Positions 1 to 64,000 of a stretch of DNA of 64,000 nt are shown in pieces. The stretch covers positions 1-64,000 of the forward strand of contig JAPPIK010000061.1 of assembly GCA_028820655.1 (NCBI GenBank). The letters are read 5' to 3'. Source of the stretch: Candidatus Poribacteria bacterium. Lineage in GTDB: Bacteria; Poribacteria; WGA-4E; JAJDTR01. The stretch's first letter is position 1, and every line of letters starts with the position of its first letter. The notes under the pieces were generated by a model. That model was not told where the DNA came from and made no database searches. It worked only from the letters and a program-made list of their open reading frames with translations. The position numbers were made by a program, and so were the translations under genes.

Positions 1-424
1 TTCTAGTCGAAAAGATTACTTATCTAACTGTCTAGTTTTTGGGGGTAATTACACCCTACGGGTCTTGGAGGCACGGGCTCTTGGCGTTTCTTCATGCCTT
101 GAAGACATTTATCAACTAGGATTCACTATGCCTCCACCCATTGGACGGTCAAACTCACATTGTGCGTACGCTCGATTACAGTGCGCGCCCTACAAATGCA
201 TTCGTCAATCAGAATCCATCAACAGAAATGTGCATGTTGCGACGACTGCGGTATGGATTAGTACGAATTTCATTCGCTGGACGTTTCCAGCTGGGATTCC
301 GTTCTTGGCATATTAGAGAGAACTGTCATTTCTTCTTGCACCTTTCGCCAATGCATGCAATGAAACCGTAGACCGGAAACCCTTCATGTATCGTTCGTAG
401 CCCCGATAACCGCGATGTGACAGC
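1..424. other. left-edge non-coding stretch
   Basis: This stretch lies downstream of mfd, which is read leftward. The short open frames here (65-316 and 141-371) have no ribosome-binding site, no recognisable motif and overlap each other. I see no hairpin with a T-tract that could serve as the mfd terminator. Nothing else is supported. Confidence 0.5.
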
Positions 425-3400
425 TTATTTCTCGATCAGGCGCTTCAGAATCGCTTTGACTGCCAACACGAGCGGCTTACCCGCAAGTCCCTGCACATCT
501 GCCATCAATCGTGCGGGAGGCATCAGCCGAAGGTGTCCATCCTGCCGAATAAGTTTAATCAAGCGAGTCGGGTCTACTTGCGACTTTGCATCGTCAAAAG
601 TAATCTTTATCTGTTCATCATCGGCGGCGATGATTTCGATACCCAATTCTTTACTAAGATGCTTCAACTCGGCAATTTCGAGTAACATCTCGACAGGCTC
701 GGGGATTCTTCCGTAACGATCACTTATCTCGGCTTCGAGATCGGTTCGGTCTGCAGCAGTTTCCAGTCCGGCAATTTTCTTATAGAGAGACACTTTCTGC
801 CGACTATCCGGCACATATTTGTCAGGCAGATAAGCTTCGACCGGTAGATTAATGCGTGTTTCAACCGACTCTTCCACCTCCTCACCGGACAAAGATTGCA
901 TCGTTTCATTGAGCAACTTACAATACATTTCGTAGCCGACGGTGGCGATATGGCCATGTTGTTCGGCGCCCAAGATATTTCCGGTACCGCGAATGTCGAG
1001 GTCGCGCAGAGCAATTTTGAATCCAGACCCGAGTTCCGTGAATTCCTCAATAACCCGCAGCCGTTTCTGTGCTCCTTCGGTGATCGCGCGCCCTTGCGGG
1101 TAGAAAAGGAAACCGTAAGCCTGCTGTTGCGCCCGCCCGACGCGTCCGCGTAACTGATAGAGTTGAGCAAGCCCCAATGCATCGGCGCGATTGATGATGA
1201 TCGTGTTGACATTGGGAATATCCAACCCCGATTCGATAATCATCGTACAGACCAATACATCGTACTTGTATTGAACGAAATCCATCATGACCTTTTCAAG
1301 CTGACGCTCGGACATCTGTCCATGACCAACGGCGACTCGGGCTTGGGGAACAAGCTCACGAATGGATTTCGCAATGCTCGCAATACTCTCAACGCGGTTG
1401 TGAACAAAAAAGATCTGCCCGCCGCGTTCCATCTCGCGCAAAATGGCATCCTGGATCACGGCGGAGTCATACTCCAGCACGTATGTCTTGATGGGCAAGC
1501 GGTTTTCGGGCGGAGTGTTAATGACGCTGAAATCACGAATCCCCACAAGTGACATGTGAAGTGTGCGTGGAATTGGCGTGGCCGTCAATGTCAGGACATC
1601 GACGGTCTTTTTGAGTTGCTTTATCTTCTCCTTGTGCTTTACCCCGAAGCGATGTTCTTCGTCTACCACAAGCAAGCCAAGGTCGTGAACTTTGACGTTG
1701 TCGGAGAGCAAACTATGTGTTCCGATCACAATGTCGACGGCGCCCTCGGCCAATCCCCGCTTGACTGTTGCTAATTCTTTTACGGTGCGAAAACGCGTCA
1801 TCATCTCGATTTGGATGGGGAATGGACTAAATCTCTCCACAAACGTGTTATAATGCTGCAACGCAAGAATGGTGGTTGGAACGAGAACAGCGACCTGCTT
1901 CCCATCCATCACCGCTTTGAATGCGGACCGAAGTGCTACTTCTGTTTTGCCGTACCCTACGTCACCGCACACCAATCGATCCATGGGTCGGACGCGTTCC
2001 ATGTCGACCTTTACTTCCTCGATGGCTTTCAACTGATCCGGGGTTTCCTCATAAGGAAACATCGCTTCAAACTCGACCTGCCACGGCACATCCGTGGAGA
2101 ATGGGTGTCCTTCGCCGGATTCACGGATTGCGTAGAGACTCAGGAGTTCGTCGGCCATCAGTTCGATGGATTCTTTGACGCGCGCCTTCCTGCGTTGCCA
2201 CGAAATTCCGCCCATCTTATCAAGCCGAGGCCCCCGCGTTTCCTCGCCTCCGCCACCAATATATTTTTGCACCAAGTCAATCTGATAAGTCGGGACGTAC
2301 AGAATATCGCCAGCCGCATATTTCAGCACCAAAAAATCCTGAGGTTTTCCGTCTATTTCAAGGCGCCGCATCTCCTCATAAATCCCAATACCGTGCGAAA
2401 CATGCACGATGTAGTCTCCTTCTTTGAGATCAATTAGGCTAAGGATTGGCGCCCCTTCCTTGAACGTGGAGTGACGATGCGGCGAACGGCGCTCCCTCCC
2501 GAAGATTTCATGCTCCGACAAAACGGCAATTTTGAGAGATTTGTTCAGAAATCCCTCACTGATGCTGCCAACCCTTACGGTAGTCCGGGAATCGGGGAGA
2601 CCGCGGTCATATAGGATGCCTTGCATTCGCGCTGCCTGTTTCGGCGTTTCCGAAAAGATGTTGACGAAGTAACCCGCGTCGGTCCATTCCTTTATTTGGT
2701 CAATAATCACTTGGTAATTGCCTCGGTAGAGACCGAGGGGTTGCATACTGAAATCAAAAGGCTCTTCGGAACGGGCTTCCGAGAGCGGGGACGAAGATAT
2801 TTTCAGAGTGGGTTGGAGTCTAGACATCACCGTCTCAAACGGAACAAACATCTGCGAGGGTGGCATCATGAATTGATCCAATGCTTTTCGCTTCTCATAT
2901 AACCCGTTTGCCCCTTCAACGATTCGCTCCGCTTCGCGTGCCATCCATGTCGGTTCAAATAGAAGCGTCACGATTTTTCTTGACAGGTATTGGGCAAAAT
3001 CGTTTGCGCACGGATATAGGATTGGGAGCAGCGCTTCAAACCCATCGAGGTTTATTCCGTTCACCAATCGTTCGGTAATCTCTTCAATTTCGTTCCGAAA
3101 CTTTGTGGATTTACTATTTTCTATGAGCAGACGCGCTTGCGACCGCCAAGACCCAATCGCCTCGTCGGTAATCAGCACTTCGCGCATCGGGCTCAACATC
3201 ACCGTTTCCAGTTCCTTGACCGATCGCTGTGAGGTCGGATCAAACACGCGAATTACGTCAACCTCATCGCCGAAAAATTCAAAGCGAATTGGTTCATCAA
3301 AAACAAGCGGGTACACGTCCAGTATATCACCCCTACGCGCAAAATCTCCTTTGACCTCGACTAAATCGGTTCGCTGATAACCGCCATGCACTAACGTCTC

Positions 3401-3898
3401 AACGATTGAATCAGGATCAATCTCATCGCCAACCCTAACGGTAAGAAACGCTGTCTCGAGAATTGGCTTGGGAAGCACTTTATGCATCAGTGCCTTTGTT
3501 GACGTGATGGCAACTGTACGCTTGGCATCCATAAGGCTATGGAGGCAACTCATGCGTTCCGCAACAACTCTTCTTGACGGAGAAACACCATCGTAAATGG
3601 AATTCTGAAGGTCGGGAAAGAACTGGGCGCCATCAAAGCCGTACGACGGCAAATCTTGAGCGACTTTTTCGGCTTCCTGATGCGATGGTAGGACAACTAG
3701 GAAGGACGTCTCGGGAGAGTCTTTTGCCAACGCTGCCAGGAGATAGGCGAGGGATGGCCCATGCACGCCTGTCAGCCAAGGCAGGTCTGTGTAATCTTTT
3801 TCACTCGTTGCTGAATTTCTCTCGGAGTTTTGGAGATGACTTGCGAGAATCTCAATGAGCTTCTGATAGTAATCTGTTTGCTGCAGGAAATCTAACAC
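425..3898 (-). CDS. mfd: transcription-repair coupling factor Mfd
   Basis: Mfd is an ATP-dependent DNA translocase that removes RNA polymerase stalled at lesions and recruits UvrA for nucleotide excision repair. The 1157-residue length is normal for the family. From N to C the protein shows the UvrB-like module, an RNAP-interacting CarD-like domain ([15 protein letters not shown]), an SF2 helicase core with Walker [10 protein letters not shown], a DEEH box ([14 protein letters not shown]), [10 protein letters not shown], the motif VI arginines (QLRGRVGR) and the C-terminal TRCF domain. The start is GTG at 3898, nine bases after the stop of the upstream DUF3108 gene, so the two are probably co-transcribed. 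uvrB lies in the same window at 31.5 kb. The family assignment is certain; the operon is an inference from spacing. Confidence 0.97.
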
Positions 3899-3907
3899 GC
3901 CCTCAAC

Positions 3908-4741
3908 CTACTTGGCAAAATCTACGCTTTTTAGTGTACCAACCAATTTACCCCTGCGGGTTTCCGCCTCAATTCGGACCGGGAAACGATGCTCGTCGTT
4001 TGTCAACCATATCAAGTAGCCGTGCGATGTGCGCAATGCAATGGTTTCAACCCTGCCAAGGGCTTCTGTCTTCATCACTTCGCGGCGGTAGGCAGTGAGA
4101 ACAACATCTTGCACCGCATCTTTAATCAATACCGGAAAAGTGTATGTCTGTCCGACTTTAAAATCTTTGGACCGTACAAAATAAACCATTGATAACTCAT
4201 CCTGCGTACCAACCGGCGCCTTTATCCTTTTACAGGCCTCATTTTTCGTGTACTCGGCAGCACCGCCCTCACAGAAAAAGTTGACTCTGACGTGCGCCCT
4301 GTAGCTACGGTCTTCGAGGTTTTTCGAAAATCGAATGGGATAAAATTGATCGGTCGTAATGTAACTCTCTTTTAAATCTTGGAAATGGTAAAACTTTGCA
4401 AACAACGAGTTTGTCCGTGATTCCGATGTCAAACGATAAACATCATGTCCATCAATTGTAGTCCGGTCAACCACCTCCGTCACCTGTTTTCCGGCTGATA
4501 TGCCGGCAATCTTGACGGTATAAGTTAGGATTTCTCCGACTCTAACCGGATATGGCTCGATGTCTGGTGCATCAAGGAGCGACTGTTGTGTAGATGCGCT
4601 CAATCTTAGGCACAACAGCGCGAGACAGGTTAGAACTGAAGCCGCAAAGAATTGGCGCTTCAATGGCACGATTTCGGTGGGATGCAAAATCACAATCTCC
4701 TGAAAAACGGGTGATTTCCTATTGCTATCTATTTGTTGCAT
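3908..4741 (-). CDS. DUF3108 domain exported protein
   Basis: This is a 277-residue protein of the DUF3108 family, predicted to be exported and to form a lipocalin-like beta structure; the molecular role is unknown. Visible features are a basic/hydrophobic segment (KRQFFAASVLTCLALLCLRL) resembling a signal peptide, followed by the typical family opening (PVRVGEILTYTVKIAGISAG) and beta-rich repeats. The signal begins about 28 residues in. A start at the TTG near residue 19, preceded by a GGAG box, therefore looks as likely as the ATG at 4741. It lies immediately upstream of mfd with nine bases between them. The family is recognised from sequence pattern, not from a search. Confidence 0.75.
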   Translation of the reverse strand: MQQIDSNRKSPVFQEIVILHPTEIVPLKRQFFAASVLTCLALLCLRLSASTQQSLLDAPDIEPYPVRVGEILTYTVKIAGISAGKQVTEVVDRTTIDGHDVYRLTSESRTNSLFAKFYHFQDLKESYITTDQFYPIRFSKNLEDRSYRAHVRVNFFCEGGAAEYTKNEACKRIKAPVGTQDELSMVYFVRSKDFKVGQTYTFPVLIKDAVQDVVLTAYRREVMKTEALGRVETIALRTSHGYLIWLTNDEHRFPVRIEAETRRGKLVGTLKSVDFAK

Positions 4742-5555
4742 CCGCGCTGAAATTCTTCGTCATTTTCTTGAATTGGCTGCTCTACCTCCATAGCGCCGAC
4801 CATAAGAACGGTCGGGGGTCAAAGATTGGTAGTAGCACACTACCAAGAAATGCCGCCAGATGAGATTACGGCGTGCGTTATGATTATTGTTTCTCGGGGC
4901 AGGTGGTGCCAATTCAGGATTGTTCCGGTGAGTCTGGTATATCGGGTCAAACGATGCCTAACCATCGGACACTGCAGTCGTGCGGACTTTTGTGAATATT
5001 CCGTCAAGTGTGAAAAAAAGGGCGTTCGATACGGTCAACATACCCATCGGTAGAGCCCGGTTGTGGTGAAACATAAACCTCACACCATGCGAAATTGTAA
5101 GCAATTCCGCGTCGGGTGCCATCGAGTCGCTAGTCTCGCAAATCAAATGTCCCGATTAGCAAGAGGCCCAAAAAAGTCTACCGTAGAAGTATGATCTGTC
5201 TGCACAAAAATGAACAATCCTCCTTCCAATTATGCACGGTCCAGATATTTTATGATCTTTACTTCAGTGAAAACCATTTGCCAGAGAGAAACACTGTGCC
5301 GGACAAACACATGCGTGTTCAATGCCGGGTCAACACTGTGGCATGGAAGGAGTTTGTGAGATCTTTTTGATACCGCTCGGTTGCAATTTTGCCGCAACTT
5401 AGAACGTCTTTGCGTTCAGTTATGTTGACGACTGAAGCAAATGCTCAAGCGCAAAATAATATCATATACAATGACCGTACGCAAGATGAAATTCCTTGCG
5501 ATGACGTGGTTTCTATGACATAATTATGCTCCGAATTTCACTCAAAGGAGAGCAT
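4742..5555. other. intergenic region with small inverted repeats
   Basis: This 0.8-kb stretch separates the leftward DUF3108-mfd pair from rightward genes. It holds two small hairpins, one formed by CGACC/GGTCG near 4798 and one by TTGGTAG/CTACCAA near 4828. The open frames at 4826-5053 and 4958-5146 lack ribosome-binding sites and protein-like composition. I could not identify a well-spaced promoter for either flanking gene. Confidence 0.4.
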
Positions 5556-6113
5556 GTGCTACAGGAACTATTGAAGCAGTTACAACAATTTCTGTCGACC
5601 TCTACGGGAGCGTGGACATTGTTTGGGCTTGTGAGTTTCGTTGTGTTAGCCATAGTCTATCATCGAATGCGGCAGATTCCGGGACTTACCGTCGAGAGTA
5701 TCGAAGATGACACTTGGTTTATCAACCGCGATGATAATCATAGATTGGCGATTGTCGTATCCCTGCATTTGACTAACAAATCCGGTATGCCGATTCGATT
5801 AAGAAATTGCAAATTGAGCGGTTACTCTCCGAAAGAACCACCGTCCGAACTGTTTTTAGAGGGACACGACAAGACAATTCCACTTGAATATCCAAAGCAT
5901 GAACGATTTTCAGTTTCGGAGCATATCATCAATCCGTACACAGAACAGCGCTTCTGGGTTTACTACCAATCAAAGTTGGTCACCATGACCAATATGATTC
6001 GCACGCCGATTATCCTCAAAGACGCCAACCGAAAGCGAAAATCGATTCAATTGGCTATCCCGCGGAATATGCAGCAAATCCTGCTCTACCGCGAGTCTGC
6101 CATGCGCTGGTGA
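5556..6113 (+). CDS. single-pass membrane protein, function unknown
   Basis: I do not recognise this protein. The start chosen is GTG 5556, five bases after AAAGGAG (5544-5550); the in-frame ATG at 5526 lies upstream of that box and has none of its own. The resulting 185 residues begin with a short amphipathic stretch and one transmembrane helix (WTLFGLVSFVVLAIVY), followed by a soluble domain with beta-like segments (VVSLHLTNKSGMPIRLRNCK). Such a layout suggests a membrane-anchored domain with the bulk on one face of the membrane. It precedes the four-gene membrane cluster by 130 bases in the same direction, but nothing shows that they work together. Confidence 0.6.
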   Translation: MLQELLKQLQQFLSTSTGAWTLFGLVSFVVLAIVYHRMRQIPGLTVESIEDDTWFINRDDNHRLAIVVSLHLTNKSGMPIRLRNCKLSGYSPKEPPSELFLEGHDKTIPLEYPKHERFSVSEHIINPYTEQRFWVYYQSKLVTMTNMIRTPIILKDANRKRKSIQLAIPRNMQQILLYRESAMRW

Positions 6114-6245
6114 TTCCATTTCCCAACACCCTATGCAACCGGATGTCCACGGAAGATTAATTGGGTAGATTTTCCCTTGTATTGTCATGTAGGGTGTGAT
6201 AGGCTAATTCTTGATTGGTAGAACGCGAAAGGGCATTAACCTGCA

Positions 6246-7124
6246 ATGATTTCAAAAAAATTGATACTGTTCTTGTTTCTGCTCGCGGTTGTTTTTGGCC
6301 CAAGTTGCACTATAGCGATCGCACAAGAAGCGCCCGCAGACGTGGACACACGATGGTTCCATACCGGCAAAATCTGGATTTTTTTGTCGGTCGTCCTCTT
6401 CTCGTGCGCCATTATCTTTTCAATCTATCGCGCGCGCGGCGGCGGAGACATTTTTATTCGCCGCATCGCAGGTTTGGAGGCGGTGGATGAGGCAATAGGA
6501 CGATCTACGGAGATGGGGCGCCCAATTCTATACATTTTGGGGTTAGGCCAGGTCGGCGACGTTGCAACCATCGCCAGCATGAACATCCTCGGTCAAGTTG
6601 CACGAAAAACCGCTGATTATGAAACGCCGCTTCGCGTGCCGTGCAATGATCCCATTGTACTGAATGTCGTTCGCGAGATGGTGAAGGCGGCTTATCTTGA
6701 TGAAGGACGACCGGATGCGTACAGCGAGGACGATATTTTCTTTGTCACGGAGAGCCAATTCGCCTATGCAGCCGCGGTGGACGGAATGATGGTGCGCGAA
6801 AAGCCTGCAGCCGTATTTTTGCAAGGCACGTTCTATGCCGAATCGCTGATCCTTGCCGAGACGGGGAACTCTGTAGGGGCAATTCAGATTGCGGGCAGCG
6901 ATTCGGATTCTCAGTTACCATTTTTCATCACGGCGTGCGACTATACACTCATTGGCGAGGAACTTTACGCGGCAAGCGCCTATCTGTCTCGCGAACCCAT
7001 GCTGCTTGGAAGCCTGAAAGGTCAAGATTATGGGAAATTTCTGATATTCGCCGGCATAGTGCTTGGTGTGATCTTGGAACTGGTGGGAATCACTTGGGTG
7101 TCAACATTCTTTAAAGAAGTATAG
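6246..7124 (+). CDS. conserved membrane protein, DUF6754-like
   Basis: First gene of a four-gene membrane cluster. The 292-residue protein has an N-terminal hydrophobic segment that could be a signal peptide (LFLFLLAVVFGPSC), a second helix around residues 43-62, a soluble domain of about 190 residues and a C-terminal helix (FLIFAGIVLGVILELVGITW). The soluble part (GRPILYILGLGQVGDVATIA, then VREKPAAVFLQGTFYAES) resembles the family I recall as DUF6754, found in uncultured bacteria; the family number is from memory. No catalytic motif is evident. The gene starts at ATG 6246 and is followed after 24 bases by the next membrane gene. Confidence 0.65.
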   Translation: MISKKLILFLFLLAVVFGPSCTIAIAQEAPADVDTRWFHTGKIWIFLSVVLFSCAIIFSIYRARGGGDIFIRRIAGLEAVDEAIGRSTEMGRPILYILGLGQVGDVATIASMNILGQVARKTADYETPLRVPCNDPIVLNVVREMVKAAYLDEGRPDAYSEDDIFFVTESQFAYAAAVDGMMVREKPAAVFLQGTFYAESLILAETGNSVGAIQIAGSDSDSQLPFFITACDYTLIGEELYAASAYLSREPMLLGSLKGQDYGKFLIFAGIVLGVILELVGITWVSTFFKEV

Positions 7125-7148
7125 TAGTTGGAAATCTGACCACGGATT

Positions 7149-7853
7149 ATGAGACGGCAAGTTCCGCTAATATTGTGTTTCCTATTCGGCATTGTGATGA
7201 TGCTGGTCGAGTTTAGTCCGCACCCTGTTTCCGAAGGACTGCGAGCCGAAGTCATCGAATGGGACCTGATCATTGGCCCATTCGCACTGGTCATTGGCGT
7301 GGTTACGCTTGTGCATACGCACTGGATACGCATAAGGCGTCGGGTTGAACATTGGCAGTACAGCTATTTGGTTTTCATAGGAATGATCGTGATGGTTGCC
7401 TTCGGACTGCCTATGGGCCCGAAGAACGGAGGAAACGAACTACCCAAGTGGCTCGAATGGTTTAAATGGTTTAAAGGTCCGGAGAACGAAGTATTCGTAT
7501 GGTTTTTCGACAATGTTCAAGTGCCGATGGAAGCCACGATGTTCTCCCTGCTTGCATTCTTTATTGCGTCCGCCTCGTACCGAGCGTTCCGCGCCCGCAC
7601 GCTGGAAGCCACACTCCTACTCGCCGCCGCAGTCATCGTAATGATCGGAAATGCGCCCATCGGCGATGTCCTCTGGAACGAGCTAAGCCCTGTAGGGGAA
7701 AACATTCCATCGACCGCGCGGCAGTGGATTTTGGATAATCCGAATCTCTCATCGCGGCGAGGAATCATCCTTGGCGTCAGCCTGGGCGTGATTTCTCAAT
7801 CCATTCGGATTATCTTCGGAATCGAGCGCTCCTATCTGGGAGGAGGGGATTGA
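7149..7853 (+). CDS. six-TM membrane protein of the DUF6754-like cluster
   Basis: A 234-residue polytopic protein with about six hydrophobic helices, for example LILCFLFGIVMMLVEF, GPFALVIGVVTLVHTHW, YLVFIGMIVMVAFGLP, FSLLAFFIASASYRAF, LLLAAAVIVMIGNAPIG and GIILGVSLGVISQSIRIIFG. Between helices 3 and 4 lies a charged loop rich in K, W and G. No transporter signature is recognisable. It sits between the DUF6754-like gene (24 bases before) and the next membrane gene (4 bases after), which supports one transcript and possibly one membrane complex. Function unknown. Confidence 0.65.
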   Translation: MRRQVPLILCFLFGIVMMLVEFSPHPVSEGLRAEVIEWDLIIGPFALVIGVVTLVHTHWIRIRRRVEHWQYSYLVFIGMIVMVAFGLPMGPKNGGNELPKWLEWFKWFKGPENEVFVWFFDNVQVPMEATMFSLLAFFIASASYRAFRARTLEATLLLAAAVIVMIGNAPIGDVLWNELSPVGENIPSTARQWILDNPNLSSRRGIILGVSLGVISQSIRIIFGIERSYLGGGD

Positions 7854-7857
7854 TGCG

Positions 7858-8673
7858 ATGTTGGAAAAATTGATGAGTATTGACCGGCGCATTGTTTTCA
7901 TTCTCGTCGCGATAGCGGTGATTATCCCCACGCTGTTGAACGTCCGCTTTCCTATCACGGTCTCCCAGCCTACACGAAGCGTATATGACTTCATTGATGA
8001 ACTTCCGCCGGACTCCACGATTCTCATGGCATTTGATTATGGACCTTCGTCGTTAGCAGAGCTAGAGCCAATGGCGGCTGCGGTTTTGCGGCACTGTTTC
8101 AGTAAAAATGTGAGAGTGATCGGTATGACATTACTTAACGTTGGCGCCAGGTTGGGTGACAGGGTGATGAGCCAAACCTCGGCGGAGATGGGAGCGGTGG
8201 ATGGAGAGGATTATGTGTTTCTCGGTTTTCGGCCCGGCGGAATATCGGTCATCCTCGGGATGGGGACAGCGATTGACAGCGTATTTAGCGCCGATTATCG
8301 AGGAAAACCGTTATCCGAGATTCCGATGATGCAGGACGTAAAGAATTACGACCACATCGCACTGGTGCTCGATTTGGCTTCGTCGGGGACGCCGAGCACA
8401 TGGATCGCCTATATAAACACCAAATACAAACAACAGGTTGCGGCAGGCGTTACAGGGGTGATGGTCTCGGAACTGTATCCCTTCATACAATCAGGGCAGT
8501 TGGTCGGGCTGATGCCCGGACTGTTGGGAGCAGCCGAATATGAAACGTTAATCGACACGCCTGAAAAAGCAACGGCGGGCATGAGTGTTCAATCGTTTGT
8601 TCATCTACTCATTTTTGTCTTGGTTGTTGTCGGGAATGTTGCCTTCTTCATCCAACGGCGTAGGGCACAATAG
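7858..8673 (+). CDS. membrane-anchored protein of the DUF6754-like cluster
   Basis: A 271-residue protein anchored by one helix at each end (IVFILVAIAVIIPTLLNVRF near residues 12-31 and LLIFVLVVVGNVAFFIQ near the C-terminus), with a soluble alpha/beta domain of about 200 residues between them. That domain contains Rossmann-like beta strands (STILMAFDYGPSSLAELEP, VRVIGMTLLN) and a glycine-rich strand (GGISVILGMGTAI). The anchor layout resembles the first gene of the cluster, though I see no clear sequence similarity. The start ATG 7858 follows an AGGAGG box and lies 4 bases after the previous gene. No enzymatic motif is recognised. Confidence 0.65.
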   Translation: MLEKLMSIDRRIVFILVAIAVIIPTLLNVRFPITVSQPTRSVYDFIDELPPDSTILMAFDYGPSSLAELEPMAAAVLRHCFSKNVRVIGMTLLNVGARLGDRVMSQTSAEMGAVDGEDYVFLGFRPGGISVILGMGTAIDSVFSADYRGKPLSEIPMMQDVKNYDHIALVLDLASSGTPSTWIAYINTKYKQQVAAGVTGVMVSELYPFIQSGQLVGLMPGLLGAAEYETLIDTPEKATAGMSVQSFVHLLIFVLVVVGNVAFFIQRRRAQ

Positions 8674-8685
8674 GAAGTTTATGAG

Positions 8686-9387
8686 GTGGGAACCTTGACA
8701 GACTTAATAACCCTGCTGGTCGATTTTGTGACATCGCATGCTCAAATACTTGGAATCTGGGTTGCCGCATTTTTTACGTTGTGCATTTATAGTTTTCTCT
8801 ATCGTGACAATCCCTTCTACAGATTCGCCGAACATCTCTTTGTAGGGCTTTCAGTGGGTTTTGGCATAGTTATCTCAATCCATCAGGGGTTAATCCCGTT
8901 TGCATGGGATCCGTTCTGGGAAGCTGTCACCAAACGCGAATTCATGGGTCTCCTCAAACTCATCCCGATTGCCATCGGTCTATTGTTCTTCGCCCGTCTT
9001 ATTCCCAAGTATAGCTGGTTAATCCGGTATCCGATTGCCATTCTTATCGGAATCGGTGCGGGACGTGCCATCCCCAATGTTATGGATGCGTTTATCTTTC
9101 GTCAGGTGCACGGCACATTAACGCCGTTCGGAAAAATTCACGCGGGAGAGCTAGGGTTTTTCGCGATTTTCGGTGCTATCTTGATGCTTGTCGGCGTAAT
9201 CTGTACACTGACCTACTTCTTCTTCTCCATTGAACACCGGGGAGTTGTAGGCAGGATTTCGAAGGTTGGAATTATTTTTCTTATGGTGGGATTCGGCTCT
9301 GCGTTTGGCAACACCGTAATGGGGCGTGTGTCACTCTTGATTCAGCGTGTGGATTTTCTACTGAGTGATTGGTTACGCCTCATTTAA
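8686..9387 (+). CDS. six-TM membrane protein, last gene of the cluster
   Basis: A 233-residue polytopic protein with about six helices (for example ILGIWVAAFFTLCIYSFLY, LFVGLSVGFGIVISIH, IPIAIGLLFFARLI, IAILIGIGAGRAIP, FAIFGAILMLVGVICTLTYF and IIFLMVGFGSAFG). Two starts are possible: GTG 8686, or TTG 8695, which follows GAGGTG by 4 bases. It lies 12 bases after the preceding membrane-anchored gene. The gene order (soluble-loop protein, six-TM, soluble-loop protein, six-TM) suggests two pairs of an integral and an anchored subunit. The function is not known to me. Confidence 0.65.
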   Translation: MGTLTDLITLLVDFVTSHAQILGIWVAAFFTLCIYSFLYRDNPFYRFAEHLFVGLSVGFGIVISIHQGLIPFAWDPFWEAVTKREFMGLLKLIPIAIGLLFFARLIPKYSWLIRYPIAILIGIGAGRAIPNVMDAFIFRQVHGTLTPFGKIHAGELGFFAIFGAILMLVGVICTLTYFFFSIEHRGVVGRISKVGIIFLMVGFGSAFGNTVMGRVSLLIQRVDFLLSDWLRLI

Positions 9388-9798
9388 TCATTTTCAAGGG
9401 TGTGCCTACCGGTGATCGAAGTGGCAAATAGTTGTTCTTTACTGCCCCGTAGGGACTTTCTACCGCATCCGAATCTCTATCAAGATTTTCTACGGAGATT
9501 TTTCCGGGTAGTCCACGCGACGGTGGCGTTCAAACGTCCATTCAATCACACAGAAGCCAAGGATGGGTAGTTTTTGTAGGGTATTGCCGTATCTTCAGTC
9601 TTTGATTTCCTCTCTCCTCTCTTCGTTTCCAGACAAAACTCTCCCTCTCTATATTCCTATTTGAAAAAGTCATCTTCAGATTTTGACTCTGACGGTTTCA
9701 TACCGTTGGGTCGGAACCGTCAAGGTGGCGCCTGACAGCCACGGGACGGTTAGAGGTGCGTCGAACTTGATTTGTGCGGCCTCTCTCGAAACCGAAAC
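9388..9798. other. intergenic stretch without a recognised gene
   Basis: About 410 bases between the rightward membrane cluster and the leftward lipoprotein gene. It contains one hairpin-capable segment (GACGGTT ... AACCGTC, about 9690-9721) without a T-tract. No open frame with a ribosome-binding site was found. Confidence 0.4.
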
Positions 9799-9832
9799 AA
9801 AAAAGGGCAACGCGACATGCAACGCGTTGCCC
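9799..9832 (-). terminator. intrinsic terminator of the Ig-like lipoprotein gene
   Basis: The arms GGGCAACGCG (9805-9814) and CGCGTTGCCC (9823-9832) form a perfect 10-bp stem with an 8-base loop. Read on the minus strand it is followed by six T residues (9804-9799). It lies about 45 bases beyond the stop of the leftward lipoprotein gene, the expected place for a rho-independent terminator. Confidence 0.85.
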
Positions 9833-9876
9833 TAAGAATTGAATTCTCACTGAAAAGAGTGAGGCGAGATTACACC

Positions 9877-10515
9877 TTACTCTTTTGCCTTGGTGGTGAA
9901 CTCGACCTTGAACTCAGCCTTATTGCCTGCCGCATCGGTAACATTGAGCACGACTACATAGGTCACCGAGTTTGCGAGTTCTTTTCCTGCAACCGGGGTA
10001 AGTTCGGCATTCTGGCCCGTGACCGCACCTTGCCATCCGGCAGACGTATTGTCCTCAAAGTTCAACTCGGCGGTACCAGTAACTGTCTCGTCAAAGGTAA
10101 TCTGAATCTTGTCCGCGTTTAGCGGACCGGGATCCACATCCTTGGCGCCGTTGGTTACGTTACCACCGGTGATCTTCGGCGGATCGGTGTCGGGGGCTTG
10201 AAGCGTATAGTTGAAAGTAACCGGGCCACCGGCCGACCCATCTTTGTTCGTCCAAGTTACGCTCAGATTCGCGGCTGCCGGAATCTTCCAGTTTTTCCCG
10301 GCGCCCGTGGCGCCTGCCACAGCATCGACTGCCTGATCGAGGGTAAGGGTGATTTCGGCATTTGACGGAACCGTGGACCCACTCGGCGGATCAGCGGTAA
10401 CGGTCGTAGCTGACGGCGGGGCTTCCGGTCCCGTATCGCCGCCACCGCACCCCACTACGTAGGTAACCAACATCGCAGTCATTACCAAAGCTAAGGTTCG
10501 AAAGAGCTTGTGCAT
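9877..10515 (-). CDS. lipoprotein with bacterial Ig-like domains
   Basis: A 212-residue secreted lipoprotein. The start used is ATG 10515, preceded by AAAGGAG; the longer frame from 10551 adds residues encoded across that box. The signal peptide (LFRTLALVMTAMLVTYVVGC) ends in a lipobox-like sequence with a cysteine, followed by a Gly/Pro/Ser/Thr-rich linker and two beta-sandwich repeats of the SbsA Ig-like type (PPSGSTVPSNAEITLTLDQA; PLNADKIQITFDETVTG). Such domains usually serve in surface adhesion or protein spacing. The gene has its own promoter about 230 bases upstream and its own terminator, so it is probably monocistronic. Confidence 0.8.
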   Translation of the reverse strand: MHKLFRTLALVMTAMLVTYVVGCGGGDTGPEAPPSATTVTADPPSGSTVPSNAEITLTLDQAVDAVAGATGAGKNWKIPAAANLSVTWTNKDGSAGGPVTFNYTLQAPDTDPPKITGGNVTNGAKDVDPGPLNADKIQITFDETVTGTAELNFEDNTSAGWQGAVTGQNAELTPVAGKELANSVTYVVVLNVTDAAGNKAEFKVEFTTKAKE

Positions 10516-10751
10516 TATTTCTACTCCTTTTTGATTTGTGTATAAAAACATCTAGTTTTAGCCGGACAGCCTAAATCAGTCCTCGCAATTAGAATCGCTG
10601 TATCTGCCTGAAGGAAGAAATCATCAGTGGGTTTTCAATCCCGTTGGCAACAGCACCAATGTCAAACCTCAAGAACAAGCTAGGTGTCGTAATGCTTTCA
10701 ATCAACCAAGCATCCGCATGTTTTTGACTTAATTCGTGCAAGGTAAACTAT

Positions 10752-10780
10752 AGTCTACCAGAAATTCCGATTGTTGTAAA
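10752..10780 (-). promoter_or_regulatory. sigma70-type promoter for the Ig-like lipoprotein
   Basis: On the minus strand, TTTACA (10780-10775) and TAGACT (10757-10752) are separated by exactly 17 bases. The expected start near 10745 leaves a 5' leader of about 230 bases before ATG 10515. This length may hold a regulatory structure, but I could not fold it confidently. Confidence 0.5.
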
Positions 10781-10843
10781 GAAAAACCTACAGATTTTTC
10801 ACATTTTCAACGACCGAGCTTTTTAAGTCTTCAAAAGCACCTC

Positions 10844-11806
10844 CTAAAACAGTTGCATTTGTTCAACTAGCGAACTATTCCTCGGTTGCACCGTGAGCAG
10901 TTCGGGCTTCAATAAACGACTTTGTATTTCTTTCAACTGGCTTAAAGTAAGTGGTATTGCCCCCCGTTGAAGAAGATGGCGAGGACCTTCACTCAAGAGA
11001 TGACGTTTCTGCCAGTCGTAAGCGAGAACTGCACGTCCCTGTTCGAGCGCATAGCTCGCGGTACGCACCGCACCGCCGTTTTGCCTAGCTTCCACTACAA
11101 TTGTCGCAACTGACAGCCCGCTAATGATTCGGTTTCGCAGAATTAAGTTGGCGGGTGTGGGCCGCGTGGCAAAAGGATGCTCGGACAGGAGCATGCCACT
11201 ATCGTATACTCGCGCCGCAAGCGGGCGATTTTCTCTGGGGTAAATCGAAAAGAGATCGCCGCCAAACACCCCTACTGTCGTACCGCCCACCGAAAGCGCG
11301 CCAATATGGGCAGCAGTGTCAATCCCCTTGGCAAACCCGCTGACTACCGTGAAACCGGCCTGAGCGAGAGATTTGGACAGTGCCAAGGTTGTCCGAACGC
11401 CTACCTCTGTTGGCCGAGTGGAACCGACAATGGCTATAGCCTTCCGACTGATTCCTCTCAATTTGCCCCTTTTATAAACGACTGGAGGGGCGTTGGAAAT
11501 AGTCCTCAACTTATCAGGGTAATTCGCATCTTCCGAGCACAAAATCTCGACGCCTTGACTTTCGAGCCACTCCATTTGCCGTCGAATCTTGCCTAGGCGC
11601 TCCCGGACTGCAATAACGCGCGACGCCAATTCCGGGCTGAAAAGCGGAAGACGAACAATTTCCGAGAATTTGGCATCAAAAACTTTTTCCACACTTCCGA
11701 AGCGTGACAGCAGCCGATTTATCCGAACGGGTCCGATACCTTCAACCGATGCAAGCGCCAACCAAAATGCTCGTCGAGTCATAAATGGTGCTAACCTTCT
11801 CGGCAA
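10844..11806 (-). CDS. dprA: DNA-processing protein DprA/Smf
   Basis: DprA binds incoming single-stranded DNA and loads RecA during natural transformation. The 320-residue protein shows an N-terminal helix-hairpin-helix region (GIGPVRINRLLSRFGSVEKV) and the Rossmann-like core with SGFAKGIDTAAHIGAL, GVFGGDLFSIYPRENR, RNRIISGLSVATIVVEA and GGAVRTASYALEQGR, which are family hallmarks. The C-terminal winged-helix domain of longer DprA proteins looks degenerate or absent. A promoter with an extended -10 box lies about 80 bases upstream on the minus strand. lgt is transcribed divergently. The presence of dprA alone does not prove competence. Confidence 0.92.
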   Translation of the reverse strand: MPRRLAPFMTRRAFWLALASVEGIGPVRINRLLSRFGSVEKVFDAKFSEIVRLPLFSPELASRVIAVRERLGKIRRQMEWLESQGVEILCSEDANYPDKLRTISNAPPVVYKRGKLRGISRKAIAIVGSTRPTEVGVRTTLALSKSLAQAGFTVVSGFAKGIDTAAHIGALSVGGTTVGVFGGDLFSIYPRENRPLAARVYDSGMLLSEHPFATRPTPANLILRNRIISGLSVATIVVEARQNGGAVRTASYALEQGRAVLAYDWQKRHLLSEGPRHLLQRGAIPLTLSQLKEIQSRLLKPELLTVQPRNSSLVEQMQLF

Positions 11807-11894
11807 CAGACCACGTTGTAGAAAATACTACAGAAAACCGGTAAACCCTTATAATACAACGCTTCTAACGTATCTTCGGAAGTTGGATGCGCCA

Positions 11895-11923
11895 AGTATA
11901 GCACATTTCAGAAAAGTTTGCAA
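11895..11923 (-). promoter_or_regulatory. sigma70 promoter with extended -10 for dprA
   Basis: Minus strand: TTGCAA (11923-11918), 17-base spacer, then TATACT (11900-11895) preceded by TGC, which is an extended -10. The expected start near 11888 lies about 80 bases before the dprA start codon at 11806. Confidence 0.6.
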
Positions 11924-11970
11924 AGCCTTTTTCATCAAAAATAACGAATAAATTGTGAGCGAGAATCTGC

Positions 11971-11999
11971 TTGACATTTTTGAGGCGGTCGAATATTCT
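11971..11999 (+). promoter_or_regulatory. sigma70 promoter for lgt
   Basis: TTGACA (11971-11976) is followed after exactly 17 bases by TATTCT (11994-11999). It points rightward toward lgt at 12135, leaving a leader of about 130 bases. It is back to back with the leftward dprA promoter. Confidence 0.6.
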
Positions 12000-12134
12000 A
12001 ATGGCGCGGCGGCGGGTTTGATGGATAGTAGGGTTTAGCGCACAGCTACGGTTGCGCCTTTGATGTTTTCCCAATCCGTAAGCCATGTTGTCGCGACTGA
12101 ATGAAAAAACCGTGTCTCTATTCTGTGATGAATT

Positions 12135-12965
12135 ATGTATCCGACCATATTTGAGCTCCCAACCCAACACCTCGGCCCGATCCACCTACCTATTGCGGTA
12201 CACAGTTTTGGGCTGATGATGGCGCTTGCCTTCCTCACAACTATGTATATGGGGCAGCGCGAGTTCAAACGCAAAGGACTTGAGCCTAGACTGGCGTCAT
12301 CCATTATTTTGTGGGGCGCTTTGGGGGGCATCATTGGCGCAAAACTCTATTCAGCCCTGCAAGATGGGAGTATTTCATTCAGAGAGTTGTTCTCGAACAG
12401 CGGACTCGTGTGGTATGGGGGATTAATCGGGGGGCTTGCCGCCGCGATATGGGTGATTCACCGATCTCCCAGTCCAATCTTGCCAACGCTCGATGGGCTT
12501 GCACCCCTGCTTTTGCTCGGCTATGGAATTGGACGGGTCGGCTGCTTCCTCTCCGGAGACGGTGACTATGGCCCGCCATCGGACTTGCCTTGGGCGATGC
12601 CATTTCCAAGTGGAACAGTACCCACAAATGTCCCCGTTCACCCGACACCGCTCTATGAATTTGGATTGTCTCTCGCCGGATTCGCACTGTTATGGTCAAT
12701 CCGTAAAAAGAAAGAGGGGATAGCCGGGTGGGTCGTTGGTGCGAGTCTTGTGACGGCGGGAATCGAACGATTTATTGCCGAATTCTGGCGGAGGAGCGAA
12801 CACGTCATCGCCGGATTGACAACCGCACAATTAATCAGTATAGCCTTGGTGACTGTCGGCAGTTGGGTTATCTACGCGACTACACAAAGGGCTTCCGCTC
12901 CTGCAGAGAATGCAGAAATCCCGACATCACCAATTTCAAGAAGACGCAAGCGCGCTAGCCGTTAG
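12135..12965 (+). CDS. lgt: prolipoprotein diacylglyceryl transferase Lgt
   Basis: Lgt transfers a diacylglyceryl group from phosphatidylglycerol to the lipobox cysteine of prolipoproteins in the inner membrane. The 276-residue polytopic protein shows family motifs: ALGGIIGAKLYSAL, GLVWYGGLIGGLAAA, the signature region GYGIGRVGCFLSGDGDYG and HPTPLYEFGLSL. The usual GRxGNFxNGE signature reads GRVGCFLSGDGD here, a variant also known to me from divergent Lgt proteins. The arginine and the downstream histidine are kept. The C-terminus ends in a basic tail (RRRKRASR). Substrates in this window include the lipobox-bearing proteins at 9877-10515 and 37044-37895. Confidence 0.9.
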   Translation: MYPTIFELPTQHLGPIHLPIAVHSFGLMMALAFLTTMYMGQREFKRKGLEPRLASSIILWGALGGIIGAKLYSALQDGSISFRELFSNSGLVWYGGLIGGLAAAIWVIHRSPSPILPTLDGLAPLLLLGYGIGRVGCFLSGDGDYGPPSDLPWAMPFPSGTVPTNVPVHPTPLYEFGLSLAGFALLWSIRKKKEGIAGWVVGASLVTAGIERFIAEFWRRSEHVIAGLTTAQLISIALVTVGSWVIYATTQRASAPAENAEIPTSPISRRRKRASR

Positions 12966-13141
12966 CAGCCGCACATTGGCTCCAAACGGCATGTGCGTTC
13001 AGTGCCCACAATCCAGTTTTTCGAAATAAGTTCATCGCAACAGACAGGTCTTCACACCAACTTGGGAGGATTTCCTACGTAACGAAAATCACGCATAAGT
13101 TTCCGATGCCTAACGGAAGACTAGAATGCAAGGATAATATT

Positions 13142-14947
13142 ATGGACAAAATGACCATTAATGAAATGCTTGCAAACTCGATTCGCCAGTATGGATCGAA
13201 AGCGGCACTTGCTAGCAAGATTGACGGAAGCTATCAGGATATCTCCTACGCCGAACTCGGCGAGCGCGTGGAACACTTTGCTTTGGGGCTGATCGAGCTT
13301 GGCGTAGAACGGGGTGACCGCATCGTGTTATTGTCCGAAAATCGGCCAGAGTGGGCAATTTCCGATTTGGCAATCATCGCTTCCGGCGGAGTCAATGTGC
13401 CGATGTTCCCAACGCTGACTCCCGCCCAAGTAGAGTACATAGTGAAAGATTCGGGAGCCAAAATCGTATGTGTGTCAAATGAAAACCAGTTGAAAAAGGT
13501 TGATGCCTTCCGAGAAAATGTGCCGCATCTCGATCGAGTCATTGTTTTTGACACTACAGATTCGGACACAGGCGGCCAAAATTTGAGTTTTGAGGGAGTT
13601 TGCGATCTCGGCAAAAAGGTCGCGAATGGTACTCAAGTTTACCAAGAAACGAGCGAAGCGGCAAATCCCGAAGATCTCGTTACTATCATTTATACTTCAG
13701 GGACAACCGGCGACCCGAAAGGGGCAATGCTTACCCATCACAACTTTATGTTCAACGCCCGTGCCTGCCTTGAGCTTGTAGCCATCGGCCACGAAGACGT
13801 GCTCCTGTCATTCTTGCCGCTATCACACGTGTTCGAACGCATGGCAGGACATTATTTGCCGCTTACTTGCGGTTCGACCATCGCGTATGCGGAGAGTCCG
13901 TTTACGGTCGCTCAAAACCTGGGGGAGGTACGTCCTACCCTTATGGCGAGTGTCCCTCGTCTTTATGAAACGATGCATGAGCGGATTCTTCGCGCGGTGA
14001 AAGAGGGCTCTCCCATCAAACAGAAGATATTCGGCTGGGGAGTAGAAACCGGTCAGAAGGTGAGTCAGGAAATTCAGGCGCATAGGGAGCCGTCATTTCT
14101 ATTGAATTTGAAAATGGGGCTTGCAAACAAATTGGTCTTCGGGAAAATCTTAGCCAGAGTGGGCGGACGATTGAAATTTTTCGTGTCGGGCGGCGCTGCC
14201 CTGCCTCAGTCCATTGCGGAGTTTTTCCACGCGGCTGGTATTCTGATTCTAGAAGGCTATGGTTTGACCGAGACCTCGCCGGTGATTTCCGTAAATTGCC
14301 CGGAAGCTTGGAGATTTGGCACCGTTGGCAAACCCGTCCCGGGAGTTGAAGTCAAAATTGCGGAAGACGGCGAAATCCTATCCAGAGGACCGCACATCAT
14401 GCAGGGATACTACAACCGCCCCGAAGATACCGCAGAGGCGATTGATTCCGATGGTTGGTTCCACACGGGGGACATCGGTCTGTTTGATGAAGACGGATTC
14501 CTGAAGATTACGGACCGGAAGAAGAATATTCTCGTGTTGTCAAACGGCAAAAATGTCGCACCGCAGCCGATTGAAAGCGAGCTTGTTCGGAGTGACTATA
14601 TCAGTCAGGTCATGTTAATCGGGGATGGTCGGAAAAGCGTTGGCGCGCTCATTGTTCCTAATTTCGATGCACTCGGAGAATTCGGGGAAGAGCAAGGCTT
14701 GGATACGGATGACAATGCCGCGCTGGTTGACACGAAGGAAGTTCGACAGCTCATTCGAGGAGAAATCAATCGGCTCGTGTCAGACTTTGCGGACTTCGAG
14801 CGCCCTAGAATGTTCGCCGTGCTCAACCGAGAATTCACACAAGAAGATGATGAGATGACGCCGACTCTCAAATTGAAGCGTCAGGTTATTCTCGATCATT
14901 TCAGCGATGAAATCAGCGCCATTTACGGCGAAGAAGATACGGAGTGA
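13142..14947 (+). CDS. long-chain fatty acid-CoA ligase (AMP-forming)
   Basis: ATP-dependent acyl-CoA synthetase that activates a fatty acid through an acyl-adenylate, of the FadD15/long-chain type. The start ATG 13142 follows AAGGA by 7 bases; the longer frame from 13106 has no such site. The 601-residue protein carries the P-loop-like TIIYTSGTTGDPKGAMLTHHN region (about residues 184-204), the adenine site GYGLTETSPVISVN, the GWFHTGDIG motif and KNGKNVAP-like C-terminal hinge (SNGKNVAPQPIE). Length and motif order are normal. The creatininase-family gene follows after 66 bases in the same direction, without a clear functional link. Substrate length cannot be judged from sequence. Confidence 0.92.
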   Translation: MDKMTINEMLANSIRQYGSKAALASKIDGSYQDISYAELGERVEHFALGLIELGVERGDRIVLLSENRPEWAISDLAIIASGGVNVPMFPTLTPAQVEYIVKDSGAKIVCVSNENQLKKVDAFRENVPHLDRVIVFDTTDSDTGGQNLSFEGVCDLGKKVANGTQVYQETSEAANPEDLVTIIYTSGTTGDPKGAMLTHHNFMFNARACLELVAIGHEDVLLSFLPLSHVFERMAGHYLPLTCGSTIAYAESPFTVAQNLGEVRPTLMASVPRLYETMHERILRAVKEGSPIKQKIFGWGVETGQKVSQEIQAHREPSFLLNLKMGLANKLVFGKILARVGGRLKFFVSGGAALPQSIAEFFHAAGILILEGYGLTETSPVISVNCPEAWRFGTVGKPVPGVEVKIAEDGEILSRGPHIMQGYYNRPEDTAEAIDSDGWFHTGDIGLFDEDGFLKITDRKKNILVLSNGKNVAPQPIESELVRSDYISQVMLIGDGRKSVGALIVPNFDALGEFGEEQGLDTDDNAALVDTKEVRQLIRGEINRLVSDFADFERPRMFAVLNREFTQEDDEMTPTLKLKRQVILDHFSDEISAIYGEEDTE

Positions 14948-15013
14948 ATCGAGCGCAGCGACAGGTAGTGAGATTTAACAGCGTCCGAGAATCGGTTTGG
15001 GAGGTAAAACTCT

Positions 15014-15775
15014 GTGAAATATGGCGATGGTTGTTGGGTGGACATTGAGCAAGCGGACAAGAATAAGGTAGTTGTCGTTCCACTCGGTTCGATGGAACAG
15101 CACGGGCATCATTCCCCGCTACTGACGGACACATACTTGGTGACGGCGGTCGCCGAACGCGTCGAAAATGAACTTCGTGAAGAGACGTATTTCCTTCCGA
15201 CATTGTGGCTTGGCGCCTCGGACCACCATCTTGATTTGCCCGGAACGACGAGCGTGCCCAATCATGTGTATACGTTGGTTATCAAAAACATCGTGCGATC
15301 CATCAGCAAAGCGGGATTTCAACGGATTTTTTTCCTGAACGGTCACGGCGGCAATGTCATTCCTGGTACACAGGCGCTCACAGAGTTAGCCAACGAATCC
15401 GATGAATACAACAATCTCTGGATGGCATTGGCGTCCTATTGGTCGGTCGCGTCTCCCGCCATGGCGGCAGAGAGCCACGGTATGCGGACGAAGCAGTTGA
15501 CCCACGCATGCGAGTACGAGACCTCCATGATGTTGGCGTTGCATGGAGAAATTATGCGGATGGATCGAGTCACCGCAAGCCCGCCGTTATTGGATTCACC
15601 GTTCTTTCATAGTGAACGGGGCGGGCGGGTGAATGTCGCCAAACGGATGAACACTTGGACACCAACCGGCGCAATGGGAGGACCTCAACACGCGACCGAA
15701 GAGAAGGGCGAATCTTTGCTAAATGCTATTACCGATGAGGTAGTGTTATTCCTCAAGGATTTCGCTACTTGGTAG
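15014..15775 (+). CDS. creatininase family amidohydrolase
   Basis: Metal-dependent amidohydrolase of the creatininase superfamily, whose members hydrolyse cyclic or formamide-type amides (creatinine, 3-deazauracil-type and formylated intermediates). GTG 15014 is preceded by GGAGG (15000-15004) at 9 bases. The metal-binding motif LGSMEQHGHHSPLLTDT (residues 18-34) supplies Glu, His and Asp ligands, and FLNGHGGN gives the second conserved site; a late Glu is present in ACEYETSMMLA. The length, 253 residues, is usual. Several creatininase-type genes of unknown substrate are typical of such uncultured lineages, so the substrate remains open. Confidence 0.88.
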   Translation: MKYGDGCWVDIEQADKNKVVVVPLGSMEQHGHHSPLLTDTYLVTAVAERVENELREETYFLPTLWLGASDHHLDLPGTTSVPNHVYTLVIKNIVRSISKAGFQRIFFLNGHGGNVIPGTQALTELANESDEYNNLWMALASYWSVASPAMAAESHGMRTKQLTHACEYETSMMLALHGEIMRMDRVTASPPLLDSPFFHSERGGRVNVAKRMNTWTPTGAMGGPQHATEEKGESLLNAITDEVVLFLKDFATW

Positions 15776-16122
15776 CGTGCCATTATCCTGTTGGTATAAT
15801 TCATTCTGCAAGTAACACTCATCTTTGGATCTATGGCACGCTTTGAGGAGGTGTTCTTTCGTAAAATGCTTTCACTCCAGCGGAGCGCAATGTCGAGTGT
15901 TACTTGGTAGCGTCCCATCGTCCCTGTCGGAATAATTCTTTCAGCACGCAACACTTTTGTACCGCAAACTGTTAGTTTGCGATCACAATCCATCAGCGGG
16001 ACACATTCATTTTTCGCTTTATGACTGGCTGTAAAAAGTGTTCCTCCGTGGTCTGGTTTTCACTCCAGAGGAGTGAGATGTCAATAGAACATGAATCCTC
16101 ACCGCGTCTGCACTCCAGAGGA
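15762..16122. repeat. degenerate tandem repeat with CACTCCAG palindromes
   Basis: Two related units follow one another. Unit 1 (15762-15899) and unit 2 (from 15900) both begin with TACTTGGTAGCGT, continue with a diverged copy of the CC(T)GT-GG-ATAATTC segment and end in a palindromic block: CACTCCAGCGGAGCG at 15873-15887 and CACTCCAGAGGAGTG at 16061-16075. A partial third palindrome is at 16111-16122. The palindromes are each followed by a short ATGTC-type tail. The first unit overlaps the last codons of the creatininase gene. The units are not identical, which indicates an old duplication of a REP-like element. Confidence 0.6.
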
Positions 16123-16553
16123 TCAAGGGAGTGGATAACGACCGCGATAGAAATCCCTGCAATGTCGAGTGTTTCTTGAGAGGAATTCGGGCGAGTTGAA
16201 GGTTCGCTTACGTTTCCACGACCTTCCTATGCCGTGAAAAAACCATTACACGATTGAATGCGGGCAGACATTCGAGAGACGAATGCGGCCCAAAGCTGAA
16301 CCCTTGCCGATGGTTTGTTGCCAACAAACCTTCAACCTTTTCCTGCCCGTTGTTGTGACCCCTGAGTTTTCAACATACCTGCCTCCCTTCATGGTAAGTC
16401 AATCCACTCTTGATGTGGTTGACACTTCACCATCAGCGCGCGTGAACGCATTAACCTCGAGGGCACTGCCATTTCAGATTCTTCTTACCGGGTTGCCATG
16501 CTACGATGGAAGAACTGCGTGAAAATCACTGCCCCGACCAAATAAAGTTTGAT

Positions 16554-16580
16554 TTGACATCTTGAATTGTATTATACTAT
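16554..16580 (+). promoter_or_regulatory. possible promoter of the sulfite reductase gene
   Basis: A perfect TTGACA box (16554-16559) is followed by an A/T-rich TATACTAT stretch (16573-16580). The spacing is short: 13 bases to TATACT or 15 bases to TACTAT, so the exact -10 is unsure. A start near 16590 would give a leader of about 150 bases. Confidence 0.35.
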
Positions 16581-16690
16581 AGGGGTTCTAAATATAATCA
16601 AATTAGTCTAAATTGATAAACGTATAACCGACTAAATTGGTCGCCTTCAATCTTTTGTCGGCAGGCTTGCAGAATCTAAGTTTGGGATAT

Positions 16691-16708
16691 CGAGAGGACG
16701 GGTTCTCG
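16691..16708 (+). promoter_or_regulatory. hairpin in the sulfite reductase leader
   Basis: CGAGAG (16691-16696) pairs with TTCTCG (16703-16708), including one G-T pair, around a six-base loop, 23 bases before the AAGGAG ribosome-binding site (16731-16736). It could be part of a leader structure controlling the sulfite reductase gene. I cannot match it to a known riboswitch class. Confidence 0.3.
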
Positions 16709-16742
16709 TTCCATCAACACCGCAACAATTAAGGAGACAAAA

Positions 16743-19196
16743 ATGGCGACAGGAGCGGTAATGCCTTATGACATTGACGCAATTCCCGAGGATGATAGCC
16801 GCGCGATTGAGATTTTCGAAACACAACTCAATCGCTTCCAAGATGGCGACGTTCTAGAGGAGGTTTTCACCGAGTTCAGACTGCGTCACGGCGTATACGG
16901 ACAGCGCGACAATCAATCACAAATGATTCGCGTGAAGATTCCGTTCGGCGGCTTGAACGCGGCCCAACTCGAGATGCTAGCCGACATCGCCGAAGAGATG
17001 TCGGACAATATCATCCATATCACAACGCGCCAAGATGTGCAGTATCACTACGTCGACATCAATCACACCCCGGAGTTGATGCGGCGTCTTGCCTCTGTAG
17101 GGATTACAACAAAGGAAGCGTGCGGGAATGTGGTTCGAAACGTTACGGCTTGTCCGCTTTCCGGCGTATGCCACGACGAAGCGTTCGACGTTACACCCCA
17201 CTCGAAGGCACTGTCGGCGTTCTTGCTGGGACACCCGGATGCACAGGATTTCGGTCGGAAATTCAAAATCGCGTTCTCCGGTTGCCATGAACATGCTTGC
17301 GGTTTGGGCTATATGCACGACATTGGGGCGGTTGCGGTTATCAAGGAGGTCGATGGCACGCCCAAACGAGGGTTCAAACTGCTCGTTGGTGGTGGCCTAG
17401 GTGCGGTGCCGCATCAAGCAAAAGTTTTCGATGAGTTTTTGCCGGAGGAAGAACTGCTCCCCATTTCACAGGCGATCTCAAAGGTATTTTCTCGACTAGG
17501 CGAACGGAAGAATCGCAACAAAGCGCGGATGAAGTTCGTCGTCGGGAAACTCGGGATTGGCGAGTTTCGACGCTTGGTGCTTGAGGAGCGAGAGAAACTG
17601 CGTCACGATCCCGCATGGACTAGCCATCTTGAACATCTTGATGCGTATGACGAAGAGCCGTTAAAACCGCCAACACAACTGAACGGGGTCACGAAGCCGG
17701 AAGGCTTCGAGGAGTGGTACGCCTCAAACGTCCAATCGCAGCGCCAACCCGGTTATGCGTTTGTTACAATTACACTTCCGTTGGGAGACATTACCGCTGA
17801 CCAAACGCGTGTGCTGGCGGACATTGCTCGCCGCTATGTGAAGGAGACGGTGCGCACGACGGTGGAACAGAATCTCGTGCTGCGTTGGGTCACGATGACC
17901 GACCTTCCCGCACTCTATCGTGAATTGAAAGCCGTGGGTTTGGGCGACGCCGGTGCAGAGTCTACCGTAGACATTACGGCATGCCCGGGCACCGATTCTT
18001 GTAAATTGGGAGTGTCGTCTTCTCGCGGTTTGGCGGCACACTTGAGAGACCATTTCATCCAGACCGGTGTAAAATCCGAACTGGAGGACTTGCGAATCAA
18101 GATTAGCGGTTGCCCGAATTCATGCGGTCAACACCACATCGCCAATTTCGGTTTCTTTGGCTCATCTCGTCGGCTTGGAGACCATATTGCGCCGTATTAT
18201 CAGGTGCTTCTGGGGGGCCATGCCGTTGATAATGCGGGCTCTTACGGACTTCCGAACGGCAAGATTCACGGCAAGTATATCCCCGAGTTTATCAAGGAAA
18301 TGACGGATAGGTATCTTGATGAGCGAGATGAAGCCGAAACCTTCACCGCCTATATTGAGCGGCTGGGAAAAGTTGAAATTAAGAAGGTGCTCTCGAAATA
18401 CGACAAGATTCCGACTTATGAGGAGGACTCGAGTTACTACGTCGACACCGGCGATACGAAGGAGTTTCAACTCAAGACCGGTGTTGGCGAATGCGCGGGG
18501 CAATTGGTTGAGTTAGTCTCATTCAAACTCGAGGAGGCTGACCGGCTACTCTACGAAGCAGGGCTGCTGCTCGAACGCGAGGAATTCGTCGAGTCCGCGA
18601 CACGCGCCTTTGAAGGTATGATTCGGGCGGCTGATGGCTTGCTGACAACAGAAGGCTTGCAGTACGTCGATGACGAATCTACGGTTTCGGAATTCCGAAA
18701 CCGGTTTTTTGAGCCGGGAATTGTCTTTGCCGGTTTTGGCGCACATATTTTCAAGGCCGTCGAGGAGGGTACGGATAACCTCAACGCCGAATTGACGCAT
18801 CAGCGGGTCGAGGAGGCGACGCTTTTTGTGGAGGAAGCGCACAACGTCTATAATCGTATGCAAATCCGCCAAGAAGAGGAACGGCAACAAAGTCGAGGTC
18901 AGCGGAAACGGCGCGAAGCAAGTCCCGCACGTATTCCGGAGGCTCCGCCAAAGGTGGAAACGGTCGAAGAGATTGTTGACAGTCTTGACTTGAAGGGCGT
19001 CGCGTGTCCGTTCAACTACGTGCGAGCGAAAATCCGTTTGGAGACCATGGATGTCGGCCAACTCTTGGAAATCACAATTGACGACGGTGAACCGATTGAA
19101 AACGTGCCGAAAAGTTTGACGAATGATGGGCATAAAATTTCGGACACGAAGAAGATTGGGCAACATTACCGTCTGGTGATTCGCAAGGGCGAATAA
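16743..19196 (+). CDS. siroheme sulfite/nitrite reductase with C-terminal TusA-like domain
   Basis: Ferredoxin-type assimilatory sulfite (or nitrite) reductase, 817 residues. Two tandem NIR/SIR halves are visible. The second carries the complete [4Fe-4S]-siroheme cysteine set CPGTDSC (C-x5-C) and SGCPNSCGQHH (C-x3-C). The first has CPLSGVC and SGCHEHACG with a C-x4-C spacing, so it is probably the structural, cofactor-free half. After the core come a helical region (about residues 590-700, HEPN-like), a charged linker (QEEERQQSRGQRKRREA) and a TusA-like domain (LDLKGVACPFNYVRAKIRLE) with the sulfur-carrier cysteine in CPFN. Such a fusion suggests sulfide is passed to the carrier cysteine. ATG 16743 follows AAGGAG by 6 bases. 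A terminator follows directly. Confidence 0.88.
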   Translation: MATGAVMPYDIDAIPEDDSRAIEIFETQLNRFQDGDVLEEVFTEFRLRHGVYGQRDNQSQMIRVKIPFGGLNAAQLEMLADIAEEMSDNIIHITTRQDVQYHYVDINHTPELMRRLASVGITTKEACGNVVRNVTACPLSGVCHDEAFDVTPHSKALSAFLLGHPDAQDFGRKFKIAFSGCHEHACGLGYMHDIGAVAVIKEVDGTPKRGFKLLVGGGLGAVPHQAKVFDEFLPEEELLPISQAISKVFSRLGERKNRNKARMKFVVGKLGIGEFRRLVLEEREKLRHDPAWTSHLEHLDAYDEEPLKPPTQLNGVTKPEGFEEWYASNVQSQRQPGYAFVTITLPLGDITADQTRVLADIARRYVKETVRTTVEQNLVLRWVTMTDLPALYRELKAVGLGDAGAESTVDITACPGTDSCKLGVSSSRGLAAHLRDHFIQTGVKSELEDLRIKISGCPNSCGQHHIANFGFFGSSRRLGDHIAPYYQVLLGGHAVDNAGSYGLPNGKIHGKYIPEFIKEMTDRYLDERDEAETFTAYIERLGKVEIKKVLSKYDKIPTYEEDSSYYVDTGDTKEFQLKTGVGECAGQLVELVSFKLEEADRLLYEAGLLLEREEFVESATRAFEGMIRAADGLLTTEGLQYVDDESTVSEFRNRFFEPGIVFAGFGAHIFKAVEEGTDNLNAELTHQRVEEATLFVEEAHNVYNRMQIRQEEERQQSRGQRKRREASPARIPEAPPKVETVEEIVDSLDLKGVACPFNYVRAKIRLETMDVGQLLEITIDDGEPIENVPKSLTNDGHKISDTKKIGQHYRLVIRKGE

Positions 19197-19219
19197 CAGA
19201 GTCGGTTGTCGGATTAGGG

Positions 19220-19265
19220 TAAAGCGTGGCGGACTGAAGCAGGGTTTGTCACGCTTTATTTTTTT
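19220..19265 (+). terminator. intrinsic terminator after the sulfite reductase
   Basis: TAAAGCGTG (19220-19228) and CACGCTTTA (19250-19258) form a perfect 9-bp stem, followed by seven T residues (19259-19265). It lies 24 bases after the stop codon and separates the sulfite reductase from the toxin-antitoxin genes. Confidence 0.85.
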
Positions 19266-19284
19266 GGATAATCAGGAGTGAGTT

Positions 19285-19494
19285 ATGCAGCAAATAATTG
19301 ATGATGAGAATCAGCTCAAAGAAGTGTTTAAACAAGCATTCGCCGAATTACTACAGGAGCACAAGGACTTGTTGTACGATGTTTTTTCCGAGGTTCTTGA
19401 AGACATCGCTCTGGTGAATGCAATCAAAGAAGGGGAAAACACTGAGATTGTAGATAAAGATCAAGTCTTCCAAATCTTGGAAAGTAAATCTTGA
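19285..19494 (+). CDS. RelB/Phd-like antitoxin (partner of RelE-like toxin)
   Basis: A 69-residue acidic protein (ending FQILESKS) rich in helix-forming residues. Small acidic proteins of this shape directly before RelE-type genes are the usual antitoxins, and the C-terminal part would wrap the toxin. The stop codon overlaps the TTG start of the toxin (TTGA at 19491-19494), so the two are translationally coupled. A ribosome-binding site AGGAG lies just before ATG 19285. The antitoxin family itself is not recognised from sequence; the call rests on context. Confidence 0.65.
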   Translation: MQQIIDDENQLKEVFKQAFAELLQEHKDLLYDVFSEVLEDIALVNAIKEGENTEIVDKDQVFQILESKS

Positions 19495-19757
19495 AAGTTG
19501 AGTTCAGAAGCAGCTTCGCAAGGGACCTCAAGCGTATCCGGGACCAATCTGTCAAAAGGCGTATCAAGGCGACTATGGAACAGATTGAGGAAGTAGACAC
19601 CCTAAGGAAAGTAAGCGGTGTCCGAAAACTCAGTGTCAGTGGAAATTATTATAGAATTCGGATTGACGACTATAGGCTTGGTCTCTTGTTAAAAGAAGAC
19701 ACTGTGGTTTTCATTCGATGTTTGCCACGTCGGGACATCTATCATTACTTCCCGTAG
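19491..19757 (+). CDS. RelE/ParE family toxin
   Basis: An 88-residue basic protein of the RelE superfamily, likely a ribosome-dependent mRNA interferase. It shows the family order: a basic N-terminal helix pair (SFARDLKRIRDQSVKRRIK), then VRKLSVSGNYYRIRIDDYRLG, LLKEDTVVFIRCLPRRDIY. The R-x-R-D-Y-R block and the terminal RRDIYHYFP correspond to catalytic-region residues of RelE proteins. Translation starts at TTG 19491, overlapping the antitoxin stop. All conserved blocks are intact, so the toxin looks functional. The pair lies between sulfur-metabolism genes, as an insert after the sulfite reductase terminator. Confidence 0.85.
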   Translation: MKVEFRSSFARDLKRIRDQSVKRRIKATMEQIEEVDTLRKVSGVRKLSVSGNYYRIRIDDYRLGLLLKEDTVVFIRCLPRRDIYHYFP

Positions 19758-19791
19758 TTACTAGCAATTGTCCAAATTTTTAGCCTGTCTA

Positions 19792-20046
19792 ATGAATTTG
19801 AAGACTGACACACTTAAGATTGAAGTAATGGCATATTTTGAAAAAGAAGACATATTACATCTGAAAATTTCTGACGAAACAGAACGAGGAAACATTGAAC
19901 TCGGTCCCAATATCACGGCGGAATTGAACGGGAATGGCGATTTGATCGGTATTGAGATCCTCAATGCCAGCGCTTTCATTCGAGATTTGATTTTGGAATC
20001 CGTACAAGCAAAGATACTTTCACTCGGCAAAGTTCAAACCGCTTAA
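19792..20046 (+). CDS. DUF2283 family protein
   Basis: Small protein of the DUF2283 family, recognised by the pattern of a beta hairpin (EKEDILHLKISDE), an acidic turn, the strand ITAELNGNGDLIGIEILNAS and a C-terminal helix. ATG 19792 gives 84 residues; a start at ATG 19828 would fit the core family better, and neither has a strong ribosome-binding site. DUF2283 genes commonly sit beside small toxin-like partners such as DUF4258, but no DUF4258 gene is visible here. It directly follows the RelE-like toxin. Confidence 0.65.
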   Translation: MNLKTDTLKIEVMAYFEKEDILHLKISDETERGNIELGPNITAELNGNGDLIGIEILNASAFIRDLILESVQAKILSLGKVQTA

Positions 20047-20115
20047 TTATACTAACGATTCATCTTGCCAAGTAGTAGCGGGTGCCAAGACCAGCGTGTA
20101 GGAAGCGTCGCACCA

Positions 20116-20355
20116 ATGAAAAATACCAGTTCCTTTAAACCTGAAGATTGCGCAGATGAAGTTGTGCAGGATGAGTATTTGTTCGACTACAATAGTGGGA
20201 AGCGTGACCGCTTCGCGGGTAAGCTCGGACAAGACCGCCTAATGGTCTGTCTTGATGCGGATGTCGCTGCCGTATTCAAATCTGCCGAATCTGTTAATCA
20301 TGTGCTGCGGGCTATTATCACATCGCTGCCAGCAACGAAAAAAGATACAAGCTGA
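20116..20355 (+). CDS. small conserved protein, TA-like context
   Basis: A 79-residue protein that I recognise only as a widespread short conserved type: an acidic/aromatic segment (DEYLFDYNSGKRDRFAGKL) followed by VCLDADVAAVFKSAESVNHV, close to the motif LDPDVA-x-VF-x-S-x-SVNEALR of many uncharacterised toxin-antitoxin-associated proteins. The start ATG 20116 gives the usual length; the longer frame from 20065 adds unrelated residues. It follows the DUF2283 gene. Its role is unknown. Confidence 0.55.
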   Translation: MKNTSSFKPEDCADEVVQDEYLFDYNSGKRDRFAGKLGQDRLMVCLDADVAAVFKSAESVNHVLRAIITSLPATKKDTS

Positions 20356-20554
20356 TTTTTGCGCTCGCTTCTCGCGTTTTCAATCTCCCGTTACAAAGCT
20401 TGGTATTGAACTCATTCCGTCACGGTTGCGTCCGGGTACGGAAAGATTCGGGGAAGCCTAATGAACCGCGAGCGAAAATCCACGTACTCGGCAATCCAGT
20501 CCGATATTGCGAGGTCTTGCCTGGAAACATCTCGCATGATTGGGAGATATTATA

Positions 20555-21388
20555 TTGAGAACTAGCAAACGTCGACCCCAGCGAGGTAGACGGCTTGTTA
20601 CGACGTGCTCATGTCTACTTGCCCTCTGTTGGTTAGGGTTCTCCGCATGGAATTTGAGCAAAAAGCCTGAAGAACTCACTGCTTTCTTGATAGGATTTAA
20701 CATCGTTGCCGCAATTCTTCTATTCCTACTGCCAAAAGCAATTGCCAGAGTTTTGCAATTGGTAAATGCCGATTCGCGGACGAGCGAGGCGATTCGGGAA
20801 ATGCAGTCAATACGTACAAGCAGAGACGATTCTGAATCCGTGCCAAGTCGGAGTCAGATCGAGACAGGGTTGCCGGAGGCGTGGAGTAAATTGGTGCAGG
20901 ATGGAGACGATTTGCTGGTCAACCTGGTATCGGAGAAGGCAAAGAGTTTGGGGGGACACAAGCCAACTCGTGCTCAGGTTTTGGATTTCTTGAATGGATT
21001 GCGAAGATCCGGTGTTCAACCGAAGGAAGCGGCCGTTCCGCCAAGCCCGGTCGAAAGCGAACAGACAACAATCCCTCCGGGCAGAAAGCCGCCGACGCGG
21101 CTCGTCGTCACCATGGAAAATGGCGATCGAATTGACCGGCGCGCGGCGACAGATACCTTCGTCGAGGCGGTTGAGAAAATCGGAATCGAGCGAGTGAGGA
21201 ACCTCGGGCTTAATGCGGGTCGTTTTTCTCTCGTATCTACCACCCAGTTCCACGAGAAACAACGCAAATCCGGTCGATATTTCATAACGACACACAACAC
21301 TACGACGGCGGAGAAGAAGCAGCTTCTTGAGACGATTGCGACCGAACTTGGCGTCAAGCTCAGAATAGAAACCCCTGTGAAGCGGTGA
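20555..21388 (+). CDS. two-TM protein with conserved C-terminal domain
   Basis: The start chosen is TTG 20555, eight bases after GGGAG (20542-20546); a TTG at 20540 is the alternative. The 277-residue product has two N-terminal helices (CSCLLALCWLGFSAWNL and LIGFNIVAAILLFLLP), a helical cytoplasmic linker and a C-terminal domain of about 95 residues (TMENGDRIDRRAATDTFVEA ... RYFITTHNTTTAEKKQLLE). I recall related C-terminal domains in proteins linked to restriction or effector functions. I cannot name the family and claim no activity. It lies inside the island of small toxin-antitoxin-like genes. Confidence 0.6.
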   Translation: MRTSKRRPQRGRRLVTTCSCLLALCWLGFSAWNLSKKPEELTAFLIGFNIVAAILLFLLPKAIARVLQLVNADSRTSEAIREMQSIRTSRDDSESVPSRSQIETGLPEAWSKLVQDGDDLLVNLVSEKAKSLGGHKPTRAQVLDFLNGLRRSGVQPKEAAVPPSPVESEQTTIPPGRKPPTRLVVTMENGDRIDRRAATDTFVEAVEKIGIERVRNLGLNAGRFSLVSTTQFHEKQRKSGRYFITTHNTTTAEKKQLLETIATELGVKLRIETPVKR

Positions 21389-21470
21389 ACTGAGAATTCG
21401 AGACCGGGAGATGGTTTGCGTCTAGCGTCCCCCTGTCTTGACCCAACATTGACGTTGAGTCACTCCCGAT

Positions 21471-21498
21471 TTGTTCTCGCATGAGCAAGTATTATACT
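21471..21498 (+). promoter_or_regulatory. possible promoter before the small Cys-rich ORF
   Basis: TTGTTC (21471-21476), 16-base spacer, TATACT (21493-21498). A start near 21505 would place the transcript directly on the GAGGAG box (21505-21510) of the 38-codon frame, giving a nearly leaderless message, so the fit is imperfect. Confidence 0.35.
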
Positions 21499-21517
21499 GG
21501 CACTGAGGAGATGTCCA

Positions 21518-21634
21518 ATGTCTTGCCATCAAAATCCCGATTGGAACGTGTTCAAAGAATCGTATTTGTCTGATCAGAAGTGTCTTCAGTGTACCCGATT
21601 CTCTGGATGCTCAGTGTCGTCATTTGAAACGTAG
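21518..21634 (+). CDS. 38-residue cysteine-rich small ORF
   Basis: ATG 21518 follows GAGGAG (21505-21510) at 7 bases and opens a 38-codon frame ending at TAG 21632-21634. The peptide has four cysteines (positions 3, 22, 25 and 31) in the pattern C-x18-C-x2-C-x5-C, compatible with a tiny zinc- or iron-sulfur-binding knuckle. I do not recognise a family. The ribosome-binding site and the cysteine spacing are the only support; it could be chance. Confidence 0.35.
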   Translation: MSCHQNPDWNVFKESYLSDQKCLQCTRFSGCSVSSFET

Positions 21635-21770
21635 GCGATCTGTCAGACACTGAGTTTGCACTTTACATTCTATTTGGAGTGGAAAGCAGCATCGGCTCCT
21701 TCCTTGTTTCAAGAGTATTGGCGAAAACGACGTACCGGATAATTGCCGGCTTTAGAAAAGACGGAAACGG

Positions 21771-22007
21771 ATGACCGATAGCGCAAAGTACATTAAAATC
21801 GTTGAATGGTCTGAAGAAGACCAAAGTTTTGTTGGGTGCTGTCCGGGGATTATCGGGCCGTGTTCTCATGGAAATGATGAAGTGGAAGTCTACCGGGAGT
21901 TATGCGAGATTGTTGATGAGTGGCTGACTATGGCTCACCAGGAAAACAAAGCGCTCCCGCGCCCAACAATCGGCAGGAATGTCGCCGAATTGTTAAGCGC
22001 TGTTTGA
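21771..22007 (+). CDS. HicB-like antitoxin/partner, orphan
   Basis: A 78-residue protein of the HicB-like fold: a partial RNase-H-like beta meander (YIKIVEWSEEDQSFVGCCPG) followed by the helix EVYRELCEIVDEWLTMA. HicB proteins neutralise the small HicA mRNA interferase. No HicA-like gene with its conserved histidine is visible on either side, so this is an orphan copy or belongs to the class annotated as pilus biosynthesis protein HicB. The DNA-binding helix-turn-helix or ribbon-helix-helix tail of full-length HicB is absent. Confidence 0.7.
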   Translation: MTDSAKYIKIVEWSEEDQSFVGCCPGIIGPCSHGNDEVEVYRELCEIVDEWLTMAHQENKALPRPTIGRNVAELLSAV

Positions 22008-22165
22008 ATCACTCATTATAGCGGTCCAAGCAGGTCTTCTGTTCATACGAAAGCATTTATGCGGAATTACCACCAGAACGCGGCGAGGGCGATAATCGGT
22101 CACAGGGATCATAACAAGCACTGCTTGGGTTTAATCGACATACCGTTACCCAACATCTTGACTCG

Positions 22166-22825
22166 GTGGAATTGCTTGTCTCGTCATCGGTTAAACTGGC
22201 ATCTCAACAATTAATGGAAAGGATTCTACGGTCGAATTTGCATATGGACTTACAACAGATTAACATCAAGGTTTTCGTCACGGCGGACAGTAACATCAAT
22301 TATCAGAACTTCATCAAGGTTTTTAACCGGTGGATGGAGGAAGCGGACCAGGATGACTACCTGAACTATGCCGACTATTCTCACACTTCCGCCGGGCCCG
22401 GCGTGTTGCTGATTTCCAAGCGTGCAAACTATAGCATTGACAACGCCATGAATCGGCACGGTTTTCTCTACAACCGGAAGCACAAGCTTGAAGGTGAGAA
22501 TCGCGAAAAGATTCGACAAGCATTCGTGGAAGCGTTCAATAAATGCCAACGACTGGAGAAAGCCGAAGAACTGGAGAACGAAGTACATTTTAGGGGCGAT
22601 GAGATTCTGTTTATGATTAACAACCGGAATATCACTTCCAATTCGCCGGAGATGTTTGAGGCGATAAAGTCGGAACTGACGCCTGTGCTCGAACAGATGT
22701 ACGGGAGTTCAGAGTTTACCCTTGAGCGCGCATCCGAAGACGAACGTGAACGTTTTGCTATTCGGATTTCGGCGAGTTCACACAACGAGATTTCGGAGTT
22801 GTTGACCAATTTGGAAATCCAGTAG
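22166..22825 (+). CDS. conserved hypothetical protein next to ThiF
   Basis: A conserved protein of unknown function that I have seen as a free-standing family beside various housekeeping genes. Recognisable segments are INIKVFVTADSNINYQNFI, FNRWMEEADQDDYLNYADYS, GPGVLLISKRANYSIDNA and INNRNITSNSPEMFEAI. The frame opens at GTG 22166, but the family-like part begins near ATG 22244; no clear ribosome-binding site decides between them (219 or 193 residues). It ends 30 bases before the ThiF/MoeB-type gene in the same direction, so they probably share a transcript. No active-site motif is visible. Confidence 0.6.
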   Translation: MELLVSSSVKLASQQLMERILRSNLHMDLQQINIKVFVTADSNINYQNFIKVFNRWMEEADQDDYLNYADYSHTSAGPGVLLISKRANYSIDNAMNRHGFLYNRKHKLEGENREKIRQAFVEAFNKCQRLEKAEELENEVHFRGDEILFMINNRNITSNSPEMFEAIKSELTPVLEQMYGSSEFTLERASEDERERFAIRISASSHNEISELLTNLEIQ

Positions 22826-22855
22826 TATCAATTTGATCAAACGGAGAGGGCGCCG

Positions 22856-23662
22856 ATGTACAACTTTAATAACGAACAGATCGAGCGTTATAGCCGGCAT
22901 ATCATTCTCAAGGAAGTCGGCGGGATGGGACAAACCAAGTTGCTTGAGTCGAAGGTGCTGCTCATCGGTGCGGGCGGGCTCGGCTCTCCTGCGGGGCTTT
23001 ATCTGGCTGCTGCCGGGATCGGCACCGTGGGAATCATAGATCACGACGTGGTGGATTTGAGCAATCTGCAGCGTCAAATTCTTCATGGGATGGAAGACAT
23101 CGGACGTCCGAAGACCGAGTCCGCCAAAGAAACCATAGGTGGGATGAATCCGGATGTTAACGTGATTGAGCACAGAGAGCGTCTGTCGTCAAAGAACGCG
23201 CTTGATATCATCGGTCAATACGACGTAGTGGTGGACGGGTGCGACAACTTTCCGACCCGCTATTTGATCAACGATTCTTGCGTGATGCTAGGCAAACCCA
23301 ACGTCCACGGCAGTATCTTCCAGTTTGAAGGACAGGTCACGATTTTCTACCCGGGTAAGGGACCGTGTTATCGTTGTCTCTATCCTTCGCCGCCGCCTCC
23401 CGGGATGGCGCCGAGTTGCCAGGAAGCCGGTGTGTTTGGCGCACTGCCGGGAATCGTGGGAACGGCGCAAGCCATTGAAACTATCAAAGTTCTATTGGAT
23501 ATTGGGGAACCGCTTATTGGTCAGCTACTGCTTTTTAGCGCGCTGGGAATGGATTTCAAGAAAATGAAACTGCGGGTGGATTCGCAATGTCCGATCTGTG
23601 GTGAAAACCCGACGATTCACGAGTTGATTGACTACGAAGAATTCTGCCAAGTGCAATGGTAA
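22856..23662 (+). CDS. ThiF/MoeB/HesA family sulfur-carrier adenylyltransferase
   Basis: E1-like enzyme that adenylates the C-terminal Gly-Gly of a ubiquitin-like sulfur carrier (ThiS, MoaD or CysO type). The 268-residue protein shows the nucleotide site LIGAGGLGSPAGLYLAAAG, the acidic DHDVVDLSNLQRQ block, DGCDNFPTRYLIN and two zinc-binding pairs, CYRCL and CPICG. No rhodanese domain is attached, so the sulfur donor must come from elsewhere. The TusA-like domain of the sulfite reductase 3.7 kb upstream is a reasonable candidate, an inference from shared sulfur chemistry. ATG 22856 follows a GGAGAGG box. A terminator follows at 23694. Confidence 0.9.
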   Translation: MYNFNNEQIERYSRHIILKEVGGMGQTKLLESKVLLIGAGGLGSPAGLYLAAAGIGTVGIIDHDVVDLSNLQRQILHGMEDIGRPKTESAKETIGGMNPDVNVIEHRERLSSKNALDIIGQYDVVVDGCDNFPTRYLINDSCVMLGKPNVHGSIFQFEGQVTIFYPGKGPCYRCLYPSPPPPGMAPSCQEAGVFGALPGIVGTAQAIETIKVLLDIGEPLIGQLLLFSALGMDFKKMKLRVDSQCPICGENPTIHELIDYEEFCQVQW

Positions 23663-23693
23663 CATTCTCGGAACTGGGAACGCCAAAATCACG

Positions 23694-23736
23694 AAAGCCC
23701 CAAGACAGTGACACCGTAAGCCTTGGGGCTTTTTTT
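23694..23736 (+). terminator. intrinsic terminator after the ThiF gene
   Basis: AAGCCCCAAG (23695-23704) and CTTGGGGCTT (23722-23731) make a perfect 10-bp stem, followed by a run of T residues up to 23736. It lies 32 bases after the stop codon at 23662. Confidence 0.9.
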
Positions 23737-23967
23737 GCGCCAACAATCTCTTGAGAGCTGCAACATTCGGATTCCGCCTCAGATTGGCAATCATGCACCC
23801 AATAGACATCTTTCCAAAATGGATCTATGTGGTTATAGTAATGTTGGAGATCAGAATATCTACACCGATTGGCAACCAGCCTCGGGGTATCTCAAGTGAA
23901 CAATCTTTGGTTTTGGCCGGATTATTGCTGAAAAAAATCTCTTGCGTTGTCACGCCTCGATTTTAAC

Positions 23968-23996
23968 TTGATTACTTAACACTTATGTGGTATACT
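23968..23996 (+). promoter_or_regulatory. sigma70-type promoter, first copy of a duplicated module
   Basis: TTGATT (23968-23973), 17-base spacer, TATACT (23991-23996). The spacer (ACTTAACACTTATGTGG) is nearly identical to that of the second copy at 25026-25054. Downstream lies no gene; a hairpin with CCTCCCCG and CGGGAGG arms is near 24083-24113. The product, if any, is unknown. Confidence 0.55.
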
Positions 23997-24465
23997 GGCA
24001 TAGCGCTCCTTCTGCAGGGTGCATTTCAAATGATGCCAGGTGTCGCAACTCTATGAAATCAGATTCGAATTTATATCGTCGACCTCCCCGTAGTTTGGCT
24101 AAGCGGGAGGAGGCGCGCTGAAGCATATTCGCAGCATATCGCAGAATACGGCATGGCGCCCGAAACCCGTCAAACCCGTGTCATCACTGGATTCCAGGCC
24201 GATTCTTGCGAATAGTCACCGTCTGCGACGACATCCGGCATCGCAGGCAGAATTGAATCACGCAACCAAGGGGAACAAGCAGTGTAACCGTCAATCATGG
24301 AAGATCGATTGCGAGTCACGGAAAACAGAAAACCCAGACAGAAAACGCCTCATTTGATTGAACCACGGAGATACCTGCCTTCGGGCGGCAAAATGTAGGG
24401 CAAGCGGACGAATAACCTTAGCTGAATCGCCCAGATCAATTAATCGTTCATGCACGCCTGTGGCT

Positions 24466-24523
24466 ACTCAACGCTCGGAAAATACACCGTAACGACTGTT
24501 AACATTTTGGAAAGATGTCTAAT
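24466..24523 (+). repeat. 58-base direct repeat, copy 1
   Basis: This segment begins ACTCAACGCT and ends ATTTTGGAAAGATGTCTAAT. It matches the segment 25537-25594 over the same length without gaps, with identical first ten bases and a near-identical last twenty. The middle is diverged. Confidence 0.6.
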
Positions 24524-24669
24524 ATCTTTCCTGTTGAACTCCATACCAACTGTGATATAATAACGCATGATTGTGATCTTAATAGCAGCCCTGATGCCCC
24601 GCACTACACTACATAAGACAATTGTGGGGAAAAGTATGCTGTAAGGTAAAATAGACATCTTTCAAAAAT
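24504..24669. mobile_element. MITE-like unit with 20-base terminal inverted repeats
   Basis: A 166-bp unit bounded by ATTTTGGAAAGATGTCTAAT (24504-24523) and its inverted counterpart at 24650-24669; the two ends match at 18 of 20 positions. Both sides are flanked by AAC (24501-24503 and 24670-24672), a possible 3-bp target duplication. The interior codes for nothing. Other single copies of the end sequence lie at 23801-23820 and 25575-25594. It could instead be a long hairpin of regulatory nature. Confidence 0.4.
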
Positions 24670-25025
24670 AACACCCTGTAGCTCTGCTAATCTCGCTGAT
24701 TGGAATAATCATACGGGTTGCAGCGTTGTCAAAGAATCCCTTGGGTGGTCGGTTGTGCCAGCGGCGTGTCATGTTTTCTCATTCCCGTAATGTTTGCCGC
24801 CACAAATGACTTTCCTGACGTCGGGAATGCTTCCGCGAACTGACGATTTGAGTCGATGGCAACCGCTAAATTTTGTCAACTTTCGGCTGAATTGTTACAC
24901 TCCAAGTCAAGCGAATGCTCCGAAGTTTCTCGAGGGGCGCCGAACCGGCGGCACATGGGGTGGTTGCACGCTGATATCCATTGTCGGCAAACATTACCTT
25001 CTTCTTGAAACTCGTCAATTTTAGA

Positions 25026-25054
25026 TTGAAAACTTAACGTTTGTGTGGTATAAT
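25026..25054 (+). promoter_or_regulatory. strong sigma70-type promoter of the candidate ncRNA
   Basis: TTGAAA (25026-25031), 17-base spacer (ACTTAACGTTTGTGTGG), TATAAT (25049-25054). Near-consensus boxes at ideal spacing predict a start close to 25061. It is the second copy of the module also found at 23968-23996. Confidence 0.7.
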
Positions 25055-25060
25055 GTGACA

Positions 25061-25212
25061 TGCCATGAACAATCCGTCAAAGAGGTGGATTTATTTTCTG
25101 TCGGCATTTTGTTGGCGTTGAGATTCGCGAGAACCCGCTCTATCAAAGGAATCCTCCATTTCAGAATATGCCAACGCACTGCCAAAATCGGCGCTCTGTT
25201 GGCATCTTTTTT
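25061..25212 (+). ncRNA. candidate structured small RNA (about 150 nt)
   Basis: Bounded by a near-consensus promoter (25026-25054) and an intrinsic terminator (25168-25212), this interval has no convincing coding frame; the longest ATG frame after the predicted start is 18 codons. A long imperfect stem joins AAGAGGTGGATT (25080-25091) with AATCCTCCATTT (25150-25161), with 10 of 12 positions pairing. Inside it, TTC-GCGA-GAA (about 25124-25133) is a GNRA-capped hairpin. The layout of stem, internal loop and terminator resembles an independent small RNA. It matches no RNA family I can recall. A leader of the 25627 gene is the alternative, although the terminator would stop it. Confidence 0.45.
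25168..25212 (+). terminator. intrinsic terminator of the candidate ncRNA
   Basis: ATGCCAAC (25168-25175) and GTTGGCAT (25198-25205) form a perfect 8-bp stem, followed by C and six T residues (25207-25212). Confidence 0.75.
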
Positions 25213-25536
25213 CACCCTATCGGTTCAATTGATTTCTTGGTTGAGAATCATCAATTCAGACGACCTTATTCACCGATATTTTCGACGTGCAGCGTGAACA
25301 TGCGCCCGTACCCAACGTAGTAGCCAACATATTGATCAACCTATGGCTAATCCCGATAGCGTTCACATTTAGACCTGTATAGCTAATCACGATTCAGACC
25401 TCACTAGTGAACATTGGCGTTAATCCAGTCAAGGCGATACACTGATTCGGAGCAAGAAGGCACGAAGATAAGCGGCTCAACAGAATTCCCAAGTGCATAT
25501 CCACTATCTCATGACTGCAAATCTGCACCTTGGATG

Positions 25537-25594
25537 ACTCAACGCTGCGAAAAAAGCTTGAAACGGCAGACACTATTTTGGAAGGATGCTTAAT
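25537..25594 (+). repeat. 58-base direct repeat, copy 2
   Basis: Ungapped relative of 24466-24523: it begins ACTCAACGCT and ends ATTTTGGAAGGATGCTTAAT. It is followed at once by CCCGTTAGGGATGTGAG and the ribosome-binding site of the 1460-residue protein. The repeat may therefore form part of its 5' leader. Confidence 0.6.
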
Positions 25595-25626
25595 CCCGTT
25601 AGGGATGTGAGTAACGGAGAATTTTA

Positions 25627-28600
25627 ATGCTTAATGTTTTTCAACTGTTGTTGTCGTTGGTGACGCAGCAGGTAGAGGACGACCAAGACATCACAACTAG
25701 CGAACCCTCACAAAAAAATCAATCGGAGCAAGCGCAGGATCAATCAGAATTCGCGGGGCAGATTAATCCTGATTCAGGCGATAGGGCTCGGCTCGACTTA
25801 GGTGTCGGGGCTGCCGCAGCGTCGGAAGACAAGTCGGAAGCGTCGGATGAAGTGTCAGAACAGTCGAACGCCGCCAATCCGTCACCTATCGTATCCGAAT
25901 CCGTCGAGACGGAACCGGAAGCGGCAGATGCAGCGGCTGATATTGAGCGCCCCGGAGTCTTCGAAATAGAAAACTCCATAGCCGAACCGGAGACAAAAGC
26001 TGAATCAGGAGATAGTCCGGGTGACGTGGATGTGTCTATTTTGGCGCCAAGCGAACTTGAAGCGGAAATCACGGCGAAGTCGGGGGGCGACATAACTGAA
26101 ACTCCCCCCAGTGCCACTGAAAACACTATCGGAGCCGTAGAAAGCCATGATGAGACAACAGCCGGAAGTGATAGAGCAATAGACGCCCACACCCCCGAAA
26201 TAACAAGCCAAGTGTCAGAAACTGTCGATCCGGTTACTTCAGAATCATCGGGAGCCGGAGAGGTGCCAACTGCCGCGCAACAGGAGGCGATAGTCTCCGA
26301 GGACGAGGCGCCTTCAAGTGTTGCCGACGTCCGACTGAGCGAAACCTCTGAGAAAGAAGGTCAAATACCGGGACCGGACATTCCGGCGGCGGAATCACCC
26401 TTGCAAGCAGAGGTGACAGCCACCGATCAAGCGGAACCCGAGGCGCTTGAACCGGACTCCATAGCCGACAGCGTTGAAACACCCCTCGGATTCGGTGTCA
26501 TTGACGAAATTCACAACTTCGCGGCTGATTCAAGTCGGGTTCGCACCCAAGGGGCTGAACAGCTAGCGGCGAATACGCCTCTGGACAGCGCGGGCGGCGT
26601 GTCAAAACCTTCGATTGTTCAGCAACCGCGCGAGGGGGGTGTTGCACGAAGCGAGCATCGGCTTTCGATGCCTCAAGTAGAGTCCGAAGACAGATTGATT
26701 CTGTATTTTAGCATTGGGTTGTGCGACGCGTCCGATTCTGAAGACCTATCAACGAGGTCAAACAGTGTTCGATTCACCATTGAAATCTCGGGGGCTAGGC
26801 AATTTGAGGGAGTGGCCACCGAAAGCAAATGGAATGAACACGCCATAGACCTCTCGGGACTCGCCGGCAAAGAGATACTGATCACCTTCCTCACCGCGTG
26901 CAATAACAGAAGTGGTGGCGAAAACTGTGCGGCACTGTGGGGTAACCCGCGAATCCTCAAACTCACTCGACTATCGTCCGCCGTCGAAAGAAACGAATCT
27001 GAGCCAACTGCCATGAAGGGCCTTGTCATCGGAAGTTTCAATGACACGAAACTGACAGGGCAGGCCGGTACTTCTGATGGCGGTGGAAAAGATGCCGATC
27101 AATCAACCGGCGAATTGTCGGTCGAAGAGTTTGCCTGCGAATCACCGACGCCCGTATCCCCGATTGCCGATGAAATTAGCAAACGCATGGTCGCCGAGGC
27201 TAAAACGGGGAGGGCTTCAATCGGACTCCCTGACCAAGATTTTGCGGTGGCGCTGTTTACGGAACTACCTAAACTCGAGCTTTCGGCACTGGGCCTCAAC
27301 ACGGCGCTTGTTACCGTGAGCGAAGATTTTGAGGTTCAGTGTACGTTGCGCAACAAAGGAACGGCTGGTCTATCTCCCTCAAATCAATGCAGCGTCGCAA
27401 TCAACCGTGTGAAGTTGCGCCGCGGACGGCATGTTTATCCAATTAAGACACTGGATGCCGGAGACGAAACCAAATTGGTATGGAATCTCCGAAGGTTTTC
27501 ACGTGAGTCTGCAACCCAGATTTCTGTTTCTCTGAAGTATCAAACCCCACTGGGTGAGGTACGCCAAACGCTCGAAACCGTAATTGAGATCCAACCCGCG
27601 GCACCGAAGTTGCCTTCTCAGATAGTTTCGGAATTACACACACACAACCTCCAAGAGCACGTCGTGCTGGGAAACAAACATTTGCGGCTTCTCTTCGTTC
27701 AAGGCACACGCGGGTTTGAGTATTTCACACTTTTTGCGGCAAGACACGGAAGTTATCGCCAAGCTGCTACGAGTCATGCTATGACAACGATTCGGTGTCG
27801 AAATTCAAAGAATGAAACCGAATTGTTCCACATTATACCTACAATATACCGTCTCGCCGGAAATAGCCTTGGTGAATCAATCGTCATCCTCGCCGGCGAG
27901 CAGCAGGATTCCGACGGTGTAAATTGGCGGTTTGAGACTCGTTTCTCACTGAATGAGAGCGATAAACATGTGCGGACGGAATATAGTGTTTCAACCAGCG
28001 ATCGGCGGGAGCTTCTCGCGTTTGATGGTCCGATGATTCACGCTGGTGATCGAAGTTATGGCGAGACCAAAACTGCAGCTCTCTTCCCCGGATTGGAGTT
28101 CTTGGGAACAGATGAACCATCCTCAAATTCGCGCGATGTGATACCGCCATACCACAACCGTCTCGTTCCGCATCCTTATAAGATTACTGTTCCTTTGATG
28201 GCGGTCGAATATAAGAAAACACTGATCGGTTTGGCATGGAACCCGTTGGAAACTTGGGATGGCGAACACAAAATGCTCTCTGCCGTTTTTGCTTCGCCGA
28301 ACTGGCATGTAAAACAGCAAAACCACCTGATGGGTTTGTTTGTTCCGGCAGCGGGCGACTGGGTCGAGGAAAATTGTTTAGAAGCCTCCACGCCATACGC
28401 ATTGGAGGCGGACCGGGGTCTTACGATTAGAGCTCACATTATCATCAACGGCAATGCTTCCATATCGGATGCTGTGTCCCATTGGACCGATGCCTACGGT
28501 TCCCCTGCACCGCTCGAACCTCCAAGAAGCGATGAAGAACAACTTGCTCTCTCGCGAGACGGGATGATACGCGCGGCAAGAAACGAAGATGCGAGACAAT

Positions 28601-30009
28601 CGCGAAAAAGCCCTAACCCGACGGCGGCCAACCTCCCGAGCGCTGCAACGTTGATGTGGCACGACTATCTTGCAACGCGCGAGGGTGCCGCGAAACAACA
28701 TGCGCTTGCTCAAACGGGAAATGCGATTCAAGAATCCGCGGCAGGTGCGGCAATCGTTCCAACTACGAACCCAACTGTAGATTGGGAATTGCCCTTTTAT
28801 CTCGGCAACATCGAAACAGGTTTGGAACACCTTGAAGAAACAGCCCACGCTTTGATTGAAGCACAGGAGGACGACGGACGTTGGAAGTACCGCCCTGTGG
28901 CGGAAGGCGCGAAAGAACTCGGAGGAAACGGCGTAACCGTTTCGGGAATTTGTGCGCATTTCGCCTTCGTTCTATTAAAGCATGCCAGAATCTCGGGAAA
29001 TGAGAACTCGTTGAATGCCGGATTAAAGGCGCTAAAGGGAATTGATCGGTTCAAAGTTCCGCGCGGGTCCCGAGCGTCGGAATTTCCACTGAAGACACCG
29101 AGTCTCCTTGCCGCAGCTTATGCTGTCGGCGCGTATGTCGAGGCTCACGCCATAACCGACGATAAACGCCATATTGAACGAGCCGAATATTGGGCTAAAT
29201 CCGGGCTAACTTTCATCTACCACTGGAACCTTCCGGATCGACCCGCCATGCGTTTTGCCTCCATTCCCATGTTCGGAGCGACCTCCGAAACGCGCGCGTG
29301 GTTTGGGGTGCCGTCACAATGGAGCGGGCTTGTTTTCGCGTACCAACTGCAGCGTCTTGCACGCCATAGCCAGCGATGTAATTGGGTGCGAATTGCCGAA
29401 GGCATCGTGCACAGCACAATGCACCAGCAGTGGACGGAGGGTGAATTCAGAGGTACATACCCGGACAGTCTTCATGAATCCTGTTCAGAGGGACGTCCGC
29501 CGTGCATCAGCCCTGCAAGCATCATGGCGAACCTATACGCGTTGCGAGGGCAGGACCCGGACATTTCCACGGTAATCATACGTCATGAAAACGGGCGCAT
29601 TCATCTTAGCAGTGGTGCCCAGATCAAAACCAGCAGCAAGAACGGCGGCGGTCAATTGCATTTCAAGTTGGGTTATGTTGACCACGAGACAAGCCACACT
29701 ATCATCACGGGGTATGGTAGTATTCCAAGCGCAGTGCGAGCCCGCGGTCGGAATCTCCCCTGCGTAGAAGATTTGGAAAAGGTTGATTCCGGCTGGCTCT
29801 ATCGGCAGGAGAAGGACATCCTCTTCGTCAAATTCAGACATATGGAGAGCGAGGTAACCTTCGAGGTTTTGCCGCCTCTTACGCAAGAATCTCCCGAGAA
29901 GGGGCGGAACATCCAAGAACAACCTTCTCGGGACAATACTTCGTCCAATACCACACACGATGAGGCAACAGCCGAAACCCCGGAGCCTGAAGAGCGAATC
30001 GTTTCTTAA
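25627..30009 (+). CDS. very large multidomain protein with alpha/alpha-toroid C-terminus
   Basis: A 1460-residue protein I cannot name. Residues about 15-350 are acidic, low-complexity and rich in E, S, A, P and T, so probably disordered. Around residue 357 a beta-sandwich of carbohydrate-binding appearance begins (RFTIEISGARQFEGVATES). Near residue 550 there is a CARDB-like Ig segment (EVQCTLRNKGTAGLSPSNQC). After a beta-rich central part (about 650-950) the C-terminal 300 residues look like a six-hairpin or prenyltransferase-type alpha/alpha toroid (LIEAQEDDGRWKYRP, HWNLPDRPAMRFASIP). This suggests a polysaccharide-acting or polysaccharide-binding role. No classical signal peptide is present, only a short hydrophobic start (VFQLLLSLV). 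ATG 25627 follows CGGAGA. DUF350 follows after 48 bases. Confidence 0.6.
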   Translation: MLNVFQLLLSLVTQQVEDDQDITTSEPSQKNQSEQAQDQSEFAGQINPDSGDRARLDLGVGAAAASEDKSEASDEVSEQSNAANPSPIVSESVETEPEAADAAADIERPGVFEIENSIAEPETKAESGDSPGDVDVSILAPSELEAEITAKSGGDITETPPSATENTIGAVESHDETTAGSDRAIDAHTPEITSQVSETVDPVTSESSGAGEVPTAAQQEAIVSEDEAPSSVADVRLSETSEKEGQIPGPDIPAAESPLQAEVTATDQAEPEALEPDSIADSVETPLGFGVIDEIHNFAADSSRVRTQGAEQLAANTPLDSAGGVSKPSIVQQPREGGVARSEHRLSMPQVESEDRLILYFSIGLCDASDSEDLSTRSNSVRFTIEISGARQFEGVATESKWNEHAIDLSGLAGKEILITFLTACNNRSGGENCAALWGNPRILKLTRLSSAVERNESEPTAMKGLVIGSFNDTKLTGQAGTSDGGGKDADQSTGELSVEEFACESPTPVSPIADEISKRMVAEAKTGRASIGLPDQDFAVALFTELPKLELSALGLNTALVTVSEDFEVQCTLRNKGTAGLSPSNQCSVAINRVKLRRGRHVYPIKTLDAGDETKLVWNLRRFSRESATQISVSLKYQTPLGEVRQTLETVIEIQPAAPKLPSQIVSELHTHNLQEHVVLGNKHLRLLFVQGTRGFEYFTLFAARHGSYRQAATSHAMTTIRCRNSKNETELFHIIPTIYRLAGNSLGESIVILAGEQQDSDGVNWRFETRFSLNESDKHVRTEYSVSTSDRRELLAFDGPMIHAGDRSYGETKTAALFPGLEFLGTDEPSSNSRDVIPPYHNRLVPHPYKITVPLMAVEYKKTLIGLAWNPLETWDGEHKMLSAVFASPNWHVKQQNHLMGLFVPAAGDWVEENCLEASTPYALEADRGLTIRAHIIINGNASISDAVSHWTDAYGSPAPLEPPRSDEEQLALSRDGMIRAARNEDARQSRKSPNPTAANLPSAATLMWHDYLATREGAAKQHALAQTGNAIQESAAGAAIVPTTNPTVDWELPFYLGNIETGLEHLEETAHALIEAQEDDGRWKYRPVAEGAKELGGNGVTVSGICAHFAFVLLKHARISGNENSLNAGLKALKGIDRFKVPRGSRASEFPLKTPSLLAAAYAVGAYVEAHAITDDKRHIERAEYWAKSGLTFIYHWNLPDRPAMRFASIPMFGATSETRAWFGVPSQWSGLVFAYQLQRLARHSQRCNWVRIAEGIVHSTMHQQWTEGEFRGTYPDSLHESCSEGRPPCISPASIMANLYALRGQDPDISTVIIRHENGRIHLSSGAQIKTSSKNGGGQLHFKLGYVDHETSHTIITGYGSIPSAVRARGRNLPCVEDLEKVDSGWLYRQEKDILFVKFRHMESEVTFEVLPPLTQESPEKGRNIQEQPSRDNTSSNTTHDEATAETPEPEERIVS

Positions 30010-30057
30010 CGGTGCAATAGGCCCTAACTCTAACGTACCACAAAAAAGGAGATACCA

Positions 30058-30393
30058 ATGGCTAAGAAAATCGTACGGATCGCTTTGTGTCTAGCGATTG
30101 TCTGGATAGTCTCCACGGCTATACTCACGGCACATGTCCGCGCCGACGACGGAAGTGCGGCAACTGCCCAAATGCTGAACCTTAAAGTCCTTGTAGGCTT
30201 GGTTATTGAAAGCATCGTCTTCAGCGTCGTTGGTCTAATTATCTTGTTGATTGGATACAAGATCTTCGATGCGGTGACACCCTATCACCTGAATCACGAG
30301 ATTGCCGAAGACAACAATACGGCGGCTGGCGTAGCAATCGCAGGGTTATTGATCGCACTCGGGTTAATTGTATCCGCGGCGATTAGCGGGTGA
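30058..30393 (+). CDS. DUF350 (UPF0719) membrane protein
   Basis: A 111-residue membrane protein with three hydrophobic helices: an N-terminal one that may be a signal (IALCLAIVWIVSTAILTAHV), then FSVVGLIILLIGYKIFD and VAIAGLLIALGLIVSAAISG. The block YKIFDAVTPYHLNHEIAEDN followed by NTAAGVAIAGLLIA is characteristic of DUF350. The full family often has two such repeats; this has one. A good ribosome-binding site (AAAGGAG) precedes ATG 30058. It follows the 1460-residue gene by 48 bases, probably in one transcript. Function unknown. Confidence 0.85.
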   Translation: MAKKIVRIALCLAIVWIVSTAILTAHVRADDGSAATAQMLNLKVLVGLVIESIVFSVVGLIILLIGYKIFDAVTPYHLNHEIAEDNNTAAGVAIAGLLIALGLIVSAAISG

Positions 30394-30412
30394 TGCGCGG
30401 CAAAGTGCCTTC

Positions 30413-31450
30413 ATGAAAGCAGTCGTTTTCCATGCGCAGGGTGGAGTGGACAAACTGCGCTATGAGGAAGTGCCTGATCCGGTCATTTCTGCTTCGGAAA
30501 TTCTAGTCAAAGTCTACGCCTGCGCCGTCAATCACCTTGATATTCGTGCACGCCGGGATCGCCCGGAGGTGCAGCCTTTTCCTCACATTCTAGGTTCGGA
30601 TATCGCGGGTGAAGTGGTTGAAATCGGCGCCGAGGTGCACAAGGTTGCTGTTGGGGATAGCGTTGTTTTGTCGCCTTGCATTCCGTGTGGCGAGTGCGTC
30701 GACTGCCTCAACGGCGATGAAAATCTGTGCGACTCTCAGATTCTGCTGGGGTTTCAAACCAACGGGGGATACGCACAATACGTCACGGCTCCCGCCGAGA
30801 ATGCGATAATACTCTCCTCACGGCTTTCCTGTCGTGAAGCGGCTGCGATGCCGATGACGTATCTCACGGCATGGCATATGCTAGTGACCCGTGCCGGGAT
30901 TCGTCCCGGGGACGACGTGCTGATTCTGTCGGCGGGCAGCGGCGTCGGCAGCGCCGGGCTGCAAATTGCCAAATTGTGCGGCGCTCGCGTCTTTGTGACG
31001 GCAAGCACCGATGAAAAACTGGAACGCGCACGACAAATGGGCGCCGATTTCGCGATAAACTACAATGCGGCAGATTTCAGCGAAATCATCCGTGAAGAAA
31101 CAGCGGACCGCGGTGTTGATGTCGTGTTTGAGCATGTCGGAACCGAGACATGGGACAAGAGCATCGCCTGTCTCGCGAATAAGGGTCGGCTCGTCTCGTG
31201 CGGCGTAACTGCAGGCAACATGGGCACTATCGACATCCGCAAGATGTATCAGAAGGAGTTGACGCTTCTGGGATCGGCATTGGGAACGACATCGGAATTA
31301 CGCACGGTTATGCGTCTCGCGGAGCAAGGGGATCTGAGTCCGATAATTGATCGAGTGTTGCCGTTACATCAAGCCGCCGAAGCACACCGTATCATGGAAG
31401 CGCGTAAAAATTTCGGCAAGATTTGTCTAAGTCCGGTCGATAAATTGTGA
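30413..31450 (+). CDS. zinc-dependent alcohol dehydrogenase family protein
   Basis: Medium-chain dehydrogenase/reductase, 345 residues from ATG 30413; the longer frame from 30368 overlaps the DUF350 gene and adds non-family residues. The N-terminal GroES-like domain carries the structural zinc motif CGECVDCLNGDENLC (C-x2-C-x2-C-x7-C) and the catalytic-zinc neighbourhood HILGSDIAGEVVEIG. The Rossmann domain has LILSAGSGVGSAGLQIAKL. This is typical of NAD(P)-dependent alcohol or quinone-type dehydrogenases. The substrate is unknown. The next gene, uvrB, starts 43 bases later. Confidence 0.85.
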   Translation: MKAVVFHAQGGVDKLRYEEVPDPVISASEILVKVYACAVNHLDIRARRDRPEVQPFPHILGSDIAGEVVEIGAEVHKVAVGDSVVLSPCIPCGECVDCLNGDENLCDSQILLGFQTNGGYAQYVTAPAENAIILSSRLSCREAAAMPMTYLTAWHMLVTRAGIRPGDDVLILSAGSGVGSAGLQIAKLCGARVFVTASTDEKLERARQMGADFAINYNAADFSEIIREETADRGVDVVFEHVGTETWDKSIACLANKGRLVSCGVTAGNMGTIDIRKMYQKELTLLGSALGTTSELRTVMRLAEQGDLSPIIDRVLPLHQAAEAHRIMEARKNFGKICLSPVDKL

Positions 31451-31493
31451 AGGATGCACCTCGGCGTTTTTATGCGTTCCGGATTGACACACT

Positions 31494-33479
<1,986 letters not shown>

Positions 33480-33582
33480 GCGGCGATGGGCACCGGACGT
33501 CTGTCGCCCTAACTATGGGATTTGTTATCGCGCTCGAAATTCAATCGCTTGATCGCGTGGGGTTTTGCAGGGGTAATTGTAT

Positions 33583-34995
33583 ATGTCGTCCACCACGGCT
33601 ACCATACTGATTGTAGATGACGAGAAGAATGCGTTGGCATCGGTCTCCCAAGGTTTGAAACTTGAAGGCTATACATCGCTAACTGCTTCAAGCGGGGAGG
33701 AAGCGGTGGAAGTCTGCGCCTCGGAAGCCGTAGATCTTGTGCTTCTTGACATCATTATGCCGGGAGGAATGAATGGCATTGAGACACTAACGAAGTTGAG
33801 ACAAGCCCAGCCTGATTTGAATGTGGTTATGATGTCGGCGCAGAAAGAGATTGGAACAGCGGTTAAAGCAATGGAACTCGGCGCCAGAAATTACCTTGAG
33901 AAGCCCAAGACTGTATCGGAGATTCTTCTTGCTGTTAGCCCTTATCTGGAACTGTCGCGGCTTTCTCGGGAGAACGAAGTCCTCAAGTCTCAAATTGGCG
34001 ACAAAGATGAGATGATTGGTGCGGGAGGCACCACGCAGCAACTCCGGTCACAAATTGGGCAGGTGGCGTCAAGCGACCTGAGCGTACTCATTACGGGAGA
34101 AAACGGTACTGGCAAACAACTCGTCGCCGATGGGATCCACCAGCAGAGCCAACGCAACCGAAAGCCGTTCATATCACTAAATTGCGCGGCTCTTCCGGAC
34201 GAGCTCATTGAGAGTGAGTTGTTCGGACACGAGCGGGGCGCATTCACCGGAGCGGCACACCAGCGCCGGGGTAAGTTTGAACTGGCAGATGGCGGCACGT
34301 TGTTTCTTGATGAAATCGGCGATATGAGCCTCAAGGCTCAGGCAAAAGTGCTGAGAGTGCTTGAGTACGGTGAGATTCAACGTTTGGGCGGCAGCCAAAC
34401 GCTGCATGTCGACGTGAGAGTGATCGCGGCCACCAACAAAGATTTGGAGAAAGAGATTGGGGATGGTACCTTTCGACAAGACCTTTACTATCGCTTGAAC
34501 GTTGTGCCCATCTATGTTCCGCCATTACGGAATCGACAGGATGATTTGCCGCAATTGGTGCAATACTTCGTCCTTCGATTTCATCGAGATAACGCGCGTT
34601 CGACCAAGACAATCGACCCATCGGCGATTCGCGTTATGCAATCATACGATTGGCCTGGCAACATTCGGGAGTTGAAAAACATCGTCGAACGCCTGCTCAT
34701 CATGGTACCTCGCGACGTCATCACTGCAAATGATGTCACGGCAGTCCTTCCGGTTACGCGTGAGGTCGTGGCACAAATTGACTCAATGTCTATCAATCTT
34801 CAACCGCAATCAAACAGCTCGCTGCAAAAGATGGTCGACGAAGCCGAAAAGAATTTAGTCCTGCAAGCGCTGGAAGACAACCGCTGGAATGTGAAGCAAA
34901 CAGCCGAACAATTGAAAATCGAGAGAAGTAATTTCTACAAAAAACTCGCGAAATATAACATTAAACGCCCAGATGATGAACCATACTCTGAATAA
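33583..34995 (+). CDS. sigma-54-dependent response regulator (NtrC family)
   Basis: Two-component activator of sigma-54 RNA polymerase, 470 residues. ATG 33583 is chosen over TTG 33577 because family proteins start directly before the first strand (ATILIVDDEKNA). The receiver domain has the phosphorylation site in LVLLDIIMPGG. The AAA+ domain has Walker A GENGTGKQ, the sigma-54 contact loop GAFTGA within ERGAFTGAAHQRRG, and LFLDEIGDMSLKAQAKVLRV. A Fis-type helix-turn-helix closes the protein (NRWNVKQTAEQLKIERSNFY). Its last 23 bases overlap the pseudopilin gene, which suggests co-expression with the pilin/secretion genes. No sensor kinase is adjacent. Confidence 0.93.
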   Translation: MSSTTATILIVDDEKNALASVSQGLKLEGYTSLTASSGEEAVEVCASEAVDLVLLDIIMPGGMNGIETLTKLRQAQPDLNVVMMSAQKEIGTAVKAMELGARNYLEKPKTVSEILLAVSPYLELSRLSRENEVLKSQIGDKDEMIGAGGTTQQLRSQIGQVASSDLSVLITGENGTGKQLVADGIHQQSQRNRKPFISLNCAALPDELIESELFGHERGAFTGAAHQRRGKFELADGGTLFLDEIGDMSLKAQAKVLRVLEYGEIQRLGGSQTLHVDVRVIAATNKDLEKEIGDGTFRQDLYYRLNVVPIYVPPLRNRQDDLPQLVQYFVLRFHRDNARSTKTIDPSAIRVMQSYDWPGNIRELKNIVERLLIMVPRDVITANDVTAVLPVTREVVAQIDSMSINLQPQSNSSLQKMVDEAEKNLVLQALEDNRWNVKQTAEQLKIERSNFYKKLAKYNIKRPDDEPYSE

Positions 34996-35437
34996 TGCCA
35001 AGAGCAAGTTCGGTGATCGTTCCTCCGGAATGACCCGAACACAGCTACTCATTTTAGTTGGGATTGTCATTCTTATTGCCGCACTTTCGTTACCACCGTA
35101 TCTGGAATATGACCGAAAAGTCAAGACCGCTGATACTGATGTGGACATAATTGCCGGAGCAATCAAGAGGTTTCACAAGCATACGAATGAATACCCACGG
35201 AAATTGGAAGACTTGGTCACGGATCCGGGTGTTGAAGGTTGGAACGGAAGCTATCTCGAAGAGATTCCCAAGACACCTTGGGGAGGGAGTTATCAACTCT
35301 TGCCGGCAATCTACAAAGTGTGTATTTCCCTGAAACATCCCCGCGTCCCGGAAAAATATAAACACGGAGGCGTTGCGGAGATCAGCCGAGTATACCATGC
35401 GAACCAAAAGGAAGGAGCCAAGTATTGGTGGAAGTAA
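34973..35437 (+). CDS. GspG-like pseudopilin
   Basis: A 154-residue type II secretion or type IV pilus-like pseudopilin. A short basic leader ends at Gly before the hydrophobic helix (GMTRTQLLILVGIVILIAAL), and the following part (VDIIAGAIKRFHKHTNEYP, then KLEDLVTDPG and TPWGGSYQ) matches the GspG pattern. The residue at mature position 5, nearly always Glu, is Gln here (MTRTQ). The gene overlaps the NtrC-type regulator at its start and the prepilin peptidase at its end (35425), so all three are coupled. Type II secretion ATPase and secretin genes are not in the window. Confidence 0.75.
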   Translation: MMNHTLNNAKSKFGDRSSGMTRTQLLILVGIVILIAALSLPPYLEYDRKVKTADTDVDIIAGAIKRFHKHTNEYPRKLEDLVTDPGVEGWNGSYLEEIPKTPWGGSYQLLPAIYKVCISLKHPRVPEKYKHGGVAEISRVYHANQKEGAKYWWK

Positions 35438-36225
35438 CACCGTTCTTGATTCTCGTGTTTGGTTTGGCAATCGGCAGTTTTTTGAATGTCTGCATCTACC
35501 GTATCCCTCGCGACGGATTTACCATTAACTCTCCCCGTTGGTCGATCTGCCCGGAATGTCAAGCGACAATAAGAATTTTCGATAACATTCCTGTCCTAAG
35601 TTATATCTTCCTGCTCGGACGATGTCGGCACTGCAGAACCCGGATTTCGATTGTATATACGCTCGTCGAATTGATAACGGGCGGGCTGTTTCTGTTGATG
35701 TACTTTCGGTTCGGTTTGACGTTAGATTTCGTTCGTGGGTGTCTCATCGTTGCGCTACTCATACCTGTTTCATGGATTGACGCGCGATGGTACATCATCC
35801 CCAATGCCATTATTACCACTGGACTAACCCTTGGTTCAGGCATTATTGTCGCCATCGCCGTGGAACAGCAGGACTGGTTTCTTATCCTTGAGCATCTTTT
35901 CGGTGCGGTTGCGGGCGGAGGGATTTTGCTGTTAATTGGCGTCCTTGGAAGGGCGATCCTGCGCAAAGAAGCAATGGGGGGTGGAGATGTCAAATTGATG
36001 GCGCTGATCGGCCTGTTTCTCGGGGCGTGGCCGCACCTATTGATTGTGGTTGTTCTGTCCGCGTTTATCGGCTCAATCGTGGGGCTGATGCTGATACTAT
36101 TTACGGAACGCAATCGGCAGCAACCGATTCCCTATGGTCCGTTTTTGGCAATTGCCGCCGTGTTTGACGTTTTTTGGGGGGAGCAGATATGGAAAGGATA
36201 CTTGAGGTTCATCGGTTGGGTGTGA
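35425..36225 (+). CDS. prepilin leader peptidase/N-methyltransferase (PilD type)
   Basis: Membrane aspartyl protease that cleaves the prepilin leader and methylates the new N-terminus. The 266-residue protein shows the methyltransferase part GSFLNVCIYRIPRDG with zinc cysteines CPECQ and CRHC, and two aspartates of the protease: SWIDARWYIIP and the signature MGGGDVKLMALIGLFLG. About eight helices are visible. Starts at TTG 35425 or GTG 35428 after GGAAGGAG (35410-35417). It overlaps the pseudopilin gene, which is its likely substrate. Confidence 0.93.
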   Translation: MVEVTPFLILVFGLAIGSFLNVCIYRIPRDGFTINSPRWSICPECQATIRIFDNIPVLSYIFLLGRCRHCRTRISIVYTLVELITGGLFLLMYFRFGLTLDFVRGCLIVALLIPVSWIDARWYIIPNAIITTGLTLGSGIIVAIAVEQQDWFLILEHLFGAVAGGGILLLIGVLGRAILRKEAMGGGDVKLMALIGLFLGAWPHLLIVVVLSAFIGSIVGLMLILFTERNRQQPIPYGPFLAIAAVFDVFWGEQIWKGYLRFIGWV

Positions 36226-36307
36226 AATAGATTAAGATCGGAATTCCGTGGATGTTGCGAATTTACTCGTCGGTAGCAAATCAGACCTTGATTGGAGGCA
36301 TTTTATC

Positions 36308-36877
36308 ATGACAGTTTCAGAAGCGGTTACGTCGCGTCGCACAATCTTTAAGTTCAAGCCGGATCCGATACCCAACGATGTCATCGAGAAAATTTTGGGC
36401 TTCGGGATTTTCGCACCCAATCACAAACTCACCGAACCGTGGCGTTTTACGGTCGTTGGAGAAGAAACAAAGCTGACCCTCGCGGAACGGTATCGAGCGA
36501 TACAGATCGAGAAAGCGGCGGAGCATGTCAGTGAAAAAAACAAGGTGAAGATTGGCGAAGCCGGTTTTCAGAAGATGATGTCCAAACCCACTATCGTCGC
36601 GGTTTCATGCCTTCAGGAGGGCGATGAACAACAGCGCCGAGAAGATTATGCGGCAGCCTGCTGCTCCATGATGAATGTCCAACTTGTGGCTTGGGAGATG
36701 GGAGTAGGCATGCAGTGGAGTACGGGAAAAATCACGATGGAGCCGAACACTTATCGTCTACTTGGTATCGATCGGGAACGCGAATATATCATTGGATTTT
36801 TCTACACGGGTTATCCCGCGGAAATTGGGAACTCGCCGAGGAAACCGTTGAGCCACGTGCTGCGCCGTCTGCCGTAA
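36308..36877 (+). CDS. nitroreductase family protein
   Basis: FMN-dependent oxidoreductase of the nitroreductase family, 189 residues from ATG 36308, nine bases after GGAGG (36294-36298). Family marks are the N-terminal TSRRTIFKFKPDPIPNDVIE, FGIFAPNHKLTEPWRFTVVG and the C-terminal region IDREREYIIGFFYTGYP. The central helix AACCSMMNVQLVAWEMG corresponds to the dimer and FMN interface. Substrate unknown: members reduce nitro groups, quinones or take part in specialised pathways. It follows pilD by 82 bases and precedes a TPR lipoprotein. Confidence 0.85.
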   Translation: MTVSEAVTSRRTIFKFKPDPIPNDVIEKILGFGIFAPNHKLTEPWRFTVVGEETKLTLAERYRAIQIEKAAEHVSEKNKVKIGEAGFQKMMSKPTIVAVSCLQEGDEQQRREDYAAACCSMMNVQLVAWEMGVGMQWSTGKITMEPNTYRLLGIDREREYIIGFFYTGYPAEIGNSPRKPLSHVLRRLP

Positions 36878-37043
36878 CACCCTTGTCAATTGCGAGCGAT
36901 GCTAAGGCCGGTTGCGAGCCAATCAAGGGTTTGCCGATCCACGAACCCGCAGATTAGCAGATTCGCGTCCTCGCCAACTTATCTGTTCCTGCCAAAATGT
37001 GACCACCGTCTATCCGCTCCGCGCCGCCAACCGGTTAGTCATC

Positions 37044-37895
37044 ATGCGCACACCGACGTTCAGTCGCCTTCACTGCTCGATTCATATCTTGCTCAGTGCA
37101 TGGCTCACCTTATCGGGTTGCCAGCCCCCAGATGAAACTTCACAGCGGCAAGAGCAACTTAAACGCGAAGCGTTCAAACTCCGGATGGGAATGGGGTTGA
37201 CGCCGGAGGATGCGGAGGGGCATTTTCAACTTGGGAAAATCTACTACGATTTGGGTGAACACGATAAGGCAATTGAGGCATTCCAAACGGCGGTGAGTCT
37301 TGAAGACGAGAACGTGCAATCTCATAATCATCTCGGATTGGTGTACCTGAGGTTGCGGTTAAACGATGAGGCTGTTAATGCGTTTCGGGAGGCGATCCGG
37401 GTGGAACCCGACAATCCAGTCTACTACAACAATTTGGGGTACGTGTACGACAGCGAAGACGAATTTGAGGAGGCGGTGAAAGCCTATCGCATGGCAATTC
37501 AAATCGACCCGAAATTCCAAGACGCCTATTATAATTTAGCGTCAACTTATCACGCCCGGGGAGAATTTGAGGTCGCTATCGAGAATTACGAGAGGGTTAT
37601 CGGTCTAGATGAGAGCGACGCGGACGCACACGTCAGCTTGGGCGAAGCATTCCAAGATTCGGGACAATTGAATCAAGCGATTCGCACGTATGAAAAGGCG
37701 TTGTCGCTCGACTCTACCGATCCGGAGGTCTATTTCCGGCTAAGCCAGTTGTACCACGAAAAGGGGAATGCATCCAAGACCCAATCGAATTTGAATCTCT
37801 TTTTGGACAAGGCTGCCGGTTTGCCGCAATTCGAGGATAAGATTGAGAACGTCAAACGGTTAAAACGTGAATTAGCGGCTAAGCAACAACAATAA
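37044..37895 (+). CDS. TPR-repeat lipoprotein
   Basis: A 283-residue lipoprotein, probably a periplasmic scaffold. ATG 37044 gives a proper signal peptide (RLHCSIHILLSAWLTLSGC) with lipobox LSGC; the frame open from 36912 has no such start. From about residue 60 there are six tetratricopeptide repeats, each with the A-x-x-N-LG-x-x-Y and A-x-x-P pattern (e.g. NHLGLVYLRLRLNDEAVNAF, NNLGYVYDSEDEFEEAVKAY). The C-terminus ends in a basic coiled stretch. TPR lipoproteins near prepilin genes can be pilotins, but this is only a possibility here. Confidence 0.85.
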   Translation: MRTPTFSRLHCSIHILLSAWLTLSGCQPPDETSQRQEQLKREAFKLRMGMGLTPEDAEGHFQLGKIYYDLGEHDKAIEAFQTAVSLEDENVQSHNHLGLVYLRLRLNDEAVNAFREAIRVEPDNPVYYNNLGYVYDSEDEFEEAVKAYRMAIQIDPKFQDAYYNLASTYHARGEFEVAIENYERVIGLDESDADAHVSLGEAFQDSGQLNQAIRTYEKALSLDSTDPEVYFRLSQLYHEKGNASKTQSNLNLFLDKAAGLPQFEDKIENVKRLKRELAAKQQQ

Positions 37896-38090
37896 TCGGT
37901 TCAAGCGGCGGTTGCATGAATTGTAACAGTTCCTGATATTTGCCGCGCTCAGTATGAGTAATTCAAGGTTTACCAACACGGCGCAACAAGCCACGCCAAC
38001 CTAGCCTAATCGAACATTTCACGGTCCAGATTGATCTGAACGGAATGATATCACTTCAACGATTCCGTGTTGCACGTTAACCGACGGAAC

Positions 38091-39182
38091 TCAAGCGGCT
38101 TGTATCGCGCTCGCCACGCGATCTCCAAACTCCGACGTAGAAAGCACCGTTCCCTGTTTCACTGCGGCGGCAAGTTCCGCCGTAACATAGCCTTGTTCAA
38201 ACACATCGAATAGGCTGTCCCAAATTAGATCGGATTCCTCCTTTAGCCCGAGGCCTTTTTCAAGCATCAAGGCTGCGCTGCCGATCATGGAATAAGGATT
38301 GGCTTGTCCGGTGCCCGCAATATCCGGCGCTGCACCGTGCACGGGTTCCACGAATACTTTTTCAGGTCCGACGCAGGCCGACGGCATAAGACCGAGGGAT
38401 CCGACTATTCCACCTGCCTGATCGCTCAAGATGTCGCCATTCATGTTCCCGAGCAACATCACGCCGTTGAACTGCGTCGGATCGACGACAAGCTGGTACG
38501 CCGCATTGTCCACCAACATGTGCTGAAGCGGCACGTCCGGAAATGAGCGGGCTATCTCCTCCACTATCTCGCGCCAAAACCTTGACGTGGCAAGTATATT
38601 TGCTTTATCGATGTTGGTGAGAGGTAGGTTCCTAGCCTGCGCCTCTTCAAAGGCTGTAGTTGCAACTCGCCTGATCTGCTCCTCCGTGTAGACGCAGTCA
38701 TCTTGGGCAAACTGCATTCCCGTGTCCTTCCCCTCGCGTTTTTTGCCAAAGTAGACGTCCCCTGTGAGTTCTCGGATCATGAGAATGTCGATGCCCTCTC
38801 CCAAACGCTCTTCGCGCAGCGGGGAGAAGTCCGCCAAAGACGCAGGCAGTTTTGCAGGGCGATAATTGGCAAACGTGGTATAACGTTCGCGCATCTCCAA
38901 CACTGCCAACTCGGGCCTTTCCTCGGTAGGGATTCGGTTCATTTCTCTAACGGCAAGTCCAACGGGGCCCTTGATGATGGTATCCGCCTCGTCACAGATC
39001 TGCCGTGTCCGATCCGGACATGCCGATCCCTCGGTGAAGTACGCAGCGGCGCCAAATGCGCATTTTATGTATTCATATTCATGGTTGTATCGCATCGCTA
39101 TGGCATCAAGCACCTTGAGACCTTCTGCCATGATTTCGGGGCCGATTCCGTCGCCTTCCAATACTGCAATCGTCGCTTTCAT
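38091..39182 (-). CDS. leuB: 3-isopropylmalate dehydrogenase (LeuB-type)
   Basis: NAD-dependent beta-decarboxylating dehydrogenase, 363 residues, most like LeuB of leucine biosynthesis. Motifs include AVLEGDGIGPEIMAEGLKVL at the N-terminus, MIRELTGDVYFGKK, NIDKANILATSRFWREIV, the metal/substrate Asp pair in GNMNGDILSDQAGGIVGSLG, and EPVHGAAPDIAGTGQANP. Isocitrate dehydrogenase and tartrate/malate-type relatives share these features. The RELTGDVYFG loop favours isopropylmalate, but the distinction is not certain. It is read leftward, alone, between rightward genes. An A/T-rich TATAAT box lies on the minus strand near 39262. Confidence 0.85.
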   Translation of the reverse strand: MKATIAVLEGDGIGPEIMAEGLKVLDAIAMRYNHEYEYIKCAFGAAAYFTEGSACPDRTRQICDEADTIIKGPVGLAVREMNRIPTEERPELAVLEMRERYTTFANYRPAKLPASLADFSPLREERLGEGIDILMIRELTGDVYFGKKREGKDTGMQFAQDDCVYTEEQIRRVATTAFEEAQARNLPLTNIDKANILATSRFWREIVEEIARSFPDVPLQHMLVDNAAYQLVVDPTQFNGVMLLGNMNGDILSDQAGGIVGSLGLMPSACVGPEKVFVEPVHGAAPDIAGTGQANPYSMIGSAALMLEKGLGLKEESDLIWDSLFDVFEQGYVTAELAAAVKQGTVLSTSEFGDRVASAIQAA

Positions 39183-39728
39183 GTTTTTCGAGTTCCTCTG
39201 TGCTTCGTTACGAATTGTAATTCTCTATTCCAGTGACAGTGGAAAATGCCGTTCGAATATATTATATGCAATCTAGGAATTGCGCATTCCACATTCTCGC
39301 AGCCCTGGTCATTGAGCATCAAGCAGTGTGCCTGGGCGATGAGTATTGTATCAAAAATGGATAGGAAAAAACAGTGGTAAGTGTTTAGTGGCTAGTGGTC
39401 AGTGATTAGTAACACGCCTAGAGCCATAGGATGGGCAATGAATGGATCTCTATCGCCGCCGCTATCCACTCAGTTGATCGTTTCTTATTCAGTCACTTCA
39501 TCTATTAGCCTAGTTAATCGTTAGCTGCACGCGTGATTGTACTACCCGATGACACGCTGGCAATGGGTAGTGGTACTTTGTGGTCGCTGTCGATTTTTAT
39601 TCTTAACCTTTCGGAAAAGTGCTATAATTTTTGGGGCCTAATTTGCCAGCGCGGGCAATGGGAGATACAAATAGCTCCATCGTCGTTACGAGGTTATTAA
39701 GGGTTTTACATTCTTAAGGGAGAGATTG
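39183..39728. other. intergenic region between leuB and the isomerase gene
   Basis: Divergent 545-bp spacer. It holds a leftward TATAAT-type box near 39262 for leuB, a degenerate heptamer repeat (39372-39413), and a rightward TATAAT box (39623-39628) with no good -35 at the normal distance. No gene is seen. Confidence 0.45.
39372..39413. repeat. degenerate heptamer tandem repeat
   Basis: Six consecutive 7-base units, CAGTGGT-AAGTGTT-TAGTGGC-TAGTGGT-CAGTGAT-TAGTAAC in order, with the core AGTG conserved in five of six units (the last has AGTA). It resembles the short tandemly repeated heptamers known from cyanobacterial intergenic DNA. Confidence 0.65.
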
Positions 39729-40619
39729 ATGGCTAAGGAAAACGGGAAGAACGATGATTCAAATAAAATCAAGCGACCGATTATTCGGCACATGGCTACG
39801 CTTTGGACGTTGACCGACTATGGCGGAAAAAAGGGCGAATGGTCGATTGAAAAGAAAATAAAACGCATTAAGAAGGCGGGATTTGATGGATTCTGCGGAC
39901 GGGTGCCGGACATTACCGCCGAGCACGTGGAAAAATACGGGCTTCTCTTCGCCGCCACCGTGGACATCGGAACCGTAATGGAGATTCATCCTAAACTCAG
40001 GGCGATTAAGGAGGCAAACGCGCGATGCGTGAATGTGCAGTTACTCGACCATGATACTCCGGCTGATCGTGCACTGTCCACCGCACGGCGGGTGATGGAA
40101 GCTGCGGACAAGCTGGAGATGGATGTCGCCATAGAAGTGCATCGCGACACATGTACCGAGACTCCGGAGAAGGCCTATGCATTGGCGGAAGGGTTTGAGA
40201 ACGCGGAGAAACGCTTACTGAAAATGACGTGGGATTTCTCGCATCCGGCAGTCATCAAGCATCTTTCGCCTCCTTACTGGGATCGCTTGGCGGAGCGGAC
40301 GGACCTAATTCAGTATGCTCAGCAGTTCCATTTTCGACCGTTTAACGGCCATCATTGCCAAGTGCCCGCGCTTGGGCGGGGTGGGAAGTTCACGCCAGAA
40401 TTTCTGGATTGGCTGGAATTTGCCGAACAGGTTATTACGTGTTGGTTACAGGCGGCTGAGCCGGGCAGGGAGATGTTTGTCTGTCCGGAACAAGGGTCTG
40501 GGGGGTATTTCTTGTCTGTTTTCGGAGACCGCTGGAAGGATGTGCAGGCGATTCGGGATGAGGTAGATCGGGTTTGGCGCAAACAGTTAAAAGCGTGGAC
40601 ACCGCCAGCCGTTGAATGA
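39729..40619 (+). CDS. sugar phosphate isomerase/epimerase family protein
   Basis: TIM-barrel protein of the xylose isomerase-like (AP endonuclease 2) superfamily, 296 residues. ATG 39729 follows a GGGAGAG box. Visible family features are the N-terminal strand with FDGFCGRVPDI, DVAIEVHRDTCTETPEKAY (metal-ligand Glu and His), MTWDFSHPAVIKHL (Asp-x-x-His) and the C-terminal VCPEQGSG with a late Glu. Such proteins isomerise or dehydrate sugars and inositols using a divalent metal. The substrate cannot be inferred. It starts the catabolic run that continues with dehydrogenases and BKACE. Confidence 0.8.
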   Translation: MAKENGKNDDSNKIKRPIIRHMATLWTLTDYGGKKGEWSIEKKIKRIKKAGFDGFCGRVPDITAEHVEKYGLLFAATVDIGTVMEIHPKLRAIKEANARCVNVQLLDHDTPADRALSTARRVMEAADKLEMDVAIEVHRDTCTETPEKAYALAEGFENAEKRLLKMTWDFSHPAVIKHLSPPYWDRLAERTDLIQYAQQFHFRPFNGHHCQVPALGRGGKFTPEFLDWLEFAEQVITCWLQAAEPGREMFVCPEQGSGGYFLSVFGDRWKDVQAIRDEVDRVWRKQLKAWTPPAVE

Positions 40620-40741
40620 CACATCAGGCACTAAGCTACCGAAAGATGAACCGCACTGGGCTATTTGAGGTTGTTGGTGAACACCAATCTTGAAAAGCAT
40701 CAACCGTTTCGGCATAGGGAGAAATGGGGAGAACGACCGCC

Positions 40742-41860
40742 ATGAAAATGAAAGCCGCCGTATTGCACTCGACCCCTGGTACGCTTACAGTGGAAGATCT
40801 CGAAATTGCCGATCCGGGTCCGGGTGAGGTCCGCGTGAAAATTGTCGCCAGCGGGCTCTGCCACACGGACTGGGAAACCATGCACGGCTTCCAACCGGTG
40901 AATCTGCCTGCCGTGATTGGTCACGAAGGGGCGGGAGTCGTCGAATCCGTTGGTGCGGGGGTCACGCGGGTGAGAGTCGGAGACCACGTGGCGTGTTCAT
41001 GGAGCCCAAATTGTGGTCACTGCTTTTACTGTGATCACGGTCAACCTATCCTGTGCGAGGTGGCGAAGTCCTCCAACGGCAAAGGCGTACTGTTCGACGG
41101 GACAACACGTATGTCACTTGACGGTGAGCCGGTCTATTACTACAGCCTTGTGTCGTCGCATGCGGAGTATAACGTTATCCCGGAGCAAGCAGCGGTGCCG
41201 CTGCGGAAGGATTTTCCTTTGGATCGTGCGGCGTTGCTTGGGTACGCCGTTATGACAGGGTACGGGGGTGCCGTCCATGCCGCTCGGATTAAGCCGGAGA
41301 CCAGCGTCGTGGTGAGCGGTTGCGGTGCAGTGGGACTTAGTGCCGTGCAGGGCGCTCGAATCTCCGGCGCATCAGTCATAGTGGGCGTAGATGTCAATCC
41401 CCTAAAATTGGAATGGGCGCGGAAATTTGGCGCGACGCATGTTGTGGACGCTACGAAAGATGATCCCGTCGCATTTGTGCAGGAGCTTACCGAGGGACGC
41501 GGCGCCGATTACGCGATCGAAGCCGCAGGTCAAAACATCTCGATCCGACAGACGCTAGAAGCCTCACGCCCGGGAGCGAGGATTGTCCTACTAGGCAAAA
41601 CGCCGTTTGGGGAAGAGGTCACGTTGCCGTTCCACATCTTGATGGGTGAACGAGAAATCGTGCGTACGTCTTACGGCATGAGCCGCCCTCGAGTGGACTT
41701 TCCGCGCTTGGCAAACCTGTACATGGATGGACGGTTGCTACTCGACGAGATGATCAGTATGCGTCTTCCGTTGTCCGATATCAACACCGGTTTCGATGCG
41801 TTGGAGAAGGGCAATGTGGCACGGTCGCTCGTTGTATCTGATTCTTCCGGGTTAGTTTAG
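40742..41860 (+). CDS. class III-type zinc-dependent alcohol dehydrogenase
   Basis: Medium-chain zinc alcohol dehydrogenase, 372 residues from ATG 40742; ATG 40748 is an alternative. It has the catalytic zinc residues in ASGLCHTDWETMHG and IGHEGAGVVESVGAGV, the four structural-zinc cysteines in NCGHCFYCDHGQPILC and the NAD-binding VVSGCGAVGLSAVQGA. The insert and cysteine pattern are those of class III (formaldehyde/S-hydroxymethyl) or benzyl alcohol dehydrogenases. It is followed 33 bases later by an SDR gene, so a joint alcohol/aldehyde or sugar oxidation pathway is likely. Confidence 0.88.
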   Translation: MKMKAAVLHSTPGTLTVEDLEIADPGPGEVRVKIVASGLCHTDWETMHGFQPVNLPAVIGHEGAGVVESVGAGVTRVRVGDHVACSWSPNCGHCFYCDHGQPILCEVAKSSNGKGVLFDGTTRMSLDGEPVYYYSLVSSHAEYNVIPEQAAVPLRKDFPLDRAALLGYAVMTGYGGAVHAARIKPETSVVVSGCGAVGLSAVQGARISGASVIVGVDVNPLKLEWARKFGATHVVDATKDDPVAFVQELTEGRGADYAIEAAGQNISIRQTLEASRPGARIVLLGKTPFGEEVTLPFHILMGEREIVRTSYGMSRPRVDFPRLANLYMDGRLLLDEMISMRLPLSDINTGFDALEKGNVARSLVVSDSSGLV

Positions 41861-41893
41861 AGCGAACGAAATATGAAAACGGAGAGGAAGACC

Positions 41894-42745
41894 ATGAAAC
41901 TGGAAGGAAAGGTAGCTATCGTAAGCGCCGCGGGACGCGGGATTGGCCGCGCCATCGCCCTGTGCCTCGCCGAAGAAGGTGCCGATGTCGTCGTGAGTTC
42001 ATTCCGTGAAGAAACAACCAACAGCACCGCCGACGCTGTCCGGGCGATTGGTCGCAAAGCTGTTGCCATGCCGGGTGACATTACGACAGCGGATATGATC
42101 GTGCGCGTTGTTCAAGAAACCCTCGACGCCTGCGGCAAGATTGACATCCTTGTCAACAACGTGGGCGGGGGACGTGCGACGCCGAAGGAGGTTGGCACGG
42201 GCCCCCTCGCACAAGTTGAGGCGATGTGGGATGGCACGTATGAACAGAATCTCAGGGCATCCGTGTTGATGTGCGAAGCCGTCGTGCCGCATTTCATAGA
42301 GCAGAACAGTGGCAAAATCGTGAACGTTTCGTCGATTGCCGGTCGTTTTACCCCATCCGCGAAAAACATGGAACGATTCGTCCCGCCCGCCTACTGTGCA
42401 GTGAAGGCGGGTTTGATTAGCTACACTCAAACACTTGCGGAGCGGCTGGGACCGCATAATATTAACGTGAATTGTGTTTGTCCGGGTATCGTATATACCG
42501 ATGCGTGGAAAGGTATATCCAAGCGGATGGTCGAGGACATTCCAGAGTTTCAAGGTCAGGATTCCAGAGTATGGTTCGTTGGTATTGCCCACGGTAAATA
42601 CCCCGATATGTTCCATTCGACTCCAATTCGAAGAGAGCAGACGGCAGAAGATCTCGGACGCGCCGTCGCGTTTTTGGTCTCCGAGGATGCGATGAACATC
42701 ACAGGTCAAACTTTAAATGTTGACGGCGGAATGGTCAAAAACTAA
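41894..42745 (+). CDS. SDR family oxidoreductase
   Basis: Classical short-chain dehydrogenase, 283 residues from ATG 41894, which follows GGAGAGGAAG; the frame from 41873 adds seven residues across that box. NAD(P)-binding AAGRGIGRAIALCLAEEG, NNVGGG, catalytic Ser in IVNVSSIAGR and the Tyr-x3-Lys pair in PPAYCAVKAGLISY are present. The C-terminal Asn-Val-Asp-Gly-Gly (TLNVDGGMVKN) is typical. A loop of about 40 residues before the C-terminus (RVWFVGIAHGKYPDMFHS) is longer than usual. It sits between the alcohol dehydrogenase and the BKACE gene. Confidence 0.9.
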   Translation: MKLEGKVAIVSAAGRGIGRAIALCLAEEGADVVVSSFREETTNSTADAVRAIGRKAVAMPGDITTADMIVRVVQETLDACGKIDILVNNVGGGRATPKEVGTGPLAQVEAMWDGTYEQNLRASVLMCEAVVPHFIEQNSGKIVNVSSIAGRFTPSAKNMERFVPPAYCAVKAGLISYTQTLAERLGPHNINVNCVCPGIVYTDAWKGISKRMVEDIPEFQGQDSRVWFVGIAHGKYPDMFHSTPIRREQTAEDLGRAVAFLVSEDAMNITGQTLNVDGGMVKN

Positions 42746-42875
42746 GAGGAAAGATTGTAAGGGTGGAAGAAGTGAATGACGGAAGGTTGGGGTGCTTTTT
42801 ACTTATCATCAGCGGCTTGATGGATGGCTAGGTCGAATTCGGTCATCTTTGCGATTTGATTGGAAGCAGAAGATC

Positions 42876-43703
42876 ATGGAGAAGACAATCATATCGGTAG
42901 CAGTGTGCGGTTCGGGCCCCATGAAGGACAAGAATCCCGCCGTGCCGTACACGCCAAAGGAGATTGCGGAGGCAGCCATTGAATGCTGCAAAGCCGGGGC
43001 GGCGATTACGCACATCCATGTTCGCGACCCCGAGACCGGTATCGTCTGCTCAAGGATTGAACTCTTCAAAGAGGTGGTTGATCGGATTCGTGACGGCTGC
43101 GACATTGCAATCAACTTGACAACGAGCGGAGGAAACATACCGGGGATAAACATCATTGAAGAACGTCTTGAGCCGGTGACTTTAGAACCCGAACTCTGCT
43201 CACTTGATGTAGGATCTATGAACTTTGGGGATGGCGTGTTTCTCAACCCGCCCGAGTGGGGCCGCGCCGCCGCAAAGCGGATGCGGGAATACGGTGTCAA
43301 ACCCGAAATCGAGGTGTTTGATATGGGGCACATGGCGCAAGCGCACCAGTTGATTGGCGAGGGATCGTTTGACGAACCATTATTCATTCAACTGTGCATG
43401 GGCGCGGGGTGGGGGATTGAAGCCACGCCGGAACATCTCGTAGCTATGGCAAATCAGTTGCCGCCCGGTGCGCAATGGTCAGTCTTGGGAGTTGGACGGA
43501 CGCAGTTGCCAATGATTACGATGGGCATTCTTTTGGGAGGTCACATCCGCGTCGGGTTTGAGGATAACATCTATCTGCGCCGCGGGGTACTGCTCAAAAG
43601 CAACGCCGAAATGGTCGAAGTCGCCGTGGACCTAGTCGAGCAGTTGCAGCATAAGGTCGCGACTCCTGACGAGGCGCGTCAAATTCTAGGTCTCTCTCGC
43701 TAG
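42876..43703 (+). CDS. 3-keto-5-aminohexanoate cleavage enzyme family (BKACE)
   Basis: Beta-keto acid cleavage enzyme of the DUF849 family, which splits a beta-keto acid with acetyl-CoA to acetoacetate and a CoA ester. The start at ATG 42876 gives 275 residues, a normal size. Hallmarks are the N-terminal VAVCGSGPM, the zinc ligands in [29 protein letters not shown] and the late strand [16 protein letters not shown] with the catalytic-region Arg and Glu. Lysine fermentation Kce is the best known member, but most members act on other beta-keto acids such as dehydrocarnitine. The neighbouring dehydrogenases could make the substrate. Confidence 0.9.
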
Positions 43704-43782
43704 GCAGCTGATGAATCGAAGGTATCCTGAAACCTATCCACGAAAAATATGAAGTAAAACGCTTACAGATTCGAGGGACGAC

Positions 43783-44736
43783 ATGGTTACTTTAGGCAAC
43801 GAAGATTATAGCTATGAAACATCCGGCAAGGATTGGGGAGATCTGCCGGATAATTGGACTTATAAAGAAGCGACAGCCGTCGCCGTGGACGAAAAAGACA
43901 ATTCCTACGTATTCAATCGCGGCACGCACCCGATGGTTGTATTAGATTCGGAAGGTAACGTCCTTCGGACGTGGGGCGACGGAGTATTCGTAACTCCGCA
44001 CGGTGTAACAATTGGGCCCGATGGAATGGTCTACTGTGTTGACAACGGCGACCACACGGTTCGAAAGTTTACCCCCGAGGGAAAACTGTTGTTGACCCTG
44101 GGTGACGCGAACTCTCCATCGCCCGCGATGAGCGGCATACCGTTTAACTTGCCGACGCACAGCGCCGTTGACCCACGCGACGGAGGGTTGTACGTCACCG
44201 ACGGTTATGCGAATGCTCGGGTGCACAAATTTTCGCCTGATGGCAGACACCAGTTCTCGTGGGGAGAGTCCGGGACCGGACCGGGTCAATTCAACATTGT
44301 TCACAACATCGCCGTAGATAAGGACGGGTGGGTCTACATCGCGGATCGAGAGAACCACCGTATACAGGTGTTCGACCCGAACGGTAAGTACGAAACTCAA
44401 TGGGTGAATTTGTCGCGCGCGGCGTGTATTTGTTTCGACATGAAGGATGAACCGTTGATTTACGTCGGAGAATACTTCTGCGGCATCAACAGCAACCGTA
44501 TCGGTACTAACCTAGGTCCGCGTGTGACCATAATGGACCTCAAAGGGAATATACTGGCACAGTTGAGCGACCAAACTTATGGCGATGAGCCCGGTCGATT
44601 CTATTCGCCTCATGGAATCGCAGTTGATTCGAAGGGTGACATCTACGTGGCTGAGGTTTCTTGGAGCGATTACGGAAGTCAAATGGATCCGCCGCGCGAA
44701 CTTCGGTCGTTGCAGAAACTCGTCAAGAAGAGTTGA
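43783..44736 (+). CDS. NHL-repeat beta-propeller (peptidyl-hydroxyglycine lyase-like)
   Basis: A 317-residue six-bladed propeller with NHL repeats, recognised from blades of the kind HGVTIGPDGMVYCVDNGDHT, HSAVDPRDGGLYVTDGYANA, HNIAVDKDGWVYIADRENHR and HGIAVDSKGDIYVAEVSWSD. This arrangement matches the family annotated as peptidyl-alpha-hydroxyglycine alpha-amidating lyase-like. In such bacteria it more likely binds sugars or small acids. No signal peptide is present, so it is probably cytoplasmic. It lies 79 bases after the BKACE gene in the catabolic run. The catalytic metal residues of the animal enzyme were not checked. Confidence 0.8.
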   Translation: MVTLGNEDYSYETSGKDWGDLPDNWTYKEATAVAVDEKDNSYVFNRGTHPMVVLDSEGNVLRTWGDGVFVTPHGVTIGPDGMVYCVDNGDHTVRKFTPEGKLLLTLGDANSPSPAMSGIPFNLPTHSAVDPRDGGLYVTDGYANARVHKFSPDGRHQFSWGESGTGPGQFNIVHNIAVDKDGWVYIADRENHRIQVFDPNGKYETQWVNLSRAACICFDMKDEPLIYVGEYFCGINSNRIGTNLGPRVTIMDLKGNILAQLSDQTYGDEPGRFYSPHGIAVDSKGDIYVAEVSWSDYGSQMDPPRELRSLQKLVKKS

Positions 44737-44843
44737 CGTCGTAGTATAATTGTAGATATGCCGATTGCTAGCCCGCGAATCACGGATTGCCGAGATGCAC
44801 CTGTAGCCGGAGTCAAGTAATACACCATTAGGAGAGTGACCAC

Positions 44844-46052
44844 ATGACGGCATGGGTTCGAGAATATCGCAAGGAAGACGAAGATCGAGCCAGGATGATT
44901 TGGTCTGTAGCCTTCCGAGGCGGCGAATCGTATCCACCCGAGAGGACAATTCCTTTGGCGGATGAGGAGACGTTTGTAGCTATAGCGAACGGACGAGTGG
45001 CTGGCGCATACAGGATCCTTTCCACGACAGCCACCTGCCGCGGACGGCTCCTCAACTGCGGCGGAATAAGCGCGGTTGCCGTTGCCCCGGAGGATCGGAA
45101 ACGCCACGTGGGAAGCGAAATGATGACGCATGCCGTAAAGCACATGCACGAAACCGGCCAGCACATCACCAATCTGCGTGCCGCACATGAAGTGTTCTAT
45201 CGGAGATACGGCTGGGAGAGCTGTGGACGAGATTATCGCATCTCCTGCCCGGTCGCCCGTTTTCCTCGCCTCGACTGTCCGCTACCCGTGCGTCAGTGGG
45301 ACGTTGCCGAATCGGAAAAAGATATTACGCTGGCGCCCGAGGAGATGTGGCCTGAAGTGAATGCCGCTTATGAGAAATTCTCCTTCAAGTATTCGGGGAT
45401 GGCGATGCGGAAGAGTTTCCGATGGTCACGTATCAAGCAGGCACAGGGAAGCCCGGCACGCGTCTATGCAGTGGGTGATCCCGTGGAAGCATACATGGTT
45501 ATTCGGTTCACGCACAGTACTATCGGTATGGGAAGGGAAATGGATTTGGAAGCAATTGAGTTTGTGTGGTCAACGCCGGTGGGATATCGATCATTGCTTT
45601 CCACGTTTGCTGGTGTGGGCATAAACTTCACCACAATCAGTTGGCCCGAACCGTCGAATGGACCGTTTCTGTCATCGGAATGGTTCACGCGCGGCATGAC
45701 GACCAAATTAGCCAACCCGTCCTTATTCCGAATACTGGATGTACCGGGTGTTTTGAGAGGACTGTCGACGGAAGAATCGGGAACCTTCACCATGGTTGTT
45801 GACGATGAGATTCTCCCAGCCAACCGTGGTCCGTGGCGTGTGTGTTTCTCGCAGGACGGCGTTGAAGTTGAACCTACCGGCTCAGGTGACTTGAAGCTGG
45901 ACATCAGGCAGGTTTCCCAGGCAATTCTGGGCGAACCGAGCCTGACAGACCTCTTGGAACACGGATTTGTAAAGCCGCCGAGTGAGAAAACCGTGCAAGC
46001 TGCAACAACCCTTTTATCACCCAAGACGACCTATAGCTTAGAATATTTCTGA
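44844..46052 (+). CDS. Eis-like GNAT family N-acetyltransferase
   Basis: A 402-residue acetyltransferase of the Eis type, with an N-terminal GNAT domain (NCGGISAVAVAPEDRKRHVG as the acetyl-CoA loop, then EMMTHAVKHMHE and HEVFYRRYGWESCG), a second GNAT-like domain and a C-terminal SCP2-like domain ending PKTTYSLEYF; the free carboxyl end after a terminal Phe is a catalytic feature of Eis. Eis proteins acetylate amines on aminoglycosides and other polyamines. The natural substrate is unknown here. GGAGAG precedes ATG 44844. It follows the NHL gene by 107 bases. Confidence 0.85.
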   Translation: MTAWVREYRKEDEDRARMIWSVAFRGGESYPPERTIPLADEETFVAIANGRVAGAYRILSTTATCRGRLLNCGGISAVAVAPEDRKRHVGSEMMTHAVKHMHETGQHITNLRAAHEVFYRRYGWESCGRDYRISCPVARFPRLDCPLPVRQWDVAESEKDITLAPEEMWPEVNAAYEKFSFKYSGMAMRKSFRWSRIKQAQGSPARVYAVGDPVEAYMVIRFTHSTIGMGREMDLEAIEFVWSTPVGYRSLLSTFAGVGINFTTISWPEPSNGPFLSSEWFTRGMTTKLANPSLFRILDVPGVLRGLSTEESGTFTMVVDDEILPANRGPWRVCFSQDGVEVEPTGSGDLKLDIRQVSQAILGEPSLTDLLEHGFVKPPSEKTVQAATTLLSPKTTYSLEYF

Positions 46053-46196
46053 GAGATTCCGTGTTACTCGAAGCAACAATATTAAATGAAAAACGGCGGA
46101 AAACTTTCGCGTCAAGCGATTGATGTAATTTCTGCATTGAATTGACAAACGACCGGGCTTTGAACTGCCAAATCGCCTATTTTATTGAGGAATAGC

Positions 46197-47222
46197 ATGA
46201 AAGTCATTGATTTGAGGAGTGACACTGCCACCAGACCCACGGAGGGTATGACCGCTGCGATCGCCGCGGCTGAACTCGGTGACGACGTTCTTGGGGAAGA
46301 TCCGACTGTCAATCGCTTGGAGGCACTCGCGGCGGAGACTACGGGGACGGAAGCGGCGGTATTCGCCACCAGCGGCACGCAGAGTAACTTGCTGGGGATA
46401 ATGGCGCTTTGCCAGCGCGGCGACGAATACATCGTTGGACAAGATGCCCACACCTACAAGGCGGAGGGAGGCGGCGCGGCGGTGTTGGGCAGCATTCAGC
46501 CGCAGCCTCTTGATTTCGAACCCGATGGTACGCTGAATTTGGATGCGGTTGATAACGCCATCAAACCCGACAATTTCCATTATGCCCGCACCAAACTGCT
46601 ATGTCTTGAGAACACTCGATCCGGGATTGCTCTGCCTCTCGACTATCTTCGCCGGGCACGAGAGTTTACACGGGAGCGGAATCTGAAACTCCATCTTGAT
46701 GGGGCTCGCGTGTTCAACGCTGCCGTGAAGCAGAGGGTTCCCGTCAACGATATCGCGTGCAATTTTGATTCCATCTCGTTTTGTCTTTCAAAGGGGCTGG
46801 GCGCTCCCGTCGGGTCGGTGCTCTGTTCGACAACCGAAGTGGTGAAGGAGGCGCGACGCTGGCGGAAAGTGCTCGGCGGAGGCATGCGGCAAGCCGGAAT
46901 ACTTGCTGCAGCGGGTATTTTCGCTCTGACGAAGCAGGTTGATAGGCTTGAGGAGGACCACGTGAACGCCGCTCTCCTGGCCCAAGGGCTACATGATATG
47001 GACGAGGTCACCGTCGATTTCCCGACTATGCAGACGAACATGGTGTATATCGGGGTGCCCGAAACTGAGTCAGCAGCACTGTCAGAATTCATGAAGGAAA
47101 AAGGCATTCTGATTTCGGGCGGTAAATCAATCCGTCTCACGATACATTTGGATGTAAGCAGAGAGGATATTTATACTATCATTTCAGCGTTTAAGGATTT
47201 TTACCGAAAAGGGAATGCGTAG
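46197..47222 (+). CDS. ltaE: low-specificity L-threonine aldolase
   Basis: PLP-dependent aldolase that cleaves threonine or allo-threonine to glycine and acetaldehyde, 341 residues. ATG 46197 is five bases after GAGGAA; the frame from 46185 starts at TTG before that box. The N-terminal VIDLRSDTATRPTEGM is a family signature, and the PLP lysine sits in ISFCLSKGLGAPVGSVL after LHLDGARVFNAAV. Length and motifs are complete. It ends the first catabolic run; a RAYT pseudogene follows. Confidence 0.93.
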   Translation: MKVIDLRSDTATRPTEGMTAAIAAAELGDDVLGEDPTVNRLEALAAETTGTEAAVFATSGTQSNLLGIMALCQRGDEYIVGQDAHTYKAEGGGAAVLGSIQPQPLDFEPDGTLNLDAVDNAIKPDNFHYARTKLLCLENTRSGIALPLDYLRRAREFTRERNLKLHLDGARVFNAAVKQRVPVNDIACNFDSISFCLSKGLGAPVGSVLCSTTEVVKEARRWRKVLGGGMRQAGILAAAGIFALTKQVDRLEEDHVNAALLAQGLHDMDEVTVDFPTMQTNMVYIGVPETESAALSEFMKEKGILISGGKSIRLTIHLDVSREDIYTIISAFKDFYRKGNA

Positions 47223-47259
47223 CGCCCGTAGTTGATGTTCATACGTGATCATTGCCGGC

Positions 47260-47349
47260 GGTTCGTAGTGGCAATTGTTGGTTACCGGTGACAGATTTCA
47301 ATTGCGAAGATGGCGTCCACCCGCGGGTTGAATTGCACTACTACGAACC
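47260..47349. repeat. REP pair (BIME-like) upstream of the RAYT pseudogene
   Basis: GGTTCGTAGTGGCAATT (47260-47276) and AATTGCACTACTACGAACC (47331-47349) form an inverted pair about 90 bp long. The arms share the GGTTCGTAGT core found also at 48029-48139 and, as GGTTTGTAGTAG, in the MITEs near 53.1 and 63.4 kb. Confidence 0.75.
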
Positions 47350-47379
47350 AGACGAACAACGAATAAAAGGGATTGGAAC

Positions 47380-47984
47380 ATGTACCGTAGCCGCGTGCAA
47401 TCACCCGAACAGAAGACCGAAAGCATGCGGCAGCGACAGTTGAGAGGTTTGCCTTTACATGAACCGCCCCACTTCTATCGGGCGGAAGGATGGTTTTTGA
47501 TTACTGCAGCATTACTGCAGCTACTTTCAATCATGAACGGTATTTCTGTACCGATGAAGAACGGGCGTGGCTTTGGAACGAGTTACTGAAGGAACTCCAA
47601 GTCGTCGGAATCTCCATTGGTAGCTGGGTAGTGCTACCAAATCATTACCATCTGTTGGTAGAATGTCGGCCGCTTTCGATTATCAGTCAGCCCCTTCGTC
47701 GCGTCCACGCCCGCACGGCACGAGAGTTGAATCAGCGTGAAGGAAGGCCTGGACGAAGAGTTTGGCATCTTTTCAACGATCGACAGATTCGTAGTGAACG
47801 TCATTATTACACAACACTAAACTATATCCATTACAATCCGACAAAGCATGGTTACGCGCAAACACCGCTGGCCTGGACATGTTCGAGTTTGCATTGGTAC
47901 CAAGAACGCCTTGGTTTTGAATGGATGCGAGATCTTTGGAAATCGCATCCTGTGCGAGATTACGGAAAGGGATGGGATTGGTAA
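47380..47984 (+). pseudogene. REP-associated tyrosine transposase (RAYT), frameshifted
   Basis: Y1-type HUH transposase related to TnpA_REP, which acts on REP hairpins in single-stranded DNA. The N-terminal part lies in one frame (RGLPLHEPPHFYRAEGWFLI). The rest lies in another (TAATFNHERYFCTDEERAWL), with the HUH motif LPNHYHLLVE and the tyrosine region RSERHYYTTLNYIHYNPTKH. The shift is caused by an exact tandem duplication of ATTACTGCAGC (47500-47510 and 47511-47521). Removing one copy restores one continuous frame of the usual family layout. REP pairs bracket the gene. A downstream restart at 47490 would lack the N-terminus. Confidence 0.88.
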
Positions 47985-48028
47985 AAGGTTGGTAAACGAG
48001 ACTCACGTCAGTTGCAATACACCTATTA

Positions 48029-48139
48029 GGTTCGTAGTAGCGTAATTCATTGCGCGTTTGGACGATTGCTAGATGTTCGTACGATTTTCATCATGTAATC
48101 GCCATTCGCGACGGGCAATAAATTGCCCTACTACGAACC
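48029..48139. repeat. REP pair (BIME-like) downstream of the RAYT pseudogene
   Basis: GGTTCGTAGTAGCG (48029-48042), followed by AATTCATTGCGCG, and the inverted partner AATTGCCCTACTACGAACC (48121-48139) span about 111 bp. Together with 47260-47349 they bracket the RAYT pseudogene, the usual layout of a REPtron. Confidence 0.75.
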
Positions 48140-48175
48140 AGACGCTAACAGAACCCGGATATCAATAACGTTGCA

Positions 48176-50656
48176 ATGCGATGTACAATAAACCGTCCAT
48201 GGATGAGCGCAATCGTCCTAATAGCAATCGTGTGGGCGAAAGAAGATCCCTCAATGGCTGAGACTCAACTGAATTCGGCTACTAAGCAATTGGAGCGAAA
48301 GGTCGTCTTTAGCGAAGGATTCGAGGCTGACGGCTCAATGACCTTGATGTATGCAAATGGCAGTCATAAGGTCAACTTCGTGGGCGTTTCTCGGGAACGG
48401 GCGGCTACAGGGCAACACTCGTTCAAGGTGGACGTAACTTGGCAAGATGGCACGAGCATGGACTGGATGTCATCTCCCCTCGTTATTCCCCTCTACGGTA
48501 ACCCGGTAGTTCGAGGTAAACTATACGTCGAGCGCGGCGCAGTCCGGTTCGGCCACGCCATAACCGTTCCCGAGGCTGGCACTAAGGGCAGTGTGGTGAG
48601 CGGGTCCAAAGTACGCGAGCTTCAGGACGGGTGGACAGCGTGGCAGTCAACGAGCCCCGGAACGCCGGGCGACGCCGCCTACATTCAAGCTATCACTGTC
48701 TTCACCGGTCCTCCCGATGATGAAGGACGAACGGTCTTCTATGTTGACGACTTGGAAATAGAGGCCGCGCTGCCGGACAATTATGAAGCCGCACTGAAGG
48801 CGCGAGTAGAACAGATTGAGGCGGAACGAATCACTCCTCTACGTAGTGCGATCCGTACACTTGGCACACGATTTGCGGAACTGGCTGCGGACATAGATGC
48901 GGTGCAGATTACCTTTCCCTCTTCAGCCTCGGAAGAAATGAGACGGTATTGGCAGCGGCTACGGCGGTATCGTGATGGGGTGCGGTCACAAGTTGAAACC
49001 CAGCTAGCAGACCTAAATCATTCACCCACTGCGACTCACGTTAACTCGCTTCGGAAACTTCTGGGGCGTCTTGAAAAATCTCATGCCGCGTACGAATCTT
49101 TGCCGGTATATGCGGAAGCTTACCCGAGTTCTCCGTATATCATCTGGATTATTGAGCCTATTAGCAATGAGAAGGTGCTACCAAGCAAGTTTCCCGTGCC
49201 GGGTGTCGTTGGAGGGAAGTTATCCATATCGGCGTGTCCCGGCGAGTATGAGCCTGCCAGTTTTGCGATCCACGGGTTCAAAGCATTGCGGGATGTTACC
49301 GTACAATGGGGCGCGGCTACGTCCGGCGCGTTTACGCTGCCCTCGGAGCGAATCGAAGTACATCTTGTAAAATGTTGGTGGCAGGCGGGCGTAGGGGTTG
49401 CCGATGTGAACCATCCGGCATTGACGCCGGAACTCCTCCTCAAAGACCCCGATTTTGTTCGAGTAGAAGATGAGACCAAGCGCAACAGGTTGCGGGATCC
49501 CGAAGCACCTGCAGACGCGGACGAACTACGACCCATATCCATTCCAGCCGGAGAGACGCAGCAGTTTTGGGTTACGGTTCACCTGCCGGAAGAAACAGCC
49601 CCGGGGACTTATACAGGTCGGTTGACCTTGAGGATACAGAATGCGCCGGAGATGGTGATGCCGTTCACGGTTGAAGTGCTCCCGTTTATATTGGAGCAAC
49701 CTGCCCCGCGGTACTCCATCTACTATCGTGGGAGGTTGGCGGAGGACTTGAAGGGGAGTGTCGGTTCAAAGTGGAAATCGCCCCGGCAGTACTCCGCGGA
49801 GATGAACAACTTAAAGGCGCATGGCATCACGCACCCAACCTGCCACCAAGATTTCGACAACCCACAGCTCCTCGACCGCGTCATCGAACTGAGAAAGCAG
49901 GCGGGAATTGCGGTGGATCCGTTCTACACTCTGGGTTTGCAGACCAGAGGATATACTTCTCCGAAGGAGCTAGCGGCGCTTAAAGAGCAGGTGCGTTCCG
50001 GCCTTGCGCAAGTCCGCACACACGGGATCAAGGAACTTTATATTTACGGAATTGACGAGGCAAGCGGTGAGGTGTTGAAGAGCCAGCGCGCCTCGTTCAA
50101 AGCGACGCACGAGGCAGGCGCGAAGGTCTTTGCGGCTTGCGCGTCGGGCGCTTTCGAGCTTGTCGGAGACTTACTTGATCTAGCCGTATTTAATGGACCG
50201 CTCAACCCCAGTGAAGCAAGAAAATGGCGCAGGCTGGAACACAGCATCTTCAGTTACGCCAATCCTCAGGTAGGTGTCGAAGAACCCGAAACCTACCGAC
50301 GCAACTATGGACTGGCACTCTGGGAAGCTGGGTATGACGGGGCGATGAATTACGCCTATCAGCATAACTTTGGTGATATTTATGCCGATGACGACCATGA
50401 GACCTTTCGCGACCACGTCTTCGCATACCCAACTGTGGATGGCGTGATAGACACCATCCAGTGGGAGGGTTTCCGAGAGGGAGTGGACGATGTGCGCTAC
50501 CTGACGACACTATTGAAAGCCATTGAGAATGCCTCCGGCGATAAAGAGAATTTGGCAAGAGAAGCAAACGAATGGGTGAAAGCAATTGACACTGACGACG
50601 ATCTTCAAATGATACGCGCGGAGATGGTCAAGTGGATCTTGCAGCTTAGCCGATGA
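48176..50656 (+). CDS. GH123-like glycoside hydrolase with DUF4091 domain
   Basis: An exported 826-residue protein. The N-terminus is a signal peptide (NRPWMSAIVLIAIVWA), followed by a galactose-binding-like beta domain (about 30-200), a helical connector, a beta-sandwich of the DUF6067/GH123 N-terminal kind (QFWVTVHLPEETAPGTYTGR) and a TIM-barrel catalytic region. Glycoside hydrolase family 123 uses a neighbouring Asp-Glu pair, seen in KELYIYGIDEASGE. The C-terminal DUF4091 is recognised by TIQWEGFREGVDDVRYLTTL. GH123 enzymes remove N-acetylgalactosamine from glycans. Here the substrate is open. It begins 37 bases after the second REP pair. Confidence 0.8.
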   Translation: MRCTINRPWMSAIVLIAIVWAKEDPSMAETQLNSATKQLERKVVFSEGFEADGSMTLMYANGSHKVNFVGVSRERAATGQHSFKVDVTWQDGTSMDWMSSPLVIPLYGNPVVRGKLYVERGAVRFGHAITVPEAGTKGSVVSGSKVRELQDGWTAWQSTSPGTPGDAAYIQAITVFTGPPDDEGRTVFYVDDLEIEAALPDNYEAALKARVEQIEAERITPLRSAIRTLGTRFAELAADIDAVQITFPSSASEEMRRYWQRLRRYRDGVRSQVETQLADLNHSPTATHVNSLRKLLGRLEKSHAAYESLPVYAEAYPSSPYIIWIIEPISNEKVLPSKFPVPGVVGGKLSISACPGEYEPASFAIHGFKALRDVTVQWGAATSGAFTLPSERIEVHLVKCWWQAGVGVADVNHPALTPELLLKDPDFVRVEDETKRNRLRDPEAPADADELRPISIPAGETQQFWVTVHLPEETAPGTYTGRLTLRIQNAPEMVMPFTVEVLPFILEQPAPRYSIYYRGRLAEDLKGSVGSKWKSPRQYSAEMNNLKAHGITHPTCHQDFDNPQLLDRVIELRKQAGIAVDPFYTLGLQTRGYTSPKELAALKEQVRSGLAQVRTHGIKELYIYGIDEASGEVLKSQRASFKATHEAGAKVFAACASGAFELVGDLLDLAVFNGPLNPSEARKWRRLEHSIFSYANPQVGVEEPETYRRNYGLALWEAGYDGAMNYAYQHNFGDIYADDDHETFRDHVFAYPTVDGVIDTIQWEGFREGVDDVRYLTTLLKAIENASGDKENLAREANEWVKAIDTDDDLQMIRAEMVKWILQLSR

Positions 50657-50770
50657 GGTGTACCGTGAAAACGCTCCCAACGGAGTGTTGTCTTGAAATC
50701 GGGGAGTAGGGAGCAAATAGGGGATTTGATGACGTAGGTTTTCCGTAGACCATAGGTACGAACAAACACA

Positions 50771-51079
50771 ATGAAGCCGGACATTTTATCCAAAATCGAG
50801 ATTGAACAAACGCTCGGTAATCACGAAGATACGCTGAGAGGATACAGTGTGAAATGGCTTGGACTCTTCGGTTCTTATGTCAAAGGGGCGGCCCGCGATG
50901 ACAGTGACATTGACCTGCTCGTAGAATTTGAGAAACTTTCATTCGACAATTACATGGGGTTACGTATTTTCCTCGAAGATTTGTTTGAAAAAAAGATTGA
51001 TCTCGTGATTTCCAATTCCGTCAAACCGCGTTTAAGACCGCGCATCGAAAAGGAAGTCGAGTATGTCGCGAGACTATGA
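50771..51079 (+). CDS. MntA-type nucleotidyltransferase antitoxin
   Basis: A 102-residue minimal nucleotidyltransferase of the MntA family. MntA proteins AMPylate and silence the HepT RNase. The catalytic GSX10DXD signature is complete (FGSYVKGAARDDSDIDLLVEF). The 3' end overlaps the HepT-like gene by 17 bases, the normal layout of MntA-HepT modules. Because the partner toxin gene is broken, the antitoxin is now probably without a target from this locus. ATG 50771 has no strong ribosome-binding site. Confidence 0.88.
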   Translation: MKPDILSKIEIEQTLGNHEDTLRGYSVKWLGLFGSYVKGAARDDSDIDLLVEFEKLSFDNYMGLRIFLEDLFEKKIDLVISNSVKPRLRPRIEKEVEYVARL

Positions 51080-51407
51080 GATTTACCTTGAAGATATTTT
51101 GGGAGCAATTGACCGAATTCAGGCGTACATGCAGGGAATCACTCGAACGGAGTTTGAATCTGATTTGATGCGATTTGATGCGATTATCCGTAACCTTGAA
51201 ATCATTGGTGAAGCTGTCAAATAGGTACCCGAGTCGCTTCGAGACAAGTATCCGAGCGTTGAGTGGCGAAAGATTGCCGGTTTGAGTGACATTCTTATTC
51301 ACAGATATTTTGATGTCAATATCGAGATTGTTTGGGAGATCGCGCAATCAAATATCCCGGTTTTGAAGACGCAGTTTGAACAGATGATCGAGGAACAACA
51401 CGGATGA
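51063..51407 (+). pseudogene. HepT-like toxin (DUF86), interrupted by an in-frame stop
   Basis: Reading from ATG 51063 in one frame gives a complete HepT-like protein of 114 codons except for TAG at codon 54 (51222-51224), after NLEIIGEAVK and before VPESLRDKYPSVEWRKIAG. The downstream half keeps the family pattern (IVWEIAQSNIPVLKTQFEQM). The active-site motif R-x4-H, normally R-D-x-L-I-H, reads SDILIH here, so the catalytic Arg is Ser. Both changes point to loss of toxin activity. A single sense codon in place of TAG would restore the frame. There is no sign of another genetic code in neighbouring genes. Confidence 0.85.
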
Positions 51408-51575
51408 ATCCCTACAACCTCAATAGTCTTAACCTACGGGGACTTTAGAAGGACAACTTGTCCAAAGTTGTACCAGTGGCAGATTTACGGAAGAAGGCCT
51501 TCGATTAACTAGAGTTGACGCGGTTGATGAGTGAAATCGGTATTTGCAACCCGAACCTGAATCAAGGAGAACCTC

Positions 51576-53027
51576 ATGCCTAAAATTATTGTAGCGCACT
51601 ACTTTCAGGAAACCAACTCGTTTCACCCCAATCCCACGGCGTATGAAGACTTTGGCGTGACTCGCGGCGAGGATTTGATTAGCGATGGCAGAGGCGTTGT
51701 CAACGGCGCGGTTGATCAATTCGCCAAACGATCGGACGTGGAAATCGTGCCAACGTACGGCGCCGGAATGGGAGCGGGCGGCACCATCACCCACGAATGT
51801 TTCGAGCAAATCTCCAGCGAATGTTTGGAGGCGATACAACAGAATAGCGCGGGCGCGGATGCGTTATACTTCTCCATGCACGGCGCAATGGCGGCTGACA
51901 TCGAGAAGGACCCGGAAGGCTACATGCTTCAGGAAGCGCGCAACATTCTGGGGCCCGATGTTCCTATCGTCATTTCCTTGGATATGCATGGCACGGTCAC
52001 GCGTCGCATGCTGCGAAATATGCAAGGGGCATCTATTCTGCACACTTATCCCCATATCGACTGGTATGAGACGGGGGAGCGGGCTGCCACCATGCTGTTG
52101 AGCATCCTTGACGGCGCGAAGCCGGTTATCGCGAGCGTCTACACCCCGACGATGGTGCGCGGTGACGAACTCAAGACAGCCACAGGCGTGCACGGCACGT
52201 TCATTCGACACCTTGAACGACTTGAGGAGCGGGATGACGTGTTGGCTGGTGGCATCATGCTGGGTCACCCGCCCACGGACTGTCCGGAGCAGGGATCAAG
52301 AATCATCATTGTCACTGACAACAACCGGGAGTTGGCGGAACGCGAGGCGTTGAGGATTGGGCAGAACTTCTGGGATATGCGGGAACGGATGCAGTGCGTG
52401 CTCTACAGCGTGGAGGAGGCGATTGAAAACGCGAAGAAGGCTAATGGTTCGGTGGTCTTCTCGGATGCTGCCGATGCCACAAGCTCCGGCTCACCCGGAA
52501 CCAGTAACGATATCCTCAAGGGTTTCCTCAAGAGCGACTACACTGGACGAGTGCTCTTTCCCATTCGCGACGAACCGGCGGTGAAGCGCGCGATGGAAGC
52601 GGGGATTGGCAGCACCATCACTGTTCCGCTGGGTGGTACAAAGGACTCACGTTTCACCCCTATTGAGGTGGAGGTCACGGTGGAGGTTCTCTCATTGAGA
52701 GGTGATGTGCCAATCGCCGTTTTGAGGGCTGGAAATATCACAATTGTCGCCGCCACGCAGGGGGGCATCCTGTGCGACAGGTGGATGTACACGGAACTAG
52801 GTCAAGAACCGAAGACGTTTGATGTGATTATTCAAAAACTGCCGCATACGCCGCTTGAGTATTATGACGAGTGGGCAGTCCGAAACATGACGATTGACGT
52901 GCCGGGCGCAGCCAGCCCCAACATCAAAACATTGGGACACGAAATTGTGCCGCGTCCAATCTATCCGCTGGATGAGGATATGACCTTCACGCCGGAGGTG
53001 GAGGTGTTTGAGCAAGCAGAGAAATAA
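51576..53027 (+). CDS. M81 family metallopeptidase (MlrC-like)
   Basis: A 483-residue protein of peptidase family M81, typified by microcystinase MlrC; most members are uncharacterised hydrolases of small amides. Motifs are the N-terminal KIIVAHYFQETNSFHPNPTA, the metal-ligand blocks YFSMHGAMAADIEKDPEGY and VISLDMHGTVTRRML, and the following HTYPHIDWYETGERAA with further His and Asp ligands. The C-terminal MlrC domain carries FSDAADATSSGSPGTSNDIL. ATG 51576 follows AAGGAG. With the Ldh and SDR genes it forms a second catabolic group split by a MITE. Confidence 0.9.
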   Translation: MPKIIVAHYFQETNSFHPNPTAYEDFGVTRGEDLISDGRGVVNGAVDQFAKRSDVEIVPTYGAGMGAGGTITHECFEQISSECLEAIQQNSAGADALYFSMHGAMAADIEKDPEGYMLQEARNILGPDVPIVISLDMHGTVTRRMLRNMQGASILHTYPHIDWYETGERAATMLLSILDGAKPVIASVYTPTMVRGDELKTATGVHGTFIRHLERLEERDDVLAGGIMLGHPPTDCPEQGSRIIIVTDNNRELAEREALRIGQNFWDMRERMQCVLYSVEEAIENAKKANGSVVFSDAADATSSGSPGTSNDILKGFLKSDYTGRVLFPIRDEPAVKRAMEAGIGSTITVPLGGTKDSRFTPIEVEVTVEVLSLRGDVPIAVLRAGNITIVAATQGGILCDRWMYTELGQEPKTFDVIIQKLPHTPLEYYDEWAVRNMTIDVPGAASPNIKTLGHEIVPRPIYPLDEDMTFTPEVEVFEQAEK

Positions 53028-53050
53028 TGAGTAATGCGTAAAGAAATCTG

Positions 53051-53270
53051 GTAACTGTTTAGTCCATCAATCTGTATCGCCGATGTCGGTTTGTAGTAGT
53101 GCAATTCATTGCACGTCCGCCGTTTGCATGTAATGTGCGGATGCTACTTGATTGGTCGGTCGGGGCAGGGATGCTCCTCCCACAGAGGGACGCTCCTCCT
53201 ACCGACGATCAGGTCTAAATACATGCCAGACCAATTTTTCCTCTTTTTTCGTACCGAACTAAACAGTTAC
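53051..53270. mobile_element. MITE, copy 1 (220 bp, GTAA-ended, IS66-like ends)
   Basis: Terminal inverted repeats GTAACTGTTTAGT (53051-53063) and ACTAAACAGTTAC (53258-53270) are perfect over 13 bases. The flanks are GAAATCTG (53043-53050) and GAAATCCG (53271-53278), an 8-bp target duplication with one change. Inside are the REP-like core with the palindrome GTGCAATTCATTGCAC (53099-53114) and a GC-rich GGGGCAGGGATGC block. No transposase is encoded. Ends beginning GTAA and 8-bp duplications are hallmarks of the IS66 family, so movement by an IS66-type transposase in trans is inferred. A second copy lies at 63316-63507. Confidence 0.85.
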
Positions 53271-53316
53271 GAAATCCGTAACCCTATCTTAGGAATCTAC
53301 GAGTAAGGCGGGTTAC

Positions 53317-53333
53317 GGCATACGGAGTATGCC
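53317..53333. repeat. short palindrome before the Ldh gene
   Basis: GGCATAC and GTATGCC form a perfect 7-bp stem around GGA, directly followed by CTACTACT, similar to the REP tail nearby. It lies 25 bases before the start of the Ldh-family gene and could be a REP remnant or affect its message. Confidence 0.5.
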
Positions 53334-53357
53334 TACTACTGTAACGGGAGAAATTTT

Positions 53358-54404
53358 ATGGTTCATGTTCCATATGGGGCACTTAAGGAGATGGTTTACC
53401 ACATCTATATTGCAGCCGGTGCGGTGGAGGAGGACGCACGAATAGTCAGCGATCACCTCTGCGATTCAAATCTTTTGGGTCACGACTCGCACGGCGTGAT
53501 GCGCACCGACTCCTACATAGACACGATGAAAGCGGGCCCGTCGGCTGAGCGGATGGAAACTGTCCGCGAAACGCCCACGAGCGCCGTCATCAATGTCAAC
53601 GATGCGCTCGGAATGGTTGCGGCGAAGAAAGCGATGGATCTCGCCATCGAAAAGGCGAGATCGAGGACGCTGGGAGCGGTAGCGCTGTACAACTGCGGTC
53701 ATGCGGGACGAATGGGAACCTTCCCGCCTCAGGCTGCTGAGGAAGGGATGATCGGCATCGTGCTGCTCAACGGCGGCAGCCGTTTCATGCACCCGTTCGG
53801 AGGAACCTCGCGGAGGCTGCCCCCGAATCCGATTGCGATAGCGGTGCCGCGCAAGCATGGCGAACCGTTGATGCTTGATATGACACTCAGTGTCGTGGCT
53901 GGCGGTAAGATTACTATCAAATCGGCGCGGGATCAGGAGATGCCGGAGGGCTGGATGATTGATTCGGTTGGCAACCCGGTCACGGATCCGAGCGCGTTTT
54001 ACGACCGGGAAGCGGATACGGCGGTGATGCCGTTGGGAGGCTTCCAATTCGGGCACAAGGGTTTTGGCTTGGGATTCATGATTGACGCAATTGCCGGCGG
54101 ACTTTCATGGGCTGGATGCAGCCGAGACGAACCGACGCGCGGCGGGAGTGGAATTGTGATAATCGTCATGAAAATACAGGATTTCATTGATCTCGACACC
54201 TATACCGAGGAAATAGAGTATATGGTCGAGTGGGTAAAGTCCTCGAACAAGCTGCCCGGCGTGGACGAGATTTACGTTCCCGGCGAATTTGAGGCGCATA
54301 GCCGCGCGCAACGTCTGAAGGGAGGAATCCCAATAGAAGAAAAAACGTGGACACGGTTGGTAGAGGTTGCCGGGTCTTATCGTGTCCCGGTGCCGGAGGT
54401 GTAG
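53358..54404 (+). CDS. Ldh family oxidoreductase (malate/ureidoglycolate-type)
   Basis: NAD(P)-dependent dehydrogenase of the Ldh_2 family (malate/L-lactate/ureidoglycolate dehydrogenases, YlbC/AllD), unrelated in fold to classical lactate dehydrogenase. The 348-residue protein has SNLLGHDSHGVMRTDSYI with the catalytic His, GRMGTFPPQAAEEGMIGIV, FGGTSRRLPPNPIAIAVP and FQFGHKGFGLGFMIDAIAGG. ATG 53358 follows GGGAGA. It lies after MITE copy 1 and before a leftward SDR gene. The substrate, a 2-hydroxy acid or 2-keto acid, is unknown. Confidence 0.9.
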   Translation: MVHVPYGALKEMVYHIYIAAGAVEEDARIVSDHLCDSNLLGHDSHGVMRTDSYIDTMKAGPSAERMETVRETPTSAVINVNDALGMVAAKKAMDLAIEKARSRTLGAVALYNCGHAGRMGTFPPQAAEEGMIGIVLLNGGSRFMHPFGGTSRRLPPNPIAIAVPRKHGEPLMLDMTLSVVAGGKITIKSARDQEMPEGWMIDSVGNPVTDPSAFYDREADTAVMPLGGFQFGHKGFGLGFMIDAIAGGLSWAGCSRDEPTRGGSGIVIIVMKIQDFIDLDTYTEEIEYMVEWVKSSNKLPGVDEIYVPGEFEAHSRAQRLKGGIPIEEKTWTRLVEVAGSYRVPVPEV

Positions 54405-54598
54405 GCGCCATTCTTTATTGGCATTGCAGGTAATGACTTTCTACTGTACCACAAGGGAGCTCTATCGCGCCCTTATTCAGTCGCTTGACTGCTACGAGGG
54501 CGTGTCCGATTTCGCAGACAACTACACATATAGTCAGTGTTCAGAAACTCACACTCATAACATGTGTAAATATGAAGATAACAATCCATTCGTCCCTC

Positions 54599-55366
54599 CT
54601 ATTCTGACGGATACCGCGGCAGCCAGTATCCCCCGTCAACACGGAGCGTAGCGCCGGTGATGTAATCGGCCGCATCCGAACACAGAAACGCAGCCGCCTT
54701 CCCGATATCCTCAATCGTTCCGAGCCGTCCCCAAGGTAATTTCTTTGCGCCTTCCCGCTGTTCCTCCACGGTAGAATAGTTACGCTCTCCGGGAGTGTCC
54801 GTCCAACCCGGCTCAATAACGTTCACATTGATGCGATGCTGTGCCAGTTCGGTCGCTATCGTATTCCCCATGTTGATGATGCCCGCCTTCACCGTGTTGT
54901 ACGGGACGGAGTTCCCGAACGGGAGAAAGGCATGGACTGAACTGATGATGAGAATTTTCCCGCCGCCGCGCGCGACCATGTGTCTTGCGACGATTTGGCT
55001 GCAATGGAACACGCCCCACATGCAAACGTCGATTGTCTTCGCGGCGTCCTCGACCGCAAGCTCTAGGAATGGGTTGCGGATGCTGCTACCGGCGTTGTTT
55101 ACGAGGATGTCAATTTTGCCGAAACGGTCAACGCTCTGCTGAACCCCCGCCTCCACAGCGTTTCGGTCGGTAACATCACCAGCCGCGATAATCGCGTCTC
55201 TCCCAACTTGGCGAATCATTGCGGCGGTCTCCGCTGCCTCCTCCCGATTCCCCATGTCGTAGATGACGATGTCGGCACCGCACTTTGCCATCTCAAGCGC
55301 GCAACCGCGTCCGATTCCGCGCGCCCCACCGGTAATGAATGCGACTTTGTTTTGTAAGTCAATCAT
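54599..55366 (-). CDS. SDR family oxidoreductase (leftward)
   Basis: Classical short-chain dehydrogenase, 255 residues from ATG 55366, which follows AAGGAAAC; the frame open to 55498 adds 44 residues that overlap the helicase gene and do not fit the family. It has the cofactor site ITGGARGIGRGCALEMAKCG, NNAGSS, the catalytic Ser in ILIISSVHAFLP and Tyr-x3-Lys in VPYNTVKAGIINM, and the usual ending TLRVDGGYWLP. The Asp in IVIYDMGN after strand 2 favours NAD. It is divergently placed from the Ldh gene end and may belong to the same catabolic group. Confidence 0.9.
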   Translation of the reverse strand: MIDLQNKVAFITGGARGIGRGCALEMAKCGADIVIYDMGNREEAAETAAMIRQVGRDAIIAAGDVTDRNAVEAGVQQSVDRFGKIDILVNNAGSSIRNPFLELAVEDAAKTIDVCMWGVFHCSQIVARHMVARGGGKILIISSVHAFLPFGNSVPYNTVKAGIINMGNTIATELAQHRINVNVIEPGWTDTPGERNYSTVEEQREGAKKLPWGRLGTIEDIGKAAAFLCSDAADYITGATLRVDGGYWLPRYPSE

Positions 55367-55470
55367 GTCTATTCGTTTCCTTCGAAAGTTGATATAGCTG
55401 GGCAGCTCCGATGTTGCTGTGAAACAAAGTCGTCGTGCGTCATACTTGCGGGTAAGAGTCTGTTTGAGAG

Positions 55471-58400
55471 TCACTGCCCGGACGTGCCCGGAGACCATTC
55501 TTGAATGAGGTCAGGTGGAATGTCATCAATGAACCTCGATGATGTACTTTCCCCTCCTTTGTGACGATTAACCACTGAACTCAGGTAAAGCCTTTCCTTA
55601 GCACGCGTCACACCAACATAGAAAAGTCGACGTTCCTCTTCAATCTCCATCGGCTGGGTTAAACCCCTCATTGGAAACGATCCCTCTTCCATGTCCGTCA
55701 TGATGATGGTTCGAAACTCCGTACCCTTCGCCACGTGCATTGTCATCAAGGTAATCTTTTTCGTATCGACCTCTAGTTCATCGGCGCTAGTAATTGACTC
55801 TTGATAATCAAGAAAGGTAGAGATGTCTGCCTTAGGGAGTGCTCGTTGAAACCTCTGAGCTATCTCCATTAAGTCGCCTCGCCTGATATTCCAATCTTCA
55901 TCCTCGGCCGAATATGGCTGCGCCTCCCGGCGTAGAGCTTGAAGTAACACCCTATAATCGTCTGCCTCACCCGATTCGAGAGTGGCAAGTAGCCATTCCA
56001 GATTCGGATTATGCGTTCGCATATGGCGTGCGGCAGCTTGGAGAAACGCTCGTGTCTGTCCCAAGGGCTGTTCGCCGTCCAATTGGATTTTGGATACTTC
56101 GGCGTGTTTTCCCTTCCGTGCATTTGCCAAAATTCCAAGGCCTACTAATGGCAAGAGCTCTTCCAACGAGTGCATCTCGCGCTGGCGACGAGTGGCTCCA
56201 ATTAGCTCTTCAAACACCTTGTGGTTTATTTCTACGTCCTCCATCGCTTGGTGCAAGCGCCCGTACGAGATTTGAAACTTCTCAGCAAGTGCTTCAAGTG
56301 TACGACTTTCACGCGGATAAATCCGCCGGGCGGTTAGCAAGGTATCGTAGCAAGCATTCTTTAAATCGGTATTGAGGTATCGCGAGAGATCACGCTCCAA
56401 GATGGGATTGTCAAACTTGATCACATTGTGACCAACGAGGATGCTATCTTGGATGAAATCAAGAAATTCCGGCAATACGGATTCGATGGAAGGCTCACCC
56501 TTGACTTTTTCATCGCTAATGCCGTGAACATCAAAACTTGACTTCGGAATAGCGTACGGTGGTTTTACCAACCGATGATAAGTTTCAACAGCTTCTCCAG
56601 TGGCGTTCAGGCGCTTTGCAGCAATTTCGACAATCTCCGCGTCGTTGGAATCACGACCGGCGGTCTCAAGATCGTAGACAACAACATTCGAGTAGTTGGG
56701 CCTTTCAAAGTAGCTCACCACTCGCTGGCATAGTTTCAGTGCGATGATGCTCTTGGCAGTATCTGGACTCTCGCCTGACTCACATCTGTTTCCCAACCTA
56801 ATCACATTAGCAGCGTCGTCTGTCATATCTCCAATGAGAATAACCGGCACGACTGTCGGTGGAAACACCTCACAGTGCCCAATGAAAATGTCTATCTCCG
56901 TTTCAACCTTTTCAGGCGCATTCACCCTTCGTGGTTGCAAAAATTCGAGTTGAACGTCGCAGTTAAGATACGGTTCGATTGTCTGATGTAGAATATGTGC
57001 AGCACAGTGGGCATCAATCCCATGGCTAGAGACAATGCGAATTGGTTTGCCGTGGTTTATCCTCCTACCCAGCGTGTCTGCCGCCATTTGTAGATTGGGA
57101 TCTTCCTGAACCATTTCAATTGCCTGAATCTCTTTTTCGCGAAATGCCGAACGGCGGCATTCAAGCAACTCAAATAACTTCGACATGATTTTACTAATCG
57201 TGGCACCCTCTATAGTGCTGGCAAATTTGTCAATATCTTCGAAAAACCGCCGCACATTTCGACGGGTCAAAGGCCCAGCGGCATGCGGATAATCCTCAAT
57301 TCGCCTGAGCATGTCAACCAGAGTCAGTCTGTGGCGGCGAGCGATTCGTTTCAGTTGTGCAAGTGTTAAATCGTCAATCGATTCTTTGGGGAACTTGAGT
57401 GTTCGAGCAAGATCGTTCGATCCCCACTTGTGAAGCACCCTTAAGTAGGATAAGACATCCTGCGCTGGAGTTTTCTGTAATATGTGTTCTCCCCCAGCAC
57501 GCTGAAACGGCACCCCTTCGTGATGCAGTCGATACGCGAGCCCATCCGCATGCCGATGTATACGGTAAAGGATGCCGATGTCGCCTGGCGCGTAACCACG
57601 CTCATTTACAAGGTTGCGGACAAGCCTGACAATGTAATTTGCCTCCTCGTTCGCACCATTGAAGGTACAGTGAACAATGGCATGTCCGTCTTCCTGATGC
57701 GATTTTAGCGAATCATTACTGCTATCCACATTCTTGGAAATTACCCTATCTGCCGCCCTTAGAATCTTCTTGCTACAACGATACTGGTCTTCTAGTTTGA
57801 TTATGGTCGGGTCAAAGTCGTTCTGAAACCTGCCAATGTATTCTGGGCTTGAACCTCGCCAGCCATAAATTGATTGGTTCTTGTCGGCAACCACCATCAG
57901 GTTCCGTGGAGACGCAGGGCGCAGCAGCGTCAATAGTGCATACTGCGCAGCATTAACATCCTGATACTCATCGACAAGAACATAGCGGAGTTCGTGATGA
58001 GACTTGGCCTGGACAGCAGGCACCTTGTGAAGCAACTCAGCTGTCTTGCAGATAAGATCGTCAAAGTCTAGCGCCTGATGTGTGTCGAGTTTGTCCTGAT
58101 AGGCTTTAATTATGGCCGCTTCTTCTTGGCGGAAGGACGGAGCACCTGTCGCTTTGCTACCACTCGCATGAATCCCTTGCATTTCGACAGATGAAGCAAG
58201 TACATCGGCTACTATTATTTTGTGCTTTTCGACGATTTCCCGTAAGCGCCTAGGGGGATAGTCCCGTCGACTGAGTTTCAAATCTCTCCGACACTCAATC
58301 AGAACTTCCTCCTGTGTTTCCGCCTCGAACACTACAAAGTATTTGCTCAAACCTATCTCCGAGGCGTGTTCTCGGAGAAAGTCGCTACAGAAGGCGTGAA

Positions 58401-58662
58401 ACGTGTGAATTCGTACGTCGAGCCCCAGCTTTGTCCCGAGTAATGCCTTGGTTCTATCGCGCATTTCCTCCATGGCTTTTCTAGTAAAAGTAATTGCGAG
58501 AATCTGCTCTGGAGCGATCCCGTGATTTTGGATGAGGTAGGCGATTCTGTGTGTGATAATCTTCGTCTTGCCTGTGCCTGGGCCTGCGTTGACCAAAATC
58601 GGTCCCTCTGTACGGGTTACAGCCTGTTTCTGTTTCTCATCAAGTCGCTGAAGGATTTTCAT
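55471..58662 (-). CDS. UvrD-type helicase with nested DEDDh exonuclease, copy 1
   Basis: A 1063-residue superfamily 1 DNA helicase. Helicase motifs: Walker A NAGPGTGKT (about residues 25-33), ITFTRKAMEEM, DEYQD (231-235), QSIYGWRGS, QYRCSKKI, then, after a long insert, LMTMHVAKGTEF (about 972) and the motif VI arginine in YVGVTRAKERLYLS (about 1015-1028). The insert contains a complete DnaQ-like 3'-5' exonuclease (about 660-820): YDLET (D664, E666), LVGHNVIKFDN (D751) and H804-x4-D809. So a proofreading-type nuclease is nested in domain 2 of a UvrD helicase. A paralogue of the same length lies directly upstream. Repair or defence roles are possible. Confidence 0.9.
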   Translation of the reverse strand: MKILQRLDEKQKQAVTRTEGPILVNAGPGTGKTKIITHRIAYLIQNHGIAPEQILAITFTRKAMEEMRDRTKALLGTKLGLDVRIHTFHAFCSDFLREHASEIGLSKYFVVFEAETQEEVLIECRRDLKLSRRDYPPRRLREIVEKHKIIVADVLASSVEMQGIHASGSKATGAPSFRQEEAAIIKAYQDKLDTHQALDFDDLICKTAELLHKVPAVQAKSHHELRYVLVDEYQDVNAAQYALLTLLRPASPRNLMVVADKNQSIYGWRGSSPEYIGRFQNDFDPTIIKLEDQYRCSKKILRAADRVISKNVDSSNDSLKSHQEDGHAIVHCTFNGANEEANYIVRLVRNLVNERGYAPGDIGILYRIHRHADGLAYRLHHEGVPFQRAGGEHILQKTPAQDVLSYLRVLHKWGSNDLARTLKFPKESIDDLTLAQLKRIARRHRLTLVDMLRRIEDYPHAAGPLTRRNVRRFFEDIDKFASTIEGATISKIMSKLFELLECRRSAFREKEIQAIEMVQEDPNLQMAADTLGRRINHGKPIRIVSSHGIDAHCAAHILHQTIEPYLNCDVQLEFLQPRRVNAPEKVETEIDIFIGHCEVFPPTVVPVILIGDMTDDAANVIRLGNRCESGESPDTAKSIIALKLCQRVVSYFERPNYSNVVVYDLETAGRDSNDAEIVEIAAKRLNATGEAVETYHRLVKPPYAIPKSSFDVHGISDEKVKGEPSIESVLPEFLDFIQDSILVGHNVIKFDNPILERDLSRYLNTDLKNACYDTLLTARRIYPRESRTLEALAEKFQISYGRLHQAMEDVEINHKVFEELIGATRRQREMHSLEELLPLVGLGILANARKGKHAEVSKIQLDGEQPLGQTRAFLQAAARHMRTHNPNLEWLLATLESGEADDYRVLLQALRREAQPYSAEDEDWNIRRGDLMEIAQRFQRALPKADISTFLDYQESITSADELEVDTKKITLMTMHVAKGTEFRTIIMTDMEEGSFPMRGLTQPMEIEEERRLFYVGVTRAKERLYLSSVVNRHKGGESTSSRFIDDIPPDLIQEWSPGTSGQ

Positions 58663-58868
58663 TTTTTTTGAAACTCACTATAGTGGTCGATTTCTTCCGT
58701 GAGGCCAATCGAAGTGTCATTATATCACCACGCTTGACACTGGAAATTGCTGACACAGAGAGGCTTATAACGTAGGTTATTAGGCCGACTTCGTGCAAAA
58801 CTGCGGGGGATGAGGTAAAATCAGTCGAAAATACAATATCATTCGATTAAGGATTAAATGGCTACAAT

Positions 58869-61800
58869 TCAACGCCTAGAACGGCGCGGCGACCACCGAT
58901 TGATAAGATTGGATGGGATTTCGCGGGAGAACATGGAGGGGGCGCGTTCCATATCGCCGCGCCGACGGACAACAGAGGTCAAATAGAGCCGATCTTTGGC
59001 GCGCGTCATGCCGACATAGAACAACCGACGTTCTTCCTCTAGTTCCGCCAACGGCTGATCTTGGCGCCTTATAGGGAAGGTTCCCTCCTCCATGCCCGTA
59101 ACGATGACTACCCGATACTCTGTCCCCTTTGCCGCGTGGAGAGTCATCAACGTAACCTTATCGGTCTCCACCTCCGTTTCGTCAGCGCTGTTAATTAACT
59201 TTTGATAATCGAGGAAACTGGAAATATCCTTCACACGGTTATTCTTCTCAAAATGCAGCATGCCGTTCATGAATCTGGCCCGTCTATCTTCCCAATCCGT
59301 ATCCTCCGGGAATCTCGGGAGGGTAGTTTTTCGAAGTGTTTGAATGAATTCCCCAAATCTCTCTATTGCTGTAGATCCCATCATGGAAGACAGCAGCATG
59401 TCGGTCTCATGACGATGGTGTTGTACGTATCGTGCAGACACCTGAAGGAGTGCTTCTACGGCTTCCGACGATTGTTGAGCGTTTAAGGTGTCCTCGTAGC
59501 AGTACGATTCCGCTCGCTCCATCCGACTTGCAAGAATTCCAATTCCCACATACGGCAGAAACTCCGTCAGTGAGCGCACCTCACGATGGTGAAGATTGAC
59601 TTTAATTAGCTCCTCAAACACACGGTGATTCACCTGCACGTCCTCAATCGCTCGATGCATGGTATCGTGTTCAATACCAAACTTCTCAGACAGCGCCCCG
59701 AGATTACAGGTTTCACGTGGAAAGAGCCGTTGAGCAGTCACCAAGGTATCGTAGCATGGATTTGACAAACCTATATCCAACCGCCTGAGGTCGCGCTCTA
59801 ACACCATATTGTCAAACTCAATTACATTATGCCCGACGAGAATGCGGTCTTGGATAAAACTGAGAAAACCCGGCAGAACCGCTTCAATACTGGGCGCGTC
59901 TTTGACCGTTTCGTTGTCAATACCGTGAATGCGGGTGCTAGATGCTGGGATTGCTCGGGATGGTTTGACCAATTGATGGTATCGATCAAGTTCGCTCCCT
60001 ACAATGCTCAGCCGCTTTGCGGCTATTTCGACAATTTCCGCCCGCTTCGGATTGTAGTCGGTGGTTTCGAGGTCGTAGACAATCATGTCGGCGAAATTCG
60101 GGGTTTCAAAGTAGCCGACGACTCGCTGACATAGCTTCAGGGCGATGACACTCTTGGAAATCTCCAGATTTCTACTCGGTTCTTCGTTCCGTCCCAACTG
60201 AATTACGTTTGCGCCATCGTCCGGCTCGGATGCGATGAGGATTATTGTCCCAGTTATCTCGGGCAAAGCCGAAAAACGACCTATCAATACATTTATGCTA
60301 TCCTGATCGAGTTCAGGTATTTCGTCCTCCAAGGGAAAGAAGTCAATATGCACCTCGCAGTCGAGATAGCGCTTGATGGTCTGGTGCACGATATGTGCGG
60401 CACAGCGGGTATCAATCTCGTCTGTAGACGCTATTCTCACCGACTCTCCGCGCTGTACCGCACTATACAGAGCGTCCGCAGCCATCTTAAGGTACGGGAT
60501 TTCTTCCGACTCTTCAATTTTATGAATCTCTTCATCACGATAAGGTGAACGGCGGCGTTCAAGCAGATTAAACAATTTCGACACTATCCTGCCAATTTTT
60601 TCATCTTTGATCTCCTCGGCAAAGGCATCAGTTTCTTCGAGGAACTGTCGGACATTTCGACGAGTGAGAGGTCCAACATCGTCCGAATAGTTTTCAATCT
60701 CTTTTAGCAGTTCAACTAGCGTCAGGTTTTCACGCTGCGCCAGCCATTTCAGCCGGGCAAGGGTCAGGTCGTCGATTAGCGATTGGGGAAAATTGAGCGC
60801 TCGTTCAAGATCGCGAGGAAAGCGCCACTGAACATAACTCAGATACGACGAAACATCCTGTGCATGCGTCTCTTGGAACGAATTCTCTCGTCCGACACGC
60901 TGGAATTGAACTCCCTCGAAATATAGCCGATCCGCCAGTGCCTCCGCGAGTTGATGCGTCCGGTAAAAAATGGCGATATCGCCATAAGAGTAGTGCCGTT
61001 CATTGACGAGTTGTCGGATGAGTTTGGCAATGTGTGATGCCTCCTCGTCCGGATTGTTTAACGTATAGTGGAAAAGGGTGTGCCCAGCTCCCCGGTGGGT
61101 CTTCAGTGTACTCCATGCTTGGCGGGTATTCTTGGCAATCACTGTCTGTGCCGCACGCAGAATCTTCTCGGTACAACGATAGTGCTCCTCCAATTCCACG
61201 ACGGTCGGTTGGAAATCGGTTCTAAAGTTTTCAATGAATTCCGGCATTGAGCCGCGCCAGCTATAAATCGACTGATTTTCATCGGCAACCACCATTAAGT
61301 TCCGTTCGGGCACGCGGCACAGCAGTCTTAAGAGTTCATACTGGGCGGCATTGATGTCCTGATATTCATCAACAAGGATATAACGGATGTCTAGATGGAA
61401 TTTTGCACGGACGGCGGGTGATTGCTCAAGCACTTCTACAGTCTTGTATAGCAGTTCGTCGAAGTCGAGGGCGGAATGTGCGGCGAGTTTGCTCTGATAC
61501 GCTTTGATAAGATTGACGATGTTCTGGATTGCCGTCGGGTCGTCAATCACATCGCCGTCTCTTGTGCGAATCTCGGGCATTTCACCGACCGCAGCGAGCG
61601 GATCCTCCAACCTTACTTTGTACGCTCCGATGATGTCGCGCATTCGCCACGGCGGGTAGTCGAGTCGATTCAGTTTCAACTCTCGCAGGCATTCAACCAG
61701 AACTTCCTCCTGTGTCTCCTGATCGAATATCGTAAAGTTCTTACTCAACCCGATTTCCGGTGCGTGTTCTCGCAGCAAGCCGACACAAAAGGCGTGGAAG

Positions 61801-62060
61801 GTGTGGATCTTAACGTCCAGTCCTTGGGTTGTGCCGAGCAAATCCTTGATTCGGTCGAGCATTTCTTGCGCGGCTTTATTCGTAAAGGTGACCGCGAGGA
61901 TTTGCTCTGGTGGAACGCCGTGTTCGTGAATGAGGTGGGCGATTCTGTGCGTGATGACCATTGTCTTGCCCGTGCCCGGACCCGCGACGACCAAGACAGC
62001 GCCGTCTTTATGGGTCACCGCCTGCGCCTGTTTTTCATTGAGTTCCTGGTGGAAGTCCAT
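58869..62060 (-). CDS. UvrD-type helicase with nested DEDDh exonuclease, copy 2
   Basis: Tandem paralogue of the preceding helicase, exactly the same length (1063 residues) and colinear without large gaps; the N-terminal 280 residues align position by position. Motifs: VAGPGTGKTMVITHRI, AVTFTNKAAQEM, DEYQD, QSIYSWRGS, HYRCTEKI, LMTLHAAKGTEY and YVGMTRAKDRLYLT. The nested exonuclease has YDLETTDYN, LVGHNVIEFDN and H-x4-D in MHRAIEDVQVNH, so the catalytic acids are intact. 206 bases separate the two genes. Both read leftward. The high divergence between the copies shows that the duplication is old and both have been kept under selection. Confidence 0.9.
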   Translation of the reverse strand: MDFHQELNEKQAQAVTHKDGAVLVVAGPGTGKTMVITHRIAHLIHEHGVPPEQILAVTFTNKAAQEMLDRIKDLLGTTQGLDVKIHTFHAFCVGLLREHAPEIGLSKNFTIFDQETQEEVLVECLRELKLNRLDYPPWRMRDIIGAYKVRLEDPLAAVGEMPEIRTRDGDVIDDPTAIQNIVNLIKAYQSKLAAHSALDFDELLYKTVEVLEQSPAVRAKFHLDIRYILVDEYQDINAAQYELLRLLCRVPERNLMVVADENQSIYSWRGSMPEFIENFRTDFQPTVVELEEHYRCTEKILRAAQTVIAKNTRQAWSTLKTHRGAGHTLFHYTLNNPDEEASHIAKLIRQLVNERHYSYGDIAIFYRTHQLAEALADRLYFEGVQFQRVGRENSFQETHAQDVSSYLSYVQWRFPRDLERALNFPQSLIDDLTLARLKWLAQRENLTLVELLKEIENYSDDVGPLTRRNVRQFLEETDAFAEEIKDEKIGRIVSKLFNLLERRRSPYRDEEIHKIEESEEIPYLKMAADALYSAVQRGESVRIASTDEIDTRCAAHIVHQTIKRYLDCEVHIDFFPLEDEIPELDQDSINVLIGRFSALPEITGTIILIASEPDDGANVIQLGRNEEPSRNLEISKSVIALKLCQRVVGYFETPNFADMIVYDLETTDYNPKRAEIVEIAAKRLSIVGSELDRYHQLVKPSRAIPASSTRIHGIDNETVKDAPSIEAVLPGFLSFIQDRILVGHNVIEFDNMVLERDLRRLDIGLSNPCYDTLVTAQRLFPRETCNLGALSEKFGIEHDTMHRAIEDVQVNHRVFEELIKVNLHHREVRSLTEFLPYVGIGILASRMERAESYCYEDTLNAQQSSEAVEALLQVSARYVQHHRHETDMLLSSMMGSTAIERFGEFIQTLRKTTLPRFPEDTDWEDRRARFMNGMLHFEKNNRVKDISSFLDYQKLINSADETEVETDKVTLMTLHAAKGTEYRVVIVTGMEEGTFPIRRQDQPLAELEEERRLFYVGMTRAKDRLYLTSVVRRRGDMERAPSMFSREIPSNLINRWSPRRSRR

Positions 62061-62177
62061 TTTCAGAACGTATTAAGATTGATTGGTTCCCGTGGCGAAG
62101 ACATCCCTGAGTGCCGTTAGGATGTCATTCTCGGAAGTGGGAATTGCGAACACTGAAAACCTGATTGAGCAGTTTCT

Positions 62178-63305
62178 TTAACTGTCGTGGTCTTGTAAGC
62201 CAATTTCATCCAGTGTGTGTGCGGTTAGCGCTTTCTCGAAAAGCACATCGAGGCGAGAGGCACTCCCAATCGCGGTTATCTGGTTGACAACGGATTGGGG
62301 CACTTCAGTAAATCTCGACTGCAGCAGTTTGACGACTGCCTCTTGTTTCGCTCGTTTCTCACCTCGAATTTCCCCCCGTTTCTCACCCCGAATTTCGCCT
62401 CGTTTCTCACCTTGTTCAACCAGATGCTCAGCCATTGTCTGTGCCATGGTTTCTAACTCCTCTCTGTCTGAAGGTTCTTGGATGTGTTGATTGCCCAGTG
62501 TCCTCAATTCTTCATGTTCCTCTGCTGGACGGCGATGCAGGATAAGCAACAGCAGATAGGAAATCGCCCGTCGCCTTTGTAGCACCTGAACTTCATCTAG
62601 TTCGTTAATATGCGACATTGCATTAACCAACGCGGCACTCATCGTTTCTCTATCTGCATGTTCCTTCTGTAAAACGGTTAGCAACCATCCTAGCGGATGG
62701 TCGGTTTTCGTCAAGTGCGTTTCATCCGCTTCCTTTACACTTAGAAACAATGTGTCGAAGTTTGGGACGAACCGCCCGAGTTCATCGGGGATGTCCATTG
62801 TAGCACCCAGCGTCAGCGGTGAATTCCAGCGCTGCGCACCGGTGTAAAACACAATCGGTAGAATCGGACAGAAACGCCACAGAGTCTTGGGGACAGCCTC
62901 CGATTCCCACTCCCGTCGTTGGGAATCCCAAATCTGAGTCATGTAAAACAGTAGCCGAAACCCCATTGTTGAATCGACGGTGGATTGATGTTCAATTAGG
63001 ATGTAGATTAACAGTTCTTCCGATTCTGATGCAGATTGAAATGGGACATTAAATACCATGTCGGATTCTTGTTCTCGAAGGTTATCGGGAACAAAACTTC
63101 TGTTAATCTGCGCGATTTGGCTAAAATCGACGCGCTCCACCAACTCGGTCGCGACGATTTCTAACAAGCCTCGGACGTTCTCCTTGTCTTCGAACAGCCA
63201 TCGTGCGCTGCGATCCGGGAATTGTTCAATCTGAATGTCGAAATAATTGAGTATTTCAGTGCTTTCTGTCACAGTCCCCCAGGTATTTACGCGCACATGA
63301 GTCAA
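62178..63305 (-). CDS. Rpn family PD-(D/E)XK nuclease/putative transposase
   Basis: A 375-residue protein of the Rpn/YhgA-like family, recombination-promoting nucleases often annotated as putative transposases. The nuclease core shows the pattern Asp then Glu-x-Gln in DMVFNVPFQSASESEELL and IYILIEHQSTVDSTMGFRL, followed by a long aromatic segment (LWRFCPILPIVFYTGAQRW). The C-terminal region has a charged tandem repeat (GEKRGEIR, 2.5 copies), then a helical tail. It has no partner transposition genes. MITE copy 2 lies 10 bases beyond its start codon. Rpn genes are often horizontally acquired. Confidence 0.88.
   Translation of the reverse strand: MTHVRVNTWGTVTESTEILNYFDIQIEQFPDRSARWLFEDKENVRGLLEIVATELVERVDFSQIAQINRSFVPDNLREQESDMVFNVPFQSASESEELLIYILIEHQSTVDSTMGFRLLFYMTQIWDSQRREWESEAVPKTLWRFCPILPIVFYTGAQRWNSPLTLGATMDIPDELGRFVPNFDTLFLSVKEADETHLTKTDHPLGWLLTVLQKEHADRETMSAALVNAMSHINELDEVQVLQRRRAISYLLLLILHRRPAEEHEELRTLGNQHIQEPSDREELETMAQTMAEHLVEQGEKRGEIRGEKRGEIRGEKRAKQEAVVKLLQSRFTEVPQSVVNQITAIGSASRLDVLFEKALTAHTLDEIGLQDHDS
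62353..62412. repeat. 24-bp tandem repeat inside the Rpn gene
   Basis: Units start with CGTTTCTCAC at 62353, 62377 and 62401 (2.5 copies, period 24 bp). They encode the repeated octapeptide GEKRGEIR near residue 300. The period is a multiple of three, so copy-number change would keep the frame. Confidence 0.85.
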
Positions 63306-63315
63306 TCAAGCAGTT

Positions 63316-63507
63316 GTAACTGTTTAGTCCATCAATCTATATCTCCGATGTCGGTTTGTAGCAGTGCAATTCATTGCACGTCCGCCATAACCAGTATCGG
63401 GGCAGGGATGCCCCTCCCACAGAGGGGTGCTCCTCCTACCGGTGATCTGCCCAAATAAATGCTAGACCAATTTTTTCTCTTTTTTTTGGACCGTACTAAA
63501 CAGTTAC
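63316..63507. mobile_element. MITE, copy 2 (192 bp, GTAA-ended, IS66-like ends)
   Basis: Terminal inverted repeats GTAACTGTTTAGT (63316-63328) and ACTAAACAGTTAC (63495-63507) are identical to copy 1 at 53051-53270. The flanks AAGCAGTT (63308-63315) and AAGCAGTT (63508-63515) are a perfect 8-bp target duplication. The interior shares the REP-like core (GTGCAATTCATTGCAC at 63364-63379) and the GGGGCAGGGATGC block with copy 1, but is shorter by 28 bp. No coding capacity. Insertion just upstream of the Rpn gene start places it in that gene's promoter region. IS66-type mobilisation is inferred from the ends and duplication length. Confidence 0.9.
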
Positions 63508-63611
63508 AAGCAGTTAATGTGATAACGCCATGAATTTACGAAAGGTTGATAATCCTGAATGAAATAAAGAAATGTGCCGCGGTGTTGGGCGAACTAAATG
63601 TACACCGATCC

Positions 63612-64000
63612 CTAATCCTTCCAAAGTGACGCGATTCCGTCCTTGATCATGCCTTCAATCCCTACGGCAAGCGAGGTGTGCAGAGAACGCACATTGTGCG
63701 CCCACAGTGAGGGAAAGGAACCAGCCTCGTAACCGCCTTTCACTCCTCGCGCCAGCTCCTCGTCTATGGCGACATAGGTCTTCTCGCCATTTGTGTATGC
63801 AAAGGTCATGGTGTGGTCAAACGGAGCGTTTTCATCGACCCATAACTCGTACTCGCAGAACATCTCGTATTGCAACGTTACGAGGCACCACTCCGTTCCC
63901 AGCATGACGGCGTTAATCTGCAACGGTAACTCCGGTTGCTCACCGTGCTCGATAGTCTTCCTGATGGCTTCAAGTTGATCCGCTCTGTCACGAAAGCCAT
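63612..64000 (-). CDS. ceramidase-like protein, C-terminal part (runs off the window)
   Basis: The last 129 codons of a leftward gene whose start lies beyond the right edge; the frame stays open to 63998. The sequence LPLQINAVMLGTEWCLVTLQ, then CEYELWVDENAPFDHTMTFA and YTNGEKTYVAIDEELARGVKG, resembles the C-terminal half of neutral/alkaline non-lysosomal ceramidase-like proteins (a strand-rich core followed by a conserved YxNGxxxY block). Such genes occur in many copies in the lineages suggested here. The catalytic Ser and zinc site would be in the missing part, so the assignment is provisional. The short TTG start at 63923 is not the true start. Confidence 0.55.
   Translation of the reverse strand, partial: GFRDRADQLEAIRKTIEHGEQPELPLQINAVMLGTEWCLVTLQYEMFCEYELWVDENAPFDHTMTFAYTNGEKTYVAIDEELARGVKGGYEAGSFPSLWAHNVRSLHTSLAVGIEGMIKDGIASLWKD

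Follow-up and report, generated by a model that had tools for sequence, protein, structure and literature searches.

Organization of the locus

The window, the whole stretch of 64,000 nucleotides of Poribacteria DNA that was analysed, contains two adjacent and co-oriented genes on the minus strand, each encoding a UvrD/PcrA-type helicase with a nested module, and referred to here as copies 1 and 2. The features of the locus are as follows.

58869..62060, minus strand: copy 2, UvrD/PcrA-type helicase with nested module (1063 aa, coordinates including the stop codon)
60690..62060, minus strand: copy 2, first part of the helicase, residues 1-457 (1A, 1B, start of 2A, start of 2B)
60090..60566, minus strand: copy 2, first half of a degenerate RecJ-type DHH domain, residues 499-657 (from hhalign, AlphaFold2 and Foldseek)
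59616..60083, minus strand: copy 2, nested DEDDh (RNase_T) 3'-5' exonuclease domain, residues 660-815 (D663, E665, D750, H802, D807)
59226..59609, minus strand: copy 2, RecJ-like second half, residues 818-945 (a colinear continuation; weak when taken alone, P ~0.004-0.007)
58872..59225, minus strand: copy 2, last part of the helicase, residues 946-1063 (motifs V and VI)
58663..58868, no strand: intergenic gap between copies 1 and 2 (206 bp)
55471..58662, minus strand: copy 1, the tandem paralogue that evolves fast (1063 aa; no ATPase or DEDDh residue lost)
56689..57168, minus strand: copy 1, first half of a degenerate RecJ-type DHH domain, residues 499-658 (SSHGIDAHCAAHI; from alignment and family profile)
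56212..56682, minus strand: copy 1, nested DEDDh exonuclease, residues 661-817 (D664, E666, D751, H804, D809)

The two proteins are 53% identical over their full length, with 4 gap positions. Pfam places UvrD-helicase at residues ~7-284 of both copies and UvrD_C, in a split form, across residues ~288-1029, with RNase_T (E ~4e-30) nested at 660-815 in copy 2 and at 661-817 in copy 1. Together with the alignment, these matches confirm the original prediction of two real ORFs that each hold a complete nested DEDDh domain with its full set of acidic residues, as neither copy lacks any of the five DEDDh residues. The equal length of the proteins, to which that prediction drew attention, is real but is a coincidence of compensating indels, because the counterparts of the two copies in the same genus are 1064 and 1060 aa long. 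The exonuclease was also correctly placed between helicase motifs IV and V, but the insert is far bigger than the DEDDh domain, a point that had gone unremarked, with an extra ~160 aa before the exonuclease and ~130 aa after it.

The helicase motor and the site of insertion

Both copies carry Walker A and B, motifs III-VI and the UvrD_N and UvrD_C domains that define the UvrD/PcrA/Rep group of SF1A helicases. Residues 1-457 of copy 2, with the Walker A sequence GPGTGKT, DEYQD and motifs III/IV, align with residues 11-450 of PcrA (PDB 1pjr), and residues 929-1060 align with PcrA 514-653. Copy 2 residues ~457-929 stand in for PcrA 450-514, a stretch that we take to lie inside subdomain 2B. The key ATPase residues are essentially invariant among 51 sequences, the exceptions being gaps in one partial sequence and one substitution outside Poribacteria.

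The family shares with PcrA, UvrD and Rep (PDB 1pjr, 9dci) all of the ATPase and translocation motifs and the 1A/1B/2A/2B order, but differs in that ~470 residues replace ~64 in 2B. Moreover, neither copy is a PcrA/UvrD/Rep equivalog, as their scores of 462 and 482 bits are well under the NCBIfam PcrA cut-off of 911 bits. PcrA is still the best curated NCBIfam model, with a best stretch that spans the motor only, to residue ~500, and both copies score far below the cut-offs of the AddA/RecB models. A full-length AlphaFold2 model, built on a three-sequence alignment, had a pLDDT of 32. In this class of helicase, 2B is an autoinhibitory and dimerisation domain, and UvrD-family motors are able to pair through it (PMC13238157).

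A degenerate RecJ-type domain hosts the exonuclease

A Pfam scan of the block preceding the DEDDh domain matched no family, and profile-profile and fold comparisons were therefore used; an hmmsearch of this block against PDB sequences gave Cdc45 as the best match, which was not significant (E 0.18). Profile-profile comparison with hhalign matched the insert to RecJ (P 3.5e-6), and the alignment places the GDYDxDG motif of RecJ in exact register. When the DEDDh domain was cut out, the match reached P 1.7e-8 over 158 columns, with a score of 71, whereas 100 column shuffles never exceeded 25.7, and a 2B control block gave no profile-profile match to RecJ. An AlphaFold2 model of the RecJ-like part (pLDDT 75, pTM 0.73) retrieved RecJ, RecJ-Cdc45 or GAN structures at all of PDB ranks 1-13 in Foldseek (E 2.6e-5). 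In the second half of the domain in copy 2, FLPYVGIGILAS aligns with RecJ LDLVALGTVADVVPL.

The Poribacteria members thus have the DHH fold but lack the catalytic DxD..DG and DHH motifs. The GDYDxDG motif of RecJ has become xxEID or GID, the DHH triad is absent, and the catalytic motif of the DHH part is lost throughout the family; no DHHA1 domain was matched by Pfam. Because the catalytic motifs are lost while the fold is kept, the domain is a Cdc45-like pseudo-RecJ, and not an active RecJ. It is therefore well supported that the insert is a degenerate, Cdc45-like RecJ DHH domain within the 2B arm, itself hosting the DEDDh domain. The first half of the insert resembles RecJ, archaeal GAN and Cdc45 (DHH family; PDB 7bhi, 5x4i, 1ir6) in its DHH fold and in the register of motif I, whereas the family described here has no catalytic DHH motifs (as is also the case for Cdc45), no DHHA1 or OB domain, and is embedded in a helicase arm. 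For members outside Poribacteria, comparisons with 2-3 sequences per group did not establish a RecJ-like part.

A comparable nesting occurs in RecJ proteins of eight genomes (L103, L104, L106 and L217-L221), where a DEDDh domain lies between DHH and DHHA1. The whole insert aligns with these proteins through both junctions (P 1.2e-39), the junctions matching and the order being DHH, DEDDh and then an LDLVALGT segment in each case. Unlike the insert, these proteins are free-standing, with a DHH motif, DHHA1 and in most cases OB, and have no helicase. A common origin of the UvrD-type and RecJ-type nested DEDDh domains is neither shown nor rejected by the DEDDh tree (AU p 0.27).

Conservation of the nested exonuclease

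Of the 51 sequences, 48, spanning several phyla, retain the complete set of five DEDDh residues. These residues are lost in two separate lineages (G003/G006 and G075), where every ATPase residue is retained, and the near-complete genomes G004, G017 and G023 do not have the nested-helicase gene. Thus, the exonuclease is not essential. Across 85 Poribacteria genomes there are 79 RNase_T matches, and because all but two fall within the nested-helicase family, this family accounts for essentially all DnaQ-type exonucleases of the phylum.

Distribution and duplication

The nested-helicase family is present in 76 of 85 Poribacteria genomes, with one copy in 74 of the 76 and two copies only in genus g1, to which the tree also confines the duplication. 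A scan of genome contigs with a single-protein query returned the sister species only. Among viral contigs, the only matches were weak and confined to the DEDDh level, without this architecture, and a tblastn against plasmids gave no record with 80% query coverage, the matches listed being UvrD-type helicases and separate DnaQ genes. No published description of this architecture was found in the literature.

Copy 2 has an end branch of 0.11 and is 83% identical to its same-genus orthologue, whereas copy 1 has evolved at ~7 times the rate of copy 2, with its catalytic residues kept. Judged from these sequences, the tandem pair is a recent genus-level duplicate, in which the slow, ancestral-like copy 2 would retain the original role, with copy 1 diverging. 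The proposal of a well-diverged pair with distinct roles holds to the extent that such strongly asymmetric divergence suggests different roles for copies 1 and 2; the pair is not, however, the unit in which the family usually occurs. The slow and fast copies provide a natural test of functional divergence.

Possible functions of the nested helicase

On balance, the family is probably a one-chain 3'-to-5' helicase-exonuclease, a single-copy housekeeping enzyme of repair or fork maintenance that acts beside AddAB, with the pair as a genus-level duplicate. A housekeeping role is suggested by the presence of the family in most genomes of the phylum, next to gene neighbours that differ between families. 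We infer its polarity, substrates, coupling and pathway as follows. The PcrA/UvrD/Rep-type SF1A motor would translocate 3'-to-5' and open the duplex, the pseudo-RecJ domain would hold single-stranded DNA and place the DEDDh site beside the junction, and this site would trim exposed 3' ends, be they flaps, misincorporated or blocked ends, or fork or D-loop ends. Engagement of the exonuclease and activation of the motor are probably coupled, because the module is built into 2B, which acts as a restraint on UvrD-type motors. In the pseudo-RecJ domain, the position of the DEDDh corresponds to that at which RecJ itself is interrupted by one in some other bacteria. Of the end-processing role suggested in the original prediction, 3'-end processing is plausible, but the two-subunit form is unsupported.

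A more specific version can be offered tentatively, as possible but on the improbable side. Here, the inactivated RecJ domain in 2B would be a DNA-binding bridge that couples unwinding to the DEDDh site, an arrangement comparable in its logic to a helicase with Cdc45, but in bacteria; the protein would be a one-chain 3'-end machine and essentially the phylum's only DnaQ-type exonuclease, with the second copy gaining a new role in one genus. Helicase-nuclease fusions are usually end to end, whereas in this family the regulatory arm of a UvrD-type motor encloses a pseudo-nuclease of the RecJ/Cdc45 kind, which in turn hosts a working-looking DEDDh domain. This arrangement makes testable both the control of UvrD-type motor activity by the 2B arm and the recruitment of inactivated RecJ domains to bacterial helicases, as with Cdc45 in eukaryotes.

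It is rather unlikely that the nested module serves mainly in structure or regulation, with the RecJ-like and DEDDh fold taking the place of part of 2B to control activation or dimerisation of the motor and nuclease activity being secondary. Such a role would fit the family-wide loss of the DHH catalytic motif, the two lineages that have lost DEDDh residues but kept all ATPase residues, and the autoinhibitory and dimerisation functions of 2B (PMC13238157). There is also a precedent in the pExoDinG helicases, on which a degenerate DEDDh domain is retained (PMC11981726). ExoDinG and pExoDinG resemble the present family in that the DEDDh domain is helicase-borne and exists in active and degenerate forms, but in these the helicase is of the SF2 5'-3' type and the exonuclease sits at the N-terminus without being nested. 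Against a mainly structural role, nearly all sequences, the fast-evolving copy 1 included, keep every DEDDh residue.

The near-absence of other DnaQ-type exonucleases in Poribacteria raises the question of how the phylum edits DNA 3' ends. With free DnaQ lacking in the phylum, the nested DEDDh domain could proofread replication in trans or serve more generally as an editor of 3' ends. The count of only two RNase_T matches outside the family in 85 genomes would accord with this, but such a role is improbable, since four genomes that are at least 90% complete (G004, G017, G023 and G075) have no RNase_T match at all, and the sole match in G003 is catalytically dead.

A role in anti-phage defence, as a Gabija-like or similar helicase-nuclease, is very unlikely. 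PADLOC GajB models match the motor and an Rpn/YhgA-like gene (PF04754) adjoins at 62178-63305, but the GajB match is limited to the motor part, no GajA partner is present among the neighbours, and the family is almost universal across Poribacteria, beside metabolic genes that are not conserved as neighbours, with no relative of this architecture in the viral-contig scan. No defence context was found for the defence machine considered in the original prediction.

Least likely of all is that copies 1 and 2 together make up an AddAB/RecBCD-like machine with two motors that resects double-strand breaks, a form of the two-subunit machine raised in the original prediction. In its favour, two related UvrD-type motors with nucleases stand side by side in one orientation, and UvrD-family motors can pair through 2B (PMC13238157). 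Against it, the family is nearly always single-copy and its duplication is genus-level, which rejects a heterodimer as the ancestral unit; in the sister species the two copies are not adjacent but on different contigs, where each has an SDR gene of its own as neighbour; and Pfam finds no PD-(D/E)XK nuclease in either copy. Replacement of AddAB also fails, because homologues of both AddA and AddB are encoded elsewhere in the same genome. The expected co-occurrence of the pair with addAB loss was not observed, as ADDB_N and the nested helicase occur together in 47 genomes with no mutual replacement, and addAB is intact with the pair absent in close relatives, a pattern named at the outset as contrary evidence. 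The preferred one-chain enzyme resembles AddAB, RecBCD and AdnAB in joining a UvrD-type motor to a nuclease, but theirs is a C-terminal PD-(D/E)XK nuclease in an obligate heteromer, whereas here a DEDDh domain lies inside 2B of a single-copy protein. Within the 206-bp gap between the two genes, 88 bp share 68% identity with sequence upstream of the copy-1 orthologue in the same genus.

Architecture of the tandem helicases

The original prediction had placed two proteins at 55471-62060, each of 1063 aa and each with an exonuclease, complete in its acidic residues, nested between helicase motifs IV and V. All of this was borne out, and the two copies are ORFs on the minus strand:

55471-58662 (-): copy 1, the fast-evolving paralogue
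58869-62060 (-): copy 2, slow and ancestral-like

The copies share 53% identity from end to end in pairwise alignment, and both contain UvrD_N, a split UvrD_C and a nested RNase_T (Pfam) with every DEDDh residue. In an alignment to PcrA (1pjr), the insert falls between residues 450 and 514, a region that we take to lie inside subdomain 2B, and thus between motifs IV and V. The equal length that had been noted is real but coincidental, since the copies in the sister species, from the same genus (JAJDTR01), are 1064 and 1060 aa.

Identity of the insert

The proteins are best described as a motor with a pseudo-RecJ domain in the 2B arm, the pseudo-RecJ itself holding a DEDDh exonuclease, and we hold this architecture with high confidence. 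The ~160 residues preceding DEDDh have no credible match in a Pfam scan. Compared profile to profile, this block matches RecJ of Poribacteria (P 3.5e-6), and the alignment is in register at RecJ's helix and GDYDxDG motif; 100 column shuffles and the reversed profile come nowhere near this score, and a control block from 2B does not match RecJ. Several of the matches outside the phylum are RecJ proteins that carry a DEDDh between DHH and DHHA1, an arrangement found in eight genomes in the present survey. The Poribacteria insert aligns to three such proteins through both junctions (P 1.2e-39), and when DEDDh is excised from both sides the RecJ match is still P 1.7e-8 (95% probability, 158 columns). 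For residues 499-661, the AlphaFold2 model (pLDDT 75, pTM 0.73) has RecJ, RecJ-Cdc45 or GAN as its first 13 PDB matches (Foldseek). The segment following DEDDh matches RecJ weakly when taken alone, yet continues the RecJ order. The RecJ catalytic motif is lost, with GID or EID in place of GDYDxDG, as in Cdc45 and the inactivated archaeal RecJ homologues discussed in PMC3307487. The RecJ-like part could not be shown for family members outside Poribacteria (2-3 sequences per group).

RecJ proteins with a complete DEDDh between DHH and DHHA1 occur in several bacterial families (sequences L103, L104, L106 and L217-L221), and no paper describing them was found.

Proposed mechanism and role of the nuclease

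UvrD-type motors move 3' to 5'. Their 2B subdomain is autoinhibitory and mediates dimerisation (PMC13238157). With a DNA-binding pseudo-RecJ and an exonuclease in the 2B arm, 3' ends would be trimmed right at the junction as it opens, and the trimming would be coupled to motor activation, a mechanism that we slightly favour. The nearest described logic is that of ExoDinG and pExoDinG (PMC11981726); no description of the architecture itself was found in the open-access literature on exonucleases inserted into UvrD, on RecJ combined with DnaQ or on insertions in 2B.

Among 51 sequences the motor residues are essentially invariant, and the DEDDh residues are kept in 48, two lineages having lost the whole set. 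Judged by this conservation, the motor is the essential part, with the nuclease usually, not always, needed. In L044 and L045 (genomes G003 and G006) and L048 (G075), all or most catalytic residues of the nested DEDDh are gone and the motor is intact. Their branches in the family tree are long, at about 1.6.

Only 2 of 79 RNase_T matches in Poribacteria lie outside the family, in a search whose control succeeds in 10 of the 14 reference genomes, so the family is essentially the sole DnaQ-type exonuclease of the phylum. Several near-complete Poribacteria genomes have no RNase_T match; thus, within this survey of DnaQ-type (RNase_T) exonucleases, proofreading must be independent of the nested DEDDh.

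Origin of the duplicate pair

A duplication at the level of the genus is very probable. Both copies of both species form one clade (support 100/100), within which the copy-1 orthologues pair at 97/97; a grouping of the two window copies together was rejected (AU p 3e-5). End branches are 0.11 for the copy 2 orthologues and ~0.81-0.82 and ~0.63-0.66 for those of copy 1 (two trees), and long-branch attraction could be acting on the copy-1 pair. Orthology of copy 1 is supported, however, by the same SDR and Ldh genes adjoining both orthologues and by a similarity of 68% in the upstream DNA over 88 bp. In the sister species, each helicase copy has its own SDR gene and the copies lie on different contigs; the duplicated unit was therefore probably SDR plus helicase. 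The SDR adjoining the copy-1 orthologue there (L042:4711-5012) is internally deleted, and the intact SDR adjoins copy 2. Directly upstream of copy 2 in the window (62178-63305), and also adjoining copy 2 in the sister species, is an Rpn/YhgA-like gene (PF04754).

Between orthologues, dN is 0.39 for copy 1 versus 0.09 for copy 2, and dS is 1.8 (near saturation) versus 0.87. Copy 1 keeps all catalytic residues, which argues against simple decay.

Distribution and relation to AddAB

An insert profile search found the family in 76 of 85 Poribacteria genomes, as one copy in 74 and as two only in the window's genome and the sister species. Neighbouring genes, among them metabolic and transport types, stay the same only within a family. 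The gene thus looks like part of the core, with no fixed partner, and not like part of a defence island. Outside the phylum, four nested UvrD-DEDDh proteins were confirmed among ~300 genomes, and one small phylum has a match in three of four genomes. In their DEDDh domains, all nested helicases group as one clade (support 97/89), suggestive of a single ancient origin.

A link between the pair and loss of addAB had also been put forward as a check, and it does not hold. The window's own genome encodes, on other contigs, an AddA homologue (UvrD and PDDEXK_1), which scores 376 bits against TIGR02785 and so falls short of the curated equivalog cut-off, and an AddB homologue (ADDB_N and PDDEXK_1). 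ADDB_N and the nested helicase co-occur in 47 of the 85 genomes, with 29 having the helicase only, 2 ADDB_N only and 7 neither, the ADDB_N absences being unsure because the model is weak; nothing in these genomes points to one replacing the other.

Other helicase fusions were noticed in genome G000:

L058:2187-7376 (C18): 1729 aa, RecQ-type (~319-667) and UvrD-type (~1106-1580) helicases in a single chain
L061:3966-7160 (C37): 1064 aa, ribonuclease HI domain at the N-terminus, then a helicase IV/UvrD-type motor
L111:10-3420 (C41): 1136 aa, fusion of a TM0106-type RecB-like nuclease and an IGHMBP2-type helicase
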